Origin: an uncultured Clostridia bacterium
Lineage (GTDB): Bacteria; Bacillota; Clostridia; Oscillospirales; JAAYOS01
Direction: 5' to 3'
Length of the DNA: 64,000 nucleotides
NCBI GenBank assembly: GCA_947593925.1
Contig: CANQDU010000009.1
Coordinates: forward strand, 1 to 64,000
The position numbers and the translations under genes are program-made. The notes under the pieces are model-generated. The model ran no database searches. It saw only the letters and a program-made list of their open reading frames with translations, and was not told where the DNA came from. Shown here in pieces: positions 1 to 64,000 of this stretch. Positions within the stretch are counted from its first letter, which is position 1. Every line of letters starts with the position of its first letter.

Positions 1-28
1 ATTATAGAAGCTTTCCCCTCATGAGTCA
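1..28 (-). CDS. Possible 5' end of a gene running off the left edge
   Basis: On the minus strand a GTG at 28 opens a frame with no stop up to the window edge, only nine codons. An AGGAAG lies about 8 bases upstream and a TACAAT-like -10 box lies further upstream, near 54-59. The visible peptide (MTHEGKASI) is too short to identify. An alternative ATG at 22 hits a stop after six codons and is not a gene. The spacing makes a real start plausible, but this could be chance. Confidence 0.2.
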
Positions 29-126
29 CCCCCTTTTCTTCCTGTTGCACTTATATTGTAAATCGACAATTGAACTTCATTTCGCCGCCTGCGGCGGCGA
101 AACTCTGCGAGGCTTTTGAAGTTGAG

Positions 127-168
127 ACGTCAACGCGGGCGGCCGTATGGCCGCCCGCGTTGACGTGT
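127..168. terminator. Long hairpin downstream of the GH3 gene
   Basis: Two complementary arms of about 18 bases (ACGTCAACGCGGGCGGCC and its complement) are separated by a four-base loop. The hairpin lies just past the GH3 stop codon on the minus strand. No clear U-run follows on either strand, so it may be an mRNA 3'-end stabiliser and not a canonical intrinsic terminator. Confidence 0.5.
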
Positions 169-197
169 ATTACGAATTGTTCAATTCGTTGGATGTA

Positions 198-3011
198 TTA
201 CTCTTCGTCCTTATTTTCACGCTGCTCGCGCATGTGCTTCATCATTTCCTCCATCGAGGCTATCATCTCGAACTCGACCGACTTTATCTCGAGGCCGGTC
301 TGGGCGGCGAAGAAGCGAAGGTAGAATGTGTTCATGCCGAACACGTTGAAGTCTACCGTCTTCCACTCGCGCTCGCTGCCGTTCAGGGTGACGGTGCCGA
401 GCAGGTTGCGGTCGCTGAATATCGAGAGCGGGAGCTGCGAGACGTCATTTTGGTCGGTACTGCGGAGCGTGACGCTCATCTTGTACATTCCGCGATCCTT
501 GAGCGTGACCGAGAAGCGGGTGTTGTCGCCCTTTTCGAGGCCAATCTTCGAGACGTCGAGGCTGAGGTGTCCGTTCTCGCCCTCGGCGTAGTATATCTCG
601 CCGCTCATGTCGCCGTCGAAGGACGGGGCGCTCGCGAGCTCGCGGTCAAGCTCGCTCTCGATACCGCGCATACGCGGCAGGCACGGGCTCTTCATCAGGA
701 AGCGGCAGATATTCGCCGCCGCGCGCAGATACTCGGCGCGGGTGACGGTTCCCTTCTCCATCGCCTCGGCGGAGTTGTCGTGAGTGGTGTTCTCCTCGGC
801 GGAGGTCGTTACCATGAACAGGTCGTTCTGGCCGCGCACCATCGCCGCCATGTTGGTGTTCACTCCGGGCTGTCCCTCATCGTTGCCGCGCGCCCACCAG
901 TCGGTCATGACCTGACCCTCGTAGCCCCACTCGCCGCGCAGTATCGTGGTGAGGAGGTCGTAGTTCGAGGCGCTCCACCAGCTGTTTATCGGGTTGTAGC
1001 TCGTCATTATGGAGTAGGCGTTGCCTTCCTTCACGGCTATCTCGAAGCACTTCAGATAGAGCTCGCGCAAGGCGCGCTCGCTTATGACCGCCTCGACGTC
1101 GTGGCGGTGAAACTCCTGACTGTTGCAGGCGAAGTGCTTTATCGTGCCGGTGACGCCGTACTTGTTCATCGCGGTGAGCTGCGCCGCCGCCATCTTGCCG
1201 GTGAGAAGCGGGTCCTCCGAGAAATACTCGAAGTTGCGGCCGTTCAGCGGGTGACGGTGGAGGTTTATGCCCGGCCCGAGCAGAGTGTCCACCTTGTTGC
1301 GGCGGAGCTCAAGACCCTCGTATTCGTAGAGGTCGTGGACAAGCTCGGTGTTGAAGCTGCACGCCTGGCAGGTGCCGTTCGGCATGGCAAAGGCCATCGT
1401 GCCGCAGTCCATGCGGATGCCGCTAGGACCGTCCGCACAGCAGCCGGCGGGAATACCGAAGTCCTGAAGGCGCTGCGTGACGCCGCCGAACGCTCCGGCG
1501 GTGCCGGGAGTGACCTTCGGGCTGCACATGCCCTCGCCGCGGACGATGCAGAACAGATCCTCGTTTGTGAGCTGGTCGAGGAAGTCCTCAAGCGTCGCCT
1601 TGCCGTCCGCAACGTCGCCGAGCTTTATGCCCTTGTCGCCGGTGTACGGACGGTCGGCGGGAAGCCGCTCCGCGCGCTTCTTCACGGGGCTGAGCGTTCC
1701 GAGCGGCGCGGGCTCGTAGGACTTCTCGAAAGTACCGCCGTTATTCTTTCCGGGGCGCAGACGCTCGAACGCCGTCACCGGCGCGCACGCCTCCTCGGCC
1801 TGCTCCACGACGGTCTCGGGCAGCTCGACGCTTCCGGCGTACTCCGCGCTCCTTACGTCGCTTCCGACGTGGAAGCGGTACTCGCCCGCCTCGAGTATCC
1901 AGCAGGACTTGTGACCGGCGGCGCCGCCGTCGTCATAGCTTGCGAACGTAGACACGGGGCAGGAGAGCTCGACCGTCTCACTCTCGCCGGGGGCGAGGAG
2001 ACGGGTCTTCTTAAACGCGCAGAGCGAGCGGACAGGCTTGCCGAGCTTGCCCTGCGGCGCTTCGACGTAGACCTCGACGACCTCCTTCGCGGCGGTCTTG
2101 CCGGTGTTCGTGACGGCGGCGGAGAACTTTACCGCGTCTCCGTCGAGCGTGACCGCGCCGGGCACGGTCTTGAAGGTGGTGTATGTAAGTCCGAAGCCGA
2201 ACGGATATATGACCTTTTCGGGCGCGAAGGTCTCAAAGTAGCGGTAGCCGACGTATATGTCCTCCTGATAGACGTTGCGCTTCTCGCTGCCGTGGTTCTT
2301 TGCGGCGGGATAGTCGTCTATGCTCTTAGCGACGGTGTCCGAGAGCTTGCCCGTCGGCGACACCTTGCCGGTGAGTACGTCGGCCGCGCCGAGGCCGCCC
2401 TCCTGACCGCCTTGCCAGACGTATATGACCGCGCCGGGGCGGTACTCCTCGACCCAGCTCATGTCGATGATATTGCCGGTGTTCAGCACGACCGCGACGC
2501 GGTCGAATGTGCGGCAGACGAGCTCGAGCACCCGCCGCTCCTCCTCCGCGAGAAGGAAGCTTCCCTCGGCGGCGGAGTTGTCCTTGTCCTCGCCGGCGGT
2601 GCGTCCGATTATGACGACGGCGGCGTCATTGCGGCCCTTGGCCGCCTCGACGAGCTCGGTTGTAAGCGGCATCTCCGCCTGATACCACGGCTCCGCCGCC
2701 CAGCCCTGTCCGACGTCAAAGGGGTGATCCTTCAGCCACTCCTCGTAGACAGCCTTGAGCTCGCCGTCCACCGTCACGACGCCGGAGGCTTCGAGCGCCT
2801 CGGTAATGGTCGGGACGTGCGCGGTGTTGACAAGTCCTCCCGAGCCGGTGCCGCTCTTGTAGTAGTTGAACTGGCTGCGGCCGAAGACCGCGACGCGGCA
2901 GCCCTCCCCGAACGGAAGCACTCCCTCGTTGCGGAGCAGTACCGAACCCTCCGCGACCGTCTCGCGGGCCTTCGCGGCGTATGCCTTTACGTCAAATTTC
3001 TTGAGTTCCAT
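198..3011 (-). CDS. Glycoside hydrolase family 3 (beta-glucosidase-like), circularly permuted domain order
   Basis: 937 residues, no signal peptide, so probably a cytoplasmic beta-glycosidase acting on imported oligosaccharides. The domains are in the reversed order known from some rumen-type GH3 enzymes. A GH3 C-type alpha/beta sandwich comes first (about residues 15-280, starting with RETVAEGSVLLRNEG). A fibronectin-III-like domain follows (about 300-390). The (beta/alpha)8 catalytic domain comes third (about 470-730). The catalytic barrel contains GPGINLHRHPLNGRNFEYFSEDP, shown here only as family motif around residue 590, KHFACNSQE, and VMTDWW near residue 701 whose Asp (about 704) is the expected nucleophile. 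A beta-rich tail of about 150 residues and a charged end follow. An AAGGAG lies about 11 bases before the chosen ATG. The substrate cannot be fixed from sequence; beta-glucosidase is most likely, beta-xylosidase possible. Confidence 0.9.
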   Translation of the reverse strand: MELKKFDVKAYAAKARETVAEGSVLLRNEGVLPFGEGCRVAVFGRSQFNYYKSGTGSGGLVNTAHVPTITEALEASGVVTVDGELKAVYEEWLKDHPFDVGQGWAAEPWYQAEMPLTTELVEAAKGRNDAAVVIIGRTAGEDKDNSAAEGSFLLAEEERRVLELVCRTFDRVAVVLNTGNIIDMSWVEEYRPGAVIYVWQGGQEGGLGAADVLTGKVSPTGKLSDTVAKSIDDYPAAKNHGSEKRNVYQEDIYVGYRYFETFAPEKVIYPFGFGLTYTTFKTVPGAVTLDGDAVKFSAAVTNTGKTAAKEVVEVYVEAPQGKLGKPVRSLCAFKKTRLLAPGESETVELSCPVSTFASYDDGGAAGHKSCWILEAGEYRFHVGSDVRSAEYAGSVELPETVVEQAEEACAPVTAFERLRPGKNNGGTFEKSYEPAPLGTLSPVKKRAERLPADRPYTGDKGIKLGDVADGKATLEDFLDQLTNEDLFCIVRGEGMCSPKVTPGTAGAFGGVTQRLQDFGIPAGCCADGPSGIRMDCGTMAFAMPNGTCQACSFNTELVHDLYEYEGLELRRNKVDTLLGPGINLHRHPLNGRNFEYFSEDPLLTGKMAAAQLTAMNKYGVTGTIKHFACNSQEFHRHDVEAVISERALRELYLKCFEIAVKEGNAYSIMTSYNPINSWWSASNYDLLTTILRGEWGYEGQVMTDWWARGNDEGQPGVNTNMAAMVRGQNDLFMVTTSAEENTTHDNSAEAMEKGTVTRAEYLRAAANICRFLMKSPCLPRMRGIESELDRELASAPSFDGDMSGEIYYAEGENGHLSLDVSKIGLEKGDNTRFSVTLKDRGMYKMSVTLRSTDQNDVSQLPLSIFSDRNLLGTVTLNGSEREWKTVDFNVFGMNTFYLRFFAAQTGLEIKSVEFEMIASMEEMMKHMREQRENKDEE

Positions 3012-3081
3012 GGCAGTTTGTTCTCCTTCCCTGTAAATAAAAATATGTATTTGCGGCGCTTGCCGGACATTGCCTTATTAC

Positions 3082-4737
3082 TTACACCGCCTGTGTGGCG
3101 GAGGAGTTCGAGTGCTCCGGCTCCTCGGTGAGCGAGAACGCGATGTTTATCGCGTGGTCGGCCACGCGCTCGAGTCCGCTTATGAGGTCGGAGAACATCA
3201 TGCCCGCGGCGGCGGTGCATTCCCCGCGCGTGAGGCGGTCGATATGCGACTGCTGGAGCTCGCGCTCCATCGCGTCCACCGTGTCCTCAAGGTCGAGTAT
3301 CTCCTGCATGTGCGTAAAGTTGTCGTTGACGAACATATCGAGCGCGTAGGTGACGGTCTTTATCACCGCCTCGCGCATGTCCGAGAGCTCCCAGCGCGCC
3401 TGCGCGCTGAACTCCACGTTCCGCTCGATGCGGGTCTTTGCATCGTCGGCGACGTTCTCCGCGTGGTCGCCTATCCTCTCAAGGTCGTTGACGACGTGGA
3501 AGAACGCGGCTATGCTCTTCTTGTCCTCCTGCGGGAGGGCGGTCTGGTTTATCTCGACGAGGTAGCTCGTTATCTCATGGCTTAGGAAGTCTATCTGCTT
3601 CTCGACGCGGTATACCTCTTCTATCTCCATCTCGTCAAGCGAGAGCAGCGCCTCCATTGCACGCTGGAGATTGCCGATGGCGAGGTTACCCATCCGCTCC
3701 ATCTCGCGCTTGACGGCGAGCACCGCCGTCGCCGGAGAGAAGACCGCGCCCTTGCCGATGTAGCGGAGCTCGAACTCCTGCTTCTCCTCGACCTGCGGCT
3801 CCTTGCGGACAAGCAGATCTGTAAGCGCGACTATCTGCTTTGTGAACGGCGCGAGCACGAGCACCGAGACGACCTTTATCAGCACATTCGCCGCCGCGAC
3901 AGCGCGGCTCATCTGGTGGCCGGATATAGTCTCGAGGAAGCCGGTTATCGGCGTAAGCGCAAGGCTTATCACGACGAACATGAACACCGCGCCGAGCACG
4001 TTGAAGATAAGGTATATCAGCGAGGCGCGCTTCGCGTCCCGCTTGCCGTTAAGACCGGCGAGGAGCGGCGGAACGCTCGCGCCGATGTTGCAGCCGAGTA
4101 TCATAAAAAGGCATATCGGTATGTCGAGCAGTCCCTGAAGCGCGAGAAGCTGGATGATGCCTATCGACGCGGACGAGCTCTGGAGCACCGCCGTCACGAC
4201 GATGCCGAGTAGCAGCGCGAGGAGCGGATTTTCCATCGAGCTCATTATCTCCGCGACCTTGGGCGACTCCTTTAACACCGACATCGAGCCGGACATCATG
4301 CTCATGCCCATAAAGAGAAACCCGAAGCCGAGGATTATCTTTCCCGCGCGGCGCACCCGCGTGTCCTTCACAAAGAGCGCCATTATGACGCCCACCATTA
4401 CGATGACCGGCGCAAAGTCGCTGAGGTTGAGGGATATGAGCAGCGACGTCGCCGTAGTGCCGATGTTCGCGCCCATTATCACGCCCGTCGCCTGGAACAG
4501 GTTCATCAGGCCGGAGTTGACAAAGCTCACCACCATGACCGTGGTGGCGCTGGATGACTGGATTATCGCCGTGAAAAGCGTACCGATAAGTATGCCGCGT
4601 ATCGGCGTCTTGGTAAAGAATTCGAGGATGCTTCGCATCTTCGCGCCCGCGGCCTCCTCGAGAGCGCCGCCCATGAGGTCCATTCCGAACAGGAAGAGAC
4701 CGAGGCCGCCCATCAAACCGAGAATAATCGAAACCAT
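3082..4737 (-). CDS. Na/Pi cotransporter family protein with C-terminal PhoU-like domain
   Basis: 551-residue membrane protein expected to carry out sodium-coupled phosphate (or other anion) transport. The N-terminal half has two inverted Na/Pi-cotransporter repeats (about 10-155 and 170-300), each with the family QSS signature (QSSSATT and QSSSASI). The C-terminal 220 residues are helical and PhoU-like, as in bacterial NptA-type proteins. The start is set at MVSIILGLMGG because GAGAGG lies upstream at good spacing; the open frame extends 14 codons further without a ribosome site. It sits 70 bases upstream of the GH3 gene on the same strand, with no obvious functional link. Confidence 0.9.
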   Translation of the reverse strand: MVSIILGLMGGLGLFLFGMDLMGGALEEAAGAKMRSILEFFTKTPIRGILIGTLFTAIIQSSSATTVMVVSFVNSGLMNLFQATGVIMGANIGTTATSLLISLNLSDFAPVIVMVGVIMALFVKDTRVRRAGKIILGFGFLFMGMSMMSGSMSVLKESPKVAEIMSSMENPLLALLLGIVVTAVLQSSSASIGIIQLLALQGLLDIPICLFMILGCNIGASVPPLLAGLNGKRDAKRASLIYLIFNVLGAVFMFVVISLALTPITGFLETISGHQMSRAVAAANVLIKVVSVLVLAPFTKQIVALTDLLVRKEPQVEEKQEFELRYIGKGAVFSPATAVLAVKREMERMGNLAIGNLQRAMEALLSLDEMEIEEVYRVEKQIDFLSHEITSYLVEINQTALPQEDKKSIAAFFHVVNDLERIGDHAENVADDAKTRIERNVEFSAQARWELSDMREAVIKTVTYALDMFVNDNFTHMQEILDLEDTVDAMERELQQSHIDRLTRGECTAAAGMMFSDLISGLERVADHAINIAFSLTEEPEHSNSSATQAV

Positions 4738-4913
4738 ATAAAATTCCTCTCGCCGTCCATATCTTTCCCGAGCCATCATTATATCTCATTTTGGATTATA
4801 CCATAAAGAAAGCGCGGTGGCAAGTGGGGCTTTTTCTTTTGAGGCGGGTTTCGGCGGGGACGCTCCGCGCGCCCGCCGCGTGCATTTTTTCGCGCTAAAA
4901 GCTCATATTCGGC

Positions 4914-4942
4914 TTGCAAACGCCGGGAGGATGTGGTATCAT
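4914..4942 (+). promoter_or_regulatory. Predicted sigma-A promoter for mgtE
   Basis: TTGCAA (4914-4919), a 17-base spacer and TATCAT (4937-4942). Transcription would start near 4950, giving a leader of about 290 nt before the mgtE start codon. Confidence 0.5.
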
Positions 4943-4949
4943 TACAGTG

Positions 4950-5242
4950 CGCGGCTCCGCCGCGCCAAAATCGAAACATCGGTGGTGAGATGATGGACGG
5001 CAGCAGTCACAGTCGAAGAACAGACGGGGCATATCCGTTATGTCCTCCGCGCCGCGCCGCCCATTCGAGCCGCGCGTAGAACGGGGATACCGGGATATGC
5101 CGCCGCCTGCGAAGCTGTGCCTTGCCCGTGAAGGGAGTACATTCGGCAGAACGGCGGTATTTTTGCGCCCTTTTTGCCGATGCGTCCCGAGGGCGAAGAA
5201 AACGGACGCGGTGCGTCCGCATAGCGAAGGAGGTATCCGGCA
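4950..5242 (+). promoter_or_regulatory. Long structured 5' leader of mgtE, candidate regulatory RNA
   Basis: The stretch between the predicted promoter and mgtE is about 290 nt with several possible stems: a GCGCGGC/GCCGCGC hairpin near 4950-4968 and, near the ribosome site, GCGTCC at about 5185 that can pair with GGACGC at about 5209, which can instead pair with a second GCGTCC at about 5218. Such mutually exclusive pairings are typical of riboregulation, and Mg transporter genes are often controlled by leaders. I could not match the conserved core of the M-box (no GGTGAGGCTCC or ACGCCAATGGGT), so no riboswitch class is assigned. Confidence 0.3.
4990..5079 (+). CDS. Possible 29-codon leader peptide upstream of mgtE
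   Basis: ATGATG at 4990 is preceded by GGTGGTGAG and opens a 29-codon frame ending in TAG at 5077-5079. The peptide contains a Cys-Pro-Pro followed by two Arg. Enterobacterial Mg transporter mRNAs carry proline-containing leader peptides (mgtL, mgtP) whose translation senses Mg or proline levels. Position and proline run are suggestive here, but the peptide is arginine- and alanine-rich as expected for random GC-rich frames. Confidence 0.2.
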   Translation: MMDGSSHSRRTDGAYPLCPPRRAAHSSRA

Positions 5243-6655
5243 ATGGACAAAAGAGAAGTTGAGGCCGAGGACAGGTCGATACAGCACCCCGACTACCGGC
5301 AGGAGATAGCGGAGATAATCCGCAGCGGTCTCGCGCCGAAGCCGATGCGCGACCGGCTCCTCGACTACCATGAAAACGACATCGCGATGGCGCTCGAGCT
5401 CCTCACAAAGGAGGAGCGTCGCAGGCTCTACGGTATGCTCGACCATGAGACGCTTGCAAACATTCTCGAGTATTCGGACGATCTGAACCTCTATCTCGAC
5501 GAGCTGAGCCTGCGGCGGCGGGTCGAAATGCTCTCGCGGCTAGAGGTCCCGGTCGCGGTGAGCTATCTCAGCGGGCTCGAGCGGAGCGAGCGCAACACCC
5601 TTATCGACCTGCTCGACGACGAGACGAAGCAGGAGGTCACTCTTGCCCTCTCCTTTGACGAGGACGAGATAGGCAGCCGCATGACCACGAACTACATCTC
5701 GATACACGCGGGAATAAGCGTCCGCCAGGCCATGCGCGAGCTGATAAGCCAGGCGGCGGAGAATGACAACATATCCACCATATACGTCGTGGACGACGCG
5801 GACATCCTCTCCGGCGTGATAGACCTCAAGGACCTGATAATCGCACGGGAGGGCGCGGAGCTCGACACGATAATAATGACGAGCTACCCCTACGTCTACG
5901 CGGACGAGCAGATAGAGGACTGCATCGAGCGGATAAAGGGCTACTCCGAGGACTCGATACCCGTCCTCGACTCTGCGGGAAAGCTGCGTGGCGTCCTCAC
6001 GGCGCAGACCGTCACCGAGCTTGTGGACGACCTCCTCGGCGACGACTACGCAAAGCTCGCCGGCCTCACCGCGGAGGAAGATTTGCAGGAGCCGCTGAAA
6101 AAGAGCATCGGAAAACGCCTGCCGTGGCTTCTTATACTGCTCGGGCTGGGGCTCGTCGTCTCGAGCGTCGTCGGAGTGTTCGAGGGGGTCGTGGCGCACC
6201 TGTCGCTCATAGTGGCGTTCCAGTCGCTCGTGCTCGACATGGCGGGCAACGTCGGCACGCAGTCGCTCGCGGTCACGATACGCGTGCTCATGGACGAGCA
6301 GATAAGCGGCCGCCAGAAGCTCTACCTCGTGGGAAAAGAAGCTCGGATAGGTCTGCTGAACGGGCTCTTTCTTGGGACGCTCTCCTTCGGGCTCATCGGC
6401 GTGTATCTGATGCTCTTCAAGACGCAGCCGCCGCTCGCCGCGTTCTCGATGTCCTTCTGCACAGGCGCGGCGCTGTTTATGGCGATGCTGCTCTCGAGCG
6501 TCACCGGAACGGTCATACCTCTGCTCTTCAAGGCGCTGAAGGTAGACCCGGCGGTCGCCTCCGGCCCGCTCATCACGACGATAAACGACCTCGTCGCGGT
6601 CGTAACCTACTACGGCCTCGCGTGGGCGCTGCTGATAAATGTGCTGCACCTTTAA
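5243..6655 (+). CDS. mgtE: Magnesium transporter MgtE
   Basis: 470 residues, the normal length for MgtE, a homodimeric Mg2+ channel of the cytoplasmic membrane gated by cytosolic Mg2+. The order is an N-terminal helical superhelix domain (about 30-135, with LLDDETKQEVTLALSFDEDE), a pair of CBS domains (about 140-260, starting GSRMTTNYISIHAGISVRQAMRELI), a connecting helix, and five transmembrane helices (about 285-470) with the pore signature region DMAGNVGTQSLAVTIR. The ribosome site GAAGGAGG sits 8 bases before the ATG. Downstream comes a hairpin at 6683-6716. Regulation may occur in the long leader described separately. Confidence 0.95.
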   Translation: MDKREVEAEDRSIQHPDYRQEIAEIIRSGLAPKPMRDRLLDYHENDIAMALELLTKEERRRLYGMLDHETLANILEYSDDLNLYLDELSLRRRVEMLSRLEVPVAVSYLSGLERSERNTLIDLLDDETKQEVTLALSFDEDEIGSRMTTNYISIHAGISVRQAMRELISQAAENDNISTIYVVDDADILSGVIDLKDLIIAREGAELDTIIMTSYPYVYADEQIEDCIERIKGYSEDSIPVLDSAGKLRGVLTAQTVTELVDDLLGDDYAKLAGLTAEEDLQEPLKKSIGKRLPWLLILLGLGLVVSSVVGVFEGVVAHLSLIVAFQSLVLDMAGNVGTQSLAVTIRVLMDEQISGRQKLYLVGKEARIGLLNGLFLGTLSFGLIGVYLMLFKTQPPLAAFSMSFCTGAALFMAMLLSSVTGTVIPLLFKALKVDPAVASGPLITTINDLVAVVTYYGLAWALLINVLHL

Positions 6656-6682
6656 GCTGTAGTATTTATATGCGATATGGAA

Positions 6683-6716
6683 CCGCCCTCCCGAAACCTA
6701 AGCTTCAGGAGGGCGG
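6683..6716. terminator. Bidirectional terminator-like hairpin between mgtE and the lipoprotein gene
   Basis: CCGCCCTCC pairs with GGAGGGCGG around a 16-base loop. AT-rich sequence follows on the plus side (catattatatt). It lies between convergent genes and could serve both. Confidence 0.5.
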
Positions 6717-6743
6717 CATATTATATTAAAATAAAATCTTCGC

Positions 6744-7388
6744 CTACATACCGGCTATTCCCTCATGGGAACCGTCATTTACGGCATAGATTATCTCCAG
6801 GCCGTGGTCCGGATGATATTTCCAACTGACCTCTATGTTCCCGTATTCATAAGACTGGCGGCCGTCCAAGGCGCTTGAGTGATTCATCTTTTCCCACAGG
6901 GATTCCGGAAGCCCAAGCGCGGCGTTGATGTCCGGGATCGCATCAGCCGCATCTAAGTTCAGGTAATCATCCGCGTCGTGCGGATTGGTATCAACGGAAA
7001 GGTAGCTGCCGTCTTTGGATAAGGTCGCCCACGAGGCGTCACAATACTCATCATATACTGCCTCAAAGTCAGGGCCGCTTTTTACCGTGACAGTGGCGCT
7101 GTCGATGCAGCTTTGCGCCACAACTGCTATCTCGCACTCCCCGTCACCAACAGCGGTTATCGTACCGTCCTCGGCTACAGTGGCAACGGTCTCGTCACTG
7201 GATGTCCACACGACGGGGGTATCCTCGGCCTGCTTCGGGAGAATGGTATAGCCTATTGCAGGAGAAGTATCTCCGACCTGCAATTTCAGGGAACTCTCCT
7301 TAAGCTTTATGTGATCCACCTTTGGTGAACATGCGAAGAGTGAAAATACAAGAGAAGCCGCCAACAATATCCCAACCAGTCTTTTCAT
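6744..7388 (-). CDS. Lipoprotein with a BIG2 immunoglobulin-like domain
   Basis: 214 residues. It begins MKRLVGILLAASLVFSLFAC, a lipoprotein signal peptide whose lipobox ends at Cys 20, so the protein should be anchored on the outer face of the membrane. Residues about 27-105 form a BIG2 (bacterial Ig-like group 2) domain, with SSLKLQVGDTSPAIGYTILP, VVWTSSDETVATV and GTITAVGDGECEIAV. The last 105 residues have no recognisable family. The start follows AAAGGAG; the open frame extends eight codons upstream without a ribosome site. The gene is visibly more AT-rich than its neighbours, suggesting recent acquisition. It is divergent from the RHH gene. Confidence 0.75.
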   Translation of the reverse strand: MKRLVGILLAASLVFSLFACSPKVDHIKLKESSLKLQVGDTSPAIGYTILPKQAEDTPVVWTSSDETVATVAEDGTITAVGDGECEIAVVAQSCIDSATVTVKSGPDFEAVYDEYCDASWATLSKDGSYLSVDTNPHDADDYLNLDAADAIPDINAALGLPESLWEKMNHSSALDGRQSYEYGNIEVSWKYHPDHGLEIIYAVNDGSHEGIAGM

Positions 7389-7435
7389 ATCCTCTACTCC
7401 TTTGTAATACAATTTGCTATCTATATAGCAATCAT

Positions 7436-7465
7436 ATTATAATATATCTTGAGTTCTTTTGTCAA
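7436..7465 (-). promoter_or_regulatory. Predicted promoter for the BIG2 lipoprotein gene
   Basis: On the minus strand TTGACA (7465-7460) and TATAAT (7441-7436) are separated by 18 bases. A divergent TATAAT for the RHH gene lies at 7468-7473, so the two promoters abut and an RHH protein binding here could control both. Confidence 0.6.
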
Positions 7466-7499
7466 GCTATAATCGCAGTAGACTGTGAGGTGCATTGAC

Positions 7500-7682
7500 A
7501 TGTCAGAAGAACCGCTGATCATCAAAAAGCGAGGCGAAGACGGCAATCGCGTGATAACCGTCCGAATCCGTGAAGATATTCTTTCCGAGCTTGACCGGCT
7601 TGCTGCCGAAAGCAACTATTCACGTAACGAACTTATAAACATTATCCTTCGCTATGGGATCAAAAACATCAAAATTGAATGA
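7500..7682 (+). CDS. Small ribbon-helix-helix (Arc/CopG-type) DNA-binding protein
   Basis: 60 residues. The core NRVITVRIREDILSELDRLA is the beta strand and first helix of an RHH fold, and SNYSRNELINIILRYGI is the turn and second helix. RHH proteins bind DNA as dimers through the beta ribbon and usually repress their own promoter; many are encoded by plasmids and integrative elements. The ATG at 7500 is preferred over GTG at 7485 because GAGGTG sits 8 bases upstream of the ATG. The stop codon overlaps the start of a truncated integrase frame (ATGA), and a divergent lipoprotein gene lies upstream. Confidence 0.75.
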   Translation: MSEEPLIIKKRGEDGNRVITVRIREDILSELDRLAAESNYSRNELINIILRYGIKNIKIE

Positions 7683-7831
7683 ACGGCGTTGCGTTCTGCG
7701 CGCATGTGTCGCCGACAGCTCTCGGTCATGCGGACATTCAAATGACGGCAAACATTTACGGTCATTTGGATACTTCGAGGAAGCGGGAGCTCACCGAAAA
7801 CATCGCCGGAAACATTTTCGCGGCGTGTTAG
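7679..7831 (+). pseudogene. C-terminal remnant of a tyrosine recombinase (phage-type integrase)
   Basis: This 50-codon frame contains ALGHADIQMTANIYGHLDTS followed by RKRELTENIAGNIF. That matches the end of tyrosine integrases: the conserved LGH, the catalytic Tyr in the IYGHLD segment, and the C-terminal helix. The recombinase would be about 350-400 residues when whole; the catalytic core before about NGV is missing, so this is a deletion scar and cannot be active. It points toward, and ends about 94 bases from, the 3' end of tRNA-Leu(CAG), the usual position of an integrase at its attachment site. Its ATG overlaps the RHH stop codon, so the deletion fused the two. Confidence 0.75.
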
Positions 7832-7883
7832 AAAAAGCGTTAGAAATCGGATTTGCCGCATTTTCGATTTCAGACAAAAAATT

Positions 7884-7918
7884 TCGGATTTCCGCAGAAA
7901 CTGCGAAAATCCGAAAGA
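7884..7918. repeat. Inverted repeat between integrase remnant and tRNA-Leu
   Basis: CGGATTTCCGCAG and its near complement CTGCGAAAATCCG flank a three-base loop. The hairpin sits directly downstream of the tRNA-Leu(CAG) 3' end on the minus strand, so it may act as the tRNA terminator or be part of the former attachment region. Confidence 0.45.
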
Positions 7919-7924
7919 TTTGCT

Positions 7925-8012
7925 TGGTGCGCGAGGCGGGACTTGAACCCGCACGTCCGAAATGAACACTAGAACCTGAATCTAGCGAGTCTACCAATTC
8001 CACCACTCGCGC
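7925..8012 (-). tRNA. tRNA-Leu (anticodon CAG)
   Basis: The 88-nt minus-strand sequence folds as a class II tRNA. The acceptor stem is GCGCGAG/CTCGCGC, the anticodon stem CTAGA/TCTAG holds the loop TTCAGGT, a long variable arm is present, and the T loop is TTCAAGT. CCA is encoded. It is the second gene of a two-tRNA unit. Confidence 0.95.
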
Positions 8013-8021
8013 TTATTGTGT

Positions 8022-8045
8022 TCGAGCCGCCGAATCGGCGGCTCG
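8022..8045. repeat. Perfect palindrome between the two tRNA-Leu genes
   Basis: TCGAGCCGCCGA is followed at once by its reverse complement. In the tRNA-Leu transcript this would form a hairpin separating the two tRNAs, perhaps aiding processing. There is no U-run. Confidence 0.6.
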
Positions 8046-8048
8046 ATG

Positions 8049-8132
8049 TGGTGCGGATGACGGGACTTGAACCCGTACGCCATAGACACACGCCCCTCAA
8101 ACGTGCCTGTCTACCAGTTCCAGCACATCCGC
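8049..8132 (-). tRNA. tRNA-Leu (anticodon GAG)
   Basis: An 84-nt class II tRNA on the minus strand with acceptor GCGGATG/CATCCGC, anticodon loop TTGAGGG (GAG), long variable arm, T loop TTCAAGT and encoded CCA. It is the first gene after the promoter at 8165-8193. Confidence 0.95.
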
Positions 8133-8164
8133 ATATTCTCCTCATATCCTGAGGCGCATTAGTT

Positions 8165-8193
8165 ATTATAATTGCAATTCGGCGGATTGTCAA
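8165..8193 (-). promoter_or_regulatory. Promoter of the tRNA-Leu pair, overlapping the tadA stop codon
   Basis: The minus strand reads TTGACA (8193-8188), 17 bases, TATAAT (8170-8165), a consensus sigma-A promoter. The TGA stop of tadA (8192-8190) lies inside TTGACA. Confidence 0.8.
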
Positions 8194-8639
8194 CCTCTTT
8201 TTCGCAAATCGGCAAAAAAACTTTTCAACAGCCCGGCGCACTCCTCCTCGAGGACGCCGCCGCGCACCTCGGGGTGGTGGTTCCATCTCTCACGCATGAG
8301 GTCGCAGACGCTGCCGCACGCGCCCGCCTTCGGATCGTACGCCCCGAATACCACGCGCCGTATGCGCGCGTTGATGCACGCCCCCGCGCACATCGGGCAA
8401 GGCTCGAGCGTAACGTACAGCTCGCACTCCCACAGCCGCCAGCCGCCGAGGGTACGGCACGCGTCCGCTATCGCCTCAAGCTCGGCGTGCGCGAGCGCGC
8501 TCCGCCCCGTCTCGCGGCGGTTGCGCCCTCTGCCGACTATTTCTCCGTGCCGCACCACCACCGCGCCGACCGGCACCTCGCCGTCCGCCGCCGCCTCCTT
8601 CGCAAGCGCGAGCGCCTCGCGCATATAGACCTCGTCCAT
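8190..8639 (-). CDS. tadA: tRNA adenosine(34) deaminase TadA
   Basis: 149 residues, the normal size. TadA is a zinc-dependent deaminase that turns A34 of tRNA-Arg(ACG) into inosine. The zinc and proton-shuttle motifs are intact: HAELEAI (His and catalytic Glu, about residue 55) and PCPMCAGA (two zinc-binding Cys, about 85). The start is set at MDEVYMREAL, which has GGAGGTGAAACT directly upstream. The gene lies between tRNA clusters, and its stop codon sits inside the promoter of the downstream tRNA-Leu genes. The C-terminal part LLKSFFADLRKR is typical of TadA and argues against a generic cytidine or guanine deaminase. Confidence 0.93.
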   Translation of the reverse strand: MDEVYMREALALAKEAAADGEVPVGAVVVRHGEIVGRGRNRRETGRSALAHAELEAIADACRTLGGWRLWECELYVTLEPCPMCAGACINARIRRVVFGAYDPKAGACGSVCDLMRERWNHHPEVRGGVLEEECAGLLKSFFADLRKRG

Positions 8640-8767
8640 AGTTTCACCTCCGACGCCGCGCGTACTCGCCACGTCAATTATAGCACGGTTCCGGCGCGGG
8701 CGCTACATTCATCGTGAAAACTGCCCCTCCCGCAGAAAAAATTTTTCTTCGAATTTCCCAAAATCTC

Positions 8768-8796
8768 TTGACAAAAAGGCGTTTATGCCGTATACT
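8768..8796 (+). promoter_or_regulatory. Promoter of the Trp-Asp-Thr tRNA operon
   Basis: TTGACA (8768-8773), 17-base spacer and TATACT (8791-8796), close to sigma-A consensus, about 34 bases before the first tRNA. Confidence 0.8.
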
Positions 8797-8829
8797 TTAT
8801 GAACGTCGGGTTGACCGTTCCCGATATTT

Positions 8830-8905
<76 letters not shown>

Positions 8906-8908
8906 CAT

Positions 8909-8985
8909 GGCCCGGTAGAACAGTTGGTTAGTTCGCCAGCCTGTCACGCTGGAGGTCGTGGGTTCGAGTCCCATCCGGGTCGCCA
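8909..8985 (+). tRNA. tRNA-Asp (anticodon GTC)
   Basis: 77 nt with acceptor GGCCCGG/CCGGGTC, anticodon loop CTGTCAC, T loop TTCGAGT and encoded CCA. It starts four bases after tRNA-Trp. Confidence 0.95.
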
Positions 8986-8988
8986 TTT

Positions 8989-9064
<76 letters not shown>

Positions 9065-9066
9065 CG

Positions 9067-9103
9067 GAGACGCCCGAGGCATTGCCTCGGACGTCTTTCT
9101 TTC
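9067..9103 (+). terminator. Intrinsic terminator of the tRNA operon
   Basis: The hairpin AGACG-CCGAGGC / GCCTCGG-ACGTCT is followed by TTCTTTCGTTT directly after tRNA-Thr. From here to the promoter at 9313 (about 210 bases) I see no gene. Confidence 0.8.
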
Positions 9104-9312
9104 GTTTCGGACGCTGCCCCGCGCGCGGAACCTTCTTTCGGAGCGAAGATTTCCATGCGGCGGCAGACCCGCGCGCGGCGCGTTCTTTTGGGCAGAGGTC
9201 TCTCCCTTCGGCAGTGACACCGCGCGGAGGGTTTGATTTGCGGGACTCGCTATCGATAGAGTACGTGCTTTATAAGGCACACATAAATTTTAATGATTTT
9301 CATTAAAAACTA

Positions 9313-9341
9313 TTTACAAAACATAAACAGTGTGCTATACT
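9313..9341 (+). promoter_or_regulatory. Promoter of the DUF2975/XRE gene pair
   Basis: TTTACA (9313-9318), a 17-base spacer and TATACT (9336-9341). The ATG follows at 9370 after AGGAGGTG. The surrounding 60 bases are AT-rich. Confidence 0.7.
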
Positions 9342-9369
9342 CATGGCAGAAAAACAGGAGGTGTCCGCC

Positions 9370-9969
9370 ATGGAAAAGCTCAGAAAAATAGCTCGCGTGC
9401 TCGGAGTCCTCGCCACAATAGGCTTCTGGTTTATGCTCGTTTTGGGCGTGCTGATGCTGCTCATCGCCGCGCTCTTTGCGTTCGTTCCCGCACGGTTTTT
9501 CGCAGGCGCGAACACGGTGGAGTTCGGCGACCTCACTCTCATGCTTTCGCCCGCGTTTACATCCTCCCTCGACGGGCAAACGTTGAAGCTGCCGCTTATC
9601 CTCGCGGCGCTCATCGCCGCCGTCGACCTCGCGGTGTACTGCGTCGGCCTGCATACGGTGCGCCGCGCGCTCCGTCCCATCGCTGACGGGAGGCCGTTTA
9701 TCGACGAGGTCGCGACTGCGCTGCTGCGTCTCGCGTGGATAGTCCTCATTGGCGGCGCGCTATCGTCGCTCTGCACCTGCATCGGAAGTGCTCTCCTCAA
9801 CTCGATCTACGACTACGCCGCCATATTCTCCGGTGGGAACATCATCGACTACGCCATCTCTAACCACTTCGATATTTCCTTCATACTGCCGTCACTCTGC
9901 CTTTTCCTGCTGCACTACATTTTCAAATACGGCGTGGAGCTCCAGCGCGAGTCGGACGAGACGCTTTGA
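9370..9969 (+). CDS. DUF2975-type membrane protein
   Basis: 199 residues with four predicted transmembrane segments: about 10-40 (GVLATIGFWFMLVLGVLMLL), 75-100, 120-145 and 165-190. A short loop, LRPIADGRPFIDEVATALLR, sits between helices two and three and is typical of DUF2975 proteins. The molecular role of this family is unknown. It is nearly always encoded next to a small Cro/CI-type regulator, as here, and the pair is thought to act together. The start follows AGGAGGTG at good spacing; an upstream ATG at 9343 has no ribosome site. Confidence 0.75.
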   Translation: MEKLRKIARVLGVLATIGFWFMLVLGVLMLLIAALFAFVPARFFAGANTVEFGDLTLMLSPAFTSSLDGQTLKLPLILAALIAAVDLAVYCVGLHTVRRALRPIADGRPFIDEVATALLRLAWIVLIGGALSSLCTCIGSALLNSIYDYAAIFSGGNIIDYAISNHFDISFILPSLCLFLLHYIFKYGVELQRESDETL

Positions 9970-9995
9970 CACAACCGTGAAAGGGAGATACTGCT

Positions 9996-10238
9996 TTGGC
10001 GATAATTCTGAGGCTCGACCGCGTGATGGCGGACAGGAAAATAGGGCTCGGGACCCTCGCGGCGCGCGTGGGCATCTCGAACGTCAACCTCTCGAAGATA
10101 AAGACCGGCAAGGTGAGCGCGATACGCTTCTCCACGCTCGAGGCGATATGCCGCGCGCTCGACTGTCAGCCGGGCGACATTCTCGAGTACAGGCCCGACC
10201 CGGAGGAGACGCCGGCGGAGCCGGACGCGCGCGGCTGA
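9996..10238 (+). CDS. Small XRE-family (YozG-like) transcriptional regulator
   Basis: 80 residues. A single helix-turn-helix occupies residues about 5-66: LDRVMADRKIGLGTLAARVG, then ISNVNLSKIKTGKVSAIRFS, then LEAICRALDCQPGDILEYR. This is the YozG-type Cro/CI fold with an acidic C-terminal tail. It probably regulates its own operon with the DUF2975 gene 26 bases upstream. The start is a TTG with GGGAG 9 bases before it; the next ATG (codon 11) would cut into the first helix. A terminator follows at 10258-10298. Confidence 0.85.
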   Translation: MAIILRLDRVMADRKIGLGTLAARVGISNVNLSKIKTGKVSAIRFSTLEAICRALDCQPGDILEYRPDPEETPAEPDARG

Positions 10239-10257
10239 GCGCGGCCGATGTTACGAT

Positions 10258-10298
10258 ATGACGCGGAGGATGCCGGCGGCGTCCTCCGTCATTTTCTT
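10258..10298 (+). terminator. Intrinsic terminator after the XRE gene
   Basis: ATGACG-GGAGGA-GCC pairs with GGC-TCCTCC-GTCAT and is followed by TTTCTTGT on the plus strand. It may also serve the convergent MFS gene. Confidence 0.7.
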
Positions 10299-10307
10299 GT
10301 ATGAGCG

Positions 10308-11489
10308 TCACCTTGCGCGCCTCATTTTCACCGCCGGGAACACCGCCGCGCCGAGTGTCAGCACGGCAAAACAGCCCGCGGTGATTAGGAACTGTCCCTT
10401 GAGAACGTCTGTGAGCGCGCCGAATACTCCGCCGAGCCACGGCGTCACAAAAGCGCCGACGCTCTGGAACACCAGCACGAGATTTGTGGCGGTCTCGCCC
10501 CACGCGCCGAAGCTCCGCGAGGTCTGCTCCTGAATAAACGGCATGAAGATGAGGTAGCCGTAACCGAGCACGAACGCCCCTATCCACACCGATATAAGCC
10601 CGCCCGCGAAGCCGCCGAGGAGGTTTCCCGCGGCGCATATCGCAAACGCCAGCACGAGCGTCCAGCCGCCGAGCTTGGCGCGGAGCTTTCCGTAGGTGAG
10701 TCCCGCCGCAAACGAGCCGAGCGACAGGAAAGTTATGGCGACGCTCCCCTCCCGCGCGGTGCCGAATCCGCTGTCGGTGATGAGCGTGGAAGCTTTAATT
10801 ACGTACATGGTCGCGAGCATGACCGCCGTGAACATAAGTATACCGAGCCCCCAGACGCCAGCGGGGAGCGCGCGGCGCGGACGTGCGGCGTCGGACGTGC
10901 CGTCCGTGCCGCCGTTCGGCGTGGACGGCGCGTTTCCGTCCCTCGGCACGGCAAAGAGGACGAACAGCGCCACCGCAAAGCCGAGGAAGTACACCGAAAA
11001 CGAGACGTTCCATCCAAAGACAAGAAGCTGTCCCGCAATAAAGGTCGAGGCGGCGCTGCCTAGCCCGGATATGCCGCCGTTGAGACCTATCATCGTGCTC
11101 CGTGTCCCGCCGGTAAAGAAGCGGACGGTGAGCGTGAGAAGCGAGCTCATCAGCAGTCCGCAGCCTATCCCGAAGAAACAGCGCGTGACGAATATCACCG
11201 GGAAAAGCGGCAGGAATATCGGTATGACGCCGCCCACGGCGCAGAACATCAGCGCGAGCAGCATCGCGCCCTTGTGACCGATGAGCTTTGCGAGGAGCTG
11301 CTCGCCGAGGACGCCGACCATCTGAAAGAGCGACGGCACCGTCGCGACAAGCTCTATCGTGGAAAGCGCGAGCGCCGGGAACGCCGCCGCCATCTCGGGC
11401 ACGAGCCCCGTCACAGCGTTGAGCGAGGCCGACACAAGGCAGGTCGAAAGCAGCGCGGCTTTCAGCTTGAAGTTTCTGTTTTCGTCCAT
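10308..11489 (-). CDS. Major facilitator superfamily transporter
   Basis: 393 residues and about twelve transmembrane helices, the usual MFS size. The N-terminal half shows the first helix SASLNAVTGLVPEMAAAFPA and the loop 2-3 region LIGHKGAML, a degenerate form of the family A motif. A cytoplasmic linker of about 25 residues rich in Ser/Thr/Gly/Asp (near 190-215) joins the halves. The substrate cannot be read from the sequence; the family includes sugar, drug and organic-acid carriers. CAAGGAGCG precedes the ATG. The gene stands alone between terminators. Confidence 0.8.
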   Translation of the reverse strand: MDENRNFKLKAALLSTCLVSASLNAVTGLVPEMAAAFPALALSTIELVATVPSLFQMVGVLGEQLLAKLIGHKGAMLLALMFCAVGGVIPIFLPLFPVIFVTRCFFGIGCGLLMSSLLTLTVRFFTGGTRSTMIGLNGGISGLGSAASTFIAGQLLVFGWNVSFSVYFLGFAVALFVLFAVPRDGNAPSTPNGGTDGTSDAARPRRALPAGVWGLGILMFTAVMLATMYVIKASTLITDSGFGTAREGSVAITFLSLGSFAAGLTYGKLRAKLGGWTLVLAFAICAAGNLLGGFAGGLISVWIGAFVLGYGYLIFMPFIQEQTSRSFGAWGETATNLVLVFQSVGAFVTPWLGGVFGALTDVLKGQFLITAGCFAVLTLGAAVFPAVKMRRAR

Positions 11490-11591
11490 ACGTTCCGCTC
11501 CTTGTTTTTGTGGTTGAGAACATTATACATCTCAAACGGACGGAGCGCAAGCGGCGGCGGAGAATATCCAAATCGCGCGTCGGAACGAAAC

Positions 11592-11616
11592 GGGAGAGGG
11601 CGTGTGCCCTCTCCCG
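11592..11616 (-). terminator. Intrinsic terminator of the DUF3795 gene
   Basis: On the minus strand CGGGAGAGGGC and GCCCTCTCCCG flank a four-base loop and are followed by TTTCGTT. It lies just past the DUF3795 stop codon. Confidence 0.75.
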
Positions 11617-11631
11617 TGTGCCGTCCCGCTT

Positions 11632-11928
11632 TTACTTCCCCGCGGCGCGAGCCCAGCGGATGCACTGGTTTATCCGTGCTCCCCACGGCGTATCACCCTG
11701 CTCCGGGTCGCAGGACCACTTCATGAGCAATTTGCAGGGGATCTCCTCGCACTCGCCGCAGTGCGTGAGTCCCTTCGAGAGACAGCAGAGCGCTATCGAG
11801 CACTCGCCGTAGAACGGATCTCCCTCGGTCTCATGACACCCCTTGCATCCGCGCGTCTCTTTAAACTCGCAGCCGGTGCAGTGCAGCCCGCAGCAACTAT
11901 CGACCTTATCAGTGAATGTAAATGCCAT
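11632..11928 (-). CDS. DUF3795 cysteine-rich protein
   Basis: 98 residues with nine cysteines in the DUF3795 pattern: CCGLHCTGCEFKETRGCKGC at about residues 11-30 and CSIALCCLSKGLTHCGECEE at about 41-60. This suggests a metal-binding or Fe-S protein. The family is common in anaerobes and has no established function. The start is set at MAFTFTDKVD, which has GGAGGG upstream; the open frame runs 32 codons further without support. Monocistronic, with its own terminator. Confidence 0.8.
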   Translation of the reverse strand: MAFTFTDKVDSCCGLHCTGCEFKETRGCKGCHETEGDPFYGECSIALCCLSKGLTHCGECEEIPCKLLMKWSCDPEQGDTPWGARINQCIRWARAAGK

Positions 11929-12046
11929 AAAATACCCTCCTTCGGCGCGGCCTTGCGCCTTGTTTTCTCCATTATACAAGGGTGAACACGACAGCGTAAT
12001 GTCATGTTCACCGAAAAATATCAAAAGTTGTCGGACTTAGCGCGGC

Positions 12047-12943
12047 TCATACGCCGTACTTTTCACGGAGGCTCCGCACCGTCATGCGTATCCGCTCCAC
12101 AAGCTCCGGCGGGTCGAGGACGGTCACCTTGTCCCCGAACGCGAGCAGCCACCGCACTGCGTCCTCCTCCCGCGAGAACGCCCAATGCGTCTCGAGACGT
12201 CCGTCCTCGAGCACCTCGAACGAATTCGGGCCGCACTCCTCCACGAGGCGGAACTTCTCGCTCAGCTCGTAGACCGCGGTGAAGGGATAGTCGTTTGTGA
12301 TGTTCGAGCCGAAGTTCAGCTTTTCCGGCGGCACCTCGCGCCGCTCGAAGCGCTCGTCTGTCAGGACCGCGTCGTAGAGGCGGCGGAGCTTGTAGAGGCG
12401 GAAGTCCTCCCGCGCGGGGCAGTAGCCGAAGAGATACCAGTCCGCCCAGCGGAAGACCACGCTGTACGGCTCGACCGTCTTCTCCTCGTCCCCGCGCTCG
12501 TAGCAGTAGCGGAAGCGGACGCGCAGCCGCTCGTCTATCGCGTTTTCAAAGAGCGCGAGCTTCCGCGCGTGGTCGTCGCGGTAGAAGGACGCGAGGTCTA
12601 CCGACACCTTTGCTTCCCCGCCGCGCTCACCGCCGAGGCGAGCCTTCAGCTCGGAGGCTCCGCGCGCCGCGGACACGCTCTCGAGCGACCCGAGCCCCGC
12701 GAGCAGCATCGAAAGCTCACGCTCGCCGAGCCGCATCACCTCCGGCGCGCTCCCCTCCATGAGGGATATCCCGCCGCCCGCGCCCTGCCGCGTCACTATC
12801 GGCAGTCCGGCGCGGGCAATGGCGTCTATGTCACGGTTTATCGTCCGCGTCGATACCTCGAAGCGCTCCGCGAGCTCCGCCGCCGTCATCCGGCCGCGCC
12901 GCGCGAGGAGCGAGACTATCCCGAGAAGCCTGTCTGTCTTCAA
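12047..12943 (-). CDS. WYL-domain transcriptional regulator with N-terminal HTH
   Basis: 298 residues. Residues about 3-58 form a winged HTH_11 domain (LGIVSLLARRGRMTAAELAE, then RFEVSTRTINRDIDAIARAG). The WYL domain spans about 130-215, with the family FRWADWYLFGYCPARED segment, and a WCX extension forms the C terminus. Such proteins (YafY-like) are usually transcriptional repressors or activators that may sense nucleic acids or metabolites through the WYL fold. The start is TTG, 7 bases after GGAGG. The target is unknown; no neighbour is clearly linked. Confidence 0.88.
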   Translation of the reverse strand: MKTDRLLGIVSLLARRGRMTAAELAERFEVSTRTINRDIDAIARAGLPIVTRQGAGGGISLMEGSAPEVMRLGERELSMLLAGLGSLESVSAARGASELKARLGGERGGEAKVSVDLASFYRDDHARKLALFENAIDERLRVRFRYCYERGDEEKTVEPYSVVFRWADWYLFGYCPAREDFRLYKLRRLYDAVLTDERFERREVPPEKLNFGSNITNDYPFTAVYELSEKFRLVEECGPNSFEVLEDGRLETHWAFSREEDAVRWLLAFGDKVTVLDPPELVERIRMTVRSLREKYGV

Positions 12944-13010
12944 TTTGAAACCTCCGTGTCGTATGCGCGGCGCGGGAATTTCCGCGCCGCCGCCCGCTAT
13001 TCTCCGTCCT

Positions 13011-13165
13011 CCCGCTCCGCGAGCGGCGCGAGGCGCAAGGTCGAACTGCTTGTCCGCTGCACGTCAAGCAGCTACTCTCCCCGCTCCGCGAGAGGCGTGG
13101 GCGCGAGTTCAAGCCGCTGACCCCCTGCACGTCAAGTAGGTTGCTCTCCCCGCTCCGCGAGAGGC
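13011..13165. repeat. Three tandem copies of a 69-bp unit over the 3' end of the HAD gene
   Basis: The string CCCGCTCCGCGAG starts at 13011, 13080 and 13149, an exact 69-base period. The copy at 13149 codes for the last residues of the HAD protein (LAPLAERGE). The next unit begins right after the gene's stop, and the third is more diverged. Between the anchors the units share CTGCACGTCAAG. This looks like a tandem duplication of a gene end and its flank. Confidence 0.85.
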
Positions 13166-13848
13166 GCGAGGCTGCGCGCGGCGTAGGTCGCGCGGCTCGC
13201 GGGATACCGTCCCGCGCGATCGACAAGGAATGTGTCCGCGCCGAACGCCGCCGCGCTCGCTATGTCGCCCGCGGGCGAGTCGCCCACGACGAGGCATTCG
13301 CGCGGCTCGAACGGCACCTCCCGAAAGACATGCTCCCAGAACCCCGCGTTCGGCTTTATCACGCCTATCCGCTCGGAGACAAACACTCCGTCGAGGTACG
13401 GGAGAAAGTCATAAAGGCGCGCCGTCTGCACCGTCTCAAAGCCGTTCGTCGCGGCGTAGAGCGCGGCTCCGTCCTCGCGGAGGCGGCGCATGACGTCCCG
13501 CGCCTCGGGGTAAGCGTTCCGCCCGCGCGACATCAGCTCCCAGTAGCGGCGCACGAGCTCGTCCGTCGGGGCGAGGAAGCCGCAGCAACGGCGCATCTCG
13601 TCGAGCTCGTCGCGGACAAAGCGGCGGTAGCGCTCGTGGTAGGTGCGCTGCGCCTCCGCGCCGCCGTCCCGGTCGAGGCCGTGGAAGGTCCACCAATAGC
13701 CGTCCCGCTCCCACAGGCGCTCAAGCGTCTCGGGCTCGAGGAACATCCCCTCCCCGGCGAAGAGCGCGCGGAAGACGTCCCGCTTGTCCGCACCGTAGTC
13801 GAGGAGCGTGTAGTCCACGTCGAAGATGTAGCATTTATAGCGCTTCAT
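13132..13848 (-). CDS. HAD-superfamily hydrolase, YjjG-like noncanonical nucleotidase
   Basis: 238 residues. Motif I is FDVDYTLLDYG (catalytic Asp pair at about 8 and 10), motif II is ATNGFETVQTAR, motif III Lys is in RIGVIKPNAGFW, and motif IV is VVGDSPAGDI. The NGFE and KPN forms and the overall length match YjjG/YfnB-type 5'-nucleotidases, which dephosphorylate noncanonical pyrimidine nucleotides. A broader phosphatase role is possible. The start is set at MKRYKCYIFD; the open frame extends 14 codons upstream. The last 14 codons lie in a 69-bp unit that is repeated downstream of the stop. Confidence 0.85.
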   Translation of the reverse strand: MKRYKCYIFDVDYTLLDYGADKRDVFRALFAGEGMFLEPETLERLWERDGYWWTFHGLDRDGGAEAQRTYHERYRRFVRDELDEMRRCCGFLAPTDELVRRYWELMSRGRNAYPEARDVMRRLREDGAALYAATNGFETVQTARLYDFLPYLDGVFVSERIGVIKPNAGFWEHVFREVPFEPRECLVVGDSPAGDIASAAAFGADTFLVDRAGRYPASRATYAARSLAPLAERGEQPT

Positions 13849-13924
13849 GCGGCGTCCCCTCCGAAAAAGATATTTTCGGCAGTATACCACACGCCGCCGC
13901 GCTTTGCAAGAGGAACTTGCGCGG

Positions 13925-14752
13925 TCACTCCTTCCCGCCGAAGCGGCGCATGAAAACCTCCGGGTCGAGGAGCGCGTCCGCGTTGCGGTTGAGCGTCTCC
14001 GCGTCCCAGTCCCACCACTTCACGCGCTCGAGCGTCTCTATCATCTCGGGCGTATATCTGTACCGCATTATCCGCGCCGGAACGCCCACAACGACGGCGT
14101 AGGGCGGAACGTCGTGCGTCACGACCGCGCCCGCGCCTATCACCGCGCCGTTCCCTATGACGTTCACCTTCGAGCAGTCGATGAAGGCGTAGCCGCCTAT
14201 CCAGACGTCGTTGCCGATGACAAGCTTCGGCTTGCCCGTCATGTACGGATGCTTAGGGTCGGCCTCACAGCGCTCGCGGAAGCGGCGGCGGTTCTCCTCC
14301 GTGAAGAAGTCCTCCACCTCGTCGCTGATGAAGCTCATGTTCGAGTGGTGATCGACATGTATCATCGCCGTGCTGTTTATCGATGTGTAGCGGCCGATGC
14401 TCTCGATGTATCCGTCTATGCACGCGTCTACGACGCGCACGCCGAAGTAGCTCTGGCGGCCTATCTTTGTGCCGTACAACTCCCACTCGAAGGGGAGTTC
14501 CTTACCCTCGTCCTCAAAGCAGATGTAGTCGAGGACGTCGCGGGCTCCGACGCTTGCCGCGTCCTCGAGGAAGTCGTCGAGGTCGCCGTCTGTGACGGCG
14601 ACGACGTAGTCCCGCTTTACGTCTACCGTGTCCGCAACGTGCCAGCTTCTCCCCTCTAGCTCGCGGAGCAGGCGGCGCGTCGGCGTCCCCCAGACCGCTA
14701 TCTCTCTGCCGTCAAGGCAGTGCTCCAGGACCTGACTGAGTTTTGTTTTCAT
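13925..14752 (-). CDS. CatB-like hexapeptide-repeat acetyltransferase with N-terminal extension
   Basis: 275 residues. The first 85 residues form a domain starting with GREIAVWGTPTRRLLRELEG, perhaps a small Rossmann-like fold. From about 90 on there is a left-handed beta-helix of the xenobiotic (CatB) acetyltransferase type, with GRYTSINSTAMIHVDHHSNM and the hexapeptide turns VIGNDVWIGGYAFI, VIGNGAVIGAGAVV and VPPYAVVVGVPARIM. The enzyme probably acetylates a sugar or other small molecule with acetyl-CoA; a true chloramphenicol resistance role is unlikely at this length. Regulation and partners are not apparent. Confidence 0.8.
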   Translation of the reverse strand: MKTKLSQVLEHCLDGREIAVWGTPTRRLLRELEGRSWHVADTVDVKRDYVVAVTDGDLDDFLEDAASVGARDVLDYICFEDEGKELPFEWELYGTKIGRQSYFGVRVVDACIDGYIESIGRYTSINSTAMIHVDHHSNMSFISDEVEDFFTEENRRRFRERCEADPKHPYMTGKPKLVIGNDVWIGGYAFIDCSKVNVIGNGAVIGAGAVVTHDVPPYAVVVGVPARIMRYRYTPEMIETLERVKWWDWDAETLNRNADALLDPEVFMRRFGGKE

Positions 14753-14813
14753 AATTTATCTCCCAAAAGATGTCGTATACTCAAAACTGAGCCGCTGCCG
14801 CAGCCCCGTTTTA

Positions 14814-14842
14814 TCCCAAACGGCGCTTTGCGCCGTTTGGGA
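14814..14842. repeat. Dispersed palindrome, copy 1
   Basis: TCCCAAACGGCG, the loop CTTTG and CGCCGTTTGGGA form a perfect 12-bp stem. The same sequence occurs at 32719-32747 and, with a shortened left arm, at 14928-14952. Confidence 0.8.
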
Positions 14843-14927
14843 ACCCTTCCGATTGAAATGCTCGGCGGAAATGAATTCCGCCTGCGCGATGTTGCCTTCG
14901 GCAACATCAACCGCGCGAACCGGCGCG

Positions 14928-14952
14928 GAACGGCGCTTTGCGCCGTTTGGGA
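14928..14952. repeat. Dispersed palindrome, copy 2 (left arm shortened)
   Basis: AACGGCGCTTTGCGCCGTTTGGGA matches copy 1 but lacks its CCC-A left end. Between copies 1 and 2 is another hairpin, GATGTTGCC-TTC-GGCAACATC (about 14888-14908). Nothing codes in 14753-14975. Confidence 0.75.
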
Positions 14953-14975
14953 GCCCGCCGTGTGGGAATTTTGCG

Positions 14976-15479
14976 CTATGCGCGCTCCTGCGATTCCCCG
15001 CCAAACAGAGAATCGTCCTCTTTTACCCAGTCCCGCTCGACGTCTACCGTAGAGTAGTGCTCGTCGTCCTCGCGGATGTAGACGTTCTTTATCCCCGCGT
15101 TGATGATGAGGCGGCGGCACATCGAACAGCTCGTGCGGTTCGCGAGGACTTCGTTCGTCTTGGCGTCCCGCGCGGCGAGGTAGAGCGAGGCTCCGAGCAT
15201 CTCGCGCCGTCCCGCGCTGATGATGGCGTTCGCCTCGGCGTGGACCGAGCGGCAGAGCTCGTAGCGCTCGCCGGACGGTATCCCGCGCGCCTCGCGGAGG
15301 CAGAAGCCTACGTCCGAACAGTTCTTCCGTCCGCGCGGAGCGCCGTTGTAGCCGGTGGACACTATCTCGTCATTCTGCACTATCACCGCGCCGTAGCGTA
15401 TGCGGAGACAGGTGGATCGCTCGCAGACCGAGTCGGCTATGTCGAGGTAGTAGTTTATCTTGTCCCTTCTCACGGCCAT
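14976..15479 (-). CDS. dCMP deaminase family protein (ComEB-like)
   Basis: 167 residues. A zinc-dependent deoxycytidylate deaminase fold that would convert dCMP to dUMP for thymidylate synthesis. HAEANAI (about residue 80) supplies the zinc His and catalytic Glu. SCSMCRRLIINAGI (about 118) supplies the two zinc Cys; Ser replaces the usual Pro of PCxxC. CSDVGFCLREARGIPSGERY fits the ComEB-type insertion with extra cysteines. The ATG at 15479 overlaps the TGA of the upstream SLH gene by one base (TGATG), so translation may be coupled; GTG at 15482 is an alternative. The pairing with an SLH gene is unexpected. Confidence 0.85.
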   Translation of the reverse strand: MAVRRDKINYYLDIADSVCERSTCLRIRYGAVIVQNDEIVSTGYNGAPRGRKNCSDVGFCLREARGIPSGERYELCRSVHAEANAIISAGRREMLGASLYLAARDAKTNEVLANRTSCSMCRRLIINAGIKNVYIREDDEHYSTVDVERDWVKEDDSLFGGESQERA

Positions 15480-17773
15480 CACCCGCCGATGATTATGATC
15501 GTCGCGTTCATGACGCCGTCAACGAGCTCGTAGTAGATATTCACGCGGGTTTCCGGTTCGAGGCTGCTAAACGATGAGCTTGAGCCCGTTCCGGTGAGCA
15601 CCGTCGTGTCGTAGTCCACGTACACGCGCTCCTGCGCGCCGGTGTCCGTGCGCTCGACGAGGAGCTCGCGCGTCGTGGAGTTGACGACGAGTATCCTGCC
15701 GCTGAAGCTGCCCTGAATGCTCTCCGCCGCGCTCACCTCTATGGCCACGATCTCGCCCGCGCTGAGCGTCAGCGCCGCATGCATGCCCTGTATCGCGGTT
15801 ATCGCGACCGTTTTGCCGTCGCGAACTATCTCCGCCGTCGGTGCGAGAGGATAGGTGGCGGTCGCGCCCGCGTCGTCCTTCACGGTGACGCTCGTGCCCG
15901 CGCTTGTGATGGATATGCCCTCTATCGTGCCGGAGAGGTTGCTCTCCAGCGGGTCTACCTCGATAAGGGTGACGCGCCAATACTCTGTGGTAACGGTAAG
16001 CTTGTCGCCCACGCGGAGGCGATCGACATATGTGACGCGCTTGTTTCTCTCAATGCGCGGCGCTTTGTCCGCCTCGAAGGAGATGACACCCTTCTCCCCG
16101 TCGGTATAGGTGACGGACATCGTCACCGTCTTGCCGTAGGTTATCTCGTCAAGGACGCAGTCTCGCACACTGCCGGCGTCGTAAGCGTCAATGGTATCGA
16201 CCGTTACGACGGAGGCCACGGCCGAGGTCATGCGCCGCATGGTGACAAACATTCCCTCCTTGACATCCGCGAGCCGCGCTCGCGCGCCGTTTACGGTCAC
16301 GACCGGCGCGTCCGCCAGGCGGCAGCTCGTCGTGCCTCCGCCGGGCACGTTCTCTATCGTGACGGTCATGGTCGTGGTGCCGCTCACGCGGACAAATCCG
16401 CCGCGCACATATTCGGCGCTCATGTCCGGCTCTATCGAAATGACCTCGTTCGTCTCGTTGTCCACGCGGATGTCGCAGCGGCGGCCGATATACGTTCCGG
16501 TAAACGCCGTGGAGCCGTTCGGCAGGATGTACTCGACGTTTTCCGCGAGCTTCAGCGTGGAGGGCTTGCCGGAGGGCGTCTCAACGTCTACAGTGCCCTC
16601 GGTCCTGTCTATACCGGCGAGGAACACGCTCTCATAGCGGCTGCCGCCCTCGAAGGAGACGACGGCAAGTCTTCCGAGCGGATCGACTATCGCCGTGACC
16701 GAGGTGTAGTTCGAATCGCCGTCGTACACCTCCGCGCCGCCGGTCACACTGCCCGCGGCATAGACGGTCGCGCTGTCCGCGGCAAACTCCGCGGTGCGCG
16801 TGCCGGTGTTTATCTTTACCGTCCCGGTCTTTGCGTTAAAGCTCACAAGCGTGCCGGTGTAGCGCTGTATGCGTCCCGTCTCCACCCGGACGGCGAACAC
16901 CGCGCCGTTTCTCGAACACACGCGGACGAAGCTTCCGGCGGTGAGCGCCGTGCCGTCCGCCGCGCGGTTGTTCCTGTAGATCGACGCTCCGGCCGGGAGA
17001 GTTATTCCGACGCTGCCGCCGGTGAGGTCATCTATTGTAAGGATGCCGTTTGTATAACTTTGGACAGTTCCCACCCGAACGTCGTAGTCCTCGTAGCCGG
17101 GGAGCTCGAGCAGGAGCGCGTTGTCGTCTATGTAGTCTACCGCGCGGCTGAACATCGTCGCCGAGTCCTCACGCTTTATGCTGTTCTTCGGGTTGAAGTT
17201 GCCCTTGTCGTCGCCCAGAATGACGCCGATGTTGCTGAGCGCCGAGACGTAGGGGCGATACTCGTTTGCTATGCTCGCCGCGTCCCCGAACGCGAACACG
17301 AGCGTCCCGGTCGGGACCTCGAGCCCGAGCGCGCGGACGAGGTACTTCGAGAACTCCTCGCGCGTGAGCGCGCCGTTCATCTTTCCGCCGAGGCTGAGCT
17401 CCCTCAGCTCGTCCGGCGTGGCTATGCCCGCGGCGGCGGCTACGGCGAAGTCCTCCTGGAACCAGGCGGGCGCGCCGCCCGTCGCGGCGTACACCCGCGT
17501 CTCGTAATCCTTTACGGCGGCTGCCGAGGCCGTCTCGTCAAAGCCGCACATGCGGACGCAGAGCGCTATCGCCTGAGACGTGGTGAGCAGCTCCTGCGGA
17601 CGGAAGGTCCCGTCCTCGTAGCCCTGATACAGTCCGCGCTCGGTCATGGCGGCTATGTAGCTCTCGCTCCACCGCCCCGCGACATCGGGAAACGACGTCG
17701 CGGCGGACGCCGCCGGGACAAACCCGACAGCCATGATGAGCGCCAGCACGAGCGCGACGGTTCTCTTTTTCAT
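15479..17773 (-). CDS. Secreted S-layer-homology (SLH) protein, large beta-rich C-terminal region
   Basis: 764 residues. It begins MKKRTVALVLALIMAVGFVP with a signal peptide ending near ASA (about 26). Three SLH modules follow (about 28-195): SFPDVAGRWSESYIAAMTER with GYEDGTFRPQELLTTSQAIA, then one around AWFQEDFAVAAAAGI, then AFGDAASIANEYRPYVSALS with NFNPKNSIKREDSATMF. These bind pyruvylated cell-wall polymers. The remaining 560 residues are repetitive beta-rich sequence with no recognised family. The ATG at 17773 is chosen because AGGAGG lies 7 bases upstream; ATG at 17779 abuts the ribosome site. It overlaps the dCMP deaminase start. Confidence 0.88.
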   Translation of the reverse strand: MKKRTVALVLALIMAVGFVPAASAATSFPDVAGRWSESYIAAMTERGLYQGYEDGTFRPQELLTTSQAIALCVRMCGFDETASAAAVKDYETRVYAATGGAPAWFQEDFAVAAAAGIATPDELRELSLGGKMNGALTREEFSKYLVRALGLEVPTGTLVFAFGDAASIANEYRPYVSALSNIGVILGDDKGNFNPKNSIKREDSATMFSRAVDYIDDNALLLELPGYEDYDVRVGTVQSYTNGILTIDDLTGGSVGITLPAGASIYRNNRAADGTALTAGSFVRVCSRNGAVFAVRVETGRIQRYTGTLVSFNAKTGTVKINTGTRTAEFAADSATVYAAGSVTGGAEVYDGDSNYTSVTAIVDPLGRLAVVSFEGGSRYESVFLAGIDRTEGTVDVETPSGKPSTLKLAENVEYILPNGSTAFTGTYIGRRCDIRVDNETNEVISIEPDMSAEYVRGGFVRVSGTTTMTVTIENVPGGGTTSCRLADAPVVTVNGARARLADVKEGMFVTMRRMTSAVASVVTVDTIDAYDAGSVRDCVLDEITYGKTVTMSVTYTDGEKGVISFEADKAPRIERNKRVTYVDRLRVGDKLTVTTEYWRVTLIEVDPLESNLSGTIEGISITSAGTSVTVKDDAGATATYPLAPTAEIVRDGKTVAITAIQGMHAALTLSAGEIVAIEVSAAESIQGSFSGRILVVNSTTRELLVERTDTGAQERVYVDYDTTVLTGTGSSSSFSSLEPETRVNIYYELVDGVMNATIIIIGG

Positions 17774-17853
17774 GATCATACCTCCTGTACGGTTCCTACT
17801 ACAAATTATAGCGTCTGCGGAGAAATTTTTCAACAATATATCGTATAAAATTT

Positions 17854-18987
17854 CTATTTGTCGAAGCTCACCCTGTCCTCGCCCGCGACGACGCAGACGT
17901 ACGTGCGCCCGGTGCGGAGCGTGAGCGGCTCGCCGTCCGCATCCTCGAACTCGAAGGGCTCGTTCCACGCGCCCTTCGACCAGCTTATCTTCTCCCGCGC
18001 GCCGCCGGCAAGGATCAGTCCGCCGCCCGAGCCGTTCTCGAGCTTCACGGTCATGCGTCCCGCCGTGTCGCCGGGTATCGCGGATATCGAGGCGTACAAT
18101 ACTAAGACGTTCTCGAAGGCGAGTTGTTCCCCGGTGTCCTCGTCTACGTGCGGCGCGCCGTACTGACTGACAAGATACTTCTCCTCCCCGCCGTCGTACT
18201 CGAGTATTGCCTGCTTGTAGTTTGAGAAGAAGACGCGGGCGTAATCGGTCGCCTCGCCCGAGCCCTTCCTGTCGGGCGAGAAGGTCTGCACGAACTCATA
18301 GCCCTCCGCGTGCTCGGTGCGGAGCGACGTTCTTTCGAGGTACGAGTCTATCCGCTCGCCCGTCGTCATGGTCGAGTGCTCGTAGCCGTTGTTACGGCGG
18401 CGGTCGGCGTCGAGGTAGAACGTGTCGCCGGGGTTCCCTCCCCCGCGCACGTTGTCCACGCTCGCCTGCTTTCTGCTCTTTATCAGCGAATACGCCTCCT
18501 CGCTGCCGCCGGCATGGAAGAGTATCGCGTCGTAGCTGCCGGCGATATCGAGGTAATACTTCCGCGTCGAGCGGACCGAGCCGATAGTCCCGGCGGCGGT
18601 CGGGTCCTGATATATCGCGACGAGGCGGGTGATGCCTCCCTCCGCGACGACCTCAAAGAGGATGTCGGCGGCGCCGGTGCCGTACTGCGGCAGAGCCTGC
18701 TTGATGTTGTTTATCATCACCGCGACGGGTCTGTCGTCCGCCGACGCGCCCTCCGCCATCTCAAGGCCGGTGAGCGGGTCGGGATTTGACGGCTCCTCGG
18801 AGGGCGTCGGCGTGGGGGACGGCGAGGGCGAGGGCGTCGGCGTCGGGGACGGCTTTGCCGTGGGCGACGGCGAGGCGGAGGTCTCCGGTTCTCCCGATGT
18901 GACGGGCTCGCTCTCTCCGCATCCCGCAAGCGGGAACAGTCCGAGCGCGAGCACCGCCGCGAGCAGCAGCGCGGTAATTCTCTTCAT
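17854..18987 (-). CDS. DUF3048 (YerB-like) lipoprotein with Pro/Ser/Thr linker
   Basis: 377 residues. The signal peptide MKRITALLLAAVLALGLFPL ends in the lipobox LAGC, so the protein is membrane-anchored and extracytoplasmic. Residues about 25-70 are a low-complexity SPTPTPSPSPSPT linker. From about 75 on comes the DUF3048 region: DDRPVAVMINNIKQALPQYG, ADILFEVVAEGGITRLVAIY and IGSVRSTRKYYLDIA. Bacillus YerB is the reference member; its function is not settled, though it is often discussed with cell-envelope proteins. GGAAGG precedes the ATG. The stop codon is TAG, which shows that TAG works as a stop in this genome. Confidence 0.88.
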   Translation of the reverse strand: MKRITALLLAAVLALGLFPLAGCGESEPVTSGEPETSASPSPTAKPSPTPTPSPSPSPTPTPSEEPSNPDPLTGLEMAEGASADDRPVAVMINNIKQALPQYGTGAADILFEVVAEGGITRLVAIYQDPTAAGTIGSVRSTRKYYLDIAGSYDAILFHAGGSEEAYSLIKSRKQASVDNVRGGGNPGDTFYLDADRRRNNGYEHSTMTTGERIDSYLERTSLRTEHAEGYEFVQTFSPDRKGSGEATDYARVFFSNYKQAILEYDGGEEKYLVSQYGAPHVDEDTGEQLAFENVLVLYASISAIPGDTAGRMTVKLENGSGGGLILAGGAREKISWSKGAWNEPFEFEDADGEPLTLRTGRTYVCVVAGEDRVSFDK

Positions 18988-19074
18988 ACTCTCTACCTTC
19001 CTTCGGTTCGCCGGGTATCCGGCAGACTTTTGTGCGGCGCTCCGCACTTGTCGGAGCAAGCCGAAAAATGTCGA

Positions 19075-19103
19075 TTGCATAAATGCAAAAAGTGTGCTAG
19101 AAT
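19075..19103 (+). promoter_or_regulatory. Promoter of the DUF4364 gene
   Basis: TTGCAT (19075-19080), 17-base spacer and TAGAAT (19098-19103), about 33 bases before the start codon. It overlaps the region upstream of the divergent DUF3048 gene. Confidence 0.6.
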
Positions 19104-19136
19104 TGTCTGGTACATCTATCGTATCGGAGGTGCGGT

Positions 19137-19685
19137 ATGGAACAGGCACGCAAGAACGTCGTTCGCGGGGAGCTTGAGACGAAGGCTTTCATCCTGTTTA
19201 TGCTCCGCCATTTTGACGACGCCATCCTGCCCGAGACTCTCACCGGTCTCACGATGGACTATGTCTCCGACCGGCTCGAATACTCCGCCTGCCTCGAGGA
19301 TCTGGTGACTCGCGGCCTCGTGGAGCGGCGCGGCGAGCTTCTCGCCATCACCCAGCTCGGGCGGCAGACGGTGGAGCAGGTGGAAAACGTCATTCCCGCC
19401 GCCACCCGCGCCTACGCCGAGCAGGACGCGCGCCTCGAGCGCCGCACGCTCGAAAAGGACGGCTGCATCTCAAGCGAGATAGTCCCGCAGAGCGGCGGAT
19501 ACGTCGCGCGTCTCGGTCTCGACGGCGGAGACGGACTCTCGCTGCACATCGAGCTCGAGCTTCCGAGCGCGGAGAGCGCCCGTGCCGCCGAACGCGGCTG
19601 GCGCCTGCATGCGGAGAGCGTCTACCGCGACCTCATAAGCCGCCTCGTCGAGGGCGGCGCGGAGCGGAGAACGCCGGAGGCGTGA
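19137..19685 (+). CDS. DUF4364 family protein
   Basis: 182 residues, the usual size of this Clostridia-restricted family. The N terminus (ELETKAFILFMLRHFDDAIL and VSDRLEYSACLEDLVTRGLV) resembles a winged helix-turn-helix, and the second half (YVARLGLDGGDGLSLHIELE) is beta-rich. A DNA-binding or regulatory role is likely but not established. It starts 34 bases after a good promoter and has GGAGGTGCGGT before its ATG. A strong terminator follows. The gene is divergent from the DUF3048 gene. Confidence 0.8.
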   Translation: MEQARKNVVRGELETKAFILFMLRHFDDAILPETLTGLTMDYVSDRLEYSACLEDLVTRGLVERRGELLAITQLGRQTVEQVENVIPAATRAYAEQDARLERRTLEKDGCISSEIVPQSGGYVARLGLDGGDGLSLHIELELPSAESARAAERGWRLHAESVYRDLISRLVEGGAERRTPEA

Positions 19686-19712
19686 CCGTCCGCAGACCTC
19701 ATACTCATATTG

Positions 19713-19744
19713 AAAACGGGGCGTGTCAAGCGCCCCGTTTTTTC
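19713..19744 (+). terminator. Intrinsic terminator of the DUF4364 gene
   Basis: ACGGGGCG, a seven-base loop and CGCCCCGT followed by six T. The A-run on the other arm makes it usable from the minus strand as well. Confidence 0.85.
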
Positions 19745-19791
19745 GCTCCGCCGTGGGAACACTCTCCCGGCGGAGCTTTTGTATGCCCGGC

Positions 19792-20766
19792 TCAGAGTCC
19801 CTCGCCGAGCATTTTGTTTATCATAGCTATGCAGTCGCGCGTCTGCTTGCCGCCGTCCGGATACTTCCGGTACGCGGGCTCGACCGCCATGTTGAGCAGG
19901 AGATAGAGGTCGTACCACCACGCGCGGCGCTGTTCGTGCGGGTCGAGCGGACCGCGCCCGTATCCCGCAAGGAACTCCGGGTCTATGCCGGAGAATGTCC
20001 CCCGGAAGCCGACCTCGAGCAGCGGGTCGCCCCAGATACAGCGCTCGAAGTCTATAAGGCCGACTATCTCTCCGTTCTTGACAAAGACATTTGCCGACCA
20101 GATGTCCCAGTGGACGAGGCGCGGCTTGTCCACCTCGAGGAAGATATCGCGGTCGCGGTCGAGCGCGCCGAGCACGCGGCTATGGTCAAAGCCGAGGTCC
20201 ATTCCCGCGTCGTCCGCGTCGAGGAGCGTTCCTCCGATGATGTCGCGGAAGGCCGTCGGCCAGTCCGGGCGGAGGCTGTCTTTCCATGTAAACAGGCCGT
20301 AGCCCTCGCCGATAATGTCGTTTATCGTGCGCGTCATCGCGCCGATGCCGCGCCGGATGTGCGCGCGCTGCTCGTCCGTGATGGGCGTCTCGGGCGTGAG
20401 GAAGCTCTCTCCGTCTATGCGGTTGGAGAAGAACCAGTCCCCGGGGACGATGTCGTGCGAGTGGTCGTAGTAGAGCACCCGCGCGAGCGGAAGGCTCGTG
20501 CGGCTCGCGACGAGGCGCATCGCCTCGACCTCCCCGCGCATTATGCCGCGCTCGTAGCGCAGTACCGGCGTACCGGTGGCGGGCGCGACCTTCAGCACGA
20601 CCTTCTGCCCCGAGCCGGTCGTGACGTAGTATGCCGCGTTGAACTGTCCCTCGCCGGCTTCGCTCCACTCTATGGGGTCGGAGCCGAACGCGCGGCGGCA
20701 TATCGCGCGCATCTGATCGTCGGTCACATACTGCTTTGTGGCGGAGCGGAAAAGTGCGGGATCCAT
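19792..20766 (-). CDS. Aminoglycoside phosphotransferase (APH)-fold kinase
   Basis: 324 residues with the APH/choline-kinase fold. The nucleotide-binding Lys is in KVVLKVAPATG (about residue 58), the catalytic loop is LVHWDIWSANVFV (HxDxxxxN, about 217), and the metal-binding Asp is in GLIDFERCIWGDP (about 238). It could phosphorylate a sugar, amino alcohol or aminoglycoside; the context gives no substrate, and such chromosomal genes are usually not resistance determinants. GGAGAG precedes the ATG. A terminator separates it from upp upstream, so it is likely transcribed on its own. Confidence 0.82.
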   Translation of the reverse strand: MDPALFRSATKQYVTDDQMRAICRRAFGSDPIEWSEAGEGQFNAAYYVTTGSGQKVVLKVAPATGTPVLRYERGIMRGEVEAMRLVASRTSLPLARVLYYDHSHDIVPGDWFFSNRIDGESFLTPETPITDEQRAHIRRGIGAMTRTINDIIGEGYGLFTWKDSLRPDWPTAFRDIIGGTLLDADDAGMDLGFDHSRVLGALDRDRDIFLEVDKPRLVHWDIWSANVFVKNGEIVGLIDFERCIWGDPLLEVGFRGTFSGIDPEFLAGYGRGPLDPHEQRRAWWYDLYLLLNMAVEPAYRKYPDGGKQTRDCIAMINKMLGEGL

Positions 20767-20799
20767 CGTGTTCTCTCCTTTATGTAGTCTGTTTTGCGG

Positions 20800-20840
20800 A
20801 AAAACGCCGTTCGGCGGGAAGCTCCCGCCGGTGAGGCGTT
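20800..20840 (-). terminator. Intrinsic terminator of upp
   Basis: On the minus strand AACGCC-CGGCGGGA and TCCCGCCG-GGCGTT form a long interrupted stem followed by TTTCC. It overlaps the upp stop codon. Confidence 0.75.
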
Positions 20841-21468
20841 ACTTCGTTCCGAATATGCGGTCGCCCGCGTCGCCGAGGCCGGGAACGATGTAGCCGTGCT
20901 CGTTCAGCTTCTCGTCGAGAGCGGCGACGAATATCGGCACGTCGGGATACTCGTCGTGGACGCGCTTCACGCCCTCCGGCGCGGCTATCAGGCACATCAG
21001 CTTTATCGAGCGGTCGGTGTAGCCCTTCATGAAGTGTATCGCGGCGGCGGCGCTTCCGCCGGTTGCAAGCATCGGGTCAACGATTATGACCTCGCGCTCC
21101 TTTATGTCGGAGGGCATCTTGCAGTAGTACTCCACCGGCTCGAGAGTGTCCGGGTCGCGGTAGAGACCGATGTGGCCGACCTTCGCGGACGGGATTATCT
21201 CAAGCACGCCGTCCACCATGCCGAGGCCGGCGCGGAGGATAGGCACTATCGCTACCTTCCTGCCCGCTATCTGGCGGCACTTCGCCACGGCGACGGGGGT
21301 CTTCACGTCAACATCGACAAGCGGGAAGTCGCGCGTGACCTCGTAGGTCATGAGCATCGCTATCTCGCTGACGAGCTCGCGGAACTGCTTTACGCCGGTG
21401 CGCTCGTCGCGCAGTATCGACAGCTTGTGCTGAATGAGCGGATGATCCATTACGGTGAAGTTTTCCAT
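20839..21468 (-). CDS. upp: Uracil phosphoribosyltransferase
   Basis: 209 residues, the standard length. It converts uracil and PRPP to UMP for pyrimidine salvage in the cytoplasm. The N terminus [20 protein letters not shown] and the segment [20 protein letters not shown] are family-typical. The PRPP-binding loop [19 protein letters not shown] is at about residue 130, and the uracil-binding C terminus has [26 protein letters not shown] precedes the ATG. It lies 18 bases after tsaB on the same strand, so it may be the last gene of the rodA-tsaE-tsaB unit. Confidence 0.97.
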
Positions 21469-21486
21469 TTTCCTGCCTCCTGTATG

Positions 21487-22233
21487 TTATTTTGACGTTT
21501 TGCTTTCGGGTGCTTCGGTCTCTGCGGCGGCTTTTTCGCGTTCGAGCCGCTCCCTCTCCGCCTGCGACAGGCGCAGGTAGACCGGGCGGAGCGGGGGTAT
21601 CTCCTCGCCGCTCTCCAGAAGCGCGGCGGCGGCAAACGCCACCCCGGCGGCGTCCTGCCGCAGAAGGTGCGGCGGCGCGAGCCGGCAGTCCTCCCCCATC
21701 TCTTGTAGATAATTATAACATATTTCCGCGCCGTCACCAACACAAATTATCGGCTTTCCTGTTTTTTTCGCGAATTCCGCCGCGCGGACGCAGACGAGCG
21801 GCGCCGGAGCGGCGGTGTCCGGCATGAGGCGGGTCTCTCCAAGGAACGCGGCGGCGTAAACCTCGCCGCGCCGCGCGTCCATCGCCGCGAGCGTCACGGC
21901 GTCCGAAAGGACGCCGCCCTCGGTGATAAGCCGCGCCATGGCCGCGAGCGTGGAGACGCCGACGGCGCGCGCGCCGGTCCCCTCGGCAATGCCGAGCGCC
22001 GTCGCGACGCCTATCCGCACGCCGGTAAAAGACCCCGGACCGTGGCTCACCGCGACGACGTCGAAGCCGTGTATGTCCAGCCCGGAATTGCGGAGCATGT
22101 CGCGCACCATCGGCATGAGCGTGCGGGAGTGCGTCAGCCCCGCGTCCTGCCAGCTCCGCGCGCGGAGGCGTCCGTCTATGTACGCCGCGCAGCTCGCCGC
22201 GACGGCGGATGATTCAAGCGCCAGTATCTTCAT
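21487..22233 (-). CDS. tsaB: tRNA threonylcarbamoyladenosine biosynthesis protein TsaB
   Basis: 248 residues of the ASKHA fold. It opens MKILALESSAVAASCAAYID and contains VAVSHGPGSFTGVRIGVATA, the TsaB signature. TsaB forms the TsaBDE complex that transfers the threonylcarbamoyl group to A37 of tRNAs reading ANN codons. The start is set at 22233, where GGAGGAAAGA precedes the ATG and ATGA overlaps the tsaE stop; the open frame continues far upstream but is only a shadow of tsaE. The C-terminal 25 residues are Glu/Lys/Ala-rich and probably disordered. TsaD is not in the window. Confidence 0.93.
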   Translation of the reverse strand: MKILALESSAVAASCAAYIDGRLRARSWQDAGLTHSRTLMPMVRDMLRNSGLDIHGFDVVAVSHGPGSFTGVRIGVATALGIAEGTGARAVGVSTLAAMARLITEGGVLSDAVTLAAMDARRGEVYAAAFLGETRLMPDTAAPAPLVCVRAAEFAKKTGKPIICVGDGAEICYNYLQEMGEDCRLAPPHLLRQDAAGVAFAAAALLESGEEIPPLRPVYLRLSQAERERLEREKAAAETEAPESKTSK

Positions 22234-22655
22234 TCTTTCCTCCGTGTGACCGTCACCTCGCGCGTTCCGTCCCCGAGGACGCGGAAGTCGAGCCTTATCG
22301 CGTCCTCCCCGAACGCGCCGGGCGCGCGCTGCGCCCATTCGACGGCGCAGACGCCGCCGCGCGCGAGGTAGTCCTCCCAGCCTATGTCGTAGAGCTCGTC
22401 CTCTCCGCCGAGGCGGTAGAGGTCGAAGTGGAACATGTCGAGTCTCCCGCCGAGGTACTCCCCGACGATAGCAAACGTCGGGCTCGTGACGCGCCCCGTA
22501 TAGCCGAGGCCGCGCGCGAGTCCGCGCGCGAACGCGGTCTTGCCCGCGCCGAGCTCGCCCGTGAGCGCGAGGACGTCCCCCGCCGCGAGCGTCGCGGCAA
22601 ACTCCTCCCCGAAGCGCTCGGTGTCCTCCACGGTGCAAAGAAGTATTTTCTCCAT
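22230..22655 (-). CDS. tsaE: tRNA threonylcarbamoyladenosine biosynthesis ATPase TsaE
   Basis: 141 residues. A small P-loop ATPase with Walker A GELGAGKTAFARGLARGLG (about residue 30), the switch region VTSPTFAIVGEY, and FHFDLYRLGGEDELYDIGWE, all family hallmarks. It drives the TsaB/TsaD reaction in t6A synthesis. Its ATG overlaps the rodA TGA (TGATG) and its TGA overlaps the tsaB ATG (ATGA), so the three genes are translationally coupled. The start at MEKILLCTVEDT is chosen for this coupling; upstream codons belong to the rodA overlap. Confidence 0.95.
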   Translation of the reverse strand: MEKILLCTVEDTERFGEEFAATLAAGDVLALTGELGAGKTAFARGLARGLGYTGRVTSPTFAIVGEYLGGRLDMFHFDLYRLGGEDELYDIGWEDYLARGGVCAVEWAQRAPGAFGEDAIRLDFRVLGDGTREVTVTRRKE

Positions 22656-23812
22656 CACTGACCTCCCGTGGCGGTGCGGTTGCGGTCGGTGGTCTGAAGC
22701 CACCCGGGTTTGGGGTGCCGCCTAACCGAGCTGACAAGCCCCATCGCCATGAAGGACGCCATCACCGAGCTTCCGCCGTAGCTGAAGAACGGGAGCGTGA
22801 TGCCGACTATCGGCATTATCCCCACGCACATCCCGATATTCTCGAACACCTGAAATATCATCATCGACGCCACGCCGACGCACACGAGCGACCCCATGCC
22901 GTTCCGTGCGCGCGTCGCGACCCACAGACAGCGGAAGATTATCGCGCCGAGCAGGAGCATTATCGCCATGCAGCCTATGAAGCCCAGCTCCTCCCCCGCG
23001 ACGGAGTAGATGAAGTCGGTGTGCTTGGAGGGAAGCAGTCCGCGCTGCGTCTGCGTGCCGCTGTAAAGTCCCTGCCCGAACGCCTGCCCCGAGCCGAGCG
23101 CTATCTTCGAGCGGCGGTTGTTGTAGCCGATGCCGAGCGGGTCTATCGAGTCGTCGAGAATGACGAGGACGCGCATCTTCTGATACTCCGGCAATGCCCG
23201 CCACAGAAGCGGCGCGGCCGCGCCTATCGCGACGATGCCCGCGAGTATCCACCAGAGGCTCACCCCGCTTGCAAAGAACATCCCGAAGAATATGAATACG
23301 TATATCAGCGCGACGCCCATATCGTCCGCAGCAAAGAGTATTATCGCGAACATCAGCGCGAGGTGACCCACCATCATACCGACCGAAAGCGGGTGGTTTA
23401 TCCGCTCCCGCAGGGAATACATCTGCTTTGCGAGGAGCAGGATAAACGGTATCTTCACTATCTCGGCGGGTTGGACGGTTATGTTTATGCCGGGGATCTC
23501 TATCCAGCTCTTGTTGCCGCCGCGCTCGACGCCGATGAAGTAGGTCGATACGCAGAAGAGTATGTTGAACGCGAGTATCCACTTCCAGTAGCTCGCGAGG
23601 TCGTCCAAATCGAGAAGCGAGAGCAGTATGAAAAGAGCCGCCCCGAGCACTATCCCCACGCTCTGTACGAGCAGGTAGCGCGAGGTGTTCGCGCTCGTCG
23701 CGGCGGCGCTGGAAATGAGCACGAGCCCGAAGGCGCTCGCCGCAAGGCAGAGCGCGAACAGGATCATGTCCGCTTCGCGGCAGAACTTCCTTATTCCGCG
23801 CAGTACGCGCAT
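22655..23812 (-). CDS. rodA: RodA/FtsW-family SEDS peptidoglycan polymerase
   Basis: 385 residues with about ten transmembrane helices. SEDS proteins polymerise lipid II into glycan strands with a partner class B PBP; RodA serves elongation. Seen motifs are NKSWIEIPGINITVQPAEIV, an R-rich intracellular loop, SKHTDFIYSVAGEELGFIGC (the conserved loop with the catalytic region) and the signature MPIVGITLPFFSYGGSS. The PGINITVQPAE form is RodA-like, while FtsW usually has QPSEFAK. SpoVE or FtsW cannot be excluded. The ATG is set at 23812 after AAAGGGG. It is the first gene of the operon with tsaE and tsaB. Confidence 0.9.
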   Translation of the reverse strand: MRVLRGIRKFCREADMILFALCLAASAFGLVLISSAAATSANTSRYLLVQSVGIVLGAALFILLSLLDLDDLASYWKWILAFNILFCVSTYFIGVERGGNKSWIEIPGINITVQPAEIVKIPFILLLAKQMYSLRERINHPLSVGMMVGHLALMFAIILFAADDMGVALIYVFIFFGMFFASGVSLWWILAGIVAIGAAAPLLWRALPEYQKMRVLVILDDSIDPLGIGYNNRRSKIALGSGQAFGQGLYSGTQTQRGLLPSKHTDFIYSVAGEELGFIGCMAIMLLLGAIIFRCLWVATRARNGMGSLVCVGVASMMIFQVFENIGMCVGIMPIVGITLPFFSYGGSSVMASFMAMGLVSSVRRHPKPGWLQTTDRNRTATGGQ

Positions 23813-23896
23813 AGCCCGTCCCCTTTCCGAAGCCGGCGGGAAGGCTTCGTGGCTCCCTCCGCCGGGTGATGATGCTTTGTCTTTTGTGCCGTTATT

Positions 23897-23925
23897 ATTG
23901 TATCGCGAAACGCCGTTTCTGTAAA
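23897..23925 (-). promoter_or_regulatory. Promoter of the rodA-tsaE-tsaB operon
   Basis: The minus strand has TTTACA (23925-23920), 17 bases, TACAAT (23902-23897). The leader of about 80 nt holds a GGCGGAGGGAG hairpin. Confidence 0.65.
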
Positions 23926-24023
23926 CAAAATTTTTCTTCGCCTGTATATCAGCCTTTTCGGGGAGAGAAACTACCGATGCATACTTGTTTTGCAAATTCA
24001 GTCCCATAAGGAGGAAAAAGTCA

Positions 24024-25352
24024 GTGAAATCAACCAATTCTTTCACGAAACGGCTCGTTTCTCTGCTGTGTGCGACCGTCCTCACGACCGCCGCGATGCT
24101 CGCGGCGCCGCGGGCGCGCGCCGCCGCCGAGGAACAGTCTTACGTTGAGACCTTCGCAAAGACTGCCGCCGCGGGCGACGACGTCACCTTCACCTCGGAC
24201 GACTTTATGAGCCACGTCGTGGGCGACGCCGAGCTTCAGGGCATCGTCATCACCGCCCTGCCCTTGCCGGACGCGGGCGTGCTCTGCGTCGGGGACCGCG
24301 CGCTGCTCGTCGGCGAGGCCGTGACCGCCGCGAACCTCTCCGCGCTCACCTTCGTCCCCGTCTCGGAGGGCGATTTGTCCGCACGCTTCGGCTTTATCCC
24401 GGTGTTTGCGGACGGCGCGGGCGTCCAGACGAGCGTCACCGTCGCGACGCTCGTGAACGAGAACCACCCGCCCGTCGCGGAGGACGCGCAGTTCGAGACG
24501 ATAAAGAATATCGCCCTCACCTGCGAGTTTCCCGCAAGCGACGCGGACGGGGACGAGCTTGCGTTCTCCATCGTGACCCAGCCGAAGAAGGGCACGGTCG
24601 CCGTCTGCGAGGACGCGCCCGGCAAGTTTGTCTACACGCCCAAGGAGAACAAGACCGGCACCGACTCGTTTACCTTCATCGCCTCCGACCCCTCCGGCGC
24701 GCAGAGCGAGACCGCAAAGGTGACGATAAAGATAGTCAAGAACGCCGCGAAGATGACCTACGCCGACATGGAAGGCGACCCCGCGCACTACGCCGCGCTC
24801 AAGCTCGCGGCGGGCGGCGTCCTGATAGGGCGCAGGATAGGCTCGAGCTACTACTTCGAGCCGGAGGCGGCCATGACGCGCGGCGAGTTCGTCGCCCTCG
24901 CCATGACCTGCCTTGACATCGAACCCGACCTCAACGGCGCATCTGCCGGCTTTGCCGACGACGCGGAGACGGCGGCGTGGCTCCGTCCCTACGTCTCCGC
25001 CGCCGCAAAGGACGGCATCGTGAACGGCAAGGCGAAGGCGGACGGCTCGCTCGTCTTCGGCGCGGCGGACGAGGTGACGCGCGCCGAGGCCGCCGTCATC
25101 CTCGCGAACGCCGTCGGGCTCGTGACGACCGAGCCCGCGCCGGCGGCGGCGGACATCGACGCCGTGCCCGCGTGGGCGGAGGACTCTGTAGCTCTCGCGA
25201 GCGCGAGCGGCATCATGAGCCTCTTTGACGACGGAACGATACGCCCGAACGCCGCCGTCACCCGCGCCGACGCCGCCGAGATGCTCTGGAGCGCCGTCGA
25301 GGTGAGCGGAGAGCTCGGGGAGCAGGGTCTGCTCGAGACCGCGTTCAGGTAA
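24024..25352 (+). CDS. Secreted SLH protein with Ig-like domain
   Basis: 442 residues. The start is a GTG, 10 bases after AGGAGG, giving MKSTNSFTKRLVSLLCATVL and a signal peptide cut near ARAAA (about 35). Residues about 140-235 are a tandem-95/cadherin-like Ig repeat, with NHPPVAEDAQFETIKNIALT, ASDADGDELAFSIVTQPKKG and TGTDSFTFIASDPSGAQSET. Three SLH modules follow to the C terminus: FEPEAAMTRGEFVALAMTCL, FGAADEVTRAEAAVILANAV and GTIRPNAAVTRADAAEMLWS. The protein should sit on the cell wall. The first 100 residues after the signal are unassigned. It is divergent from rodA, and a hairpin follows at 25377-25405. Confidence 0.88.
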   Translation: MKSTNSFTKRLVSLLCATVLTTAAMLAAPRARAAAEEQSYVETFAKTAAAGDDVTFTSDDFMSHVVGDAELQGIVITALPLPDAGVLCVGDRALLVGEAVTAANLSALTFVPVSEGDLSARFGFIPVFADGAGVQTSVTVATLVNENHPPVAEDAQFETIKNIALTCEFPASDADGDELAFSIVTQPKKGTVAVCEDAPGKFVYTPKENKTGTDSFTFIASDPSGAQSETAKVTIKIVKNAAKMTYADMEGDPAHYAALKLAAGGVLIGRRIGSSYYFEPEAAMTRGEFVALAMTCLDIEPDLNGASAGFADDAETAAWLRPYVSAAAKDGIVNGKAKADGSLVFGAADEVTRAEAAVILANAVGLVTTEPAPAAADIDAVPAWAEDSVALASASGIMSLFDDGTIRPNAAVTRADAAEMLWSAVEVSGELGEQGLLETAFR

Positions 25353-25376
25353 AAGGAAGGGAAAAAAGGACGCAAA

Positions 25377-25405
25377 GGGGCGGCGGCACGAAAGTGCCGC
25401 CGCCC
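25377..25405. terminator. Hairpin with GAAA tetraloop after the SLH/Ig gene
   Basis: GGGCGGCGGCAC-GAAA-GTGCCGCCGCCC, a perfect 12-bp stem. No T-run follows on the plus strand; on the minus strand CCTTTGCG and then TTTTTT follow some bases away. It lies between convergent genes. Confidence 0.6.
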
Positions 25406-25545
25406 GGTGTATGACATATTCCGCACTGTGCTCAAGCGGAGCATGCGGTTATCCGTAAGGAGTATTGTAAGCTGCGGGCGAATGCAGATTCCCGCGTCCT
25501 GCCGGTGAACGCCCCTCAAAGCAACGCCGCGATCCGCAGATGGTG

Positions 25546-26523
25546 CTACTCGTCAAACCGCACATACAGTGTCAGGGTGTACTGCTCGCCCGAACCGTCC
25601 TCGTTTTCACTGAAGCGCAGCGTCAGCCGGTAGCTGCCCTCCCTGTCCACCCCGTCGCAGATAATGTACGGGACGGTGGCGTATCTCTCCGGCTCCTCCA
25701 CCCCCAGCATCGGATAGATATAGTTTTGGCGGATGTACTCCCGGGGATAGGCAAAGTGAGCCGAGACCGCGCTGCTTTGCGTCCAGCCGTTTCCGTCCCA
25801 CTCGCGAAGGTCCGCTTCCCCGCAGTAGAGCCACGGCATTTCATCCAGCCGCGTCGTTACGCCCAAGACAACGGTGTGATCCGTTCCGAGCGTTCCGACG
25901 GACGCCGCAATCACGTCAATGTCATTCCCGTCGGGCTCGGGAATCTCCACGGTATGCGACACCTGAAACAGCTGCTCGCCGGTGCTGAACCTGCCGTCCT
26001 CGTTCTCGGTAAACTCCCTGAAGAAGTAGGTGATGCGGTACTCTCCCGGGTCATACCACGGTATGCACACCGGCAGGGAGTACTCCCCGCTTTCCACCCT
26101 AAACGGTATCTTTTTTGGAACGGCGGTGGTGGAGCCTCCGTAGACAATGTCGCTGTAAAACTCCCACTCTCCGTCCCGTTTTTTCTCTATGAGCCCCTTT
26201 TTGTCGCGGGCATTCGAGCTTTCGGACACGGTGCTCACGTTCCTGTACCAGCCCGAGGTCAGAGCTAACTGCATTCCGTCCTTCACCTCAAAGCTGACTT
26301 CCCGGCATAAATCCTCCCCCGAACACTCCGTCGGAAAAATGCAGACGGGCGACATGATGTCCGTGTCGCCCTCGAGGCCGACGATCTCCTCCGTGTCCGA
26401 CGCACAGTAAAAACGTACGGCGCTTATGTCCTCCCCGCCGTCGGCATCCCCGCCGCAGCCGAAAAGCGCGGCGGCGGCAAAGACGGCCGCGCAAACCAGA
26501 CAGAACCTTTTCAGAATTTTCAT
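25546..26523 (-). CDS. Lipoprotein with two Ig-like (Big_14-type) regions, function unknown
   Basis: 325 residues. The signal peptide MKILKRFCLVCAAVFAAAAL ends in the lipobox ALFGC. Two similar beta-rich halves follow. In the first (about 55-185) EKKRDGEWEFYSDIVYGGST and LPVCIPWYDPGEYRITYFFR match the pattern of Ig-like domains found in clostridial lipoproteins (DGxW then PGEYRI). In the second (about 190-325) LREWDGNGWTQSSAVSAHFA and GVDREGSYRLTLRF repeat that layout. The start lies four bases after the stop of the upstream protease gene, so the two are surely co-transcribed. No enzymatic motif is visible; it could be a partner, inhibitor or substrate-binding component for the protease. Confidence 0.75.
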   Translation of the reverse strand: MKILKRFCLVCAAVFAAAALFGCGGDADGGEDISAVRFYCASDTEEIVGLEGDTDIMSPVCIFPTECSGEDLCREVSFEVKDGMQLALTSGWYRNVSTVSESSNARDKKGLIEKKRDGEWEFYSDIVYGGSTTAVPKKIPFRVESGEYSLPVCIPWYDPGEYRITYFFREFTENEDGRFSTGEQLFQVSHTVEIPEPDGNDIDVIAASVGTLGTDHTVVLGVTTRLDEMPWLYCGEADLREWDGNGWTQSSAVSAHFAYPREYIRQNYIYPMLGVEEPERYATVPYIICDGVDREGSYRLTLRFSENEDGSGEQYTLTLYVRFDE

Positions 26524-26527
26524 ATCG

Positions 26528-27781
26528 TCATTTTACTCCGGTGGCACCATACGGTATAAAACCGGCGTCATTACACGGCAAAGTGATTGGGGTGAAATAA
26601 GACAGTGGTTTGTCATCGCTCTTGCTGGCAATAATCCCACACAACGTAGTTACTGCATTGCCGTCGAACATGAACACACAGCACCCGCTATCACCCGGCT
26701 CGCAGAAGTCGCTCCCATTCACCGAAACGATTCCCGTAACCATTACTTTGTTGCTATCGACAGGATATTCTGACGGCACAGAACTTGCTATAGTTGATAC
26801 TTTGTAGCGGCTTACTCCATTCGCCTTTGCGACCCTCTTGCCTTCAAGCATAGTTAAGTATGGATCATCCATATATAATTCTATGACTTCATAGTACGAG
26901 GGACTCATGTGGACATTGTTGGTCTGGGTAAGGCCGTCATAAGCAAGCAATGCATAATCTCCAACAATAGTTACCTGAGTGTTGATTGGGAGTTTAGGAT
27001 AATCTGTAATGGTGTAGTTCCTATTGCTAACCCATTCATAATTAAAAACCTCAACCATCGTAACATAGATACTGCGCTTGGCTTGTTCTAATCCCCTTGC
27101 AACATGGCCTGCTGTCAACAGACATTTTTTAGTGGTGCCGTTGAAATTAGCCTCTCCATACCAACCTAAAGACCCAAAATTATCTGCTATTGTATCACCT
27201 GGATTTAGGCTCAAACACTCAGTAATTCCGCTAGAGCATTCAAAAACAACGTGGCTACTTGAGTCTGTTAATCCACATTCGTTATACCAATTTTTGTTTT
27301 CATTATCCCCCCAGAACGTTACATGCACTGCACTTTCACGAGAAACAATATTTGCACTAGCACATACTCCTTGCGGTATCTCAGACAAAACCGCATCTTT
27401 GAGATCAAGCAATTCATTAAACGATATGTCCGTTTCTCTAAAAACTATACTATTTGTATCATCTGCAATGCTGAGTATGTCATTTTTCAGTTTCTCGTCG
27501 TTACCTTTGATTTTAATAACGAGGTTATAGTTTTCGTCAAGAAAACAACCTCCGTAAGATTCTGGGTAACATAGTACCCCGTCCTCATTTTCCCACACAT
27601 GCATAATACTAAGGAATGCTCTCGTCGCCGGAGCTTCACGTCGCCCGATTTCTTTTATTTCTTCCAACGTCAAACCATCATCCACTTCATTCTCCACCAA
27701 CGCACCTGCACTGGTGAAGCCAGGCAGAACGAGCGAAACAACTACGAATAGCGCTATGAGCTTTATCCTACACTTTTTCAT
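26528..27781 (-). CDS. Secreted trypsin-like (S1 family) serine protease with propeptide
   Basis: 417 residues with signal peptide MKKCRIKLIALFVVVSLVLP. The catalytic triad is recognisable: His in CLLTAGHVARG (about 225), Asp probably in VGDYALLAYDG (about 274), and Ser in FCEPGDSGCCVFMF (GDSG, about 373). The first 190 residues include YGGCFLDENYNLVIKI, resembling streptogrisin/alpha-lytic-type prodomains. A direct zymogen or activation mechanism cannot be read. The gene is clearly more AT-rich than its surroundings and has a consensus promoter, suggesting horizontal acquisition. GAAGGGAG precedes the ATG. It is followed four bases later by an Ig-like lipoprotein gene. Confidence 0.8.
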   Translation of the reverse strand: MKKCRIKLIALFVVVSLVLPGFTSAGALVENEVDDGLTLEEIKEIGRREAPATRAFLSIMHVWENEDGVLCYPESYGGCFLDENYNLVIKIKGNDEKLKNDILSIADDTNSIVFRETDISFNELLDLKDAVLSEIPQGVCASANIVSRESAVHVTFWGDNENKNWYNECGLTDSSSHVVFECSSGITECLSLNPGDTIADNFGSLGWYGEANFNGTTKKCLLTAGHVARGLEQAKRSIYVTMVEVFNYEWVSNRNYTITDYPKLPINTQVTIVGDYALLAYDGLTQTNNVHMSPSYYEVIELYMDDPYLTMLEGKRVAKANGVSRYKVSTIASSVPSEYPVDSNKVMVTGIVSVNGSDFCEPGDSGCCVFMFDGNAVTTLCGIIASKSDDKPLSYFTPITLPCNDAGFIPYGATGVK

Positions 27782-27877
27782 TGTAGCACACTCCCTTCAT
27801 TATCCGCTTGTTTACTATCTTCGATTTGCTTTCATTCTACATTGCCCAATACTCCTCCTTCCTTAATTAATAATTAT

Positions 27878-27906
27878 ATTATATTCCAATTTGATTGATC
27901 GGTCAA
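27878..27906 (-). promoter_or_regulatory. Promoter of the protease-lipoprotein operon
   Basis: The minus strand reads TTGACC (27906-27901), 17 bases, TATAAT (27883-27878). The leader to the ATG is about 90 nt and AT-rich. Between here and 28121 I see only the promoter of the next gene and a short GCTCC-TTC-GGAGC hairpin. Confidence 0.75.
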
Positions 27907-28052
27907 GACCTTTGCCGGAACATGCGGACGGCTGTTCCGGGGCTTCAAAAACTCTCAAACGCTCCTTCGGAGCGTCCGGGAACCGCGCATCGTCTTTTCG
28001 CTTTCAGCGGAAAACACACAGTTTTTGGCTGTACTTTTCCTCCGGCGTATGC

Positions 28053-28058
28053 TATAAT
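28053..28058 (+). promoter_or_regulatory. Extended -10 box for the Ldh-family gene
   Basis: TATGCTATAAT carries a consensus TATAAT preceded by TGN. The matching -35 (TGTACT at 17 bases) is poor, fitting an extended -10 promoter. Confidence 0.5.
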
Positions 28059-28120
28059 ATGGATGGTAAATAAGTAACCGCTTACAGCGGTACACGGCAT
28101 CACAGGGAGGAGAAACAGAT

Positions 28121-29227
28121 ATGGGATATGTAAACGTCAAATGGGACCTCATCGAGAGCTTTGTCTACGAGGTCTTCTGCCGCTACGGCATACCCGCCGA
28201 GGACGCGAAGATCTGCACCGACGTCCTGCTCGAGAGCGACCGCAGGGGCATCGAGAGCCACGGCGTCAACCGCTTCAAGCCCATCTACCTCGACCGCATA
28301 AAGGCGGGCATCCAGAAGCCCGTGACCGACTACAGGGTCATCCGCGAGACGCCCACCACCGCGATAGTGGACGGCGGGGACGGAATGGGTCAGGTCGTTG
28401 GCTACAAGGCGATGACCCTTGCCATAGAGAAGGCGAAGAAGTACGGCATGGGCATGGTCACGGCGCGGAACTCCACCCACTACGGCATCGCCGGCTACTA
28501 TGCGACGATGGCGTCCCGCGCGGGCTGCATCGGCATCACCGGCACAAATGCGCGCCCGTCGATAGCGCCGACATTCGGCGTCGAAAACATGCTCGGCACG
28601 AACCCGCTCACCTTCGGCATACCGTCCGACGAGGAGTTCGACTTCGTGCTCGACTGCGCCACGTCGATAACCCAGCGCGGCAAGATAGAGAACTACGCAC
28701 GCAAGGGTCTCCCGACCCCGGCGGGTCAGGTCGTCAGCGAAAAGGGCGAAGCCCTCACCGATTCGGAGGAGATACTGAAGCTGCTCGTCTCGGGCGGCGC
28801 GGCGCTCACCCCGCTCGGCGGCATCGGCGAGGACCTCGCGGGCTACAAGGGCTACGGCTACGCCACCGTCGTCGAGATACTCTCGAGCGCGCTCACGAGC
28901 TCCGGCTTCATGAAGGCGCTCACCGGCATCGGCCCGAACGGCGAGAAGGTTCCCTATCACCTCGGCCACTTCTTCATAGCGATAGACACGAACGCTTTCG
29001 TCGGCGAGGAGGAGTTCCGCCACAACGTCGGCGAGGTGCTGCGCGCGCTCCGCGCCTCGAAGAAGGCGCCGGGTCAGAACCGCATCTACACGGCGGGCGA
29101 GAAGGAGTACCTCGTCTGGCAGGAGCGCAAGGACACCGGCGTTCCGATAAACGACTCGGTGCAAAAGGAGCTCATCGCCGTCCGCGACGAGCTCGGGCTC
29201 GACTATCACTTCCCGTTTGAGGACTGA
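28121..29227 (+). CDS. Malate/L-lactate dehydrogenase family (Ldh2/MDH2-type) oxidoreductase
   Basis: 368 residues. This NAD(P)H-dependent 2-oxoacid dehydrogenase family is unrelated to classic LDH/MDH. Family signatures are VLLESDRRGIESHGVNRFKP (about residue 34-53), ARNSTHYGIAGYYATMASRA (catalytic His region, about 120), TGTNARPSIAPTFGVENMLG and NPLTFGIPS. Members act on malate, lactate, ureidoglycolate or similar acids. Here the downstream malic enzyme, 11 bases away, favours a malate or oxaloacetate role. AGGGAGGAG precedes the ATG. The family assignment is secure, the exact substrate is not. Confidence 0.9.
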   Translation: MGYVNVKWDLIESFVYEVFCRYGIPAEDAKICTDVLLESDRRGIESHGVNRFKPIYLDRIKAGIQKPVTDYRVIRETPTTAIVDGGDGMGQVVGYKAMTLAIEKAKKYGMGMVTARNSTHYGIAGYYATMASRAGCIGITGTNARPSIAPTFGVENMLGTNPLTFGIPSDEEFDFVLDCATSITQRGKIENYARKGLPTPAGQVVSEKGEALTDSEEILKLLVSGGAALTPLGGIGEDLAGYKGYGYATVVEILSSALTSSGFMKALTGIGPNGEKVPYHLGHFFIAIDTNAFVGEEEFRHNVGEVLRALRASKKAPGQNRIYTAGEKEYLVWQERKDTGVPINDSVQKELIAVRDELGLDYHFPFED

Positions 29228-29238
29228 GGTGCGCTTCA

Positions 29239-30411
<1,173 letters not shown>

Positions 30412-30434
30412 CGCGGGTGCGGTAACATAACAAC

Positions 30435-30466
30435 AAAGGGAGCGGACAATGTCCGCTCCCCTTCTT
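30435..30466. terminator. Bidirectional terminator after malic enzyme
   Basis: GGGAGCGGACA-AT-GTCCGCTCCC is flanked by AAA on one side and CTTCTTG on the other. It serves convergent genes. Confidence 0.8.
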
Positions 30467-30482
30467 GTGTGCCGTGTCATTT

Positions 30483-31364
30483 TCAAGCTTCAGTCCGGTC
30501 TCTGACTTCCGGCAGCGGGCCGAAGCGCTCGACCCAGCTGCGCGTCGGTTCGACCGTGCCGATAACTTCGTCGAAGTTGTCCGGGTTCACGATGACCCCG
30601 CCGCCGGCTACGATGTCCACGATCTCCGCGTCGCGGTGGTCGCCCCAGATGACCTGCATGAAGTACGGGCCATGGGCATCGTCATCCTTATTGTTTCTGT
30701 ACCATGGTCTGCAGAGCACGGCGGTTTCATCGGCTCCGGTCATCTTCTGGCCGCCGCGCGTGCCGTCCGAGAGCATTATATCATGGACAATGTCATCCTT
30801 CGTATTGTCGAAGCGGCCGTAGACTACCGTACACTCCTTCATGTCGATGCGGTTGAGTGTCAGCGGCTCGTCGTCCTCGTGCCAGTACGGCACTCGCGCC
30901 GCTATCTCAAAGCCGAGCCACGTCTTCTTCACCACGATTATTTCCTCAACGTCGAACTCCTGAGTGCCCGTTTTCCAATAGGATTCTCCGCCGTCAAAGA
31001 AGTTCCGGTTCAGGCAGATAAACACTCCGGAGTTCTCCGACCACAGCTCCACTTCGAACCCGCCCGAGTAGAGTTCCTCGCCCGCCTCGCGGTTCAGCTC
31101 GCCGTTGAGCCATTCCACGGCGGCGTCCCGGAATTCGTCCGGCTCGGTGATGCCTTTAAATCTGCGCCAAAGCGAATCGTGGACGTCGCTCTTCACTACC
31201 AACGCGGCGCCGGTCGCCACTATCGCGAGCGCGAGCACCGCCGCCACGCCTATCATGACGCGGCGCGCGACGCTCAGCTTCCTTGCCGGCCTGCGCTTGT
31301 CCGCCGCGCGGACAAGCTCGTCGTCCACAGCGTCGAACGCCTCCAATATGTCCATTTTCTTCAT
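30483..31364 (-). CDS. Membrane-anchored putative anti-sigma factor
   Basis: 293 residues. A cytoplasmic N-terminal segment (about 1-35) begins MKKMDILEAFDAVDDELVRA. One transmembrane helix follows (about 36-58, VMIGVAAVLALAIVATGAAL). An extracytoplasmic domain of about 235 residues has no recognised family. The gene begins in an ATGA overlap with the ECF sigma gene upstream, with AAAGGAGGG before the ATG, an arrangement that nearly always encodes the cognate anti-sigma factor. By that logic the N terminus would hold the sigma factor and the outer domain would sense an envelope or nutrient signal. No zinc-binding anti-sigma motif is visible. Confidence 0.65.
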   Translation of the reverse strand: MKKMDILEAFDAVDDELVRAADKRRPARKLSVARRVMIGVAAVLALAIVATGAALVVKSDVHDSLWRRFKGITEPDEFRDAAVEWLNGELNREAGEELYSGGFEVELWSENSGVFICLNRNFFDGGESYWKTGTQEFDVEEIIVVKKTWLGFEIAARVPYWHEDDEPLTLNRIDMKECTVVYGRFDNTKDDIVHDIMLSDGTRGGQKMTGADETAVLCRPWYRNNKDDDAHGPYFMQVIWGDHRDAEIVDIVAGGGVIVNPDNFDEVIGTVEPTRSWVERFGPLPEVRDRTEA

Positions 31365-31918
31365 TTGAAGCCCTCCTTTATGAGATATTCGCGCAGTTTT
31401 TCGCGTGTCCTGTGGAGCATTGATTTGACCTTTGCCTCGCTGTACCCGCGCCCCGAGGCTATCGACTTCACCGGCTCGAGGTACCAGTGCCTGCGGAGGA
31501 ACACCGCCTGTTCCTCGCCCTCAAGCGAGCGCACGAAGTCCCGCACTGCCGTGCGGAGCTCGTCCGTGAGGACCTCGTCCTCGGTGTCCCCGCCGGACGG
31601 AAGGCTCTCGCCGAGCTCCTCCAGAGCGATCTCCGTCTCCCCTCCGCCGCGCTTCAGGCGGTTGTTGTCCCGCCAGCGCTTCAGCGCCGTCCGGCGGGTG
31701 AGCTTCGCGAGGAACGTGCGGAGGTCGCCCGGACGGTGCGGCGGGATGGCGTTCCACGCCGCAAGCCACGTGTCGCCGACGCACTCCTCGGCGTCCCGCC
31801 GGTCGGGAAGTATGTTCCGCGCTATCGCCGCACAGTAAGCGCCGTACTTCTCGCGCGTCCGCTCCACAGCCTTCTCCGAGCGCTGCCGGTACAGCTCGAG
31901 TATTTCTTCGTCTTCCAC
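31361..31918 (-). CDS. ECF-type RNA polymerase sigma factor
   Basis: 185 residues. Sigma region 2 spans about 3-80 (LYRQRSEKAVERTREKYGAY, DRRDAEECVGDTWLAAWNAI and TFLAKLTRRTALKRWRD). An acidic linker follows, then region 4 at about 125-180 (EEQAVFLRRHWYLEPVKSIA and YSEAKVKSMLHRTREKLREY). It should direct RNA polymerase to a small regulon, probably including its own operon. The GTG at 31918 is preferred because AGGAGG lies 7 bases upstream; ATG at 31939 is weaker. The stop overlaps the start of the putative anti-sigma gene. Confidence 0.9.
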   Translation of the reverse strand: MEDEEILELYRQRSEKAVERTREKYGAYCAAIARNILPDRRDAEECVGDTWLAAWNAIPPHRPGDLRTFLAKLTRRTALKRWRDNNRLKRGGGETEIALEELGESLPSGGDTEDEVLTDELRTAVRDFVRSLEGEEQAVFLRRHWYLEPVKSIASGRGYSEAKVKSMLHRTREKLREYLIKEGFK

Positions 31919-32071
31919 CTTATCGCCTCCTCTGCGCATTGTCCGAAGGACCCTTCACTTGTATATCTTCCCGTTCGGAGGGAAAAGTTTCGCGGGAAAG
32001 GAAAGTTTTTATGAAATTGCGGCGGACGCTCTGCGCCCGCCGTCCGTGTCTGCCGTCTTCACCTGTGCGCT

Positions 32072-32587
32072 TCACACGCCCAAATCACCGACGCTCCGCC
32101 AGAAGTCCATGTAGTCGCGCTCCGGCAGGTCGCCCCCGAAGGCCATTATCTCGTAGTCCTCGCCGCGCCAGCGGTACTCTATGCCGGTGGTGCGGTAGCC
32201 GTTTTTCAGATAGAACCGCTTTCTCCGCGCGCGCTCCACCGGGTTGGAGACGCCGGCCTCCTCGCGCTCGACGTCCACCATGATGCGCCGCCCGGCTTTC
32301 AACGCGTGGATTGCGTCGAGCGCGCGGCTGCCGTATCCTCTGTCGCGCAGGTCCTCCCGGATGGTGAGGTAGATGATGTGTGAAACGTCGTTTGCACCGT
32401 TCAGCAGGCAGGCAAGTCCGACGGATTCCGTTCCGTCGTATATCCCGAAAACCTCGCGGACGCCGGTCGTGTCGCTTGCGAGCCCGTCAAGCGGGCGGCG
32501 CTCGTTTGCGGGGAAGGAGCGCGTATAAAGAGCGTCAAGCTCACGGAAGTCCGCGCTCTCGGGTCTTATTCGGATAAGTGTCAGCAT
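32072..32587 (-). CDS. GNAT-family N-acetyltransferase
   Basis: 171 residues. The acetyl-CoA-binding motif A is in LTIREDLRDRGYGSRALDAI (RxxGxG type, about residue 75), preceded by the beta strand SVGLACLLNGANDVSHIIYL. The segment RRKRFYLKNGYRTTGIEYRW is the typical motif B end. The acceptor, protein or small molecule, cannot be inferred. The start is MLTLIRIRPE at 32587, with AAGAGG upstream; 18 further codons upstream have no support. It stands alone. Confidence 0.8.
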   Translation of the reverse strand: MLTLIRIRPESADFRELDALYTRSFPANERRPLDGLASDTTGVREVFGIYDGTESVGLACLLNGANDVSHIIYLTIREDLRDRGYGSRALDAIHALKAGRRIMVDVEREEAGVSNPVERARRKRFYLKNGYRTTGIEYRWRGEDYEIMAFGGDLPERDYMDFWRSVGDLGV

Positions 32588-32718
32588 ACAATACCTCTTT
32601 TGAATAGTGTGGGATGAGGCGCGCTCTGCGCTCTGCCCCACCGCTGCTTAGTGTATAGCATTGCGGAGGATGTGTCAAGACAAGCAGTGTGCTCGGGCGA
32701 GCATTTATCCAAAAGGAC

Positions 32719-32747
32719 TCCCAAACGGCGCTTTGCGCCGTTTGGGA
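32719..32747. repeat. Dispersed palindrome, copy 3
   Basis: TCCCAAACGGCG-CTTTG-CGCCGTTTGGGA, identical to the copy at 14814-14842. Confidence 0.85.
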
Positions 32748-32750
32748 AAC

Positions 32751-32768
32751 ACTCGAACTCGCTAAATC
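32751..32768 (-). pseudogene. tRNA-Gly fragment (T arm joined to 5' end)
   Basis: The plus-strand string ACTCGAACTCGCT equals the T-arm part of the tRNA-Gly at 32919-32994 in the same orientation. It continues as AAATC, which matches the sequence next to the tRNA 5' end (GCTAAATC). It looks like a deleted tRNA copy. Confidence 0.5.
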
Positions 32769-32840
32769 ACCCCACGCGGCGGAGCCGCGCGGGGACCCCG
32801 TACCTCAGATTAAATGATGCGCTTTGCTCTGCAAAGCGCG

Positions 32841-32862
32841 AAGGTGGAGGCAGCGAGTTCGA
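32841..32862 (+). pseudogene. tRNA-Gly fragment in opposite orientation (anticodon stem to T loop)
   Basis: The 22 bases at 32841-32862 match 21 of 22 bases of the tRNA-Gly gene (3' anticodon stem, variable loop and T arm) but lie on the plus strand, opposite to the functional gene 57 bases away. Confidence 0.6.
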
Positions 32863-32878
32863 AGCACATAGTTTCATT

Positions 32879-32921
32879 CCATAAGAAAGTACCACGGCTC
32901 TGCCGTGGTACTTTCTTATGG
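32879..32921 (-). terminator. Perfect 20-bp hairpin starting at the tRNA-Gly CCA end
   Basis: CCATAAGAAAGTACCACGGC, the loop TCT and its exact complement. On the minus strand the first arm begins with the tRNA CCA, and the second arm ends in T-rich TACTTTCTTATGG. It is probably the terminator of the Leu-Gly tRNA unit. Confidence 0.65.
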
Positions 32922-32994
32922 AGCGGATTACGAGACTCGAACTCGCTACCTCCACCTTGGCAAGGTGGCGCTCTACCAGATGAGCTAAATCCGC
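32919..32994 (-). tRNA. tRNA-Gly (anticodon GCC)
   Basis: 76 nt with acceptor GCGGATT/AATCCGC, anticodon loop TTGCCAA, T loop TTCGAGT and encoded CCA. It is the second gene of a two-tRNA unit on the minus strand. Confidence 0.95.
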
Positions 32995-33008
32995 ATATTC
33001 GGTTTTAT

Positions 33009-33095
33009 TGGTGCCGGTGGCCGGGCTCGAACCGGCACGCTGTTGCCAGCGGTGGATTTTGAGTCCACTACGTCTACCAATTCCATCACACCGGC
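33009..33095 (-). tRNA. tRNA-Leu (anticodon CAA)
   Basis: An 87-nt class II tRNA: acceptor GCCGGTG/CACCGGC, anticodon stem GTGGA/TCCAC with loop CTCAAAA, long variable arm, T loop TTCGAGC and encoded CCA. It is the first gene after the promoter at 33135-33163. Confidence 0.95.
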
Positions 33096-33134
33096 AGGTC
33101 GTTGTGGGCTCGCCTTCGGTCGCCGTGCTTGATT

Positions 33135-33163
33135 ATTATAGCAAGGTCCCCCCGAAAAAGCAA
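33135..33163 (-). promoter_or_regulatory. Promoter of the tRNA-Leu/tRNA-Gly unit
   Basis: The minus strand has TTGCTT (33163-33158), 17 bases, TATAAT (33140-33135). Confidence 0.7.
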
Positions 33164-33229
33164 GCCCTTTTTCAAATTTTTTTCAAAAAATTTTTGCCGC
33201 CGCGCACAATAACGCGCGGAACGGTGCGC

Positions 33230-34402
33230 TCACTCTTCCCTCCCGGTCACGAGCAGGCGGTATATAGTCGGGTCCGCGCCGAACTCGGCTATCGCGCGCT
33301 CGGCCTCCGCGAGGCGTTCCGCCGACGGGCTCTTCGCTCCCTCCGGGCGCTTCACCGCGCGGATAAGTATGTTCTTCGGCGTGTGCTCCATCTCTATGAA
33401 CTCGAGGAGCTGCGTGCGGTAGCCGCGGTACTCGAGGACGTTCGCGCGCACGGCGTCGGTGAGGAGCGCCGAGAAGCGCTCCTTTATCAGCCCGTAGCGG
33501 GTGAGGAGCGCGAGGCGGTCGCTCTTTATCTGCGCGTTGAGCTCGTGCTGACAGCACGGCACCGAGAATATCAGCCGCGCGCCCCAGTTCACGGCGTTCG
33601 CGAGCGCAAAATCGGTCGCGGTGTCGCAGGCGTGGAGCGTCATCACGATGTCCGGCTTGAACGGCGGCGCGTAGTCCGCGATGTCGCCCACCTCGAAGCG
33701 CAGTCCGTCGTAGCCGTAGCGCCGCGCGGCGGCGGAGCACTTCTCTATAACGTCCCGCTTGAGGTCGAGGCCGACTATCTCCACCGGCCGCTTCAGTATC
33801 TCCGCGAAGTAGTGGTACACGACAAACGTGAGGTAGCTCTTGCCGCACCCGAAGTCTATTATGCGCAGAGGGCCGTCGGTCGCGAGCTACTTGCAGTCGT
33901 CGTTTATCACCTCGAGGAAGCGGTTTATCTGGCGGAACTTGTCGTACATGGAGCGGACGACCTTTCCCTCCGCCGTGAACACGCCCATGTCAACGAGCGG
34001 CGCTATCGGCTCTCCCTCGCGTATGAGGTAGTTTTTCTCGCGGTTGTGCGGAGCGGGAGCGGATGACGCCGCGGCCGTCGCTTTGCTGCGGCGCACGACG
34101 GCGCGTCCCTTCTTCGAAACGAGTATCACGAACTGCACTCCGTCTGCGCGGCGGACGTCTATCTGGCGAAATCCGTACTTTTCAGCGTCCCCGGCGGCGA
34201 GCGCAACAAGCGCCGTCTCCGGCGCGGTCTCGTGGAACGCCTGCGTCTTGGTGAAGCGCTCGGCCTTCCAGCCGCTCTCGATACGTTCTATGACTTCCTT
34301 CCTGTATTTTGCCGAGGAGCCCGCCTTGCTGAGTATGAGGCGGTTCAGCTCTCCCGACGCCGCGACCTCGGCGATCGCGGCGCGGACGTCCGTGCCCTCC
34401 AT
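33230..34402 (-). pseudogene. SAM-dependent methyltransferase interrupted by one in-frame TAG
   Basis: Two open stretches in the same frame are separated by a single TAG at 33887-33889. The first 171 codons (33887-34402) start MEGTDVRAAIAEVAASGEL and end RFLEVINDDCK. After the TAG the frame continues LATDGPLRIIDFGCGKSYLT, the glycine-rich SAM-binding motif I, then VGLDLKRD, FEVGDIADY and TLHACDTATDFALA, to the normal end at 33230. Together they give about 390 codons, a usual size for this clostridial methyltransferase family. A one-base change from a Tyr codon (TAC or TAT) would explain the TAG. TAG ends other intact genes here, so reassignment is unlikely. Pseudogene, read-through or a sequence error remain possible. 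Confidence 0.8.
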
Positions 34403-34405
34403 GGC

Positions 34406-36316
34406 CTACGCCTCGGGCGTCGTCGGCACGAACGGCTCCCCGCTCGCGGACGCGGACGGCTCCGCCGCGGGCTCCTGCGACACGGACGGCGAGGGCTCGG
34501 CTGTCGGTGCGGAGGACTCGGGCGCAGTCGGCTCGGCGGATGCCGGAGTGGACGGCTCGGGCGACGAGGGAGTAGACGGCTCCGCGGACGCGGGCGTGCT
34601 CGGTTCGGGCGACGCGGGCGTCGTCGGCTCCGCAGACGCGGGCGCGCTCGGCTCGGGCGACACGGGCGTCGTCGGCTCGGCGGACGCCGGAGGCATGGAC
34701 GGGTCGCCGGAGGCCGGGACGCTCGGCGCGCCCTTCGTACCTATCTCGACGACGCGGTCGAGGCGGACGTACTTGCTGTCCGAGACCTTGTAGCTGTCGA
34801 CCTCATTTCCATCTTTGTCATAGACGGTGGCGTAGGTCGATACCGAGTAGCCGGAGTGACCCGGCACCTTCTGGCGCGTCTTTCCGTACTCGAGGTTGGG
34901 ATTTTCCACCTGCTTTGTTTCGTAAGGGTTGTAGGAGTGGGTCACGGTGTTCAGCTTGACGGTGTACCCGTCGGTATCGGTGCCGTACATCTGGACGTGG
35001 ACGTTGCTGCCCTCGAGCCAGCAGAGTATTTTGATGGGATAGTCCCGGTTGTTCTTGAACTTGAAATCGAGCGAGCCCCAGTAGACCGTCGCATCCTCCC
35101 CGAGCGGGCAGTAGGTGACGGTGTAGGCGTGGTTCTTGCGGCTCGTTATCTCCAGGCGGGCGCGGAGCGCCGCCATATACACGGTCGAGCTCGTCTGGCA
35201 TATTCCGCCGCCGAGCTGATCCTCGATGCCGCCGGAGAGGTAGACCGAAGCGTTGCGGAAGCCGCGCTCCGCCGTCCGCTCGCCGACGATGGTGTTGTAG
35301 GAGAACTCGTCGCCCGGCATAAGCACGGTCTCGTTTATCGAGGCGCAGGCGAGGCGGACGTTCTCCGTCCTGTTCGCGTCCGACCCGCTCATGGTCGTGC
35401 TGACGTCCGCAAGCTTATCCTGGAACCACACCGACTCGAGGTTCTCCTCCGTGACCTCGGGGTAGGTGTAGCGTACCGCTATGATGAAGTCCTTGCCCTT
35501 CGCGAGCTCGGCGTTCGCCGCGTCGAGGTCGAAGTCAACGCCTATCGCCTCCGGGGTGACGCCGGTGACCTTGCCGTTCTCGACGGTATAAGTGGCGTCT
35601 CTCGGCTCCACGCGGATATTCTCAAGCACCTGCCCCAGGTCGGGCAGCTTCGGCTCGACTGTGTGGACGTATCCGTCCGCCTCGACCGAGCCGAACTCTC
35701 CGCTCTCGAGCCGGCGAGAGACCTCCTCTGTGAGCGCCGCCGCGTCGCACTCCCTTCCGGCCGTGCCGACAGTGACGTCTATCACGTCTCCGCGGCGGTT
35801 CGCCTCGCCGTTCTTCACGGGTATCGCCAGTCCGGCGGCAAGCTCCTCCACAAGCGGTCCCACGGGCGAGAGATCCATGGTGTTCACCCACTCGAGGCGC
35901 GTCTCGCTCCACAGCGTGCCTATCCTCTTTACCGCGCCCGCCTCGCGGGGCTTGTCAAACGCGAACTGCGCGGCGGCGCGCGCCTCGGTCGCGGCGTCAT
36001 ACTCGTCGGAGAGCTTGTCGGTGTCGAGCGCGAGCCTCTCCTCGCCCTCAAACGTGACGGTGACGACTCCGTGGCGATTTGCAAGGTGCGTCTCGAGCGC
36101 CCGAGCCGCCTCGTCAACGCTCATGCCTCCGACGTCGAGCCCAGAAACGGTGACATTCGGATATATATTCGGGTAAAACGCTCCGAACCACGTCGCGGCA
36201 GCGACGACCGCGACTATCACGACCGCCGCGACGATCGCGGCTATCCTGCCGCCGACGGCCTTCTTCGCTCTTGTCTCCTCGCGCTTTCCCCCGCGGCTGC
36301 TTTCGTTCTCTGCCAT
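34406..36316 (-). CDS. VanW-family cell-wall protein with Pro/Ser/Glu/Ala repeat tail
   Basis: 636 residues. One transmembrane anchor lies at about 24-48 (IAAIVAAVVIVAVVAAATWF). Two peptidoglycan-binding-like regions follow (about 55-270, with VSGLDVGGMSVDEAARALET). The VanW domain is at about 300-440, with VLMPGDEFSYNTIVGERTAE and GGGICQTSSTVYMAALRARL. The last 90 residues are a low-complexity tail of repeats such as SPEPSTPASAEPTTP. VanW proteins lie in the cell envelope of Firmicutes; their biochemical role is unclear. GAGG precedes the ATG by 9 bases, and a TATAAT is near 36369-36374. The gene ends in TAG three bases before the methyltransferase gene. Confidence 0.88.
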   Translation of the reverse strand: MAENESSRGGKREETRAKKAVGGRIAAIVAAVVIVAVVAAATWFGAFYPNIYPNVTVSGLDVGGMSVDEAARALETHLANRHGVVTVTFEGEERLALDTDKLSDEYDAATEARAAAQFAFDKPREAGAVKRIGTLWSETRLEWVNTMDLSPVGPLVEELAAGLAIPVKNGEANRRGDVIDVTVGTAGRECDAAALTEEVSRRLESGEFGSVEADGYVHTVEPKLPDLGQVLENIRVEPRDATYTVENGKVTGVTPEAIGVDFDLDAANAELAKGKDFIIAVRYTYPEVTEENLESVWFQDKLADVSTTMSGSDANRTENVRLACASINETVLMPGDEFSYNTIVGERTAERGFRNASVYLSGGIEDQLGGGICQTSSTVYMAALRARLEITSRKNHAYTVTYCPLGEDATVYWGSLDFKFKNNRDYPIKILCWLEGSNVHVQMYGTDTDGYTVKLNTVTHSYNPYETKQVENPNLEYGKTRQKVPGHSGYSVSTYATVYDKDGNEVDSYKVSDSKYVRLDRVVEIGTKGAPSVPASGDPSMPPASAEPTTPVSPEPSAPASAEPTTPASPEPSTPASAEPSTPSSPEPSTPASAEPTAPESSAPTAEPSPSVSQEPAAEPSASASGEPFVPTTPEA

Positions 36317-36368
36317 CTCCGTACCTCACATATCAAGCGCCGGTATCGGCGCGTAATTTCACATATAC

Positions 36369-36374
36369 ATTATA
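36369..36374 (-). promoter_or_regulatory. -10 box of the VanW gene
   Basis: TATAAT on the minus strand about 55 bases before the VanW start. No good -35 box is visible. Confidence 0.4.
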
Positions 36375-36472
36375 GACGGTCGACGCCGAAAAATCAAATG
36401 ACAAATCAGTTACAGTTTGAGAAAATATTCCGCAGATCGCGGTCGTTTCGCGGTTTTGCATATTTTTTGACG

Positions 36473-36502
36473 AAAAAGCCGGCGGGCGCTCGTCCCGCCG
36501 GC
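36473..36502 (-). terminator. Intrinsic terminator of the recombinase gene
   Basis: On the minus strand GCCGGCGGG-ACGAGCG-CCCGCCGGC is followed by TTTTTCG. Confidence 0.85.
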
Positions 36503-36523
36503 AGAAGCCGTACTTTCGGTCTT

Positions 36524-37590
<1,067 letters not shown>

Positions 37591-38895
37591 CTATTTGACT
37601 GTCACCTTGATGACGGTGTCGATCCTATCCGGCAGGACAGGGTCGTTTGAGATATTGCAGAACACGACGTCTGGATAGTTGTCGTATATCCAGCCGTGCT
37701 CGATCTTTGCCTCCGCGCCGTCCGCGAGGCGTCGGGCGCAGACGACCTCGCCGTGCGTGACGCCGGTGAGCGGCAGAGCGCCGACGGTGTTCTCGAAGAC
37801 GTGATAGTAGAGCTTGTTCCCGTTCCGGGTGATGCGCCCGTACTCCGGCTTCGGGAGTCCCGCCTTGCCGCAGCCGTAGATGCTCTCCGAGTTCTTATCC
37901 ATCCAACGTCCTATCTCCGCAAGCGTCTCGAGCGAGCGATCGGGAATGCGCCCCTCGGCGTCCGGGCCGACGTTCAGGAGGAGGTTTCCTCCCTTGGAGA
38001 CACACTCGACGAGCTTGCGGATGAGCATATCCGCCGGTTTGAAGAAGTTGTCCCCCGCGTTGTAGCCCCAAGAGCCGTTCATCGTGACGCACGCCTCCCA
38101 AACAAGGTCGCCGCCCTTCACGTCGGTGAGGCCGTTCGGCGGGATTATCTGCTCGGGGCTCGCGAAGTCGCCGTGCCACGGCGTCGGGTCGCACTCGTAG
38201 AGCGAGCCGAAGCCCTCTCCGCTCACCTCGAGGCGGTTGTCGATGATTATTCCGGGCTGGAGCGTGCGCACCATGTCTACGAGCTCCCCCGCGCGCCACG
38301 CCTCGCCGCGCAAGTCGCCGTAGGAGAAATCGAACCACATTATGTCGAGCTTTCCGTAGTTCTCGCAGAGCTCGCGCACCTGCGCGTGCATGTAGTCGAG
38401 GTAGCGGTCAAAGTCGCGCCCCTCGTTGGAGTACGCGGGGTCATCCCGCATGGGATGGTTCATGTCGCCGTAGTGCGGATAGTCGGGGTGGTGCCAGTCG
38501 AGAAGCGAGTAGTAAAGGCCGACCTTCAGTCCCTCCGCGCGGAACGCATCGAGAAATTCGCGCACGAAGTCGCGCCCCGCAGGGGTATTCGTGCTCTTGA
38601 AGTCGGTGTATTTGCTGTCAAAGAGGCAGAACCCGTCGTGGTGCTTCGAGGTGAGGACGGCGTAGCGCATGCCCGCGTTCTTCGCGGCGCGCGCCCACTC
38701 GCGCATATCGCAATGCTCCGGACAGAACTCGCGGAAGAAGGGCAGATACTCCTCCTCCGGCATCTTCTCCGTGGAGCGCACCCACTCGCCGCGCGCCGGT
38801 ATCGCGTAGAGTCCCCAGTGTATGAACATCCCGAAGCGCGCCTGCTTGAACCACTCCATCCGGCGGTCGTATTCCTCTCTGTTGAATTTGTACAT
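37591..38895 (-). CDS. Alpha-L-fucosidase (GH29)
   Basis: 434 residues without a signal peptide, so probably intracellular. GH29 enzymes release L-fucose from glycans by retaining hydrolysis. Family motifs are MEWFKQARFGMFIHWGLYAI, YAVLTSKHHDGFCLFDSKYT and the nucleophile segment YGKLDIMWFDFSYGDL (Asp in WFDF, about residue 190). GNLLLNVGPDAEGRIPDRSL (about 305) is also typical. The C-terminal 75 residues form a beta-sandwich end domain. GGAGGGG precedes the ATG. The neighbour downstream of its start is a 2-hydroxyacid dehydrogenase gene 36 bases upstream on the same strand; a functional link, for example in fucose use, is possible but unproven. Confidence 0.9.
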   Translation of the reverse strand: MYKFNREEYDRRMEWFKQARFGMFIHWGLYAIPARGEWVRSTEKMPEEEYLPFFREFCPEHCDMREWARAAKNAGMRYAVLTSKHHDGFCLFDSKYTDFKSTNTPAGRDFVREFLDAFRAEGLKVGLYYSLLDWHHPDYPHYGDMNHPMRDDPAYSNEGRDFDRYLDYMHAQVRELCENYGKLDIMWFDFSYGDLRGEAWRAGELVDMVRTLQPGIIIDNRLEVSGEGFGSLYECDPTPWHGDFASPEQIIPPNGLTDVKGGDLVWEACVTMNGSWGYNAGDNFFKPADMLIRKLVECVSKGGNLLLNVGPDAEGRIPDRSLETLAEIGRWMDKNSESIYGCGKAGLPKPEYGRITRNGNKLYYHVFENTVGALPLTGVTHGEVVCARRLADGAEAKIEHGWIYDNYPDVVFCNISNDPVLPDRIDTVIKVTVK

Positions 38896-38931
38896 TGTTT
38901 TCCCCTCCGTTATCTGTTCCTGGCAGTATTT

Positions 38932-39861
38932 TTATCGTGTTTTCAGCCAGTTCGCGACGTTTTCAAACGCCATCTCCGCGCGCGTCTCGAGCGCTTCGCG
39001 AGAGGCGAAGCCGATGTGCGGGGTGAGGACGGCGGTCTCGCAGCCGTAGAGCGGGTGGTCCGGGATGGGCGGTTCGGTCTCGAACACGTCTATGCCCGCG
39101 CCGCCGAGACGTCCACTCCTCAGCGCCTCCGCGAGCGCCGCGTTGTCGACGACTGCGCCGCGCGCGGTGTTCACAAGCACCGCGCCGGGCTTTATCAGCG
39201 CTATCTTCTCCGCCGAAATGAGGTTCTTCGTCTCGGCGGTCGCGGGAACGTGCAGCGTGACGACGTCGCTCGTGCGGAGCAGCTCGTCGAGCGGCAGATA
39301 GCGGACGCCGAGCGCCTTCACGTCCTCCTTCTCGGTGCGGCTGTACGCGACGGCGTCCGCGCCGAACGCGCGCACGAGCTCGATGACGCGCGTACCTATC
39401 GCGCCGGTGCCGACGACGCCGACGGTCTTTCCCTTCAGCTCGCCGCCGGCGAAGCCCGCGCGCGAGCCGCCCGCGCGGAGCGCGCGACCGAGGCGCTCAG
39501 ACTGCCGGAGCGCCGAGAGCATCAACAGAAGCGCGGTCTCCGCCGTTGCCTCGGTGGCGTATCCGGCGCAGTTCTTCACGACGCAGCCCTTCGAGGCGAG
39601 GACGTCGGTCGCGACATGGTCGAGGCCGGTGAACGCGACCGACAGAAATTCGAGCGAGCAGTCCTTCGCCGCCTCCGCGCCGAAGGGCGAGTTCGCGATT
39701 ATCGCGGCGGACGCGCCCGCAAGACGCTCCGCAAGCGCCTCCTGTGAGGGCGAGACTGCGCCATATATAACGACCTCGTGCCCCGCGGCGCGCAGCGGCT
39801 CCGCAAGGCGCTCTATCTTCTCCGCCGCCACTCCGAGCGGCTCGCACAGAACTATTTTCAT
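38932..39861 (-). CDS. D-isomer-specific 2-hydroxyacid dehydrogenase
   Basis: 309 residues. The NAD-binding fold has TVGVVGTGAIGTRVIELVRA (GxGxxG, about residue 145). The catalytic set is Arg in VLVNTARGAVVDNAALAEAL (about 230), Glu in DVFETEPPIPDHPLYG (about 258) and His in AVLTPHIGFASREA (about 280). Such enzymes reduce 2-oxoacids such as pyruvate, hydroxypyruvate or glyoxylate. GGAGGTATCCG precedes the ATG. It is the first gene of a probable pair with the GH29 fucosidase downstream (36-base gap). The exact substrate is not readable. Confidence 0.88.
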   Translation of the reverse strand: MKIVLCEPLGVAAEKIERLAEPLRAAGHEVVIYGAVSPSQEALAERLAGASAAIIANSPFGAEAAKDCSLEFLSVAFTGLDHVATDVLASKGCVVKNCAGYATEATAETALLLMLSALRQSERLGRALRAGGSRAGFAGGELKGKTVGVVGTGAIGTRVIELVRAFGADAVAYSRTEKEDVKALGVRYLPLDELLRTSDVVTLHVPATAETKNLISAEKIALIKPGAVLVNTARGAVVDNAALAEALRSGRLGGAGIDVFETEPPIPDHPLYGCETAVLTPHIGFASREALETRAEMAFENVANWLKTR

Positions 39862-40155
39862 ATCGGATACCTCCGCAAATCGGTCCGAAAGCCTGTGGAC
39901 TTATCGGATAAATGCTCCTATTGATACAATAATAGCACAACCGAACGCATTTAACAAGCAAAAAAAGCAGAGCTTTTCGGGGTCGTTTATAAGTTTCAGC
40001 TTGTCCGGGAGCGGCGGGGGCGAGCCGGGTCGTCGGACAGGAACGCACCGGGCGAGGACAAAATCGCCGGGGCGGTTTCTATAAAGGCGGAAAGAAACTT
40101 CGGGAAAAATTCGATCGCCGCCTTAACTGGCGGTAGATTTCTTCGCATTTGGGTG

Positions 40156-40163
40156 GTATAATG
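40156..40163 (+). promoter_or_regulatory. Extended -10 box before the small lipoprotein gene
   Basis: TGGTATAATG at about 40154-40163 is a TGN-TATAAT extended -10. The region 39862-40150 holds no gene that I can see. Confidence 0.5.
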
Positions 40164-40217
40164 TTAGTTGTCGAGCGGGCGGCTGTTCGACAATTCGGCA
40201 TGCGAAGAGGTATCACA

Positions 40218-40589
40218 ATGAAGAAGCATCACATCGGAGTCGGTCTGCTGATTCTCATCCTGTGCCTGGTAGCCATGTCCGGCTGTAAAAGAACCATGCA
40301 CTCTGTCATCGAAAACGAGCCGAGGTTTATAGGCATTGTAAAATCTTCCACAGATGAATATGCTCTTGTTAAACTCAATGCAGATGATCCTTTGTCCGAC
40401 AATTATGCGACCCTTCAAGTTTCTCTTGATGTTGAGTTGAAAGATAGCTTTTTATCTTTTGTTCCCGGCGATGAGATCGTAGTTTATTATGATGGCAATA
40501 TCACAGACGGCAAAGCGGAAACCGTATATGCGATAACTTTGCAAACGCCGTCGGGCCGGGAAGATGAATTTCAGTTGACGGAAAGCTAA
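40218..40589 (+). CDS. Small lipoprotein, DUF3221/YobA-like
   Basis: 123 residues. The signal peptide MKKHHIGVGLLILILCLVAM ends in the lipobox AMSGC. The mature part is a small beta-rich domain: RFIGIVKSSTDEYALVKLNA, FLSFVPGDEIVVYYDGNITD, and KAETVYAITL. This OB-like layout resembles DUF3221 (YobA) lipoproteins; the match is by pattern only. The ATG at 40218 has GAAGAGG upstream, and earlier in-frame ATGs do not. The gene is much more AT-rich than its surroundings, which suggests transfer. It has its own promoter and terminator. Confidence 0.6.
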   Translation: MKKHHIGVGLLILILCLVAMSGCKRTMHSVIENEPRFIGIVKSSTDEYALVKLNADDPLSDNYATLQVSLDVELKDSFLSFVPGDEIVVYYDGNITDGKAETVYAITLQTPSGREDEFQLTES

Positions 40590-40618
40590 TTTTAATCCCT
40601 AACGAAAACCGAATACCG

Positions 40619-40651
40619 AAAAGCAGACCGTTATTTCGGTCTGCTTTTTAA
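40619..40651 (+). terminator. Intrinsic terminator of the small lipoprotein gene
   Basis: AAAAGCAGACCG, a five-base loop and CGGTCTGCTTTTTA. Confidence 0.85.
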
Positions 40652-40712
40652 GTATGGGCTCAGAAACGCGGAGCGGGCTGTTAAGCCCGCTCCCGCGATT
40701 TGCCGCGACGCT

Positions 40713-43118
40713 TTACACGTGCCAGATATTATTTGCGTACTCCGCGATGGACCGGTCGGCGGCGAAGTGGCCGCTCTTTGCTATGTTTATAAGCGACATG
40801 CGGTTCCAACGCTCGGGGTCGCGGTAAGCCTGCTCCGCGAGCTGGTGCGCCGCGGTGTAGCTCGGAAGGTCCGCAAAGAGGCGGTAGGTATCGTCGTTCA
40901 GGAGCGAGTGGACGATGTCCGCATACCCCTCGCCCGCGACGAAGCCGCTCCGCATGAAGTCAACGATGCGCTTGAGCATCGCGTTCGACTCGTACATCGC
41001 GATGGGATGGTAGCCGCCCGCGGCGAGCTGCGCCGCCTCGTCCGCGCTCATGCCGAAGATGAACATATTCTCACGGCCGGCGAGCTCGCACATCTCGACG
41101 TTTGCACCGTCCATGGTGCCTATCGTGAGCGCGCCGTTCATCATGAACTTCATGTTGCCGGTGCCGCTCGCTTCCTTGCCGGCAAGGGAGATCTGCTCGG
41201 AGAGCTCGCTTGCGGGCATAAGGCGCTCCGCGAGGGAGACGTTGTAGTTCTCGAGGAACGCCACGCGGATATAGCGGCTCGCGTCCGGGTCGGAGTTTAT
41301 CATCTGTGCGACGTCGTTTATCATCTTGATTATGCGCTTTGCGACGTAGTAGCCGCTCGCCGCCTTCGCGCCGAAAATGAAGGTGCGCGGCTGAAGGTCG
41401 CCCGCGTTGCCGTCCTTTATCTTCAGGTAGAGGTAGAGGATGTGCATGACGTTCATGAGCTGACGCTTGTACTCGTGCAGACGCTTCGCCTGCACGTCGA
41501 ACATCGAGTCCGGGTCGACCGTAACGCCGCAGTTGCGCTTGATTATATCCGCCATCTGCACCTTGTTCGCGTGCTTTATCTCGGCGAGGCGACGAAGCAC
41601 CTGCTTGTCGTCCGTATACTTCAGAAGGCCGCTGAAGAGCGAGGCGTCGGTCTTCCAGTTCTCGCCTATAAGCTCGTCGATGAGCGAGGCGAGGCGCGGG
41701 TTTGCCTGACCGAGCCAGCGGCGGTGGTCTATGCCGTTCGTGACATTCTCTATCTTTCCGGGGAACATCCTGTTCGCGTCGGCAAAGACGTTGTTTTTCA
41801 GTATGTCGGTGTGCAGAGCCGAAACGCCGTTTATCTTGTGGCAGCCGGCTATGCAGAGGTTCGCCATGCGCACCTGTCCGCCGTAGAGTATCGAGAGCGC
41901 GCTTTTCTTTGCGGGGTCGCCGCCGAAGCGCGCCTCGATGTCCAGGTCGAAGCGGCGGTGTATCTCGGCGATTATGTCGTATATGCGCGGAATGAGCATC
42001 TGCATGATGTTCTGCGGCCAGCACTCGAGCGCCTCCGGCAGGACGGTGTGGTTCGTGTAGCAGACCGACTGCGAGACGATGCTCCACGCGCGGTCCCAGT
42101 CATAGCCGTGCTCGTCGAGGAAGATGCGCATGAGCTCGGGTATGGCAAGCGTCGGATGCGTGTCGTTTATCTGGAGGACGTGCTTCTTGTGGAAGTTGGA
42201 GAGCGTGCCGTACTGCTCGAGGTGCTTCTTCACGATGTCCTGCACGGTGGCGGAGACGAAGAAGTACTGCTGACGGAGGCGAAGCATCTTTCCCTCGAAG
42301 TGATCGTCCGACGGGTAGAGGCACTTCGTCAGCACCTCCGCCATGGCGCGCTTCTGCACGGCCTGGAGATACTGGCCCTGCGTAAACAGACCCATGTCCA
42401 TATCGTCCTCTACGCGCGCGCTCCACAGGCGGAGACGGTTGACGGTATCGGTAGCGTAGCCGCTTATCAGCATATCGGAGGGGCTCGCGATTATCTCGCT
42501 TGCGTCGTGATACACCGGCGTCATCTTATCGCCCGACCACTTGTACTCGACCGTGCCGCCGAAGCGGACAGTGTAGCTGTCGGCATAGTTGCGGATGAGC
42601 CACACGTCGTCAACGTCGAGCCACTTGTCCGGCAGCTCCTCCTGCTCGTTATTTATAAACTTCTGACGGAAGAGACCGTATTCGTACAGGAGCGAGTAGC
42701 CGGTCGCGGGCAGGCCACGGGTCGTCATCGCCTCGAGGTAGCAGGCGGCGAGACGACCGAGGCCGCCGTTGCCGAGCGCCGCGTCGGTCTCTATCTCGAA
42801 GAACTCCGCCGGGTTGAAGCCGAGGTCACGCAGCGCGTCCTCGATTATGTCGAGCATGCCGAGGTTGTAGGCGTTCTTCTCAAGCGAGCGGCCGAGCAGG
42901 AACTCGAGCGACAGGTAGTGGACCTGCTTTGCCTCGGTCTTTTCGGTGCGGTTGTCAGCATCGACGAGCCGTGCGGCCATTATATCGCGCATGACGAGCG
43001 CGCAGGCCTTGAACACCTGTATCGGCGCCGCCTCGCGCGGCTCACATCCGAAGTTCAGGCGCAGTTTTTCTTTGAGCGCCTCAGTAACTTCACTGCGTAC
43101 TATTTCGTTGGTTGCCAT
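40713..43118 (-). CDS. glgP: Glycogen/maltodextrin phosphorylase
   Basis: 801 residues, the normal length. It releases glucose-1-phosphate from alpha-1,4-glucan ends with pyridoxal phosphate as cofactor. The PLP-site signature EASGTGNMKFMMNGALTIGT (Lys near residue 650) is intact. N-terminal LSLEFLLGRSLEKNAYNLGM, RLAACYLEAMTTRGLPATGY and KHVLQINDTHPTLAIPELMR also match the family. The start is MATNEIVRSE at 43118 with GAGAGGGGAAG upstream; the open frame runs 17 codons further. It is not in the glg operon 8 kb away but clearly works with it, degrading the glycogen that GlgA and GlgB make. Confidence 0.96.
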   Translation of the reverse strand: MATNEIVRSEVTEALKEKLRLNFGCEPREAAPIQVFKACALVMRDIMAARLVDADNRTEKTEAKQVHYLSLEFLLGRSLEKNAYNLGMLDIIEDALRDLGFNPAEFFEIETDAALGNGGLGRLAACYLEAMTTRGLPATGYSLLYEYGLFRQKFINNEQEELPDKWLDVDDVWLIRNYADSYTVRFGGTVEYKWSGDKMTPVYHDASEIIASPSDMLISGYATDTVNRLRLWSARVEDDMDMGLFTQGQYLQAVQKRAMAEVLTKCLYPSDDHFEGKMLRLRQQYFFVSATVQDIVKKHLEQYGTLSNFHKKHVLQINDTHPTLAIPELMRIFLDEHGYDWDRAWSIVSQSVCYTNHTVLPEALECWPQNIMQMLIPRIYDIIAEIHRRFDLDIEARFGGDPAKKSALSILYGGQVRMANLCIAGCHKINGVSALHTDILKNNVFADANRMFPGKIENVTNGIDHRRWLGQANPRLASLIDELIGENWKTDASLFSGLLKYTDDKQVLRRLAEIKHANKVQMADIIKRNCGVTVDPDSMFDVQAKRLHEYKRQLMNVMHILYLYLKIKDGNAGDLQPRTFIFGAKAASGYYVAKRIIKMINDVAQMINSDPDASRYIRVAFLENYNVSLAERLMPASELSEQISLAGKEASGTGNMKFMMNGALTIGTMDGANVEMCELAGRENMFIFGMSADEAAQLAAGGYHPIAMYESNAMLKRIVDFMRSGFVAGEGYADIVHSLLNDDTYRLFADLPSYTAAHQLAEQAYRDPERWNRMSLINIAKSGHFAADRSIAEYANNIWHV

Positions 43119-43179
43119 TATGTTCTTCCCCTCTCTTTTCGGAGCGCAAGCCGCTCCGGGCAAAGTCACAAGCCTCTAT

Positions 43180-43207
43180 ATTATACAGGATTTTTCAAAA
43201 ATGTACA
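43180..43207 (-). promoter_or_regulatory. Promoter of glgP
   Basis: The minus strand has TGTACA (43207-43202), a 16-base spacer, TATAAT (43185-43180). It is divergent from the lepA promoter. Confidence 0.5.
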
Positions 43208-43332
43208 CACCCTTTCCCGCAAAAAAACAGAAAATTTTTGCGGAAGGCGTGTTGAAAGCCCTCCGAATGCAAACAATGTAATATTTGGCACATATCGGCC
43301 GCCCGAACGCGCGAAAAATCTTGCCCCGCAAA

Positions 43333-43361
43333 TTGAACTTGCCCGCAATATATGTTATAAT
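43333..43361 (+). promoter_or_regulatory. Promoter of the lepA-hemW-DUF3810 operon
   Basis: TTGAAC (43333-43338), a 17-base spacer and TATAAT (43356-43361), the -10 preceded by TGT. Confidence 0.75.
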
Positions 43362-43400
43362 GATGTAACCATTCCATAAAGGCTTTTTGAGGTGAAACCC

Positions 43401-45209
43401 TTGCAGGACATATCAAAGATAAGGAACTTTTCGATAGTCGCGCACATCGACCACGGCAAGAGCACGCTCGCGGACCGTCTGCTCGAGATGTGCGGCGCCG
43501 TCGCGGAGCGCGACATGGAGGACCAGCTGCTCGACAACATGGAGCTTGAGCGCGAGCGCGGCATCACGATAAAAGCGCGCGCCGTCCGCCTCTCCTACAC
43601 CGCGTCGGACGGAGAGACCTACGCCCTCAATCTCATCGACACTCCCGGCCACGTTGACTTCAACTACGAGGTGAGCCGGTCGCTAGTCGCGTGCGAGGGG
43701 GCTCTGCTCGTCGTGGACGCTTCGCAGGGCATCGAGGCGCAGACGCTCGCGAACACCTACCTCGCCATAGACGCGGGGCTCGAGGTGCTGCCCGTAATAA
43801 ACAAGATAGACCTCCCCGCGGCCGACCCCGACCGCGTCGCGCACGAGATAGAGGACGTCATCGGCATTCCCGCGCTCGACGCGCCGCGCGTGAGCGCCAA
43901 GACCGGCCTCGGCATGGAGGCGGTGCCGGAGTATATCGTGCATAACATCCCCGCGCCCACGGGCGACCCGTCCGCACCGCTCCGCTGTCTGATATTCGAC
44001 AGTCAGTACGACCCGTACAAGGGCGTCATCGTCTACCTCCGCGTGACCGACGGCACCCTCCGCACCGGCGACCGCGTTTTGATGATGCAGTCCGGCGCGG
44101 AGTACGATGTCGTGGAGTGCGGCGTGCTCGGCGCGCGGAACCTCGTCCCGACGGGCGAGCTCGACCCCGGCGAGGTCGGATATCTCACCGCCTCGATAAA
44201 GAACGTGCGCGACTGCGAGGTGGGCGACACCGTCACCCACGCCGGCGCGCCCGCGCCGGAGGCGCTTCCCGGCTACCGCAAGGTGCAGAGCATGGTCTTC
44301 AGCGGCGTGTACCCCGCCGACGGCGCAAAGTATCCCGACCTGCGCGACGCGCTTGAGAAGCTCCGCCTCAACGATGCGTCGCTCACCTTCGAGCCGGAGA
44401 GCTCGGCGGCGCTCGGCTTCGGCTTCCGCTGCGGCTTTCTCGGCCTGCTTCACATGGAGGTCATTCAGGAGCGGCTCGAGCGCGAGTTCTCGCTCGACCT
44501 CATCACGACGGCGCCGTCCGTCAGCTACAACATCCACCTCACCGACGGCACCGAGAAGATGATACAGAACCCGCTCGACTTCCCGGACGGTACCACCCTC
44601 GACTACGCCGAGGAGCCGTTCGTGAAGGCAAGCATCATCTCCCCGCCCGAATACACCGGCGCGATAATGGAGCTCTGTCAGGAGCGGCGCGGCGTCTACC
44701 GTGACATGACCTATCTCGACGCGACGCGCGTCGAGCTCCACTACGACCTTCCGCTCGGCGAGATAATTTACGACTTCTTCGACGCATTAAAGAGCCGCAC
44801 ACGCGGCTACGCCTCGCTCGACTACGAGATAAGCGACTTCCGCAAGAGCGACCTTGTCAAGCTCGACATCCTGCTGAACGGCGACATCATTGACGCGCTC
44901 AGCTTCATCGTCCACAAGGACAAGGCGTACCCCCGCGCGCGGAAGATATGCGAAAAGCTCAAGGACAACATTCCGCGCCAGCTCTTTGAGATACCGGTTC
45001 AGGCGGCGATAGGCGGCAAGATAATCGCGCGAGAGACGGTAAAGGCGCTCCGCAAGGACGTCCTCGCGAAGTGCTACGGCGGCGACATCACCCGCAAGAA
45101 GAAGCTCCTCGAGAAGCAGAAGGAGGGCAAGAAGCGCATGCGCACCTTCGGCACGGTCGAAGTGCCGCAGGAGGCGTTCATGGCGGTTCTGAAGCTCGAT
45201 GAGGACTGA
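43401..45209 (+). CDS. lepA: Elongation factor 4 (LepA)
   Basis: 602 residues, standard size. A translational GTPase that acts on stalled or misassembled ribosomes. The G domain has [16 protein letters not shown] (G1, about residue 15), RGITIKAR (G2), DTPGHVDF (G3) and NKIDLPAAD (G4). The LepA-specific C-terminal domain ends [23 protein letters not shown] at 43401 is preferred as start because GAGG lies 8 bases upstream and it gives the usual N terminus; GTG at 43392 overlaps the ribosome site. The gene overlaps hemW by 11 bases. Confidence 0.97.
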
Positions 45210-46410
45210 CGCCGCACGCCGCAGCGGTCCCGGCGCGCCGCTCGGCCTATACATACACATTCCTTTCTGCCGCCGCAAATGCGCCTACTGCGACTTCTAC
45301 TCGCTCGAGCGCGCGGACGACGCGGCGCTCATGGATCGCTACCTCGCGGCGCTCCTCCGTCAGATGGAGGAGACCGCCGCCACGATAGCAAACCCGGTGG
45401 ACAGCGTCTACATCGGCGGCGGTACGCCGACCGTCTTCGGCGCGGACAGGCTCGCGAAAATACTCGACCTCGTCTCGCGCCGCTTCGAGCTTACGAAGCT
45501 CGCCGAGATAACCTGCGAGGCAAACCCCGAGTCCTCCGACAAAAAGCTCCTTAAACGCCTGAGAAAGGCGGGCGTGAATCGCGTGTCCTTCGGCGTGCAG
45601 AGCGCGTGCGACGCGGAGCTGAAGTCCCTCGGACGGCTTCACGACTTCGAGGGCGCGAAGGCCGCCGTCGAGGCGGCGCGGAGCGCCGGAATAACGAACA
45701 TCAGCATCGACCTCATGTACGGCATAGAAGGACAGACGCAGGAGAGCTGGGCTCGGACGCTCAACGCGGCGGTCGCCCTCGAGCCGCGCCACATCTCGGC
45801 CTACGGGCTCAAGGTGGAGCCCGGAACGCCGCTCGCCCGCCGTGCGGGCGTCGGCGAGGTCTTCCTTCCGTCGGACGACACGCAGGCGGACATGTACGAG
45901 ACCGCCTGCCGCGTCCTCTCGCTCGCGGGCTACCGCCACTACGAGATCTCCAACTGGGCGCTTCCCGGCTATGAGAGCCGCCACAACCTCCGCTACTGGT
46001 GGCTCGAGCCGTACTGCGGCTTCGGAGCCGCCGCGCACTCGGACTGCTTCGGAGTCCGCAGCGCCGCGCCGCGCGACATTGAGCGGTACATAGAAGCGGT
46101 GGAGAGCGGCGGCGAGGTCTTTGAGGACTATGACCGCATCCCCGACTCGGAGCGCGCGTTCGAGTACGTCATGCTCGGCCTCCGCACCTCGGACGGCGTC
46201 TCGAAGCGCCGCCTCACAAACGTCTACCGTCTCGACCCCGACTCCGCAAGGGACGAGCTTGACTCGCTCGCTCGGGCGGGGCTCGTCGAGGACCTGCCGG
46301 ACTCCGTCCGGCTCACCGAAAAGGGCTTCCTGCTCTCGAACACGCTTATCCTGCGGATATTCGACAGTCTGAAGCCTCTGCGCAGTCCGTTTGCAAAGGA
46401 GCAAAGATGA
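45199..46410 (+). CDS. hemW: HemW-family radical SAM protein
   Basis: 403 residues. The Fe-S motif CRRKCAYC (CxxxCxxC, about residue 24-31) is preceded by [10 protein letters not shown]. The HemW signatures [20 protein letters not shown] and [19 protein letters not shown] follow, with the C-terminal HemN_C domain (about 310-390). HemW is a heme-binding protein implicated in heme trafficking; it lacks coproporphyrinogen oxidase activity despite old annotations. It is translationally coupled, as its start overlaps the lepA end and its TGA overlaps the next ATG (ATGA). The lepA-hemW order is common in Firmicutes. Confidence 0.93.
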
Positions 46411-47687
46411 TAACCCCCGACCCCCGCAAATACGCCGGCACGGCTGAGGAACAGTCTTCCCCGGGAAATACCGAAGTCACGTCCGCCGAGGCGGTCTCCG
46501 TCCTCGCGGAGGACTCGGCGCGCCCCGGCGCGGCCGTGGGAACGGTCTCCGCGCCGGAGGCTCCGTCCGGGGAGAAGCGCCGGCGGTCTTTCTTCCGCCG
46601 GTTCCCGAACGTCCGCCGCTTTGCGGAGGCGCTTCTGATACTCGGCGCGGCTATACTCGCGGCGGCCGTGATGAGCCGTTACCCCGAGTGGATATCGACG
46701 CGCTATGTCCGCTTCTCCCGCGCGGCGCAGCACGTCCTCGGCTCGATATTCGGCATATTTCCGTTTTCGTTTGTCGAGCTTCTGCTGTACGCCGCGCTGC
46801 TCGCCGTACCGTGCGGCGCCGTGGCGCTCATAGTCCTTGCAAGGAAGCGCGGGGGCGGTGTGAAACGCCTCGCGCGCTGGCTCTCGCATACGTCGTGCAT
46901 GGCGGCCTCGATGCTCGCGGTGTTCATACTCACATGGGGCGTCAACTACTACTCGGCGGGTCTCGGGTACTCGCTCGGGCTCGACGTTCACGAGCGCCCG
47001 GCGGAGACGCTCCGCGCCGCGCTCGAGGAGATAACGCTCGACCTCGCGGAGGCGGAAGCCGAGCTTCCGAAGGACGCGGGCGGCGAGATAGTCTGGCCGT
47101 CCTTCTCGGAGCAGAGCGACATCGCGCGCGAGGCGTGGCGGGAGCTTGCGGGGTCCGAGCCGTACTTCGCGGGAGCGTCCCCCGTCCGCGTGAAGCCGGT
47201 CGCGGCGAGCCGCGCGCTCAGCTATATGGGGCTCACCGGCATCTTCGTCGCCTTCACCGGCGAGGCAAACGTGAACCGCGACTTCCGCGACTCCGGGCGG
47301 ATATTCACGATGGCGCACGAGCTCGCGCACTCGCTCGGATGCGCCGCCGAGAACGAGGCAAACTTCGCCGCCTACCTTGCCTGCCGAGGAAGCTCCTCGC
47401 CCTACGCCCGTTACTCCGGGCTTCTCTCGGCGTTCGTCTACTGCTACAATCAGCTCGTCGGCGTAGACCGCGAAGCGGCGTTCGAGTGCTGGTACATGCT
47501 CCCGGAGAGCGTAGTGGACGAGCTCCACGCGCGGAATGCGTACTGGCAGAGCTTCGAGGGGGAGATAAAGAAGGCCGCCACCGCCGTCAACGACGGCTAC
47601 TTAAAGACGATGGCACAGCCCTCCGGCGTGAAGAGCTACGGCGAGGTCGTCGATCTCATTCTCGCGGACTACGACGCGCGGCACTGA
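46407..47687 (+). CDS. DUF3810 membrane protein with HExxH-type motif
   Basis: 426 residues. A 60-residue polar N terminus is followed by three transmembrane helices: about 72-92 (FAEALLILGAAILAAAVMSR), 115-142 and 155-175. A large domain then contains FTMAHELAHSLGCAAENEAN (about 305-325). HELAH plus the downstream Glu fits a gluzincin-like zinc site (HExxH...E), so an extracytoplasmic metallopeptidase is a fair inference. The DUF3810 family itself has no assigned function. The ATG sits in an ATGA overlap with hemW, so it is the third gene of the lepA operon. Confidence 0.82.
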   Translation: MITPDPRKYAGTAEEQSSPGNTEVTSAEAVSVLAEDSARPGAAVGTVSAPEAPSGEKRRRSFFRRFPNVRRFAEALLILGAAILAAAVMSRYPEWISTRYVRFSRAAQHVLGSIFGIFPFSFVELLLYAALLAVPCGAVALIVLARKRGGGVKRLARWLSHTSCMAASMLAVFILTWGVNYYSAGLGYSLGLDVHERPAETLRAALEEITLDLAEAEAELPKDAGGEIVWPSFSEQSDIAREAWRELAGSEPYFAGASPVRVKPVAASRALSYMGLTGIFVAFTGEANVNRDFRDSGRIFTMAHELAHSLGCAAENEANFAAYLACRGSSSPYARYSGLLSAFVYCYNQLVGVDREAAFECWYMLPESVVDELHARNAYWQSFEGEIKKAATAVNDGYLKTMAQPSGVKSYGEVVDLILADYDARH

Positions 47688-47756
47688 CCGTCCGCCGCCG
47701 GCTTACGATTTGCTATTAACCGCCGTCCGAACGGCGCAAGAAAGGAAGGGAACTCT

Positions 47757-50051
47757 ATGGACTTTTTCAAAAATCCGAAGAAGGCGAGCTTCTACAACGG
47801 CAACTGGATGTACGAACCGGGCATCGTCCCGACCTTTGCCGAGAGCGTCACGACCCACACGTTTGAGGGCGGCGCGCTCACCCTCTTCACCTCGCCCTCG
47901 CCGAACGCCTCGCGCGGCGGCCTCGGCGGGCCGATGCTCACGGTAAAGCTCACCTCGCCGGCAAGGAACGTCATCGGCGTAGAGGTAACCCACTTCCGTG
48001 GCGAGGCGAAGCACGGCCCGGACTTCGAGCTCGGCGGCGAGCAGACCTCCCCCGAGCTGCGCGAGGAGGAAAATCTTCTCGTCTATCGCACGGGCGAGCT
48101 TGAGGCGCGGATAGTCCGCCACGGCGGATACATGGGCTGGAACATGGAATTTGTCGGCGGTGGGAAGACTCTCACCTCCTCCGCCGCGCGGAGCGCGGCC
48201 TATTTCTACGACAGCAAAAGCGGCGCGGGATACACCTCCCAGCAGCTCGAGATAGGCGTCGGCGAGTGCATATACGGTCTCGGCGAGCGCTTCGGCCCGC
48301 TCGTGAAGAACGGTCAGTCGATCGATATGTGGCAGGCGGACGGCGGCACCGGCTCGGAGCAGGCGTACAAGAACGTCCCGTTCTACCTCTCTAACAAGGG
48401 CTACGGCGTGTTCGTCGATTCCCCCGCCGACATCAACTTCGAGGTCGGCACGGTGAAGGTCGAGCGCGTCATGTTCACGGCGGAGAGCGAGACGCTCCGC
48501 TACTTCGTGATATACGGCGCGAAGCCGGCGGACGTGCTCGAGCGCTATACCCTGCTCACCGGACGTCCCGCGCTCCCGCCCGCGTGGAGCTTCGGGCTCT
48601 GGCTCTCCACGTCCTTTACCACCGACTACGACGAGGCTACCGCCACCTCCTTCATCAACGGCATGGCCGAGCGGGACATCCCGCTCTCGGTCTTCCACTT
48701 CGACTGCTTCTGGATGCGCGGCAACCACTGGACCGACTTCGTGTGGGACCCGGAGATGTTCCCCGACCCCGAAGGTATGCTCCGCCGCTACCACGAGAAG
48801 GGTCTGAAGATCTGCGTCTGGATAAACCCCTACATCGCCCAGCAGTCCCGCCTGTTTGACGAGGGTATGGCGAACGGCTACCTCCTGAAGAAGGAGGACG
48901 GCTCGGTCTGGCAGACCGACCTCTGGCAGAGCGGCATGGGCATAGTCGATTTCACGAACCCCGCCGCCTGCGAGTGGTACGCGGGATACCTCCGCGAGAT
49001 GATGCGGATGGGCGTGGACTGCTTCAAGACCGACTTCGGCGAGCGCATACCCGTAAAGGGCGTAAAGTGGTTCGACGGGAGCGACCCCGTCCGTATGCAC
49101 AACTACTACACCGAGCTGTATAACCGCACCGTCTTCCGCGCGATAGAGAGCGAGCGCGGCATCGGCGAGGCGGTCGTGTTCGCCCGCTCCGGGACCGCCG
49201 GGACGCAGAAGTACCCCGTCCACTGGGGCGGCGACAACGCCGGCAACTATCCTTCCATGGCGGAGACTCTGCGCGCGGGACTGTCGCTCGCGGTGTCCGG
49301 CTACGGCTTCTGGAGCCACGACATAGGCGGCTTCGAGGCCACGGCGCCCGCCGACCTCTACAAGCGCTGGTGCGCGTTCGGACTGCTGTCGAGCCACTCC
49401 CGCCTGCACGGCTCGTCGAGCTACCGTGTGCCGTGGAGCTTTGACGAGGAGGCGAGCCGTGTGCTCCGCCGCTTCGTCCGCCTCAAGAACAGCCTCATGC
49501 CCTACATCTACGAGCACGCGATCGAGGCGCACGAGACCGGCGTGCCGGTCATCCGTCCGATGGCGTTCGAGTTCCCGGACGACCCCGCCTGCGCCTACCT
49601 CGACCGGCAGTATATGCTCGGGCGCGATCTCCTCGTCGCGCCGGTGTTCAGCCCGGACGGCACGGCGGAGTTCTACGTCCCGCAGGGCGAGTGGAGGAGC
49701 CTCCTCGACGGGAAGAAGTACGAGGGCGGCAGATGGTACAAAGAGACCTTCGACTACTTCTCCCTGCCGCTGCTCGTCCGTCCCGGCGCGGTGATACCGG
49801 TCAGCAGCACCAAGACCCGCCCGGATTACGACTACACCGACTCGCTCACGCTCGTTGTAAACCTTCCCGGGGACGGCACGGCGTCCCGCGAGATACCGAA
49901 CGTCACCGGCGTCCGCGACGCGCTTGTCACCGTCACGCGCGAGGGCGGCAAGCTCACAGTCTCCGCGACGAAGCCGCTCACGGGTCTCACGGCGGAGATA
50001 GACGGCGCGAAATATCGGTGCGAAGGACTTACGACAACGATAAATCCGTAA
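47757..50051 (+). CDS. yicI: Alpha-xylosidase (GH31, YicI-like)
   Basis: 764 residues, matching YicI-type enzymes of about 770. GH31 retaining alpha-glycosidases cleave alpha-xylosides such as those of xyloglucan oligosaccharides. The N-terminal beta domain contains LEIGVGECIYGLGERFGPLV. The barrel has RDIPLSVFHFDCFWMRGNHW, the nucleophile in GVDCFKTDFGERIPVKG (Asp in KTDFGE, about residue 423), and the acid/base Asp in GYGFWSHDIGGFEA (about 523). The KTDFGE form and GNHWTDF favour alpha-xylosidase over alpha-glucosidase. GGAAGGGA precedes the ATG. Terminator at 50065-50090. Confidence 0.93.
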   Translation: MDFFKNPKKASFYNGNWMYEPGIVPTFAESVTTHTFEGGALTLFTSPSPNASRGGLGGPMLTVKLTSPARNVIGVEVTHFRGEAKHGPDFELGGEQTSPELREEENLLVYRTGELEARIVRHGGYMGWNMEFVGGGKTLTSSAARSAAYFYDSKSGAGYTSQQLEIGVGECIYGLGERFGPLVKNGQSIDMWQADGGTGSEQAYKNVPFYLSNKGYGVFVDSPADINFEVGTVKVERVMFTAESETLRYFVIYGAKPADVLERYTLLTGRPALPPAWSFGLWLSTSFTTDYDEATATSFINGMAERDIPLSVFHFDCFWMRGNHWTDFVWDPEMFPDPEGMLRRYHEKGLKICVWINPYIAQQSRLFDEGMANGYLLKKEDGSVWQTDLWQSGMGIVDFTNPAACEWYAGYLREMMRMGVDCFKTDFGERIPVKGVKWFDGSDPVRMHNYYTELYNRTVFRAIESERGIGEAVVFARSGTAGTQKYPVHWGGDNAGNYPSMAETLRAGLSLAVSGYGFWSHDIGGFEATAPADLYKRWCAFGLLSSHSRLHGSSSYRVPWSFDEEASRVLRRFVRLKNSLMPYIYEHAIEAHETGVPVIRPMAFEFPDDPACAYLDRQYMLGRDLLVAPVFSPDGTAEFYVPQGEWRSLLDGKKYEGGRWYKETFDYFSLPLLVRPGAVIPVSSTKTRPDYDYTDSLTLVVNLPGDGTASREIPNVTGVRDALVTVTREGGKLTVSATKPLTGLTAEIDGAKYRCEGLTTTINP

Positions 50052-50064
50052 AACACAAAAAGAG

Positions 50065-50090
50065 AAGGGGACGGCTTCCGCCGTCCCCTT
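50065..50090. terminator. Bidirectional terminator between GH31 and XRE genes
   Basis: AAGGGGACGGC-TTCC-GCCGTCCCCTT, with CCTGTTGTCTTTTTTGG on the plus side and CTTTTTGTG on the minus side. Confidence 0.8.
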
Positions 50091-50117
50091 CCTGTTGTCT
50101 TTTTTGGCTGCCCGCGC

Positions 50118-50816
50118 TCATTCCTCCGCGGCCTCGACCGCGTCGCGCATGGCGGCGGCGCCGCTCTCCGCCGAGTGGATCATCGACATCACGGAGTTTG
50201 CCGCCTGCGGCCAGTTCTTTAAGAGCAGGTCGTGCGAGAGCGGGTCGAGCTGCGCCTCGCGGCGGTCAAGCTCCGCCTCGAGCGAGCTCATGGACATCTG
50301 CATCCTCGCCGCTATGACCCGTCGCGACTCCCGCCTGTCGAGCGCGAAGAACCTGTCCGGCTCGCTGCCGCAGTGCTCATATATCTCGCGGAAAATGCCG
50401 TACACCGTCGAGGCGAGGACGTTGTAACAGCCGCTGAGCAGAGCCTGACTGCCTGTCTTTCCGACTATGTCGAAAAGGACGCTCATGGCGTTCGAGAGCA
50501 CCTTCTTCGAGAACATCGCCGCCGCCGAGCCGCGCAGACGGTTGTCGCTCGCGGCGCTGACGTCGAAATACTCGGTCGGGTCGACGTCCGACCCGTCGCG
50601 CGACTGCGTCCTGCCGAGCAGGAAGTCCGCGCTCACGCCGTAGTAGTCGGCGGCGAGCGCGACAAACCTCAGACCCGGCTCGCGCAGTCCGCGCTCGTAG
50701 TGGCTGAGCAGCGCCTGGGAAACTCCCAGCTCCGCCGCCGCTTCCTTCTGGCTCACGCCCTTTTCCTTGCGCAGCAGCGAAAGCGTGCGCGGAAAATCCG
50801 AATTCTGTACCGACAA
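50118..50816 (-). CDS. XRE-family transcriptional regulator with helical C-terminal domain
   Basis: 232 residues. The N-terminal Cro/CI HTH spans about 9-68: LSLLRKEKGVSQKEAAAELG, VSQALLSHYERGLREPGLRF and ADYYGVSADFLLGR. The remaining 160 residues are mostly helical, with no known family, and could sense a ligand or oligomerise. The same N-terminal form is common in clostridial regulators. The start is TTG at 50816, with GGAG close upstream. It is divergent from pduL and may control pduL or its own promoter in the 250-base gap; this is inference. Confidence 0.82.
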   Translation of the reverse strand: MSVQNSDFPRTLSLLRKEKGVSQKEAAAELGVSQALLSHYERGLREPGLRFVALAADYYGVSADFLLGRTQSRDGSDVDPTEYFDVSAASDNRLRGSAAAMFSKKVLSNAMSVLFDIVGKTGSQALLSGCYNVLASTVYGIFREIYEHCGSEPDRFFALDRRESRRVIAARMQMSMSSLEAELDRREAQLDPLSHDLLLKNWPQAANSVMSMIHSAESGAAAMRDAVEAAEE

Positions 50817-50977
50817 TTTCTCCGACTCTCCCTTGCCTCATTTATGCGTATATGCATACGCGCGGCGCATCCCCTCGCCCGCGGCGCCAAAGTGTCAAAA
50901 ACATTACGTCTATTATAAAACTGTTTTGCCGATTTGTAAAGGACAAAATCCGCCTCATTCAGACGGAATTTTAGTCC

Positions 50978-51006
50978 TTGTGTTGTTCTGCCGCGTGTGA
51001 TACAAT
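50978..51006 (+). promoter_or_regulatory. Promoter of pduL (and possibly the glg operon)
   Basis: TTGTGT (50978-50983), 17-base spacer and TACAAT (51001-51006), with TGTGA before the -10. Confidence 0.6.
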
Positions 51007-51067
51007 ATAGACAAGGTATGCGGCGTTCCCGCATAAATCCCGACAAAGACGAAAGGAAGCTGTAAAT

Positions 51068-51646
51068 ATGGAACAGATGAAGGTTTTGGTAGAGGGCTCC
51101 GCCCGTCACGTACATGTCACCACCGAGGATCTCGCCAAGTTGTTCGGCGAGGGCTACGAGCTCCACTTCAAGCGCGCGCTGAGCCAGCCCGGCCAGTACC
51201 TCTCCGAGGAGAAGGTCACTCTCGAAGGCCCGCGCGGAAAGATCGAGCGCGTCTCGATACTCGGCCCCGTCCGCAAGGCTTCGCAGGTCGAGGTAAGCTT
51301 TACCGACGCGCGCGCGCTCGGCGTCACCCCGCCCGTCCGTGAGAGCGGCGACCTCGCCGGCTCCGCGCCGATAAAGGTCATCGGTCCGAACGGCTCGATA
51401 GACCTCCCGGAGGGCTGCATAGTCGCAAAGCGCCACATACATATGACCCCCGAGGACGCCGAGAAGTACGGCTTTGCGGATAAGGAGACCGTCTGCGTCC
51501 GCGTCGAAGGCGAGCGCGCGCTCGTGTTTGACGAGGTCGTCATCCGCGTGAGCCCCAGCTTCAGCCTCGCCATGCACATCGACTTTGACGAGGGCAACGC
51601 CTGCTGCCTCGGAAGCGAGACCTACGGCACCGTCATAAAGAAGTAA
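51068..51646 (+). CDS. pduL: PduL-type phosphate acyltransferase (phosphotransacylase)
   Basis: 192 residues with two PduL domains. ARHVHVTTEDLAKLFGEGYE (about 12-31) and AKRHIHMTPEDAEKYGFADK (about 121-140) carry the His residues that bind the two zinc ions. Between them is GPVRKASQVEVSFTDARALG. The enzyme exchanges CoA and phosphate on acetyl- or propionyl-CoA. No N-terminal microcompartment-targeting peptide and no other pdu/eut gene is present, so it probably serves as the general phosphotransacetylase for acetate formation. It lies 52 bases upstream of glgB on the same strand with no terminator seen. Confidence 0.93.
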   Translation: MEQMKVLVEGSARHVHVTTEDLAKLFGEGYELHFKRALSQPGQYLSEEKVTLEGPRGKIERVSILGPVRKASQVEVSFTDARALGVTPPVRESGDLAGSAPIKVIGPNGSIDLPEGCIVAKRHIHMTPEDAEKYGFADKETVCVRVEGERALVFDEVVIRVSPSFSLAMHIDFDEGNACCLGSETYGTVIKK

Positions 51647-51698
51647 CACGGCTCGCAGGTACTCAGCGGAACTATAAAGATATTTTGGAGGTGTCGGT

Positions 51699-53747
51699 AT
51701 GGCGGAAAACACATCCCGACGTAAAAAGGACACGGCCGCGCCAGAAAAAGCGGCCGAAAAGAAAACAGCAAAAAAGCCTGCCGAAAAGCCGGCAAAGAAG
51801 CCCGCGGAGAAGAGCCGCGCGGCGATCCGCCGCGAGCTCGGCGACCACATCTACCTCTTCCACGAGGGAAGCGAGTGCGCCGCCTACGAGTGGCTCGGCG
51901 CGCATCCGCACACCGAGCGCGGCGCGGAGGGGTACATATTCCGCGTCTGGGCGCCGAACGCCGTGAGCGTCTCTGTGATAGGCAGCTTCAACGAGTGGGA
52001 CCGAGCGGCGCATCCCATGAAGCGCACGAAGGAGGATCCCGAGGTCTGGGAGGCCTTTGTGCCCGGCGCGCAGACCTACGACGCATACAAGTTCTCGATA
52101 GAGACGAAGCGCGGGGACGTGATAGACAAGTGCGACCCCTACGCCTTCCATGCCGAGACCCGCCCCGCGAACGCTTCCAAGCTCTATCCGATAGACGGCT
52201 GTCACAAGTGGGGCGACGGCGCTTGGATGAAGAAGCGCGCCTCCTCGAACCTCCTCGACCGGCCGATGAGCATCTACGAGATGCACCTCGGCTCCTGGAA
52301 GAAGGTCTCCCCCGGCGCGGACGGGCAGTTTTACAGCTACGGCATGATAGCGGACGACCTCATCCCCTACCTCAAGGAGACCGGCTTCACGCACGTCGAG
52401 TTCATGCCCGTCATGGAGCACCCGCTCGACGCGAGCTGGGGCTATCAGGTCACCGGCTACTTCGCCGCGACGAGCCGCTTCGGCACCCCCGCCGACCTCA
52501 TGGACCTCATCGACAGGCTCCACAGGGCGGGCATCGGCGTCATACTCGACTGGGTGCCGGCGCACTTCCCGCGCGACGGCCACGGCCTTGTCGATTTCGA
52601 CGGCACCGGACTGTACGAGGGCGAGGACGTTCAGATGCGCGAGCACCCGGACTGGGGCACCCGCATTTTCGACTACGGACGCACCGAGGTCCGCTCCTTC
52701 CTGCTCTCGAGCGCCGACTTCTGGCTCAACTGCTTCCACGCCGACGGGCTTCGGCTCGACGCGGTGGCGAGTATGCTCTACCTCGACTACGGCCGCCGGG
52801 ACGGTCAGTGGAAGGCCAACAAGTACGGCGGCAATGAGAACCTCGAGGCGGTCTCGATGCTCCGCAAGCTCTCTGAGGTCATGTTCGCGCGCCACCCCGA
52901 CGTGGCGCTGATAGCCGAGGAGTCTACCGCGTGGCCGATGGTCACAAAACCCCCGCACGACGGCGGCCTCGGCTTCAACCTCAAGTGGAACATGGGCTGG
53001 ATGAACGACATGATGCACTACGCCGCTCTCGACCCGTACTTCCGTCAGTTCAACCACAAGGACATAACCTTCTCGTTCATGTACGCCTTCAGCGAGAATT
53101 TCCTGCTGCCGGTGTCGCACGACGAGGTCGTTCACGGAAAGCGGTCGCTGCTCGACAAGATGCCCGGCGAGTACGAGCAGAAGTTCGCGGGCGTCCGCGC
53201 GTTCCTGCTCTACATGTTCGCGCACCCCGGCAAGAAGCTGCTCTTCATGGGTCAGGAGTTCGGTCAGTTCATCGAGTGGAACTTTGAGAACGGGCTCGAC
53301 TGGCTGCTGCTCGACTTTGACCGTCACGCGAAGCTGAAGAACTTCGTCTCGGCGCTGAACGCCTTCTACAAGGCGCACCCCGCGATGTGGGAGATCGACT
53401 TCTCGTGGGACGGCTTCGAGTGGATATGCCACGACGACTTCCAGGCGAACACCGTCTCCTTCCTCCGCCGCGACAGAGACGGCCGCGAGCTCATCTTCGT
53501 GATAAACTTCTCGCCGATGGAGCGGGACGGCTACCGCGTCGGCGTGCAGGACAGCGGCGTCTACACCGAGGTCTTCAACACCGACCGCGAGGAGTTCGGC
53601 GGCGACGGGGCGCACATCAACTCCGAGCCGATATACTCCTCCTCCGCGCCGTGCCACGAGCGCGAGCATTCGCTCGAGATAAAGCTCCCGCCGCTCGGCG
53701 GCGTCGTGCTGAAGCTCGACCGGAAGCTCAAGAAGGACAAAAAGTAA
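51699..53747 (+). CDS. glgB: 1,4-alpha-glucan branching enzyme
   Basis: 682 residues. An N-terminal tail of about 45 residues is rich in Lys, Ala and Pro (KKDTAAPEKAAEKKTAKKPA). It precedes the CBM48 domain (about 65-160) and the GH13 barrel. Catalytic segments are FHADGLRLDAVASMLYLDYG (nucleophile Asp), DVALIAEESTAWPMVT (acid/base Glu) and LLPVSHDEVVHGKRSL (third acidic residue). The enzyme makes alpha-1,6 branches in glycogen. The lysine-rich tail is unusual and may be a flexible or polyanion-binding segment. GGAGGTG precedes the ATG. It is the first glg gene of the cluster. Confidence 0.96.
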   Translation: MAENTSRRKKDTAAPEKAAEKKTAKKPAEKPAKKPAEKSRAAIRRELGDHIYLFHEGSECAAYEWLGAHPHTERGAEGYIFRVWAPNAVSVSVIGSFNEWDRAAHPMKRTKEDPEVWEAFVPGAQTYDAYKFSIETKRGDVIDKCDPYAFHAETRPANASKLYPIDGCHKWGDGAWMKKRASSNLLDRPMSIYEMHLGSWKKVSPGADGQFYSYGMIADDLIPYLKETGFTHVEFMPVMEHPLDASWGYQVTGYFAATSRFGTPADLMDLIDRLHRAGIGVILDWVPAHFPRDGHGLVDFDGTGLYEGEDVQMREHPDWGTRIFDYGRTEVRSFLLSSADFWLNCFHADGLRLDAVASMLYLDYGRRDGQWKANKYGGNENLEAVSMLRKLSEVMFARHPDVALIAEESTAWPMVTKPPHDGGLGFNLKWNMGWMNDMMHYAALDPYFRQFNHKDITFSFMYAFSENFLLPVSHDEVVHGKRSLLDKMPGEYEQKFAGVRAFLLYMFAHPGKKLLFMGQEFGQFIEWNFENGLDWLLLDFDRHAKLKNFVSALNAFYKAHPAMWEIDFSWDGFEWICHDDFQANTVSFLRRDRDGRELIFVINFSPMERDGYRVGVQDSGVYTEVFNTDREEFGGDGAHINSEPIYSSSAPCHEREHSLEIKLPPLGGVVLKLDRKLKKDKK

Positions 53748-53777
53748 AACTTCGCGGGAAATCGTGCGGGCTTCGCC

Positions 53778-53846
53778 GCGAAACTCTGCGAGGCGTTTAT
53801 TGCAAATAAACAGGCGTCCCTGCCGTCGGCAGGGACGCCTGTTTTG
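53778..53846 (+). terminator. Terminator after glgB, with an upstream shared motif
   Basis: AACAGGCGTCCCTGCC-GTC-GGCAGGGACGCCTGTTTTG (about 53808-53846) is a strong hairpin with a T-run, so glgB may end here. The 17 bases at 53778-53794 (GCGAAACTCTGCGAGGC) also occur at 97-113. Confidence 0.8.
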
Positions 53847-53929
53847 TGCTTGTGTGAAAGATGCGGCGGATTTCCCCGGCTCTGCCCGTGTCGTTTGCAA
53901 ATTCTTTTTGTCGAATTTGCAGAAAAGTA

Positions 53930-53958
53930 TCGACAAGGGCAGAGGAATATGGTATAAT
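53930..53958 (+). promoter_or_regulatory. Promoter of glgC-glgD-glgA
   Basis: TCGACA (53930-53935), 17-base spacer and TATAAT (53953-53958), with TGG before the -10. It gives glgCDA a promoter separate from glgB. Confidence 0.7.
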
Positions 53959-54044
53959 TTAACCAATGTGGGGGCCGTGCCTCTTTTTGGCGGCGCCGCA
54001 AAGGCGGCGGAGTCCCCTTTTGACAGATAAAAGGAGGTATAAGC

Positions 54045-55259
54045 ATGGGTCAGGGCAAAGAATGTGTGGCAATGATCCTCGCGGGCGGACAGGGCTCGCG
54101 CCTGTATGTGCTTACGACTAAGGTGGCAAAGCCCGCCGTGCCGTTCGGCGGAAAGTACAGGATAATCGACTTTCCCCTTTCCAACTGCACCAATTCCGAC
54201 ATAGACACCGTCGGCGTGCTCACGCAGTATCGCCCGCAGGAGCTGAACGCATACATAGGCAACGGCCAGCCGTGGGATCTCGACCGTGAAAACGGCGGCG
54301 TCCACGTCCTCCAGCCGTACATGACCGGCTCCACCGGCGAGTGGTACAAGGGTACCGCGAACGCCATCTATCAGAATATGGACTTCATCGAGCAGTACGA
54401 CCCGAAGTATGTCGTCATCCTCGGCGGAGATCATATATACAGGATGGACTACTCCAAGATGCTCGACCAGCACAAGAGCCACAACGCGGCGGCGACCATC
54501 GCCGTGCTCGAGGTTGAGTGGGAGGAGGCCAGCCGCTTCGGCATCATGAGCGTCGATGAGAACGACAATATCATCGAGTTTGCCGAAAAGCCGAAGGAGC
54601 CGAAGTCGAACCTCGCCTCGATGGGCATATATATATTCACGTGGGCGAAGCTCCGCGATTACCTCACGCGCGACGAGGCCGACCCGAACTCCAAGAACGA
54701 CTTCGGCGGAGACATCATCCCCGCGATGATAGCCGCCGGAGAGACCGTCGTCGCGCACCGCTTCGACGGATACTGGAAGGACGTCGGCACGATAAACAGC
54801 CTGTGGGACGCGAACATGGATATGCTCATAAATCCCCAGCTGGATGCGTTCGGCGCGAACTGGAAGATATACACCCGCAACCCCACCGCCCCGCCGCACT
54901 ACATCTCGCGCGAGGCGCACGTCGAGCATTCGATAATCCCCGAGGGCTGTGAGATATACGGCCGTGTCGAAAACTCGGTGCTTTTCCACAGCGTCACGGT
55001 CGAGAAGGACGCGGTCGTGCGCTACTCGGCGGTCATGCCGGGCGCCGTCATAGACGAGGGGGCGGTAGTCGAATACGCCATCGTCGCCGAGGGCGCGCAC
55101 ATCCACGCCGGAGCGCACGTCGGCGGCGACCCGCAGTCGGTCGATCCGGACAAGTGGGGCATCGCGGTCATCGCCGCGGACGTGAACATCGGCGAGAACG
55201 CCGCCGTGCCCGCGGGCAAGATGATAGACAGCGACATCGAGGCAAAGGAGGGCAAGTAA
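54045..55259 (+). CDS. glgC: Glucose-1-phosphate adenylyltransferase, catalytic subunit
   Basis: 404 residues. It makes ADP-glucose from ATP and glucose-1-phosphate, the first committed step of glycogen synthesis. The nucleotide-binding loop [20 protein letters not shown] is at about 11-30, with [20 protein letters not shown] following. [36 protein letters not shown] and the C-terminal left-handed beta-helix are also present. GlgC normally works as a hetero-tetramer with GlgD in Firmicutes, and glgD follows after a single base. AAAGGAGGTATAAGC precedes the ATG. A promoter and a terminator separate it from glgB. Confidence 0.96.
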
Positions 55260-55260
55260 G

Positions 55261-56373
55261 ATGAAAAATCTCCACGGTATAATCTTCGGATACGTCGGCG
55301 ATGCGGGGCTCGGCGAGCTTGGCGAGACCCGTACCGCGCCGTCCATACCCTTCGGCTCACGCTACCGCATAATCGACTTCATTCTCTCCGCCATGACCAA
55401 CGCCGGCATCACCGACATCGGCGTCGTGCTCGAGGAGAGGTATCAGTCGCTGCTCGACCACCTCGGGTCGGGCAAGACGTGGGATCTCGTGCGCAAGCGC
55501 GGCGGTCTCAAGCTGCTGCCTCCGTTCGGCATGGGTCACACGCACTCGAGCGCCGCGTACCTCGGCCATATAGACGCGCTCGACAACATCCGCACCTATC
55601 TCGCGAGGATACGCGAGGACTACATCGTCCTTGCGGACGCGATGCTCGTGTCGAGCTTCGACCTCTCGAAGGCATACGAGTACCACCTCTCCACCGGCGC
55701 AGACATCACCTGCATCTGCGCGGCGGACGACAGGTTCCTCCAGCCCCGCGTCCGCTTCACGCTCGACGATACGGGGCGCGCCGTGGACGTCAAGAAGGGC
55801 GCGAAGGACGGCGAAGGATACGTCGGCGTCGGCGTATACATCCTCTCGCGCGAGCTTCTGCTGAAGCTTGTGGACGAGTGCGTCGCGCACGCGCAGTACA
55901 GCTTTACCGACGGGGTGCTCCTCGCGCGGCACGACACGCTGAAGATAATGGGCTACGTCGTGCACGACTTTGTCGCGCGGCCGGACACCACCCGTCTCTA
56001 CTACGACACGAGCATGGAGCTCTTCCGGCGCGAGGTCCGCCGCGACCTCTTCCCCGCCGACCGCCCGGTACTCACGAAGGTGCTCGACGAGGCGCCCACC
56101 TACTACTCCTCCGACGTGGAGGTGAGCAACTGCCTCGTCTCGGACGGGTGCTACATCGAGGGCGACCTCGAGAACTGCATCATCTTCCGCGGCGTCAAGA
56201 TAGGCAAGGGCGCGAAGCTGCGCGGCTGCATACTCATGCAGAACGCCATCGTGGGCGAGGGCGCGGAACTCACCTGCGTCATAGCCGACAAGGACACCGA
56301 GATAGCCGCCGGCCGCAAGCTCACGGGTCACGAGAGCTATCCCATCATAATCGCCAAGGGCTCCAAGGTGTAA
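55261..56373 (+). CDS. glgD: Glucose-1-phosphate adenylyltransferase regulatory subunit GlgD
   Basis: 370 residues, similar in fold to GlgC. It lacks the intact GGxGxRL nucleotide loop (here MKNLHGIIFGYVGDAGLGEL). RTAPSIPFGSRYRIIDFILS and ITDIGVVLEERYQSLLDHLG are conserved GlgD features, and the C-terminal beta-helix is present (NCLVSDGCYIEGDLENCIIF). In Firmicutes, GlgD has little activity alone and boosts or regulates GlgC. It starts two bases after the glgC stop, so the two are made together. glgA follows. Confidence 0.93.
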   Translation: MKNLHGIIFGYVGDAGLGELGETRTAPSIPFGSRYRIIDFILSAMTNAGITDIGVVLEERYQSLLDHLGSGKTWDLVRKRGGLKLLPPFGMGHTHSSAAYLGHIDALDNIRTYLARIREDYIVLADAMLVSSFDLSKAYEYHLSTGADITCICAADDRFLQPRVRFTLDDTGRAVDVKKGAKDGEGYVGVGVYILSRELLLKLVDECVAHAQYSFTDGVLLARHDTLKIMGYVVHDFVARPDTTRLYYDTSMELFRREVRRDLFPADRPVLTKVLDEAPTYYSSDVEVSNCLVSDGCYIEGDLENCIIFRGVKIGKGAKLRGCILMQNAIVGEGAELTCVIADKDTEIAAGRKLTGHESYPIIIAKGSKV

Positions 56374-56453
56374 GATCCGTCCCACGGCGCTTTCCCGCTT
56401 AAATCGGCTGCGCCGTCGGCCTGCAATATTTCAAGGAAAGGAGCATTCTATAT

Positions 56454-57893
56454 ATGAAAGTCCTGTTTATCACCTCCGAAGCCGCTCCGTTTGCAAAGAG
56501 CGGCGGACTCGGAGACGTCGCCGGTTCGCTTCCCGAAGCGCTGAACATGCCCGGCTGCTCCTGCCGCGTCGTCATGCCCCTCTACGGCTCGATCAAGGAG
56601 GAGTGGCGCAAGCAGATGACCTACGAGAAGAACTTCTACGTCACCCTCGGCTGGCGCAAGGTCTACTGCGGCATCTTCACGCTGAAGTACCGCAATACCG
56701 TCTTCTACTTCCTCGACAACGAGTACTACTTCAAGCGCGAGAGCCTCTACGGCCACTTTGACGACGGCGAGCGTTTCGCCTTCTTCAGCCGCGCCGCCGC
56801 CGAGCTTCTCTGGCAGATAGACTGGCGGCCGGATATCCTTCACTGCAACGACTGGCAGACCGCGCTCGTGCCGATATACCTCCACGACATGATGGGTATG
56901 GACGGCTCGCTCGCGGACATCAAGACGCTGTTCACCATCCACAACATCGAGTATCAGGGGCGCTACGGGCGCGAGCTCCTCACCGACCTCTTCGGTCTCA
57001 ACGAGGGCTGGTACACCTCCGGCAGGCTCGAGTATGACCACGACATTCTTCTGATGAAGGGCGCCATGCTCACCGCGGACGCTGTAAGCACCGTCTCGCC
57101 GACCTACGCCGAGGAGCTGCGCTATCCCTACTACGCCTACGGTCTCGACGGCGTCGTGAACGTCATACGCGACCGCTTCACCGGCATACTCAACGGCATC
57201 GACATGGAGTCCTACGACCCCGAGACCGACGCCGCCATAGCGAAGAACTACACCGCAAAGGATATCTCGGGCAAGGCCGTCTGCAAGGCGGAGCTTCAGC
57301 AGTCGCTCGGCCTCGCGGTCGAGCCGGACACGCCGATAGTCGCGTGTGTCGGACGTCTCGTCGCGCACAAGGGCATGGATCTCGTCCTCGCGCGGATGGA
57401 CGCCATCATGAGCCTCGGCGTGCAGTTTGTCATACTCGGAACGGGCGAGCAGGGCTACGAGCAGTTCTTCTCGAGTGCGGCGCAGCGCTACCCCGGCCGC
57501 ATCGCGAGCTGCATCACCTTCTCGGATAGCCTGGCGCGGCGGATATACTCCGGCGCGGACATTTTCCTCATGCCCTCGCAGAAGGAGCCGTGCGGCCTCA
57601 GCCAGATGATAGCCATGCGCTACGGCACCATCCCGGTCGTTCGTGAGACCGGCGGCCTCAAGGACACCGTCGAGCCGTACAACGAGTTCGAGGGCACCGG
57701 CGCGGGCTTCACGTTTGCAAACTACAACGCGGACGAGATGGTCCACGTCCTGTGGCTCGCGACCCAGCTCTACCGCGACAACCGCGCCGAGTGGGAGAAG
57801 ATGATGGTGCGCGACCTCGGCCGCGACTTCAGCTGGACGAAGAGCGCGCTTGAGTACCGCAAGCTCTACCGCGACATCACCGGCAAGCGCTGA
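56454..57893 (+). CDS. glgA: Glycogen synthase
   Basis: 479 residues of the GT5 family. It adds glucosyl units from ADP-glucose to alpha-1,4-glucan. The N terminus MKVLFITSEAAPFAKSGGLG carries the ADP-glucose-binding KSGGLGDV. DILHCNDWQTALVPIYLHDM and TIHNIEYQGRYGRELLTDLF are family motifs. The C-terminal GT-B half has FLMPSQKEPCGLSQMIAMRY with the conserved Glu, then GTIPVVRETGGLKDTV. AAGGAAAGGAGC precedes the ATG. It is the last gene of glgC-glgD-glgA. Its stop codon abuts an inverted-repeat element. Confidence 0.97.
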   Translation: MKVLFITSEAAPFAKSGGLGDVAGSLPEALNMPGCSCRVVMPLYGSIKEEWRKQMTYEKNFYVTLGWRKVYCGIFTLKYRNTVFYFLDNEYYFKRESLYGHFDDGERFAFFSRAAAELLWQIDWRPDILHCNDWQTALVPIYLHDMMGMDGSLADIKTLFTIHNIEYQGRYGRELLTDLFGLNEGWYTSGRLEYDHDILLMKGAMLTADAVSTVSPTYAEELRYPYYAYGLDGVVNVIRDRFTGILNGIDMESYDPETDAAIAKNYTAKDISGKAVCKAELQQSLGLAVEPDTPIVACVGRLVAHKGMDLVLARMDAIMSLGVQFVILGTGEQGYEQFFSSAAQRYPGRIASCITFSDSLARRIYSGADIFLMPSQKEPCGLSQMIAMRYGTIPVVRETGGLKDTVEPYNEFEGTGAGFTFANYNADEMVHVLWLATQLYRDNRAEWEKMMVRDLGRDFSWTKSALEYRKLYRDITGKR

Positions 57894-58095
57894 ACGTGCG
57901 GCAAAACGCAGCGAAGCTGTGGGTTTTGCGGGGGGTGCCCCGCACCCGTATAGCGGGGAAGCCCCGCGAGCATTCGCGGGGGGCGAGCCCGCGTCCCTAA
58001 GTGAGGCAGAGCCTCACCACCACCTTCGCGGGGCTGTGCCGTCCCGCACCCCTGCATTACTTTTTGCTCGCGCAAAAAGTAATCAAAAAGCGCGC

Positions 58096-58126
58096 TTAAG
58101 GGAGAGGGCTTTGCCCTCTCCCTTAA
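58096..58126. terminator. Hairpin at the left border of the core
   Basis: TTAAGGGAGAGGGC-TTT-GCCCTCTCCCTTAA followed by AAAATC. It could act as a terminator for glgA transcripts entering the element. Confidence 0.6.
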
Positions 58127-58447
58127 AAATCCCTCTCCCAATACAGACACAACACCATTACCCACATAACAGGACATACTCTGTATCCAACAAATCTATC
58201 ATCACACCGGGTGAGTTTCCGGGGAGACCATCAAACTTTCCCACTTCATTCGACGACATCAAACAGTTCCTGCGTAGTAGATACAAAAATCCGGTCCTAC
58301 GCTCACACCATAAGCGTAATGCAGAAGCTATCCCGAGAAAACGAAACTTTCGGTTCTAGTGGAAAGTTTGAGCGTGTACGCTTGTACTAAGCTACGTACT
58401 AATGTATGGCGTCGCAGAGCCTTTCCGATTAAGGAAAGAGGGGTCCA

Positions 58448-58480
58448 AAGGGGAGAAAACCGTTGGTTTTCTCCCCTTTG
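58448..58480. terminator. Hairpin at the right border of the core
   Basis: AAAGGGGAGAAAACC-GTT-GGTTTTCTCCCCTTT followed by GTGTGC. It could terminate transcripts from either side. Confidence 0.6.
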
Positions 58481-58769
58481 TGTGCTTTTTGGTTACTTTT
58501 TGCACAAGCAAAAAGTAACGCAGGGGTGCGGGGGCGCAATCCCCGCATGGCGCCGGTAGAGCTCCGCTCTACCAAGGACGCGGGGCTCGCCCCGCAGATT
58601 CCTGCGGGGCTTCCCCGCTAGGGGTGTGGGGGCACATGCCCCACATCTGCCGGTGAGGCTCAGCCTCACCTAGGGACGCGGGGCCCGCCCCCGCAAATGC
58701 TTGCGGGGTCTGCCCCGCTATATGGGTGCGGAGCAACACCCCCCGCCAAGCCCGCAGCTTTGCCGCGAC

Positions 58770-61058
58770 TTACTTTACGACTATCACCCGTACCTTGCCG
58801 TTTGCCGTGTACACGTCGAACTTGTCGCTCTGCGCGCGGGCGGCGCTCACCATCTGGGGCACGCTCCCGCCGAAGTCGCTCGGCGACATGAAGCTGCCGA
58901 CGCTCTCAATGAACACCTGCACGCCGGATGCTATCGGCACACGCTTTCCGTCTAGCTCGACCGCCGACGAGCCGGCGAAGCCGGCGCGGTCAATCGAATA
59001 CTTTTCCTCGAGAGGCTTCGCCTCCAGCATACGCTCGTCCGTCTTGCCGGCGGCGCTTGTGTAATTTCCCTTCAGAACGCCCGCCCAGATATAGTAGTTC
59101 TGCTCGCCCACGCTCTCGCGCAGTCCGGCGGGCATTTGAAGCGACGGACGCGCCGGAGCCTCGGTGCTGCCGTTGGCGTTGTCAAGCGTTATCTCCCGCT
59201 CGGTAGTCATGACCTCGGTGGTGCCGACAAATCCGACCGATACGGACTCCGTGCTGTAGCTCATCCTGCCGTACTCGTAGCGGTCGCCGGTCACGTCTCC
59301 GAAGATGACGAGGTTCGCGCTGCCGTCCGAATTGCGCCCAACGTGGACGATGTCCTTCGCCGCGACGGTGTCCGCCGTGATGTCCGAGCGGGATATGCGT
59401 ACCGGCAGGACTCCCGCCGCCGCGCGCTCGTACAGCGCGCAGTCGGGCGCGAGCGCTTCGCCGCCGAGGGTCATCTTCTCAAGGTCGAGATCCTTGCCCG
59501 GCGCGCTGTTCTTTACCGCGGACGCCTTCGGCTCGCCCTTGCCGTCTACCGAGACCTCAATGAGGTCGCCCGTCTCGATCTTTTCAAGCTTCATCGGGAT
59601 CTCCGGCCCGCCGACAAACTGCACCGAGCTGCCGGTGTACATTCCGATAGCGCGGCTCCCGTCGGGAGCCTTCGCCCCGGCGACGCGCCCGTCCGCCGCA
59701 AAGAGCAGACAGAGGCGGGCGTTCGGCTCGAACGCCGCGACGCTCTCCTTCGCGCAGGGCGCGAGGTCAAGCATCTCGCCATAGACTCGTATTCTGCTCG
59801 GCGCGGCGCTGTTCGGGACGGCGTAGGTGTATACCGCGTTCAGCCGAAAGTCGCTCACCACGACCGAGCCGCCCGGAACGTAGCTCAGTACGTCGTATTC
59901 CGAAAGCGCGGAGAACTCAGTCTCCGCGCCGTTCTTGTATATCCTGACACCGCTCGGCGCTCCGAGCGCCGCGAGGACCGCGCTCTGCGTGTCCCCCGGC
60001 TCGTATACCGCCACCGACGCCTCTCCGTACAGGGCGACGACGCTCGTCACCCTGCCCCGGCTGTCCGTCTCGAGCCGCAGTGTGTCGCCGTAGCTCAGAT
60101 CGTCGCGTATGGCGCCGAAGGTCGTGGCGCCGGCGTCCTCGCCGTCCTTATTCGCGTAGGCGGCAGTGTCCGCCGGGACCTTGTAAACCGTTCCGTCCAC
60201 CGCCGTGACCTCGTCGCCGGAGTAGTAGGCGAAGGTTATCGTCACCGAGCTGCCGCTCTCCTCGAGCGCCTCGGCGCGGAGTATCGTGCCGCCGTCCTTC
60301 GAGAGCGTCACCTTGTATCGCCTGCCGACGTCGTCCCGTGTGAGACCCGCGGCGTTCGCGAACGTCCCCGAGTAGCCGTACAGCGAGACGCCGTCCGCGC
60401 TAACGTCGGCTATGACGGCGGAGGCTATCGTCTCGCCGATGAGGCCGTCAATGAGGTGCGTGCCGTCCGTCTTGGCGGCAAAGAGGGCGTTGTAGAAGAT
60501 GCGCGCGCCGTCCGCCCTGGTCACCGGCTGTTTGGCGGAGAGAGTGACCCCTTCGCTGAGACCGCTCTGCGACGCTTTCGTGATATAGTCCGCGGGCCAG
60601 TTGAAGCCGACCGTCGCGTCGCTCCATCCGAGCGCGCGGAGGACTATCGTCACCGCCTCGCCGAAGTTTATGGTCGCGTTCGGACGGAAGTCGCCTTCGC
60701 TGTAGCCATTGACAAGCCCCAGTCCGCCGCTCTCCGTCTTCTTTGCGGCGTAGTTGATGTAGCCCGCCGCCCAGTGACCGCTCGTGACGTCGGTGAAAAT
60801 GGTGTAGCCCGAGTAGAGCTCCGCCGCGTCCCCGCCGCCGAGCATCATCACGACGAGCTTCGTAAACTCCGCGCGGGTGAGGGCTTTGTCCGGACGGAAG
60901 GTTCCGTCCGCATAGCCGTCTATTATGTCAAGCTGCTGCAAGAGCTCCAGCTTTGCCGAGAGCTCGCCGGACGGCACGTCTCCGAACGCCGACGCCGCCG
61001 GCACAAGTCCCGCGACGAGCGCCGCCGCGAGCAGGAGCGAAATCAACCTCTTTTTCAT
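58770..61058 (-). CDS. Secreted SLH protein, last gene of a MacAB-like operon
   Basis: 762 residues. It begins MKKRLISLLLAAALVAGLVP with a signal peptide cut near ASA. Three SLH modules follow (about 28-200): KLELLQQLDIIDGYADGTFR with PDKALTRAEFTKLVVMMLGG, then GLVNGYSEGDFRPNATINFG, then ITKASQSGLSEGVTLSAKQP. The remaining 560 residues are beta-rich repeats with no known domain, resembling in layout the SLH protein encoded at 15479-17773. It ends in VYTANGKVRVIVVK. Start at 61058: GGAGGAAAAGTG precedes the ATG. It starts 16 bases after the permease stop, so it belongs to that operon. Confidence 0.88.
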   Translation of the reverse strand: MKKRLISLLLAAALVAGLVPAASAFGDVPSGELSAKLELLQQLDIIDGYADGTFRPDKALTRAEFTKLVVMMLGGGDAAELYSGYTIFTDVTSGHWAAGYINYAAKKTESGGLGLVNGYSEGDFRPNATINFGEAVTIVLRALGWSDATVGFNWPADYITKASQSGLSEGVTLSAKQPVTRADGARIFYNALFAAKTDGTHLIDGLIGETIASAVIADVSADGVSLYGYSGTFANAAGLTRDDVGRRYKVTLSKDGGTILRAEALEESGSSVTITFAYYSGDEVTAVDGTVYKVPADTAAYANKDGEDAGATTFGAIRDDLSYGDTLRLETDSRGRVTSVVALYGEASVAVYEPGDTQSAVLAALGAPSGVRIYKNGAETEFSALSEYDVLSYVPGGSVVVSDFRLNAVYTYAVPNSAAPSRIRVYGEMLDLAPCAKESVAAFEPNARLCLLFAADGRVAGAKAPDGSRAIGMYTGSSVQFVGGPEIPMKLEKIETGDLIEVSVDGKGEPKASAVKNSAPGKDLDLEKMTLGGEALAPDCALYERAAAGVLPVRISRSDITADTVAAKDIVHVGRNSDGSANLVIFGDVTGDRYEYGRMSYSTESVSVGFVGTTEVMTTEREITLDNANGSTEAPARPSLQMPAGLRESVGEQNYYIWAGVLKGNYTSAAGKTDERMLEAKPLEEKYSIDRAGFAGSSAVELDGKRVPIASGVQVFIESVGSFMSPSDFGGSVPQMVSAARAQSDKFDVYTANGKVRVIVVK

Positions 61059-61074
61059 CACTTTTCCTCCCTCA

Positions 61075-62282
<1,208 letters not shown>

Positions 62283-62286
<4 letters not shown>

Positions 62287-63098
62287 GCTCCCGCGCCCCC
62301 CTTCGTTCCGAGACCGAGCGGGTCGCCGTGGCTGCCGTCGTCGCCGTCGCGCTTGGAGTCATAGACTATCTTTCCGTCGAGCAGGCGGACGGTTCTGTCC
62401 GCCGCCTCGGCTATCTCGCGGTCGTGCGTTATCAGCACGACGGTCGAGCCCGCGGCGTGCAGCTCGCGGAGGATCTTCATGACGTCCTCGGTAGTGCGGC
62501 TGTCGAGGTTGCCGGTAGGCTCGTCGGCAAGTATCAGCGGAGGATTTGTTACTATCGCGCGCGCGATAGCCACGCGCTGCTGCTGGCCGCCGCTCATCTC
62601 CGCCGGACGGTGATGGGCGCGGTGGTCGATGCCGACCTTCTCAAGCGCCGCCCACGCGAGCTCCTCGCGGCTGCGGAGCAGCCGTTCGTCCCCGGCGGCG
62701 CCCTTCCTTGCGCGGGCGCCCGCGCCGGCGTATATCAGCGGCAGTTCAACGTTCTCAAGCGCCGTGAGCGCCGGTATCAGATTGAAGCCCTGGAAGATGA
62801 AGCCTATCTCGCGGTTCCGTATCCGCGAGAGCTCCACGTCCGAGAGGTCGCTCACGCGCTCGTCGTTTAAGTAGTACTCCCCGTAGGTGGGAAGGTCGAG
62901 ACAGCCGAGGATGTTCATCATCGTGCTCTTGCCCGAGCCGGACGAGCCGATTATCGCGGTGAACTCCCCTCTGTCAATGTGCAGGCTCACTCCGTCGAGC
63001 GCCCGCACCTCGCTCTCAAGCCCCTCGCCGTATATCTTGTATACGTCGTTAAGCTCTATCAGCCTGTCGGCGGGGGGCGAAACACTGGTGTTCGTCAT
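62283..63098 (-). CDS. ABC transporter ATP-binding protein (MacB/LolD-like)
   Basis: 271 residues. Walker A is [20 protein letters not shown] (about residue 50), the Q-loop is [16 protein letters not shown], the signature is [17 protein letters not shown], and Walker B is [14 protein letters not shown] with the D-loop and H-loop THD following. A 30-residue insertion between the Q-loop and signature ([18 protein letters not shown]) is longer than in most relatives. A charged tail of about 25 residues ends the protein. The start has GGAGGGCAAA upstream. It pairs with the permease and the adaptor of this operon. Confidence 0.94.
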
Positions 63099-63110
63099 TT
63101 TGCCCTCCGA

Positions 63111-64000
63111 TCAGCCGTAGACTATCGTGCCCGTGGCAGGATTCATCATGTCGCCGTCCTGTCCGGGGATGCCCTCGGCGACGTAGAGCTCGACGCCCTC
63201 GCCTATGCCGCTCACTATCTCGACCTGCGCCTCGTCCGAAAGTCCGGTCTCGACGAGCACGGCGTAGAAGCCGTCGGGCACGACGCCCTCCGCGAGCTCG
63301 ACCGCATCGTCCGGGGCGCGCTCGCCCTCCGGTATGCGGACGAACACGCACGGGCCGGCCTCGGTGTACTTGACGGCGTTTATCGGGACGAGCACACAGT
63401 CGTCCTTCTGGTTTAGGACTATCTCGTAGTACATGGAGGAGTTTGCGCGGAGCCCCTCGCCGCCGTCGATGGTTATGGTCGCAGGGTAGGTGGTGTAGCC
63501 CCAGTCGTAGTTGCCCTCGAGCGCTATCTGAGTGATGGTGCCGGAGTAGTACATCTCTCCCTCGCCCGTCGTCTGGGTGAGGTTCACGGGGGTGCCTATC
63601 GAGACGTTTCCGATGTTCATCTCGTCGATGTCAATGGCGACGGTCATGGAACTCGTGTCGCTTATGGCGAGTATCGCACCGCCCTCCTGAATGGTCTGGC
63701 CCTCCATCGCCGTGACGGCGGTGACGAGTCCGCTCATCGGCGCAACGCCGTTGAACAGGTCGAAGCGCTCGTTCTGCTTCTCTATCTCCGCCTCGGTGTC
63801 CGCTATCTGCTTCTCGAACTCGGTTATCTGGTCGGTATAGCTCGCTATCTGCTCGTCGTAGCCCTCTACCTGGTCGCGGACCGACTTGCTCGAGTCGCGC
63901 AGGCTCTCGATATCGGCGGTGTAGCCGTCGTCCGAGAGGGTGTAGAGCACGGCGCCCTCGGCGTACTCCGCAAATGCTGTCATGTTGAGGTCAAGGATTT
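63111..64000 (-). CDS. Periplasmic-adaptor-like (HlyD/MacA) protein, 5' end beyond the window
   Basis: Partial. The frame is open to the right edge, so the start lies outside. A coiled-coil hairpin occupies the visible N-terminal part (SKSVRDQVEGYDEQIASYTD and FEKQIADTEAEIEKQNERFD), followed by a lipoyl-like segment (VAPMSGLVTAVTAMEGQTIQ) and beta-barrel domains. MacA-like adaptors bridge an ABC exporter to the outside; in a Gram-positive cell it would be membrane- or wall-associated. It lies 12 bases upstream of the ATPase gene, as the first visible gene of the operon. Confidence 0.88.
   Translation of the reverse strand, partial: ILDLNMTAFAEYAEGAVLYTLSDDGYTADIESLRDSSKSVRDQVEGYDEQIASYTDQITEFEKQIADTEAEIEKQNERFDLFNGVAPMSGLVTAVTAMEGQTIQEGGAILAISDTSSMTVAIDIDEMNIGNVSIGTPVNLTQTTGEGEMYYSGTITQIALEGNYDWGYTTYPATITIDGGEGLRANSSMYYEIVLNQKDDCVLVPINAVKYTEAGPCVFVRIPEGERAPDDAVELAEGVVPDGFYAVLVETGLSDEAQVEIVSGIGEGVELYVAEGIPGQDGDMMNPATGTIVYG

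Follow-up and report, generated by a model that had tools for sequence, protein, structure and literature searches.

Bacterial genomes commonly carry palindromic repeats, and the class that is understood best relies on TnpA-REP (Y1) transposases. The REPs are tied to TnpA-REP and to a GTAG tag (PMC8266576). Among other described systems, the BOX elements of Streptococcus pneumoniae are composite, modular interspersed repeats, with a variable number of modules and strong secondary structure; MITEs are AT-rich and come with target-site duplications; and SPRITE is a pneumococcal interspersed repeat resembling a Rho-independent terminator (PMC3049150). Another source describes the GC clusters of yeast mitochondria as mobile, GC-rich palindromic DNA (PMC4478555). 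The element considered here belongs to a previously unlisted repeat family, which is probably a new, genus-restricted, non-autonomous family of composite palindromic mobile elements that invert, undergo conversion and replace terminators, and whose ends would terminate the transcription of both flanking genes.

The copy under study lies in a window of 64,000 nucleotides, the whole stretch of DNA that was analyzed. As the preliminary description had it, it occupies 876 bp free of genes between two convergent stop codons, those of glgA (56454–57893, plus strand, stop included) and of an SLH-domain gene (58770–61082, minus strand, stop at 58770), both named from their predicted translations. The two mirrored arms, rich in GC, and the more AT-rich core between them were recovered in the inverted repeats I1, I2 and I5, which pair 57907–58105 with 58470–58767 at 83–86% complementarity, and in the GC content, about 71% in the arms versus 45–48% in the core (about 46% in its interior). 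The AT-richer stretch exists, but it measures about 360 bases and not the 320 first proposed, and both its edges carry outward-facing terminator-like hairpins. The extra unit of about 100 bases attributed to the right arm is the direct repeat D2, with a spacing of 98 bp. The predicted single-stranded DNA fold of these 876 bp has −279.8 kcal/mol, against −150.1 ± 5.8 for shuffled sequences (z −22.6). The window has two occurrences of the terminal palindrome TTACTTTTTGC-N4-GCAAAAAGTAA, one on each side of the core, against a chance expectation of none. The parts of the element are collected in Table 1; the modules of the left arm were found again in other copies.

Table 1. Parts of the element copy, with positions counted from the first letter of the window.
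Feature	Position	Strand	Description	Basis
Left GC-rich arm	57907–58055	+	Short-hairpin mosaic, e.g. GCGGGGAAGCCCCGC, GTGAGGCAGAGCCTCAC; repeats right arm in inverse orientation	I2–I5, GC
Left inner inverted repeat	58043–58105	+	Holds terminal palindrome 58056–58083 (TTACTTTTTGC TCGC GCAAAAAGTAA)	I1, I10
Left end hairpin	58095–58127	−	GGGAGAGGGC..GCCCTCTCCC; terminator-like on minus strand, tail CGCGCTTTTT	I8
Core interior	58140–58445	.	Non-coding, ~46% GC	
Conserved core block	58251–58325	.	..GACRACATCRAACRRTTCCTGCGTMGTAGA...TCCGGT..ACGCTC..CTATARGCGTAATGCAGA	Alignment of 55 copies
Right end hairpin	58446–58480	+	CAAAGGGGAGAAAACC..GGTTTTCTCCCCTTTG; terminator-like on plus strand, tail TGTGCTTTTT	I6
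Right inner inverted repeat	58470–58532	−	Holds terminal palindrome 58492–58519 (GTTACTTTTTGC ACAA GCAAAAAGTAAC)	I1, I11
Right GC-rich arm	58520–58767	−	Hairpin mosaic plus one extra ~98-bp unit	D2 at 58567–58593 and 58665–58691; I2–I5

The window's own genome (G000, 1.87 Mb) was compared with four others of the genus (G001–G004). Near-full copies number about 14 there and partial ones at least 7, at 82–93% identity, plus copies at contig ends; at least 8 of its contig ends fall within element copies (C1, C3, C8, both ends of C10, C11, C12 and C18), so that these copy numbers are underestimates. Three of the other four genus genomes have comparable copy numbers, which makes roughly at least 20 sites in each of four related gut bacteria. 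The core is present in these four of the five genus genomes, at about 82–92% identity in G000, G002 and G004 and about 75% in G003, and was found neither in G001 nor in five genomes from four other genera of the family. The absence of the element elsewhere, named at the outset, together with a core free of covariation, as an outcome that would leave only a terminator cluster, is contradicted by the copies in its own genome and in three more of the genus. Considering all ten genomes compared, the terminal palindrome was counted 34 times in G000, 39 in G002, 42 in G003 and 46 in G004, and not once in the remaining six. The listed palindrome sites of G000 all fall on known copies of the element, and no other cargo or larger autonomous parent with the same palindromes was seen among them. 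A search for the exact core pattern in 84,980 species genomes, a set that possibly left out the records of the window's own genome, gave only three matches, namely the three other carriers of the genus, which are MAGs of uncultured Clostridia (Lapin-004, Lapin-008 and Lapin-022) and by their names come from rabbit samples; the same pattern gave no match in the viral contigs of IMG/VR. Over these searches, the element is apparently restricted to one genus of gut Clostridia.

The alignment of the core from 55 copies defined a cassette of about 490 bp with the order: palindrome, hairpin GGGAGAGGGC, non-coding interior with a conserved block of about 75 nt, hairpin CAAAGGGGAGAAAACC, palindrome. 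No coding signal was detected in the core of any copy by a gene call based on codon usage. Beyond the cassette, the arms are arrays of short palindromic modules, inversely arranged, whose length and make-up vary among copies, even at one and the same site; in G003, tandem units of about 102 bp can be recognised from the module spacing. An alternative arm unit of about 100 nt, CTCGAACCTTTTCCGCATAGATACATTC...GCATTGTCCGCTTCGCGGACAATGC, was seen on either side of the core (L013, L016, L062, L065, L072, L078, L082, L118 and L220), and the palindrome that accompanies it usually has one extra base (TTACATTTTTGC), a combination which suggests arm exchange at the palindrome. Other variants were also observed. 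In a subfamily of about ten copies in G003 (L092, L094–L098 and L197 among them), the conserved block is joined to a left half of the core that is shorter and of another kind. A divergent element, L232 (G004:C27:4000-4700), has kept the right end of the core alone; its interior is of another kind, and it has a long perfect hairpin (CACAAGTATAAGCGGGGGAAGTTTG..). A second composite palindromic family, CATTTTCGGCGGCGGCGTGTACGTCGCCGAAAATA (or CCCGACGTACACGCCGTCGGG) with GAGTTTCGCCGC..GCGGCGAAATAAA, occupies the same type of intergenic site and is unrelated to this core (L194 at G003:C43:10700-11800, the left flank of L119, L221 and L229).

Comparison of the genome sequences shows presence and absence of the element at the same site, strictly intergenic placement, both orientations of the cassette, homogenisation within genomes and frequent occupation of the place of the native terminator. 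The copies lie only between genes: the 63 sites with both neighbours called comprise 32 convergent, 24 co-directional and 7 divergent pairs. The genes flanking many copies are orthologous in the four genomes, mostly 88–97% identical, and for 13 occupied sites there are element-free orthologous counterparts, which lack arms and core; two copies located upstream of divergent genes (L002 and L008) are among those with element-free orthologous sites. Some element-free sites keep small hairpin remnants, and there could be losses among them. In all 13 occupied/element-free pairs, inspected by eye, no clean target-site duplication of fixed length was seen. So, with its high copy number, element-free orthologous sites, purely intergenic placement and confinement to one genus, the non-autonomous mobile element of the preliminary description is supported, and of the two features proposed as marks of a MITE-like element the many copies were found and the flanking duplications were not.

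The core is flipped between species at no fewer than seven sites with both flanks matched (L006/L104, L010/L062, L013/L108, L017/L099, L020/L076, L067/L086 and L072/L112). The cores of two species at the same site are no closer to each other than random pairs (percentiles 0.05 to 1.00), and core identity is higher within a genome (87–91%) than between genomes (79–86%). It follows that the turnover of cassettes, by replacement, conversion or re-insertion, outpaces the divergence of the species, and the cores evolve in concert inside a genome. Two loci, one with arms and no core (L245) and one with a solo palindrome and no core (L220), show partial loss. It was also observed that the gene order of the species breaks at element copies (L064/L074 of G004 versus L241–L244 of G000 and G002; L091 and L096 of G003; L077/L113), as if copies had recombined, or as if the MAGs were misassembled at the repeats. 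The comparison genomes are all MAGs or draft assemblies in which many contigs end at the repeat, and for this reason some of the differences in orientation or linkage could be assembly errors.

Concerning termination, an intrinsic terminator was called by scanning at 8 of the 13 element-free sites (L001, L004, L011, L012, L068, L075, L095 and L105), a count taken with no control loci; the element-free site of L082 has a long hairpin devoid of a T-run, which the scan did not call. The occupied sites lack the terminator sequences of their element-free relatives. In the case of L068, one terminator is common to three species and is gone only in the occupied one. At the glgA site, the native terminator is still there in the occupied G002 and G004 and is gone in G000, which means that its loss can follow insertion. 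The element thus often stands, by sequence comparison, where its relatives keep a native terminator, an association that is no proof of causation. As to the element itself, TTTTT follows each end hairpin, on opposite strands and facing outward. The number of terminator-like sites, two, is not significant by itself against 1.2 ± 1.3 in shuffles of the region, and the end hairpins are imperfect terminators because the T-runs are 4–5 nt away from the stems. Where it stands, the element probably also serves as a bidirectional terminator.

The enzymes that might move the element were searched for among Y1 transposases, reverse transcriptases, IS110 transposases and tyrosine recombinases. Y1 transposases (TnpA-REP/RAYT, IS200; PF01797) were found in none of the five genus genomes, while control genomes gave matches, and reverse transcriptases (PF00078) were equally found in none of the five. 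A retroelement (group II intron, retron), needing a reverse transcriptase in trans, was discarded on this account. The IS110 DEDD transposase (PF01548) gave nothing over the cut-off in the five genomes, with matches below it only in G001, and an IS110 or bridge-RNA origin was also rejected. Tyrosine recombinases are present, and in G002 and G004 one group of them is multicopy. These multicopy genes (L210–L218) encode proteins of about 310 aa, and several of these loci have nearby a pair of 22–26-bp inverted repeats, about 265 bp apart, like an invertible promoter. Neither a target-site duplication nor a transposase with matching ends was found, which weakens the case for insertion.

The presence of both orientations at one site, together with the multicopy recombinases of G002 and G004, could indicate that a tyrosine recombinase flips the core, which would then be a dedicated invertible switch. 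This seems highly improbable: the recombinase loci of G002 and G004 and their own inverted repeats bear no similarity to the element, in G000 only one recombinase like that group was seen and in G003 none that clearly resembles it, yet G003 flips too, no promoter-like site was found in the core, and homologous recombination between the arms suffices for inversion. Quite unlikely, too, is that the core encodes a family of long structured non-coding RNA, with the arms as flanking terminators, the long RNA being the other possibility raised in the preliminary description. On the plus strand, the interior of the copy in the window is more stably folded than its shuffles (z −2.8), and the 75-nt block is strongly conserved over copies 75–90% identical. 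However, RNAalifold gave only a mild folding excess of the interior over column shuffles (z −2.9 for the plus strand, −1.3 for the minus strand), the fold z-scores of 27 single copies were inconsistent (mean −1.9 plus, −1.2 minus), covariation in the interior showed no excess over column shuffles (z −0.5 plus, 0.2 minus), nothing like a promoter was detected, Rfam at a permissive E-value gave only chance-level matches, mostly to microRNA families, and the unit is absent at many orthologous sites. The compensatory changes expected in the core stems turned out to be confined to the terminal palindromes and one end hairpin. In the left palindrome, paired substitutions (AT/GC and TA/CG/AT, some mismatched intermediates also occurring) preserve the pairing, in the right palindrome of the G003 copies a TA pair is replaced by CG, and two pairs of the right end hairpin show compensatory changes (AU/GC and AU/UA); the stem of the left end hairpin is essentially invariant over the 55 copies. 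Such changes would equally arise in DNA palindromes. Outside the terminal palindromes, fold and covariation are not clearly above the controls, and the structured-RNA core is not supported.

That the element is a classical MITE, mobilised by a DDE transposase from a resident IS, agrees with its long inverted ends, high copy number, intergenic location and want of an ORF, and is nevertheless rather unlikely, as the element-free sites reveal no target duplication, arm length and composition differ among copies and the palindromes listed for G000 belong to known copies, no larger element with the same ends having been seen among them. At the opposite extreme, the hairpin mosaics of the arms and the 32 of 63 copies between convergent genes would fit ordinary decaying clusters of terminators or REPs, immobile and shaped by local duplication and gene conversion; one non-coding core of 490 bp at dozens of unrelated sites, and orthologous sites cleanly free of the element, some of them in front of divergent genes, make this very hard to sustain. 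Somewhat more room, still at a low probability, can be given to a dedicated terminator-replacing mobile element, in which a machinery other than Y1 or reverse transcriptase would recognise hairpins (native terminators and the element's own palindromes, as DNA or RNA), swap the resident terminator for the element with no target duplication and exchange or flip the cassette at the palindromes.

If the preferred interpretation of a non-autonomous mobile family is right, the element would spread by means of an enzyme supplied in trans, or through recombination or repair at DNA hairpins, while recombination between the inverted arms and between copies might account for inversion, arm swaps and conversion. 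The outward hairpin/T-run ends would terminate the transcription of both flanking genes, and this would render the native terminator dispensable. No Y1 transposase, reverse transcriptase or IS110 transposase was found in the genomes in which this high-copy palindromic family spreads, inverts and is homogenised, so that the way such repeats move without these enzymes can be put to the test. The findings also point to repeats being able to assume a regulatory role, that of the transcription terminator, at many genes. Such a takeover would explain the tolerance of the element between tightly packed convergent genes, and the occupied and element-free orthologous sites are a natural experiment on it.

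Compared to the known systems, the element resembles BIMEs, BOX and MITEs, and it lacks one feature that defines REP/BIME (TnpA-REP) and one that defines MITEs (target-site duplication). Like REP/BIME, it forms mosaics of short GC-rich palindromes between genes, in many cases close to gene ends, with modules in the 20–50 nt range of that class; it differs in its large common core of about 490 bp and in the lack of a Y1/RAYT (TnpA-REP) gene in the five genus genomes. By description, it is composite and modular like BOX, with module numbers that vary and a strong secondary structure, although BOX is directional, boxA-(boxB)n-boxC, and the element is a core between mirrored hairpin arrays. It is non-autonomous and non-coding, has terminal inverted repeats and no ORF, and reaches a high copy number like MITEs, but its arms have about 71% GC, its length is variable and no duplication was seen. 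The GC clusters of yeast, mitochondrial and much shorter than the element, offer an analogy only. Finally, it is, like SPRITE, an interspersed repeat resembling a terminator, but a far larger composite one, which occupies the places of its relatives' native terminators.
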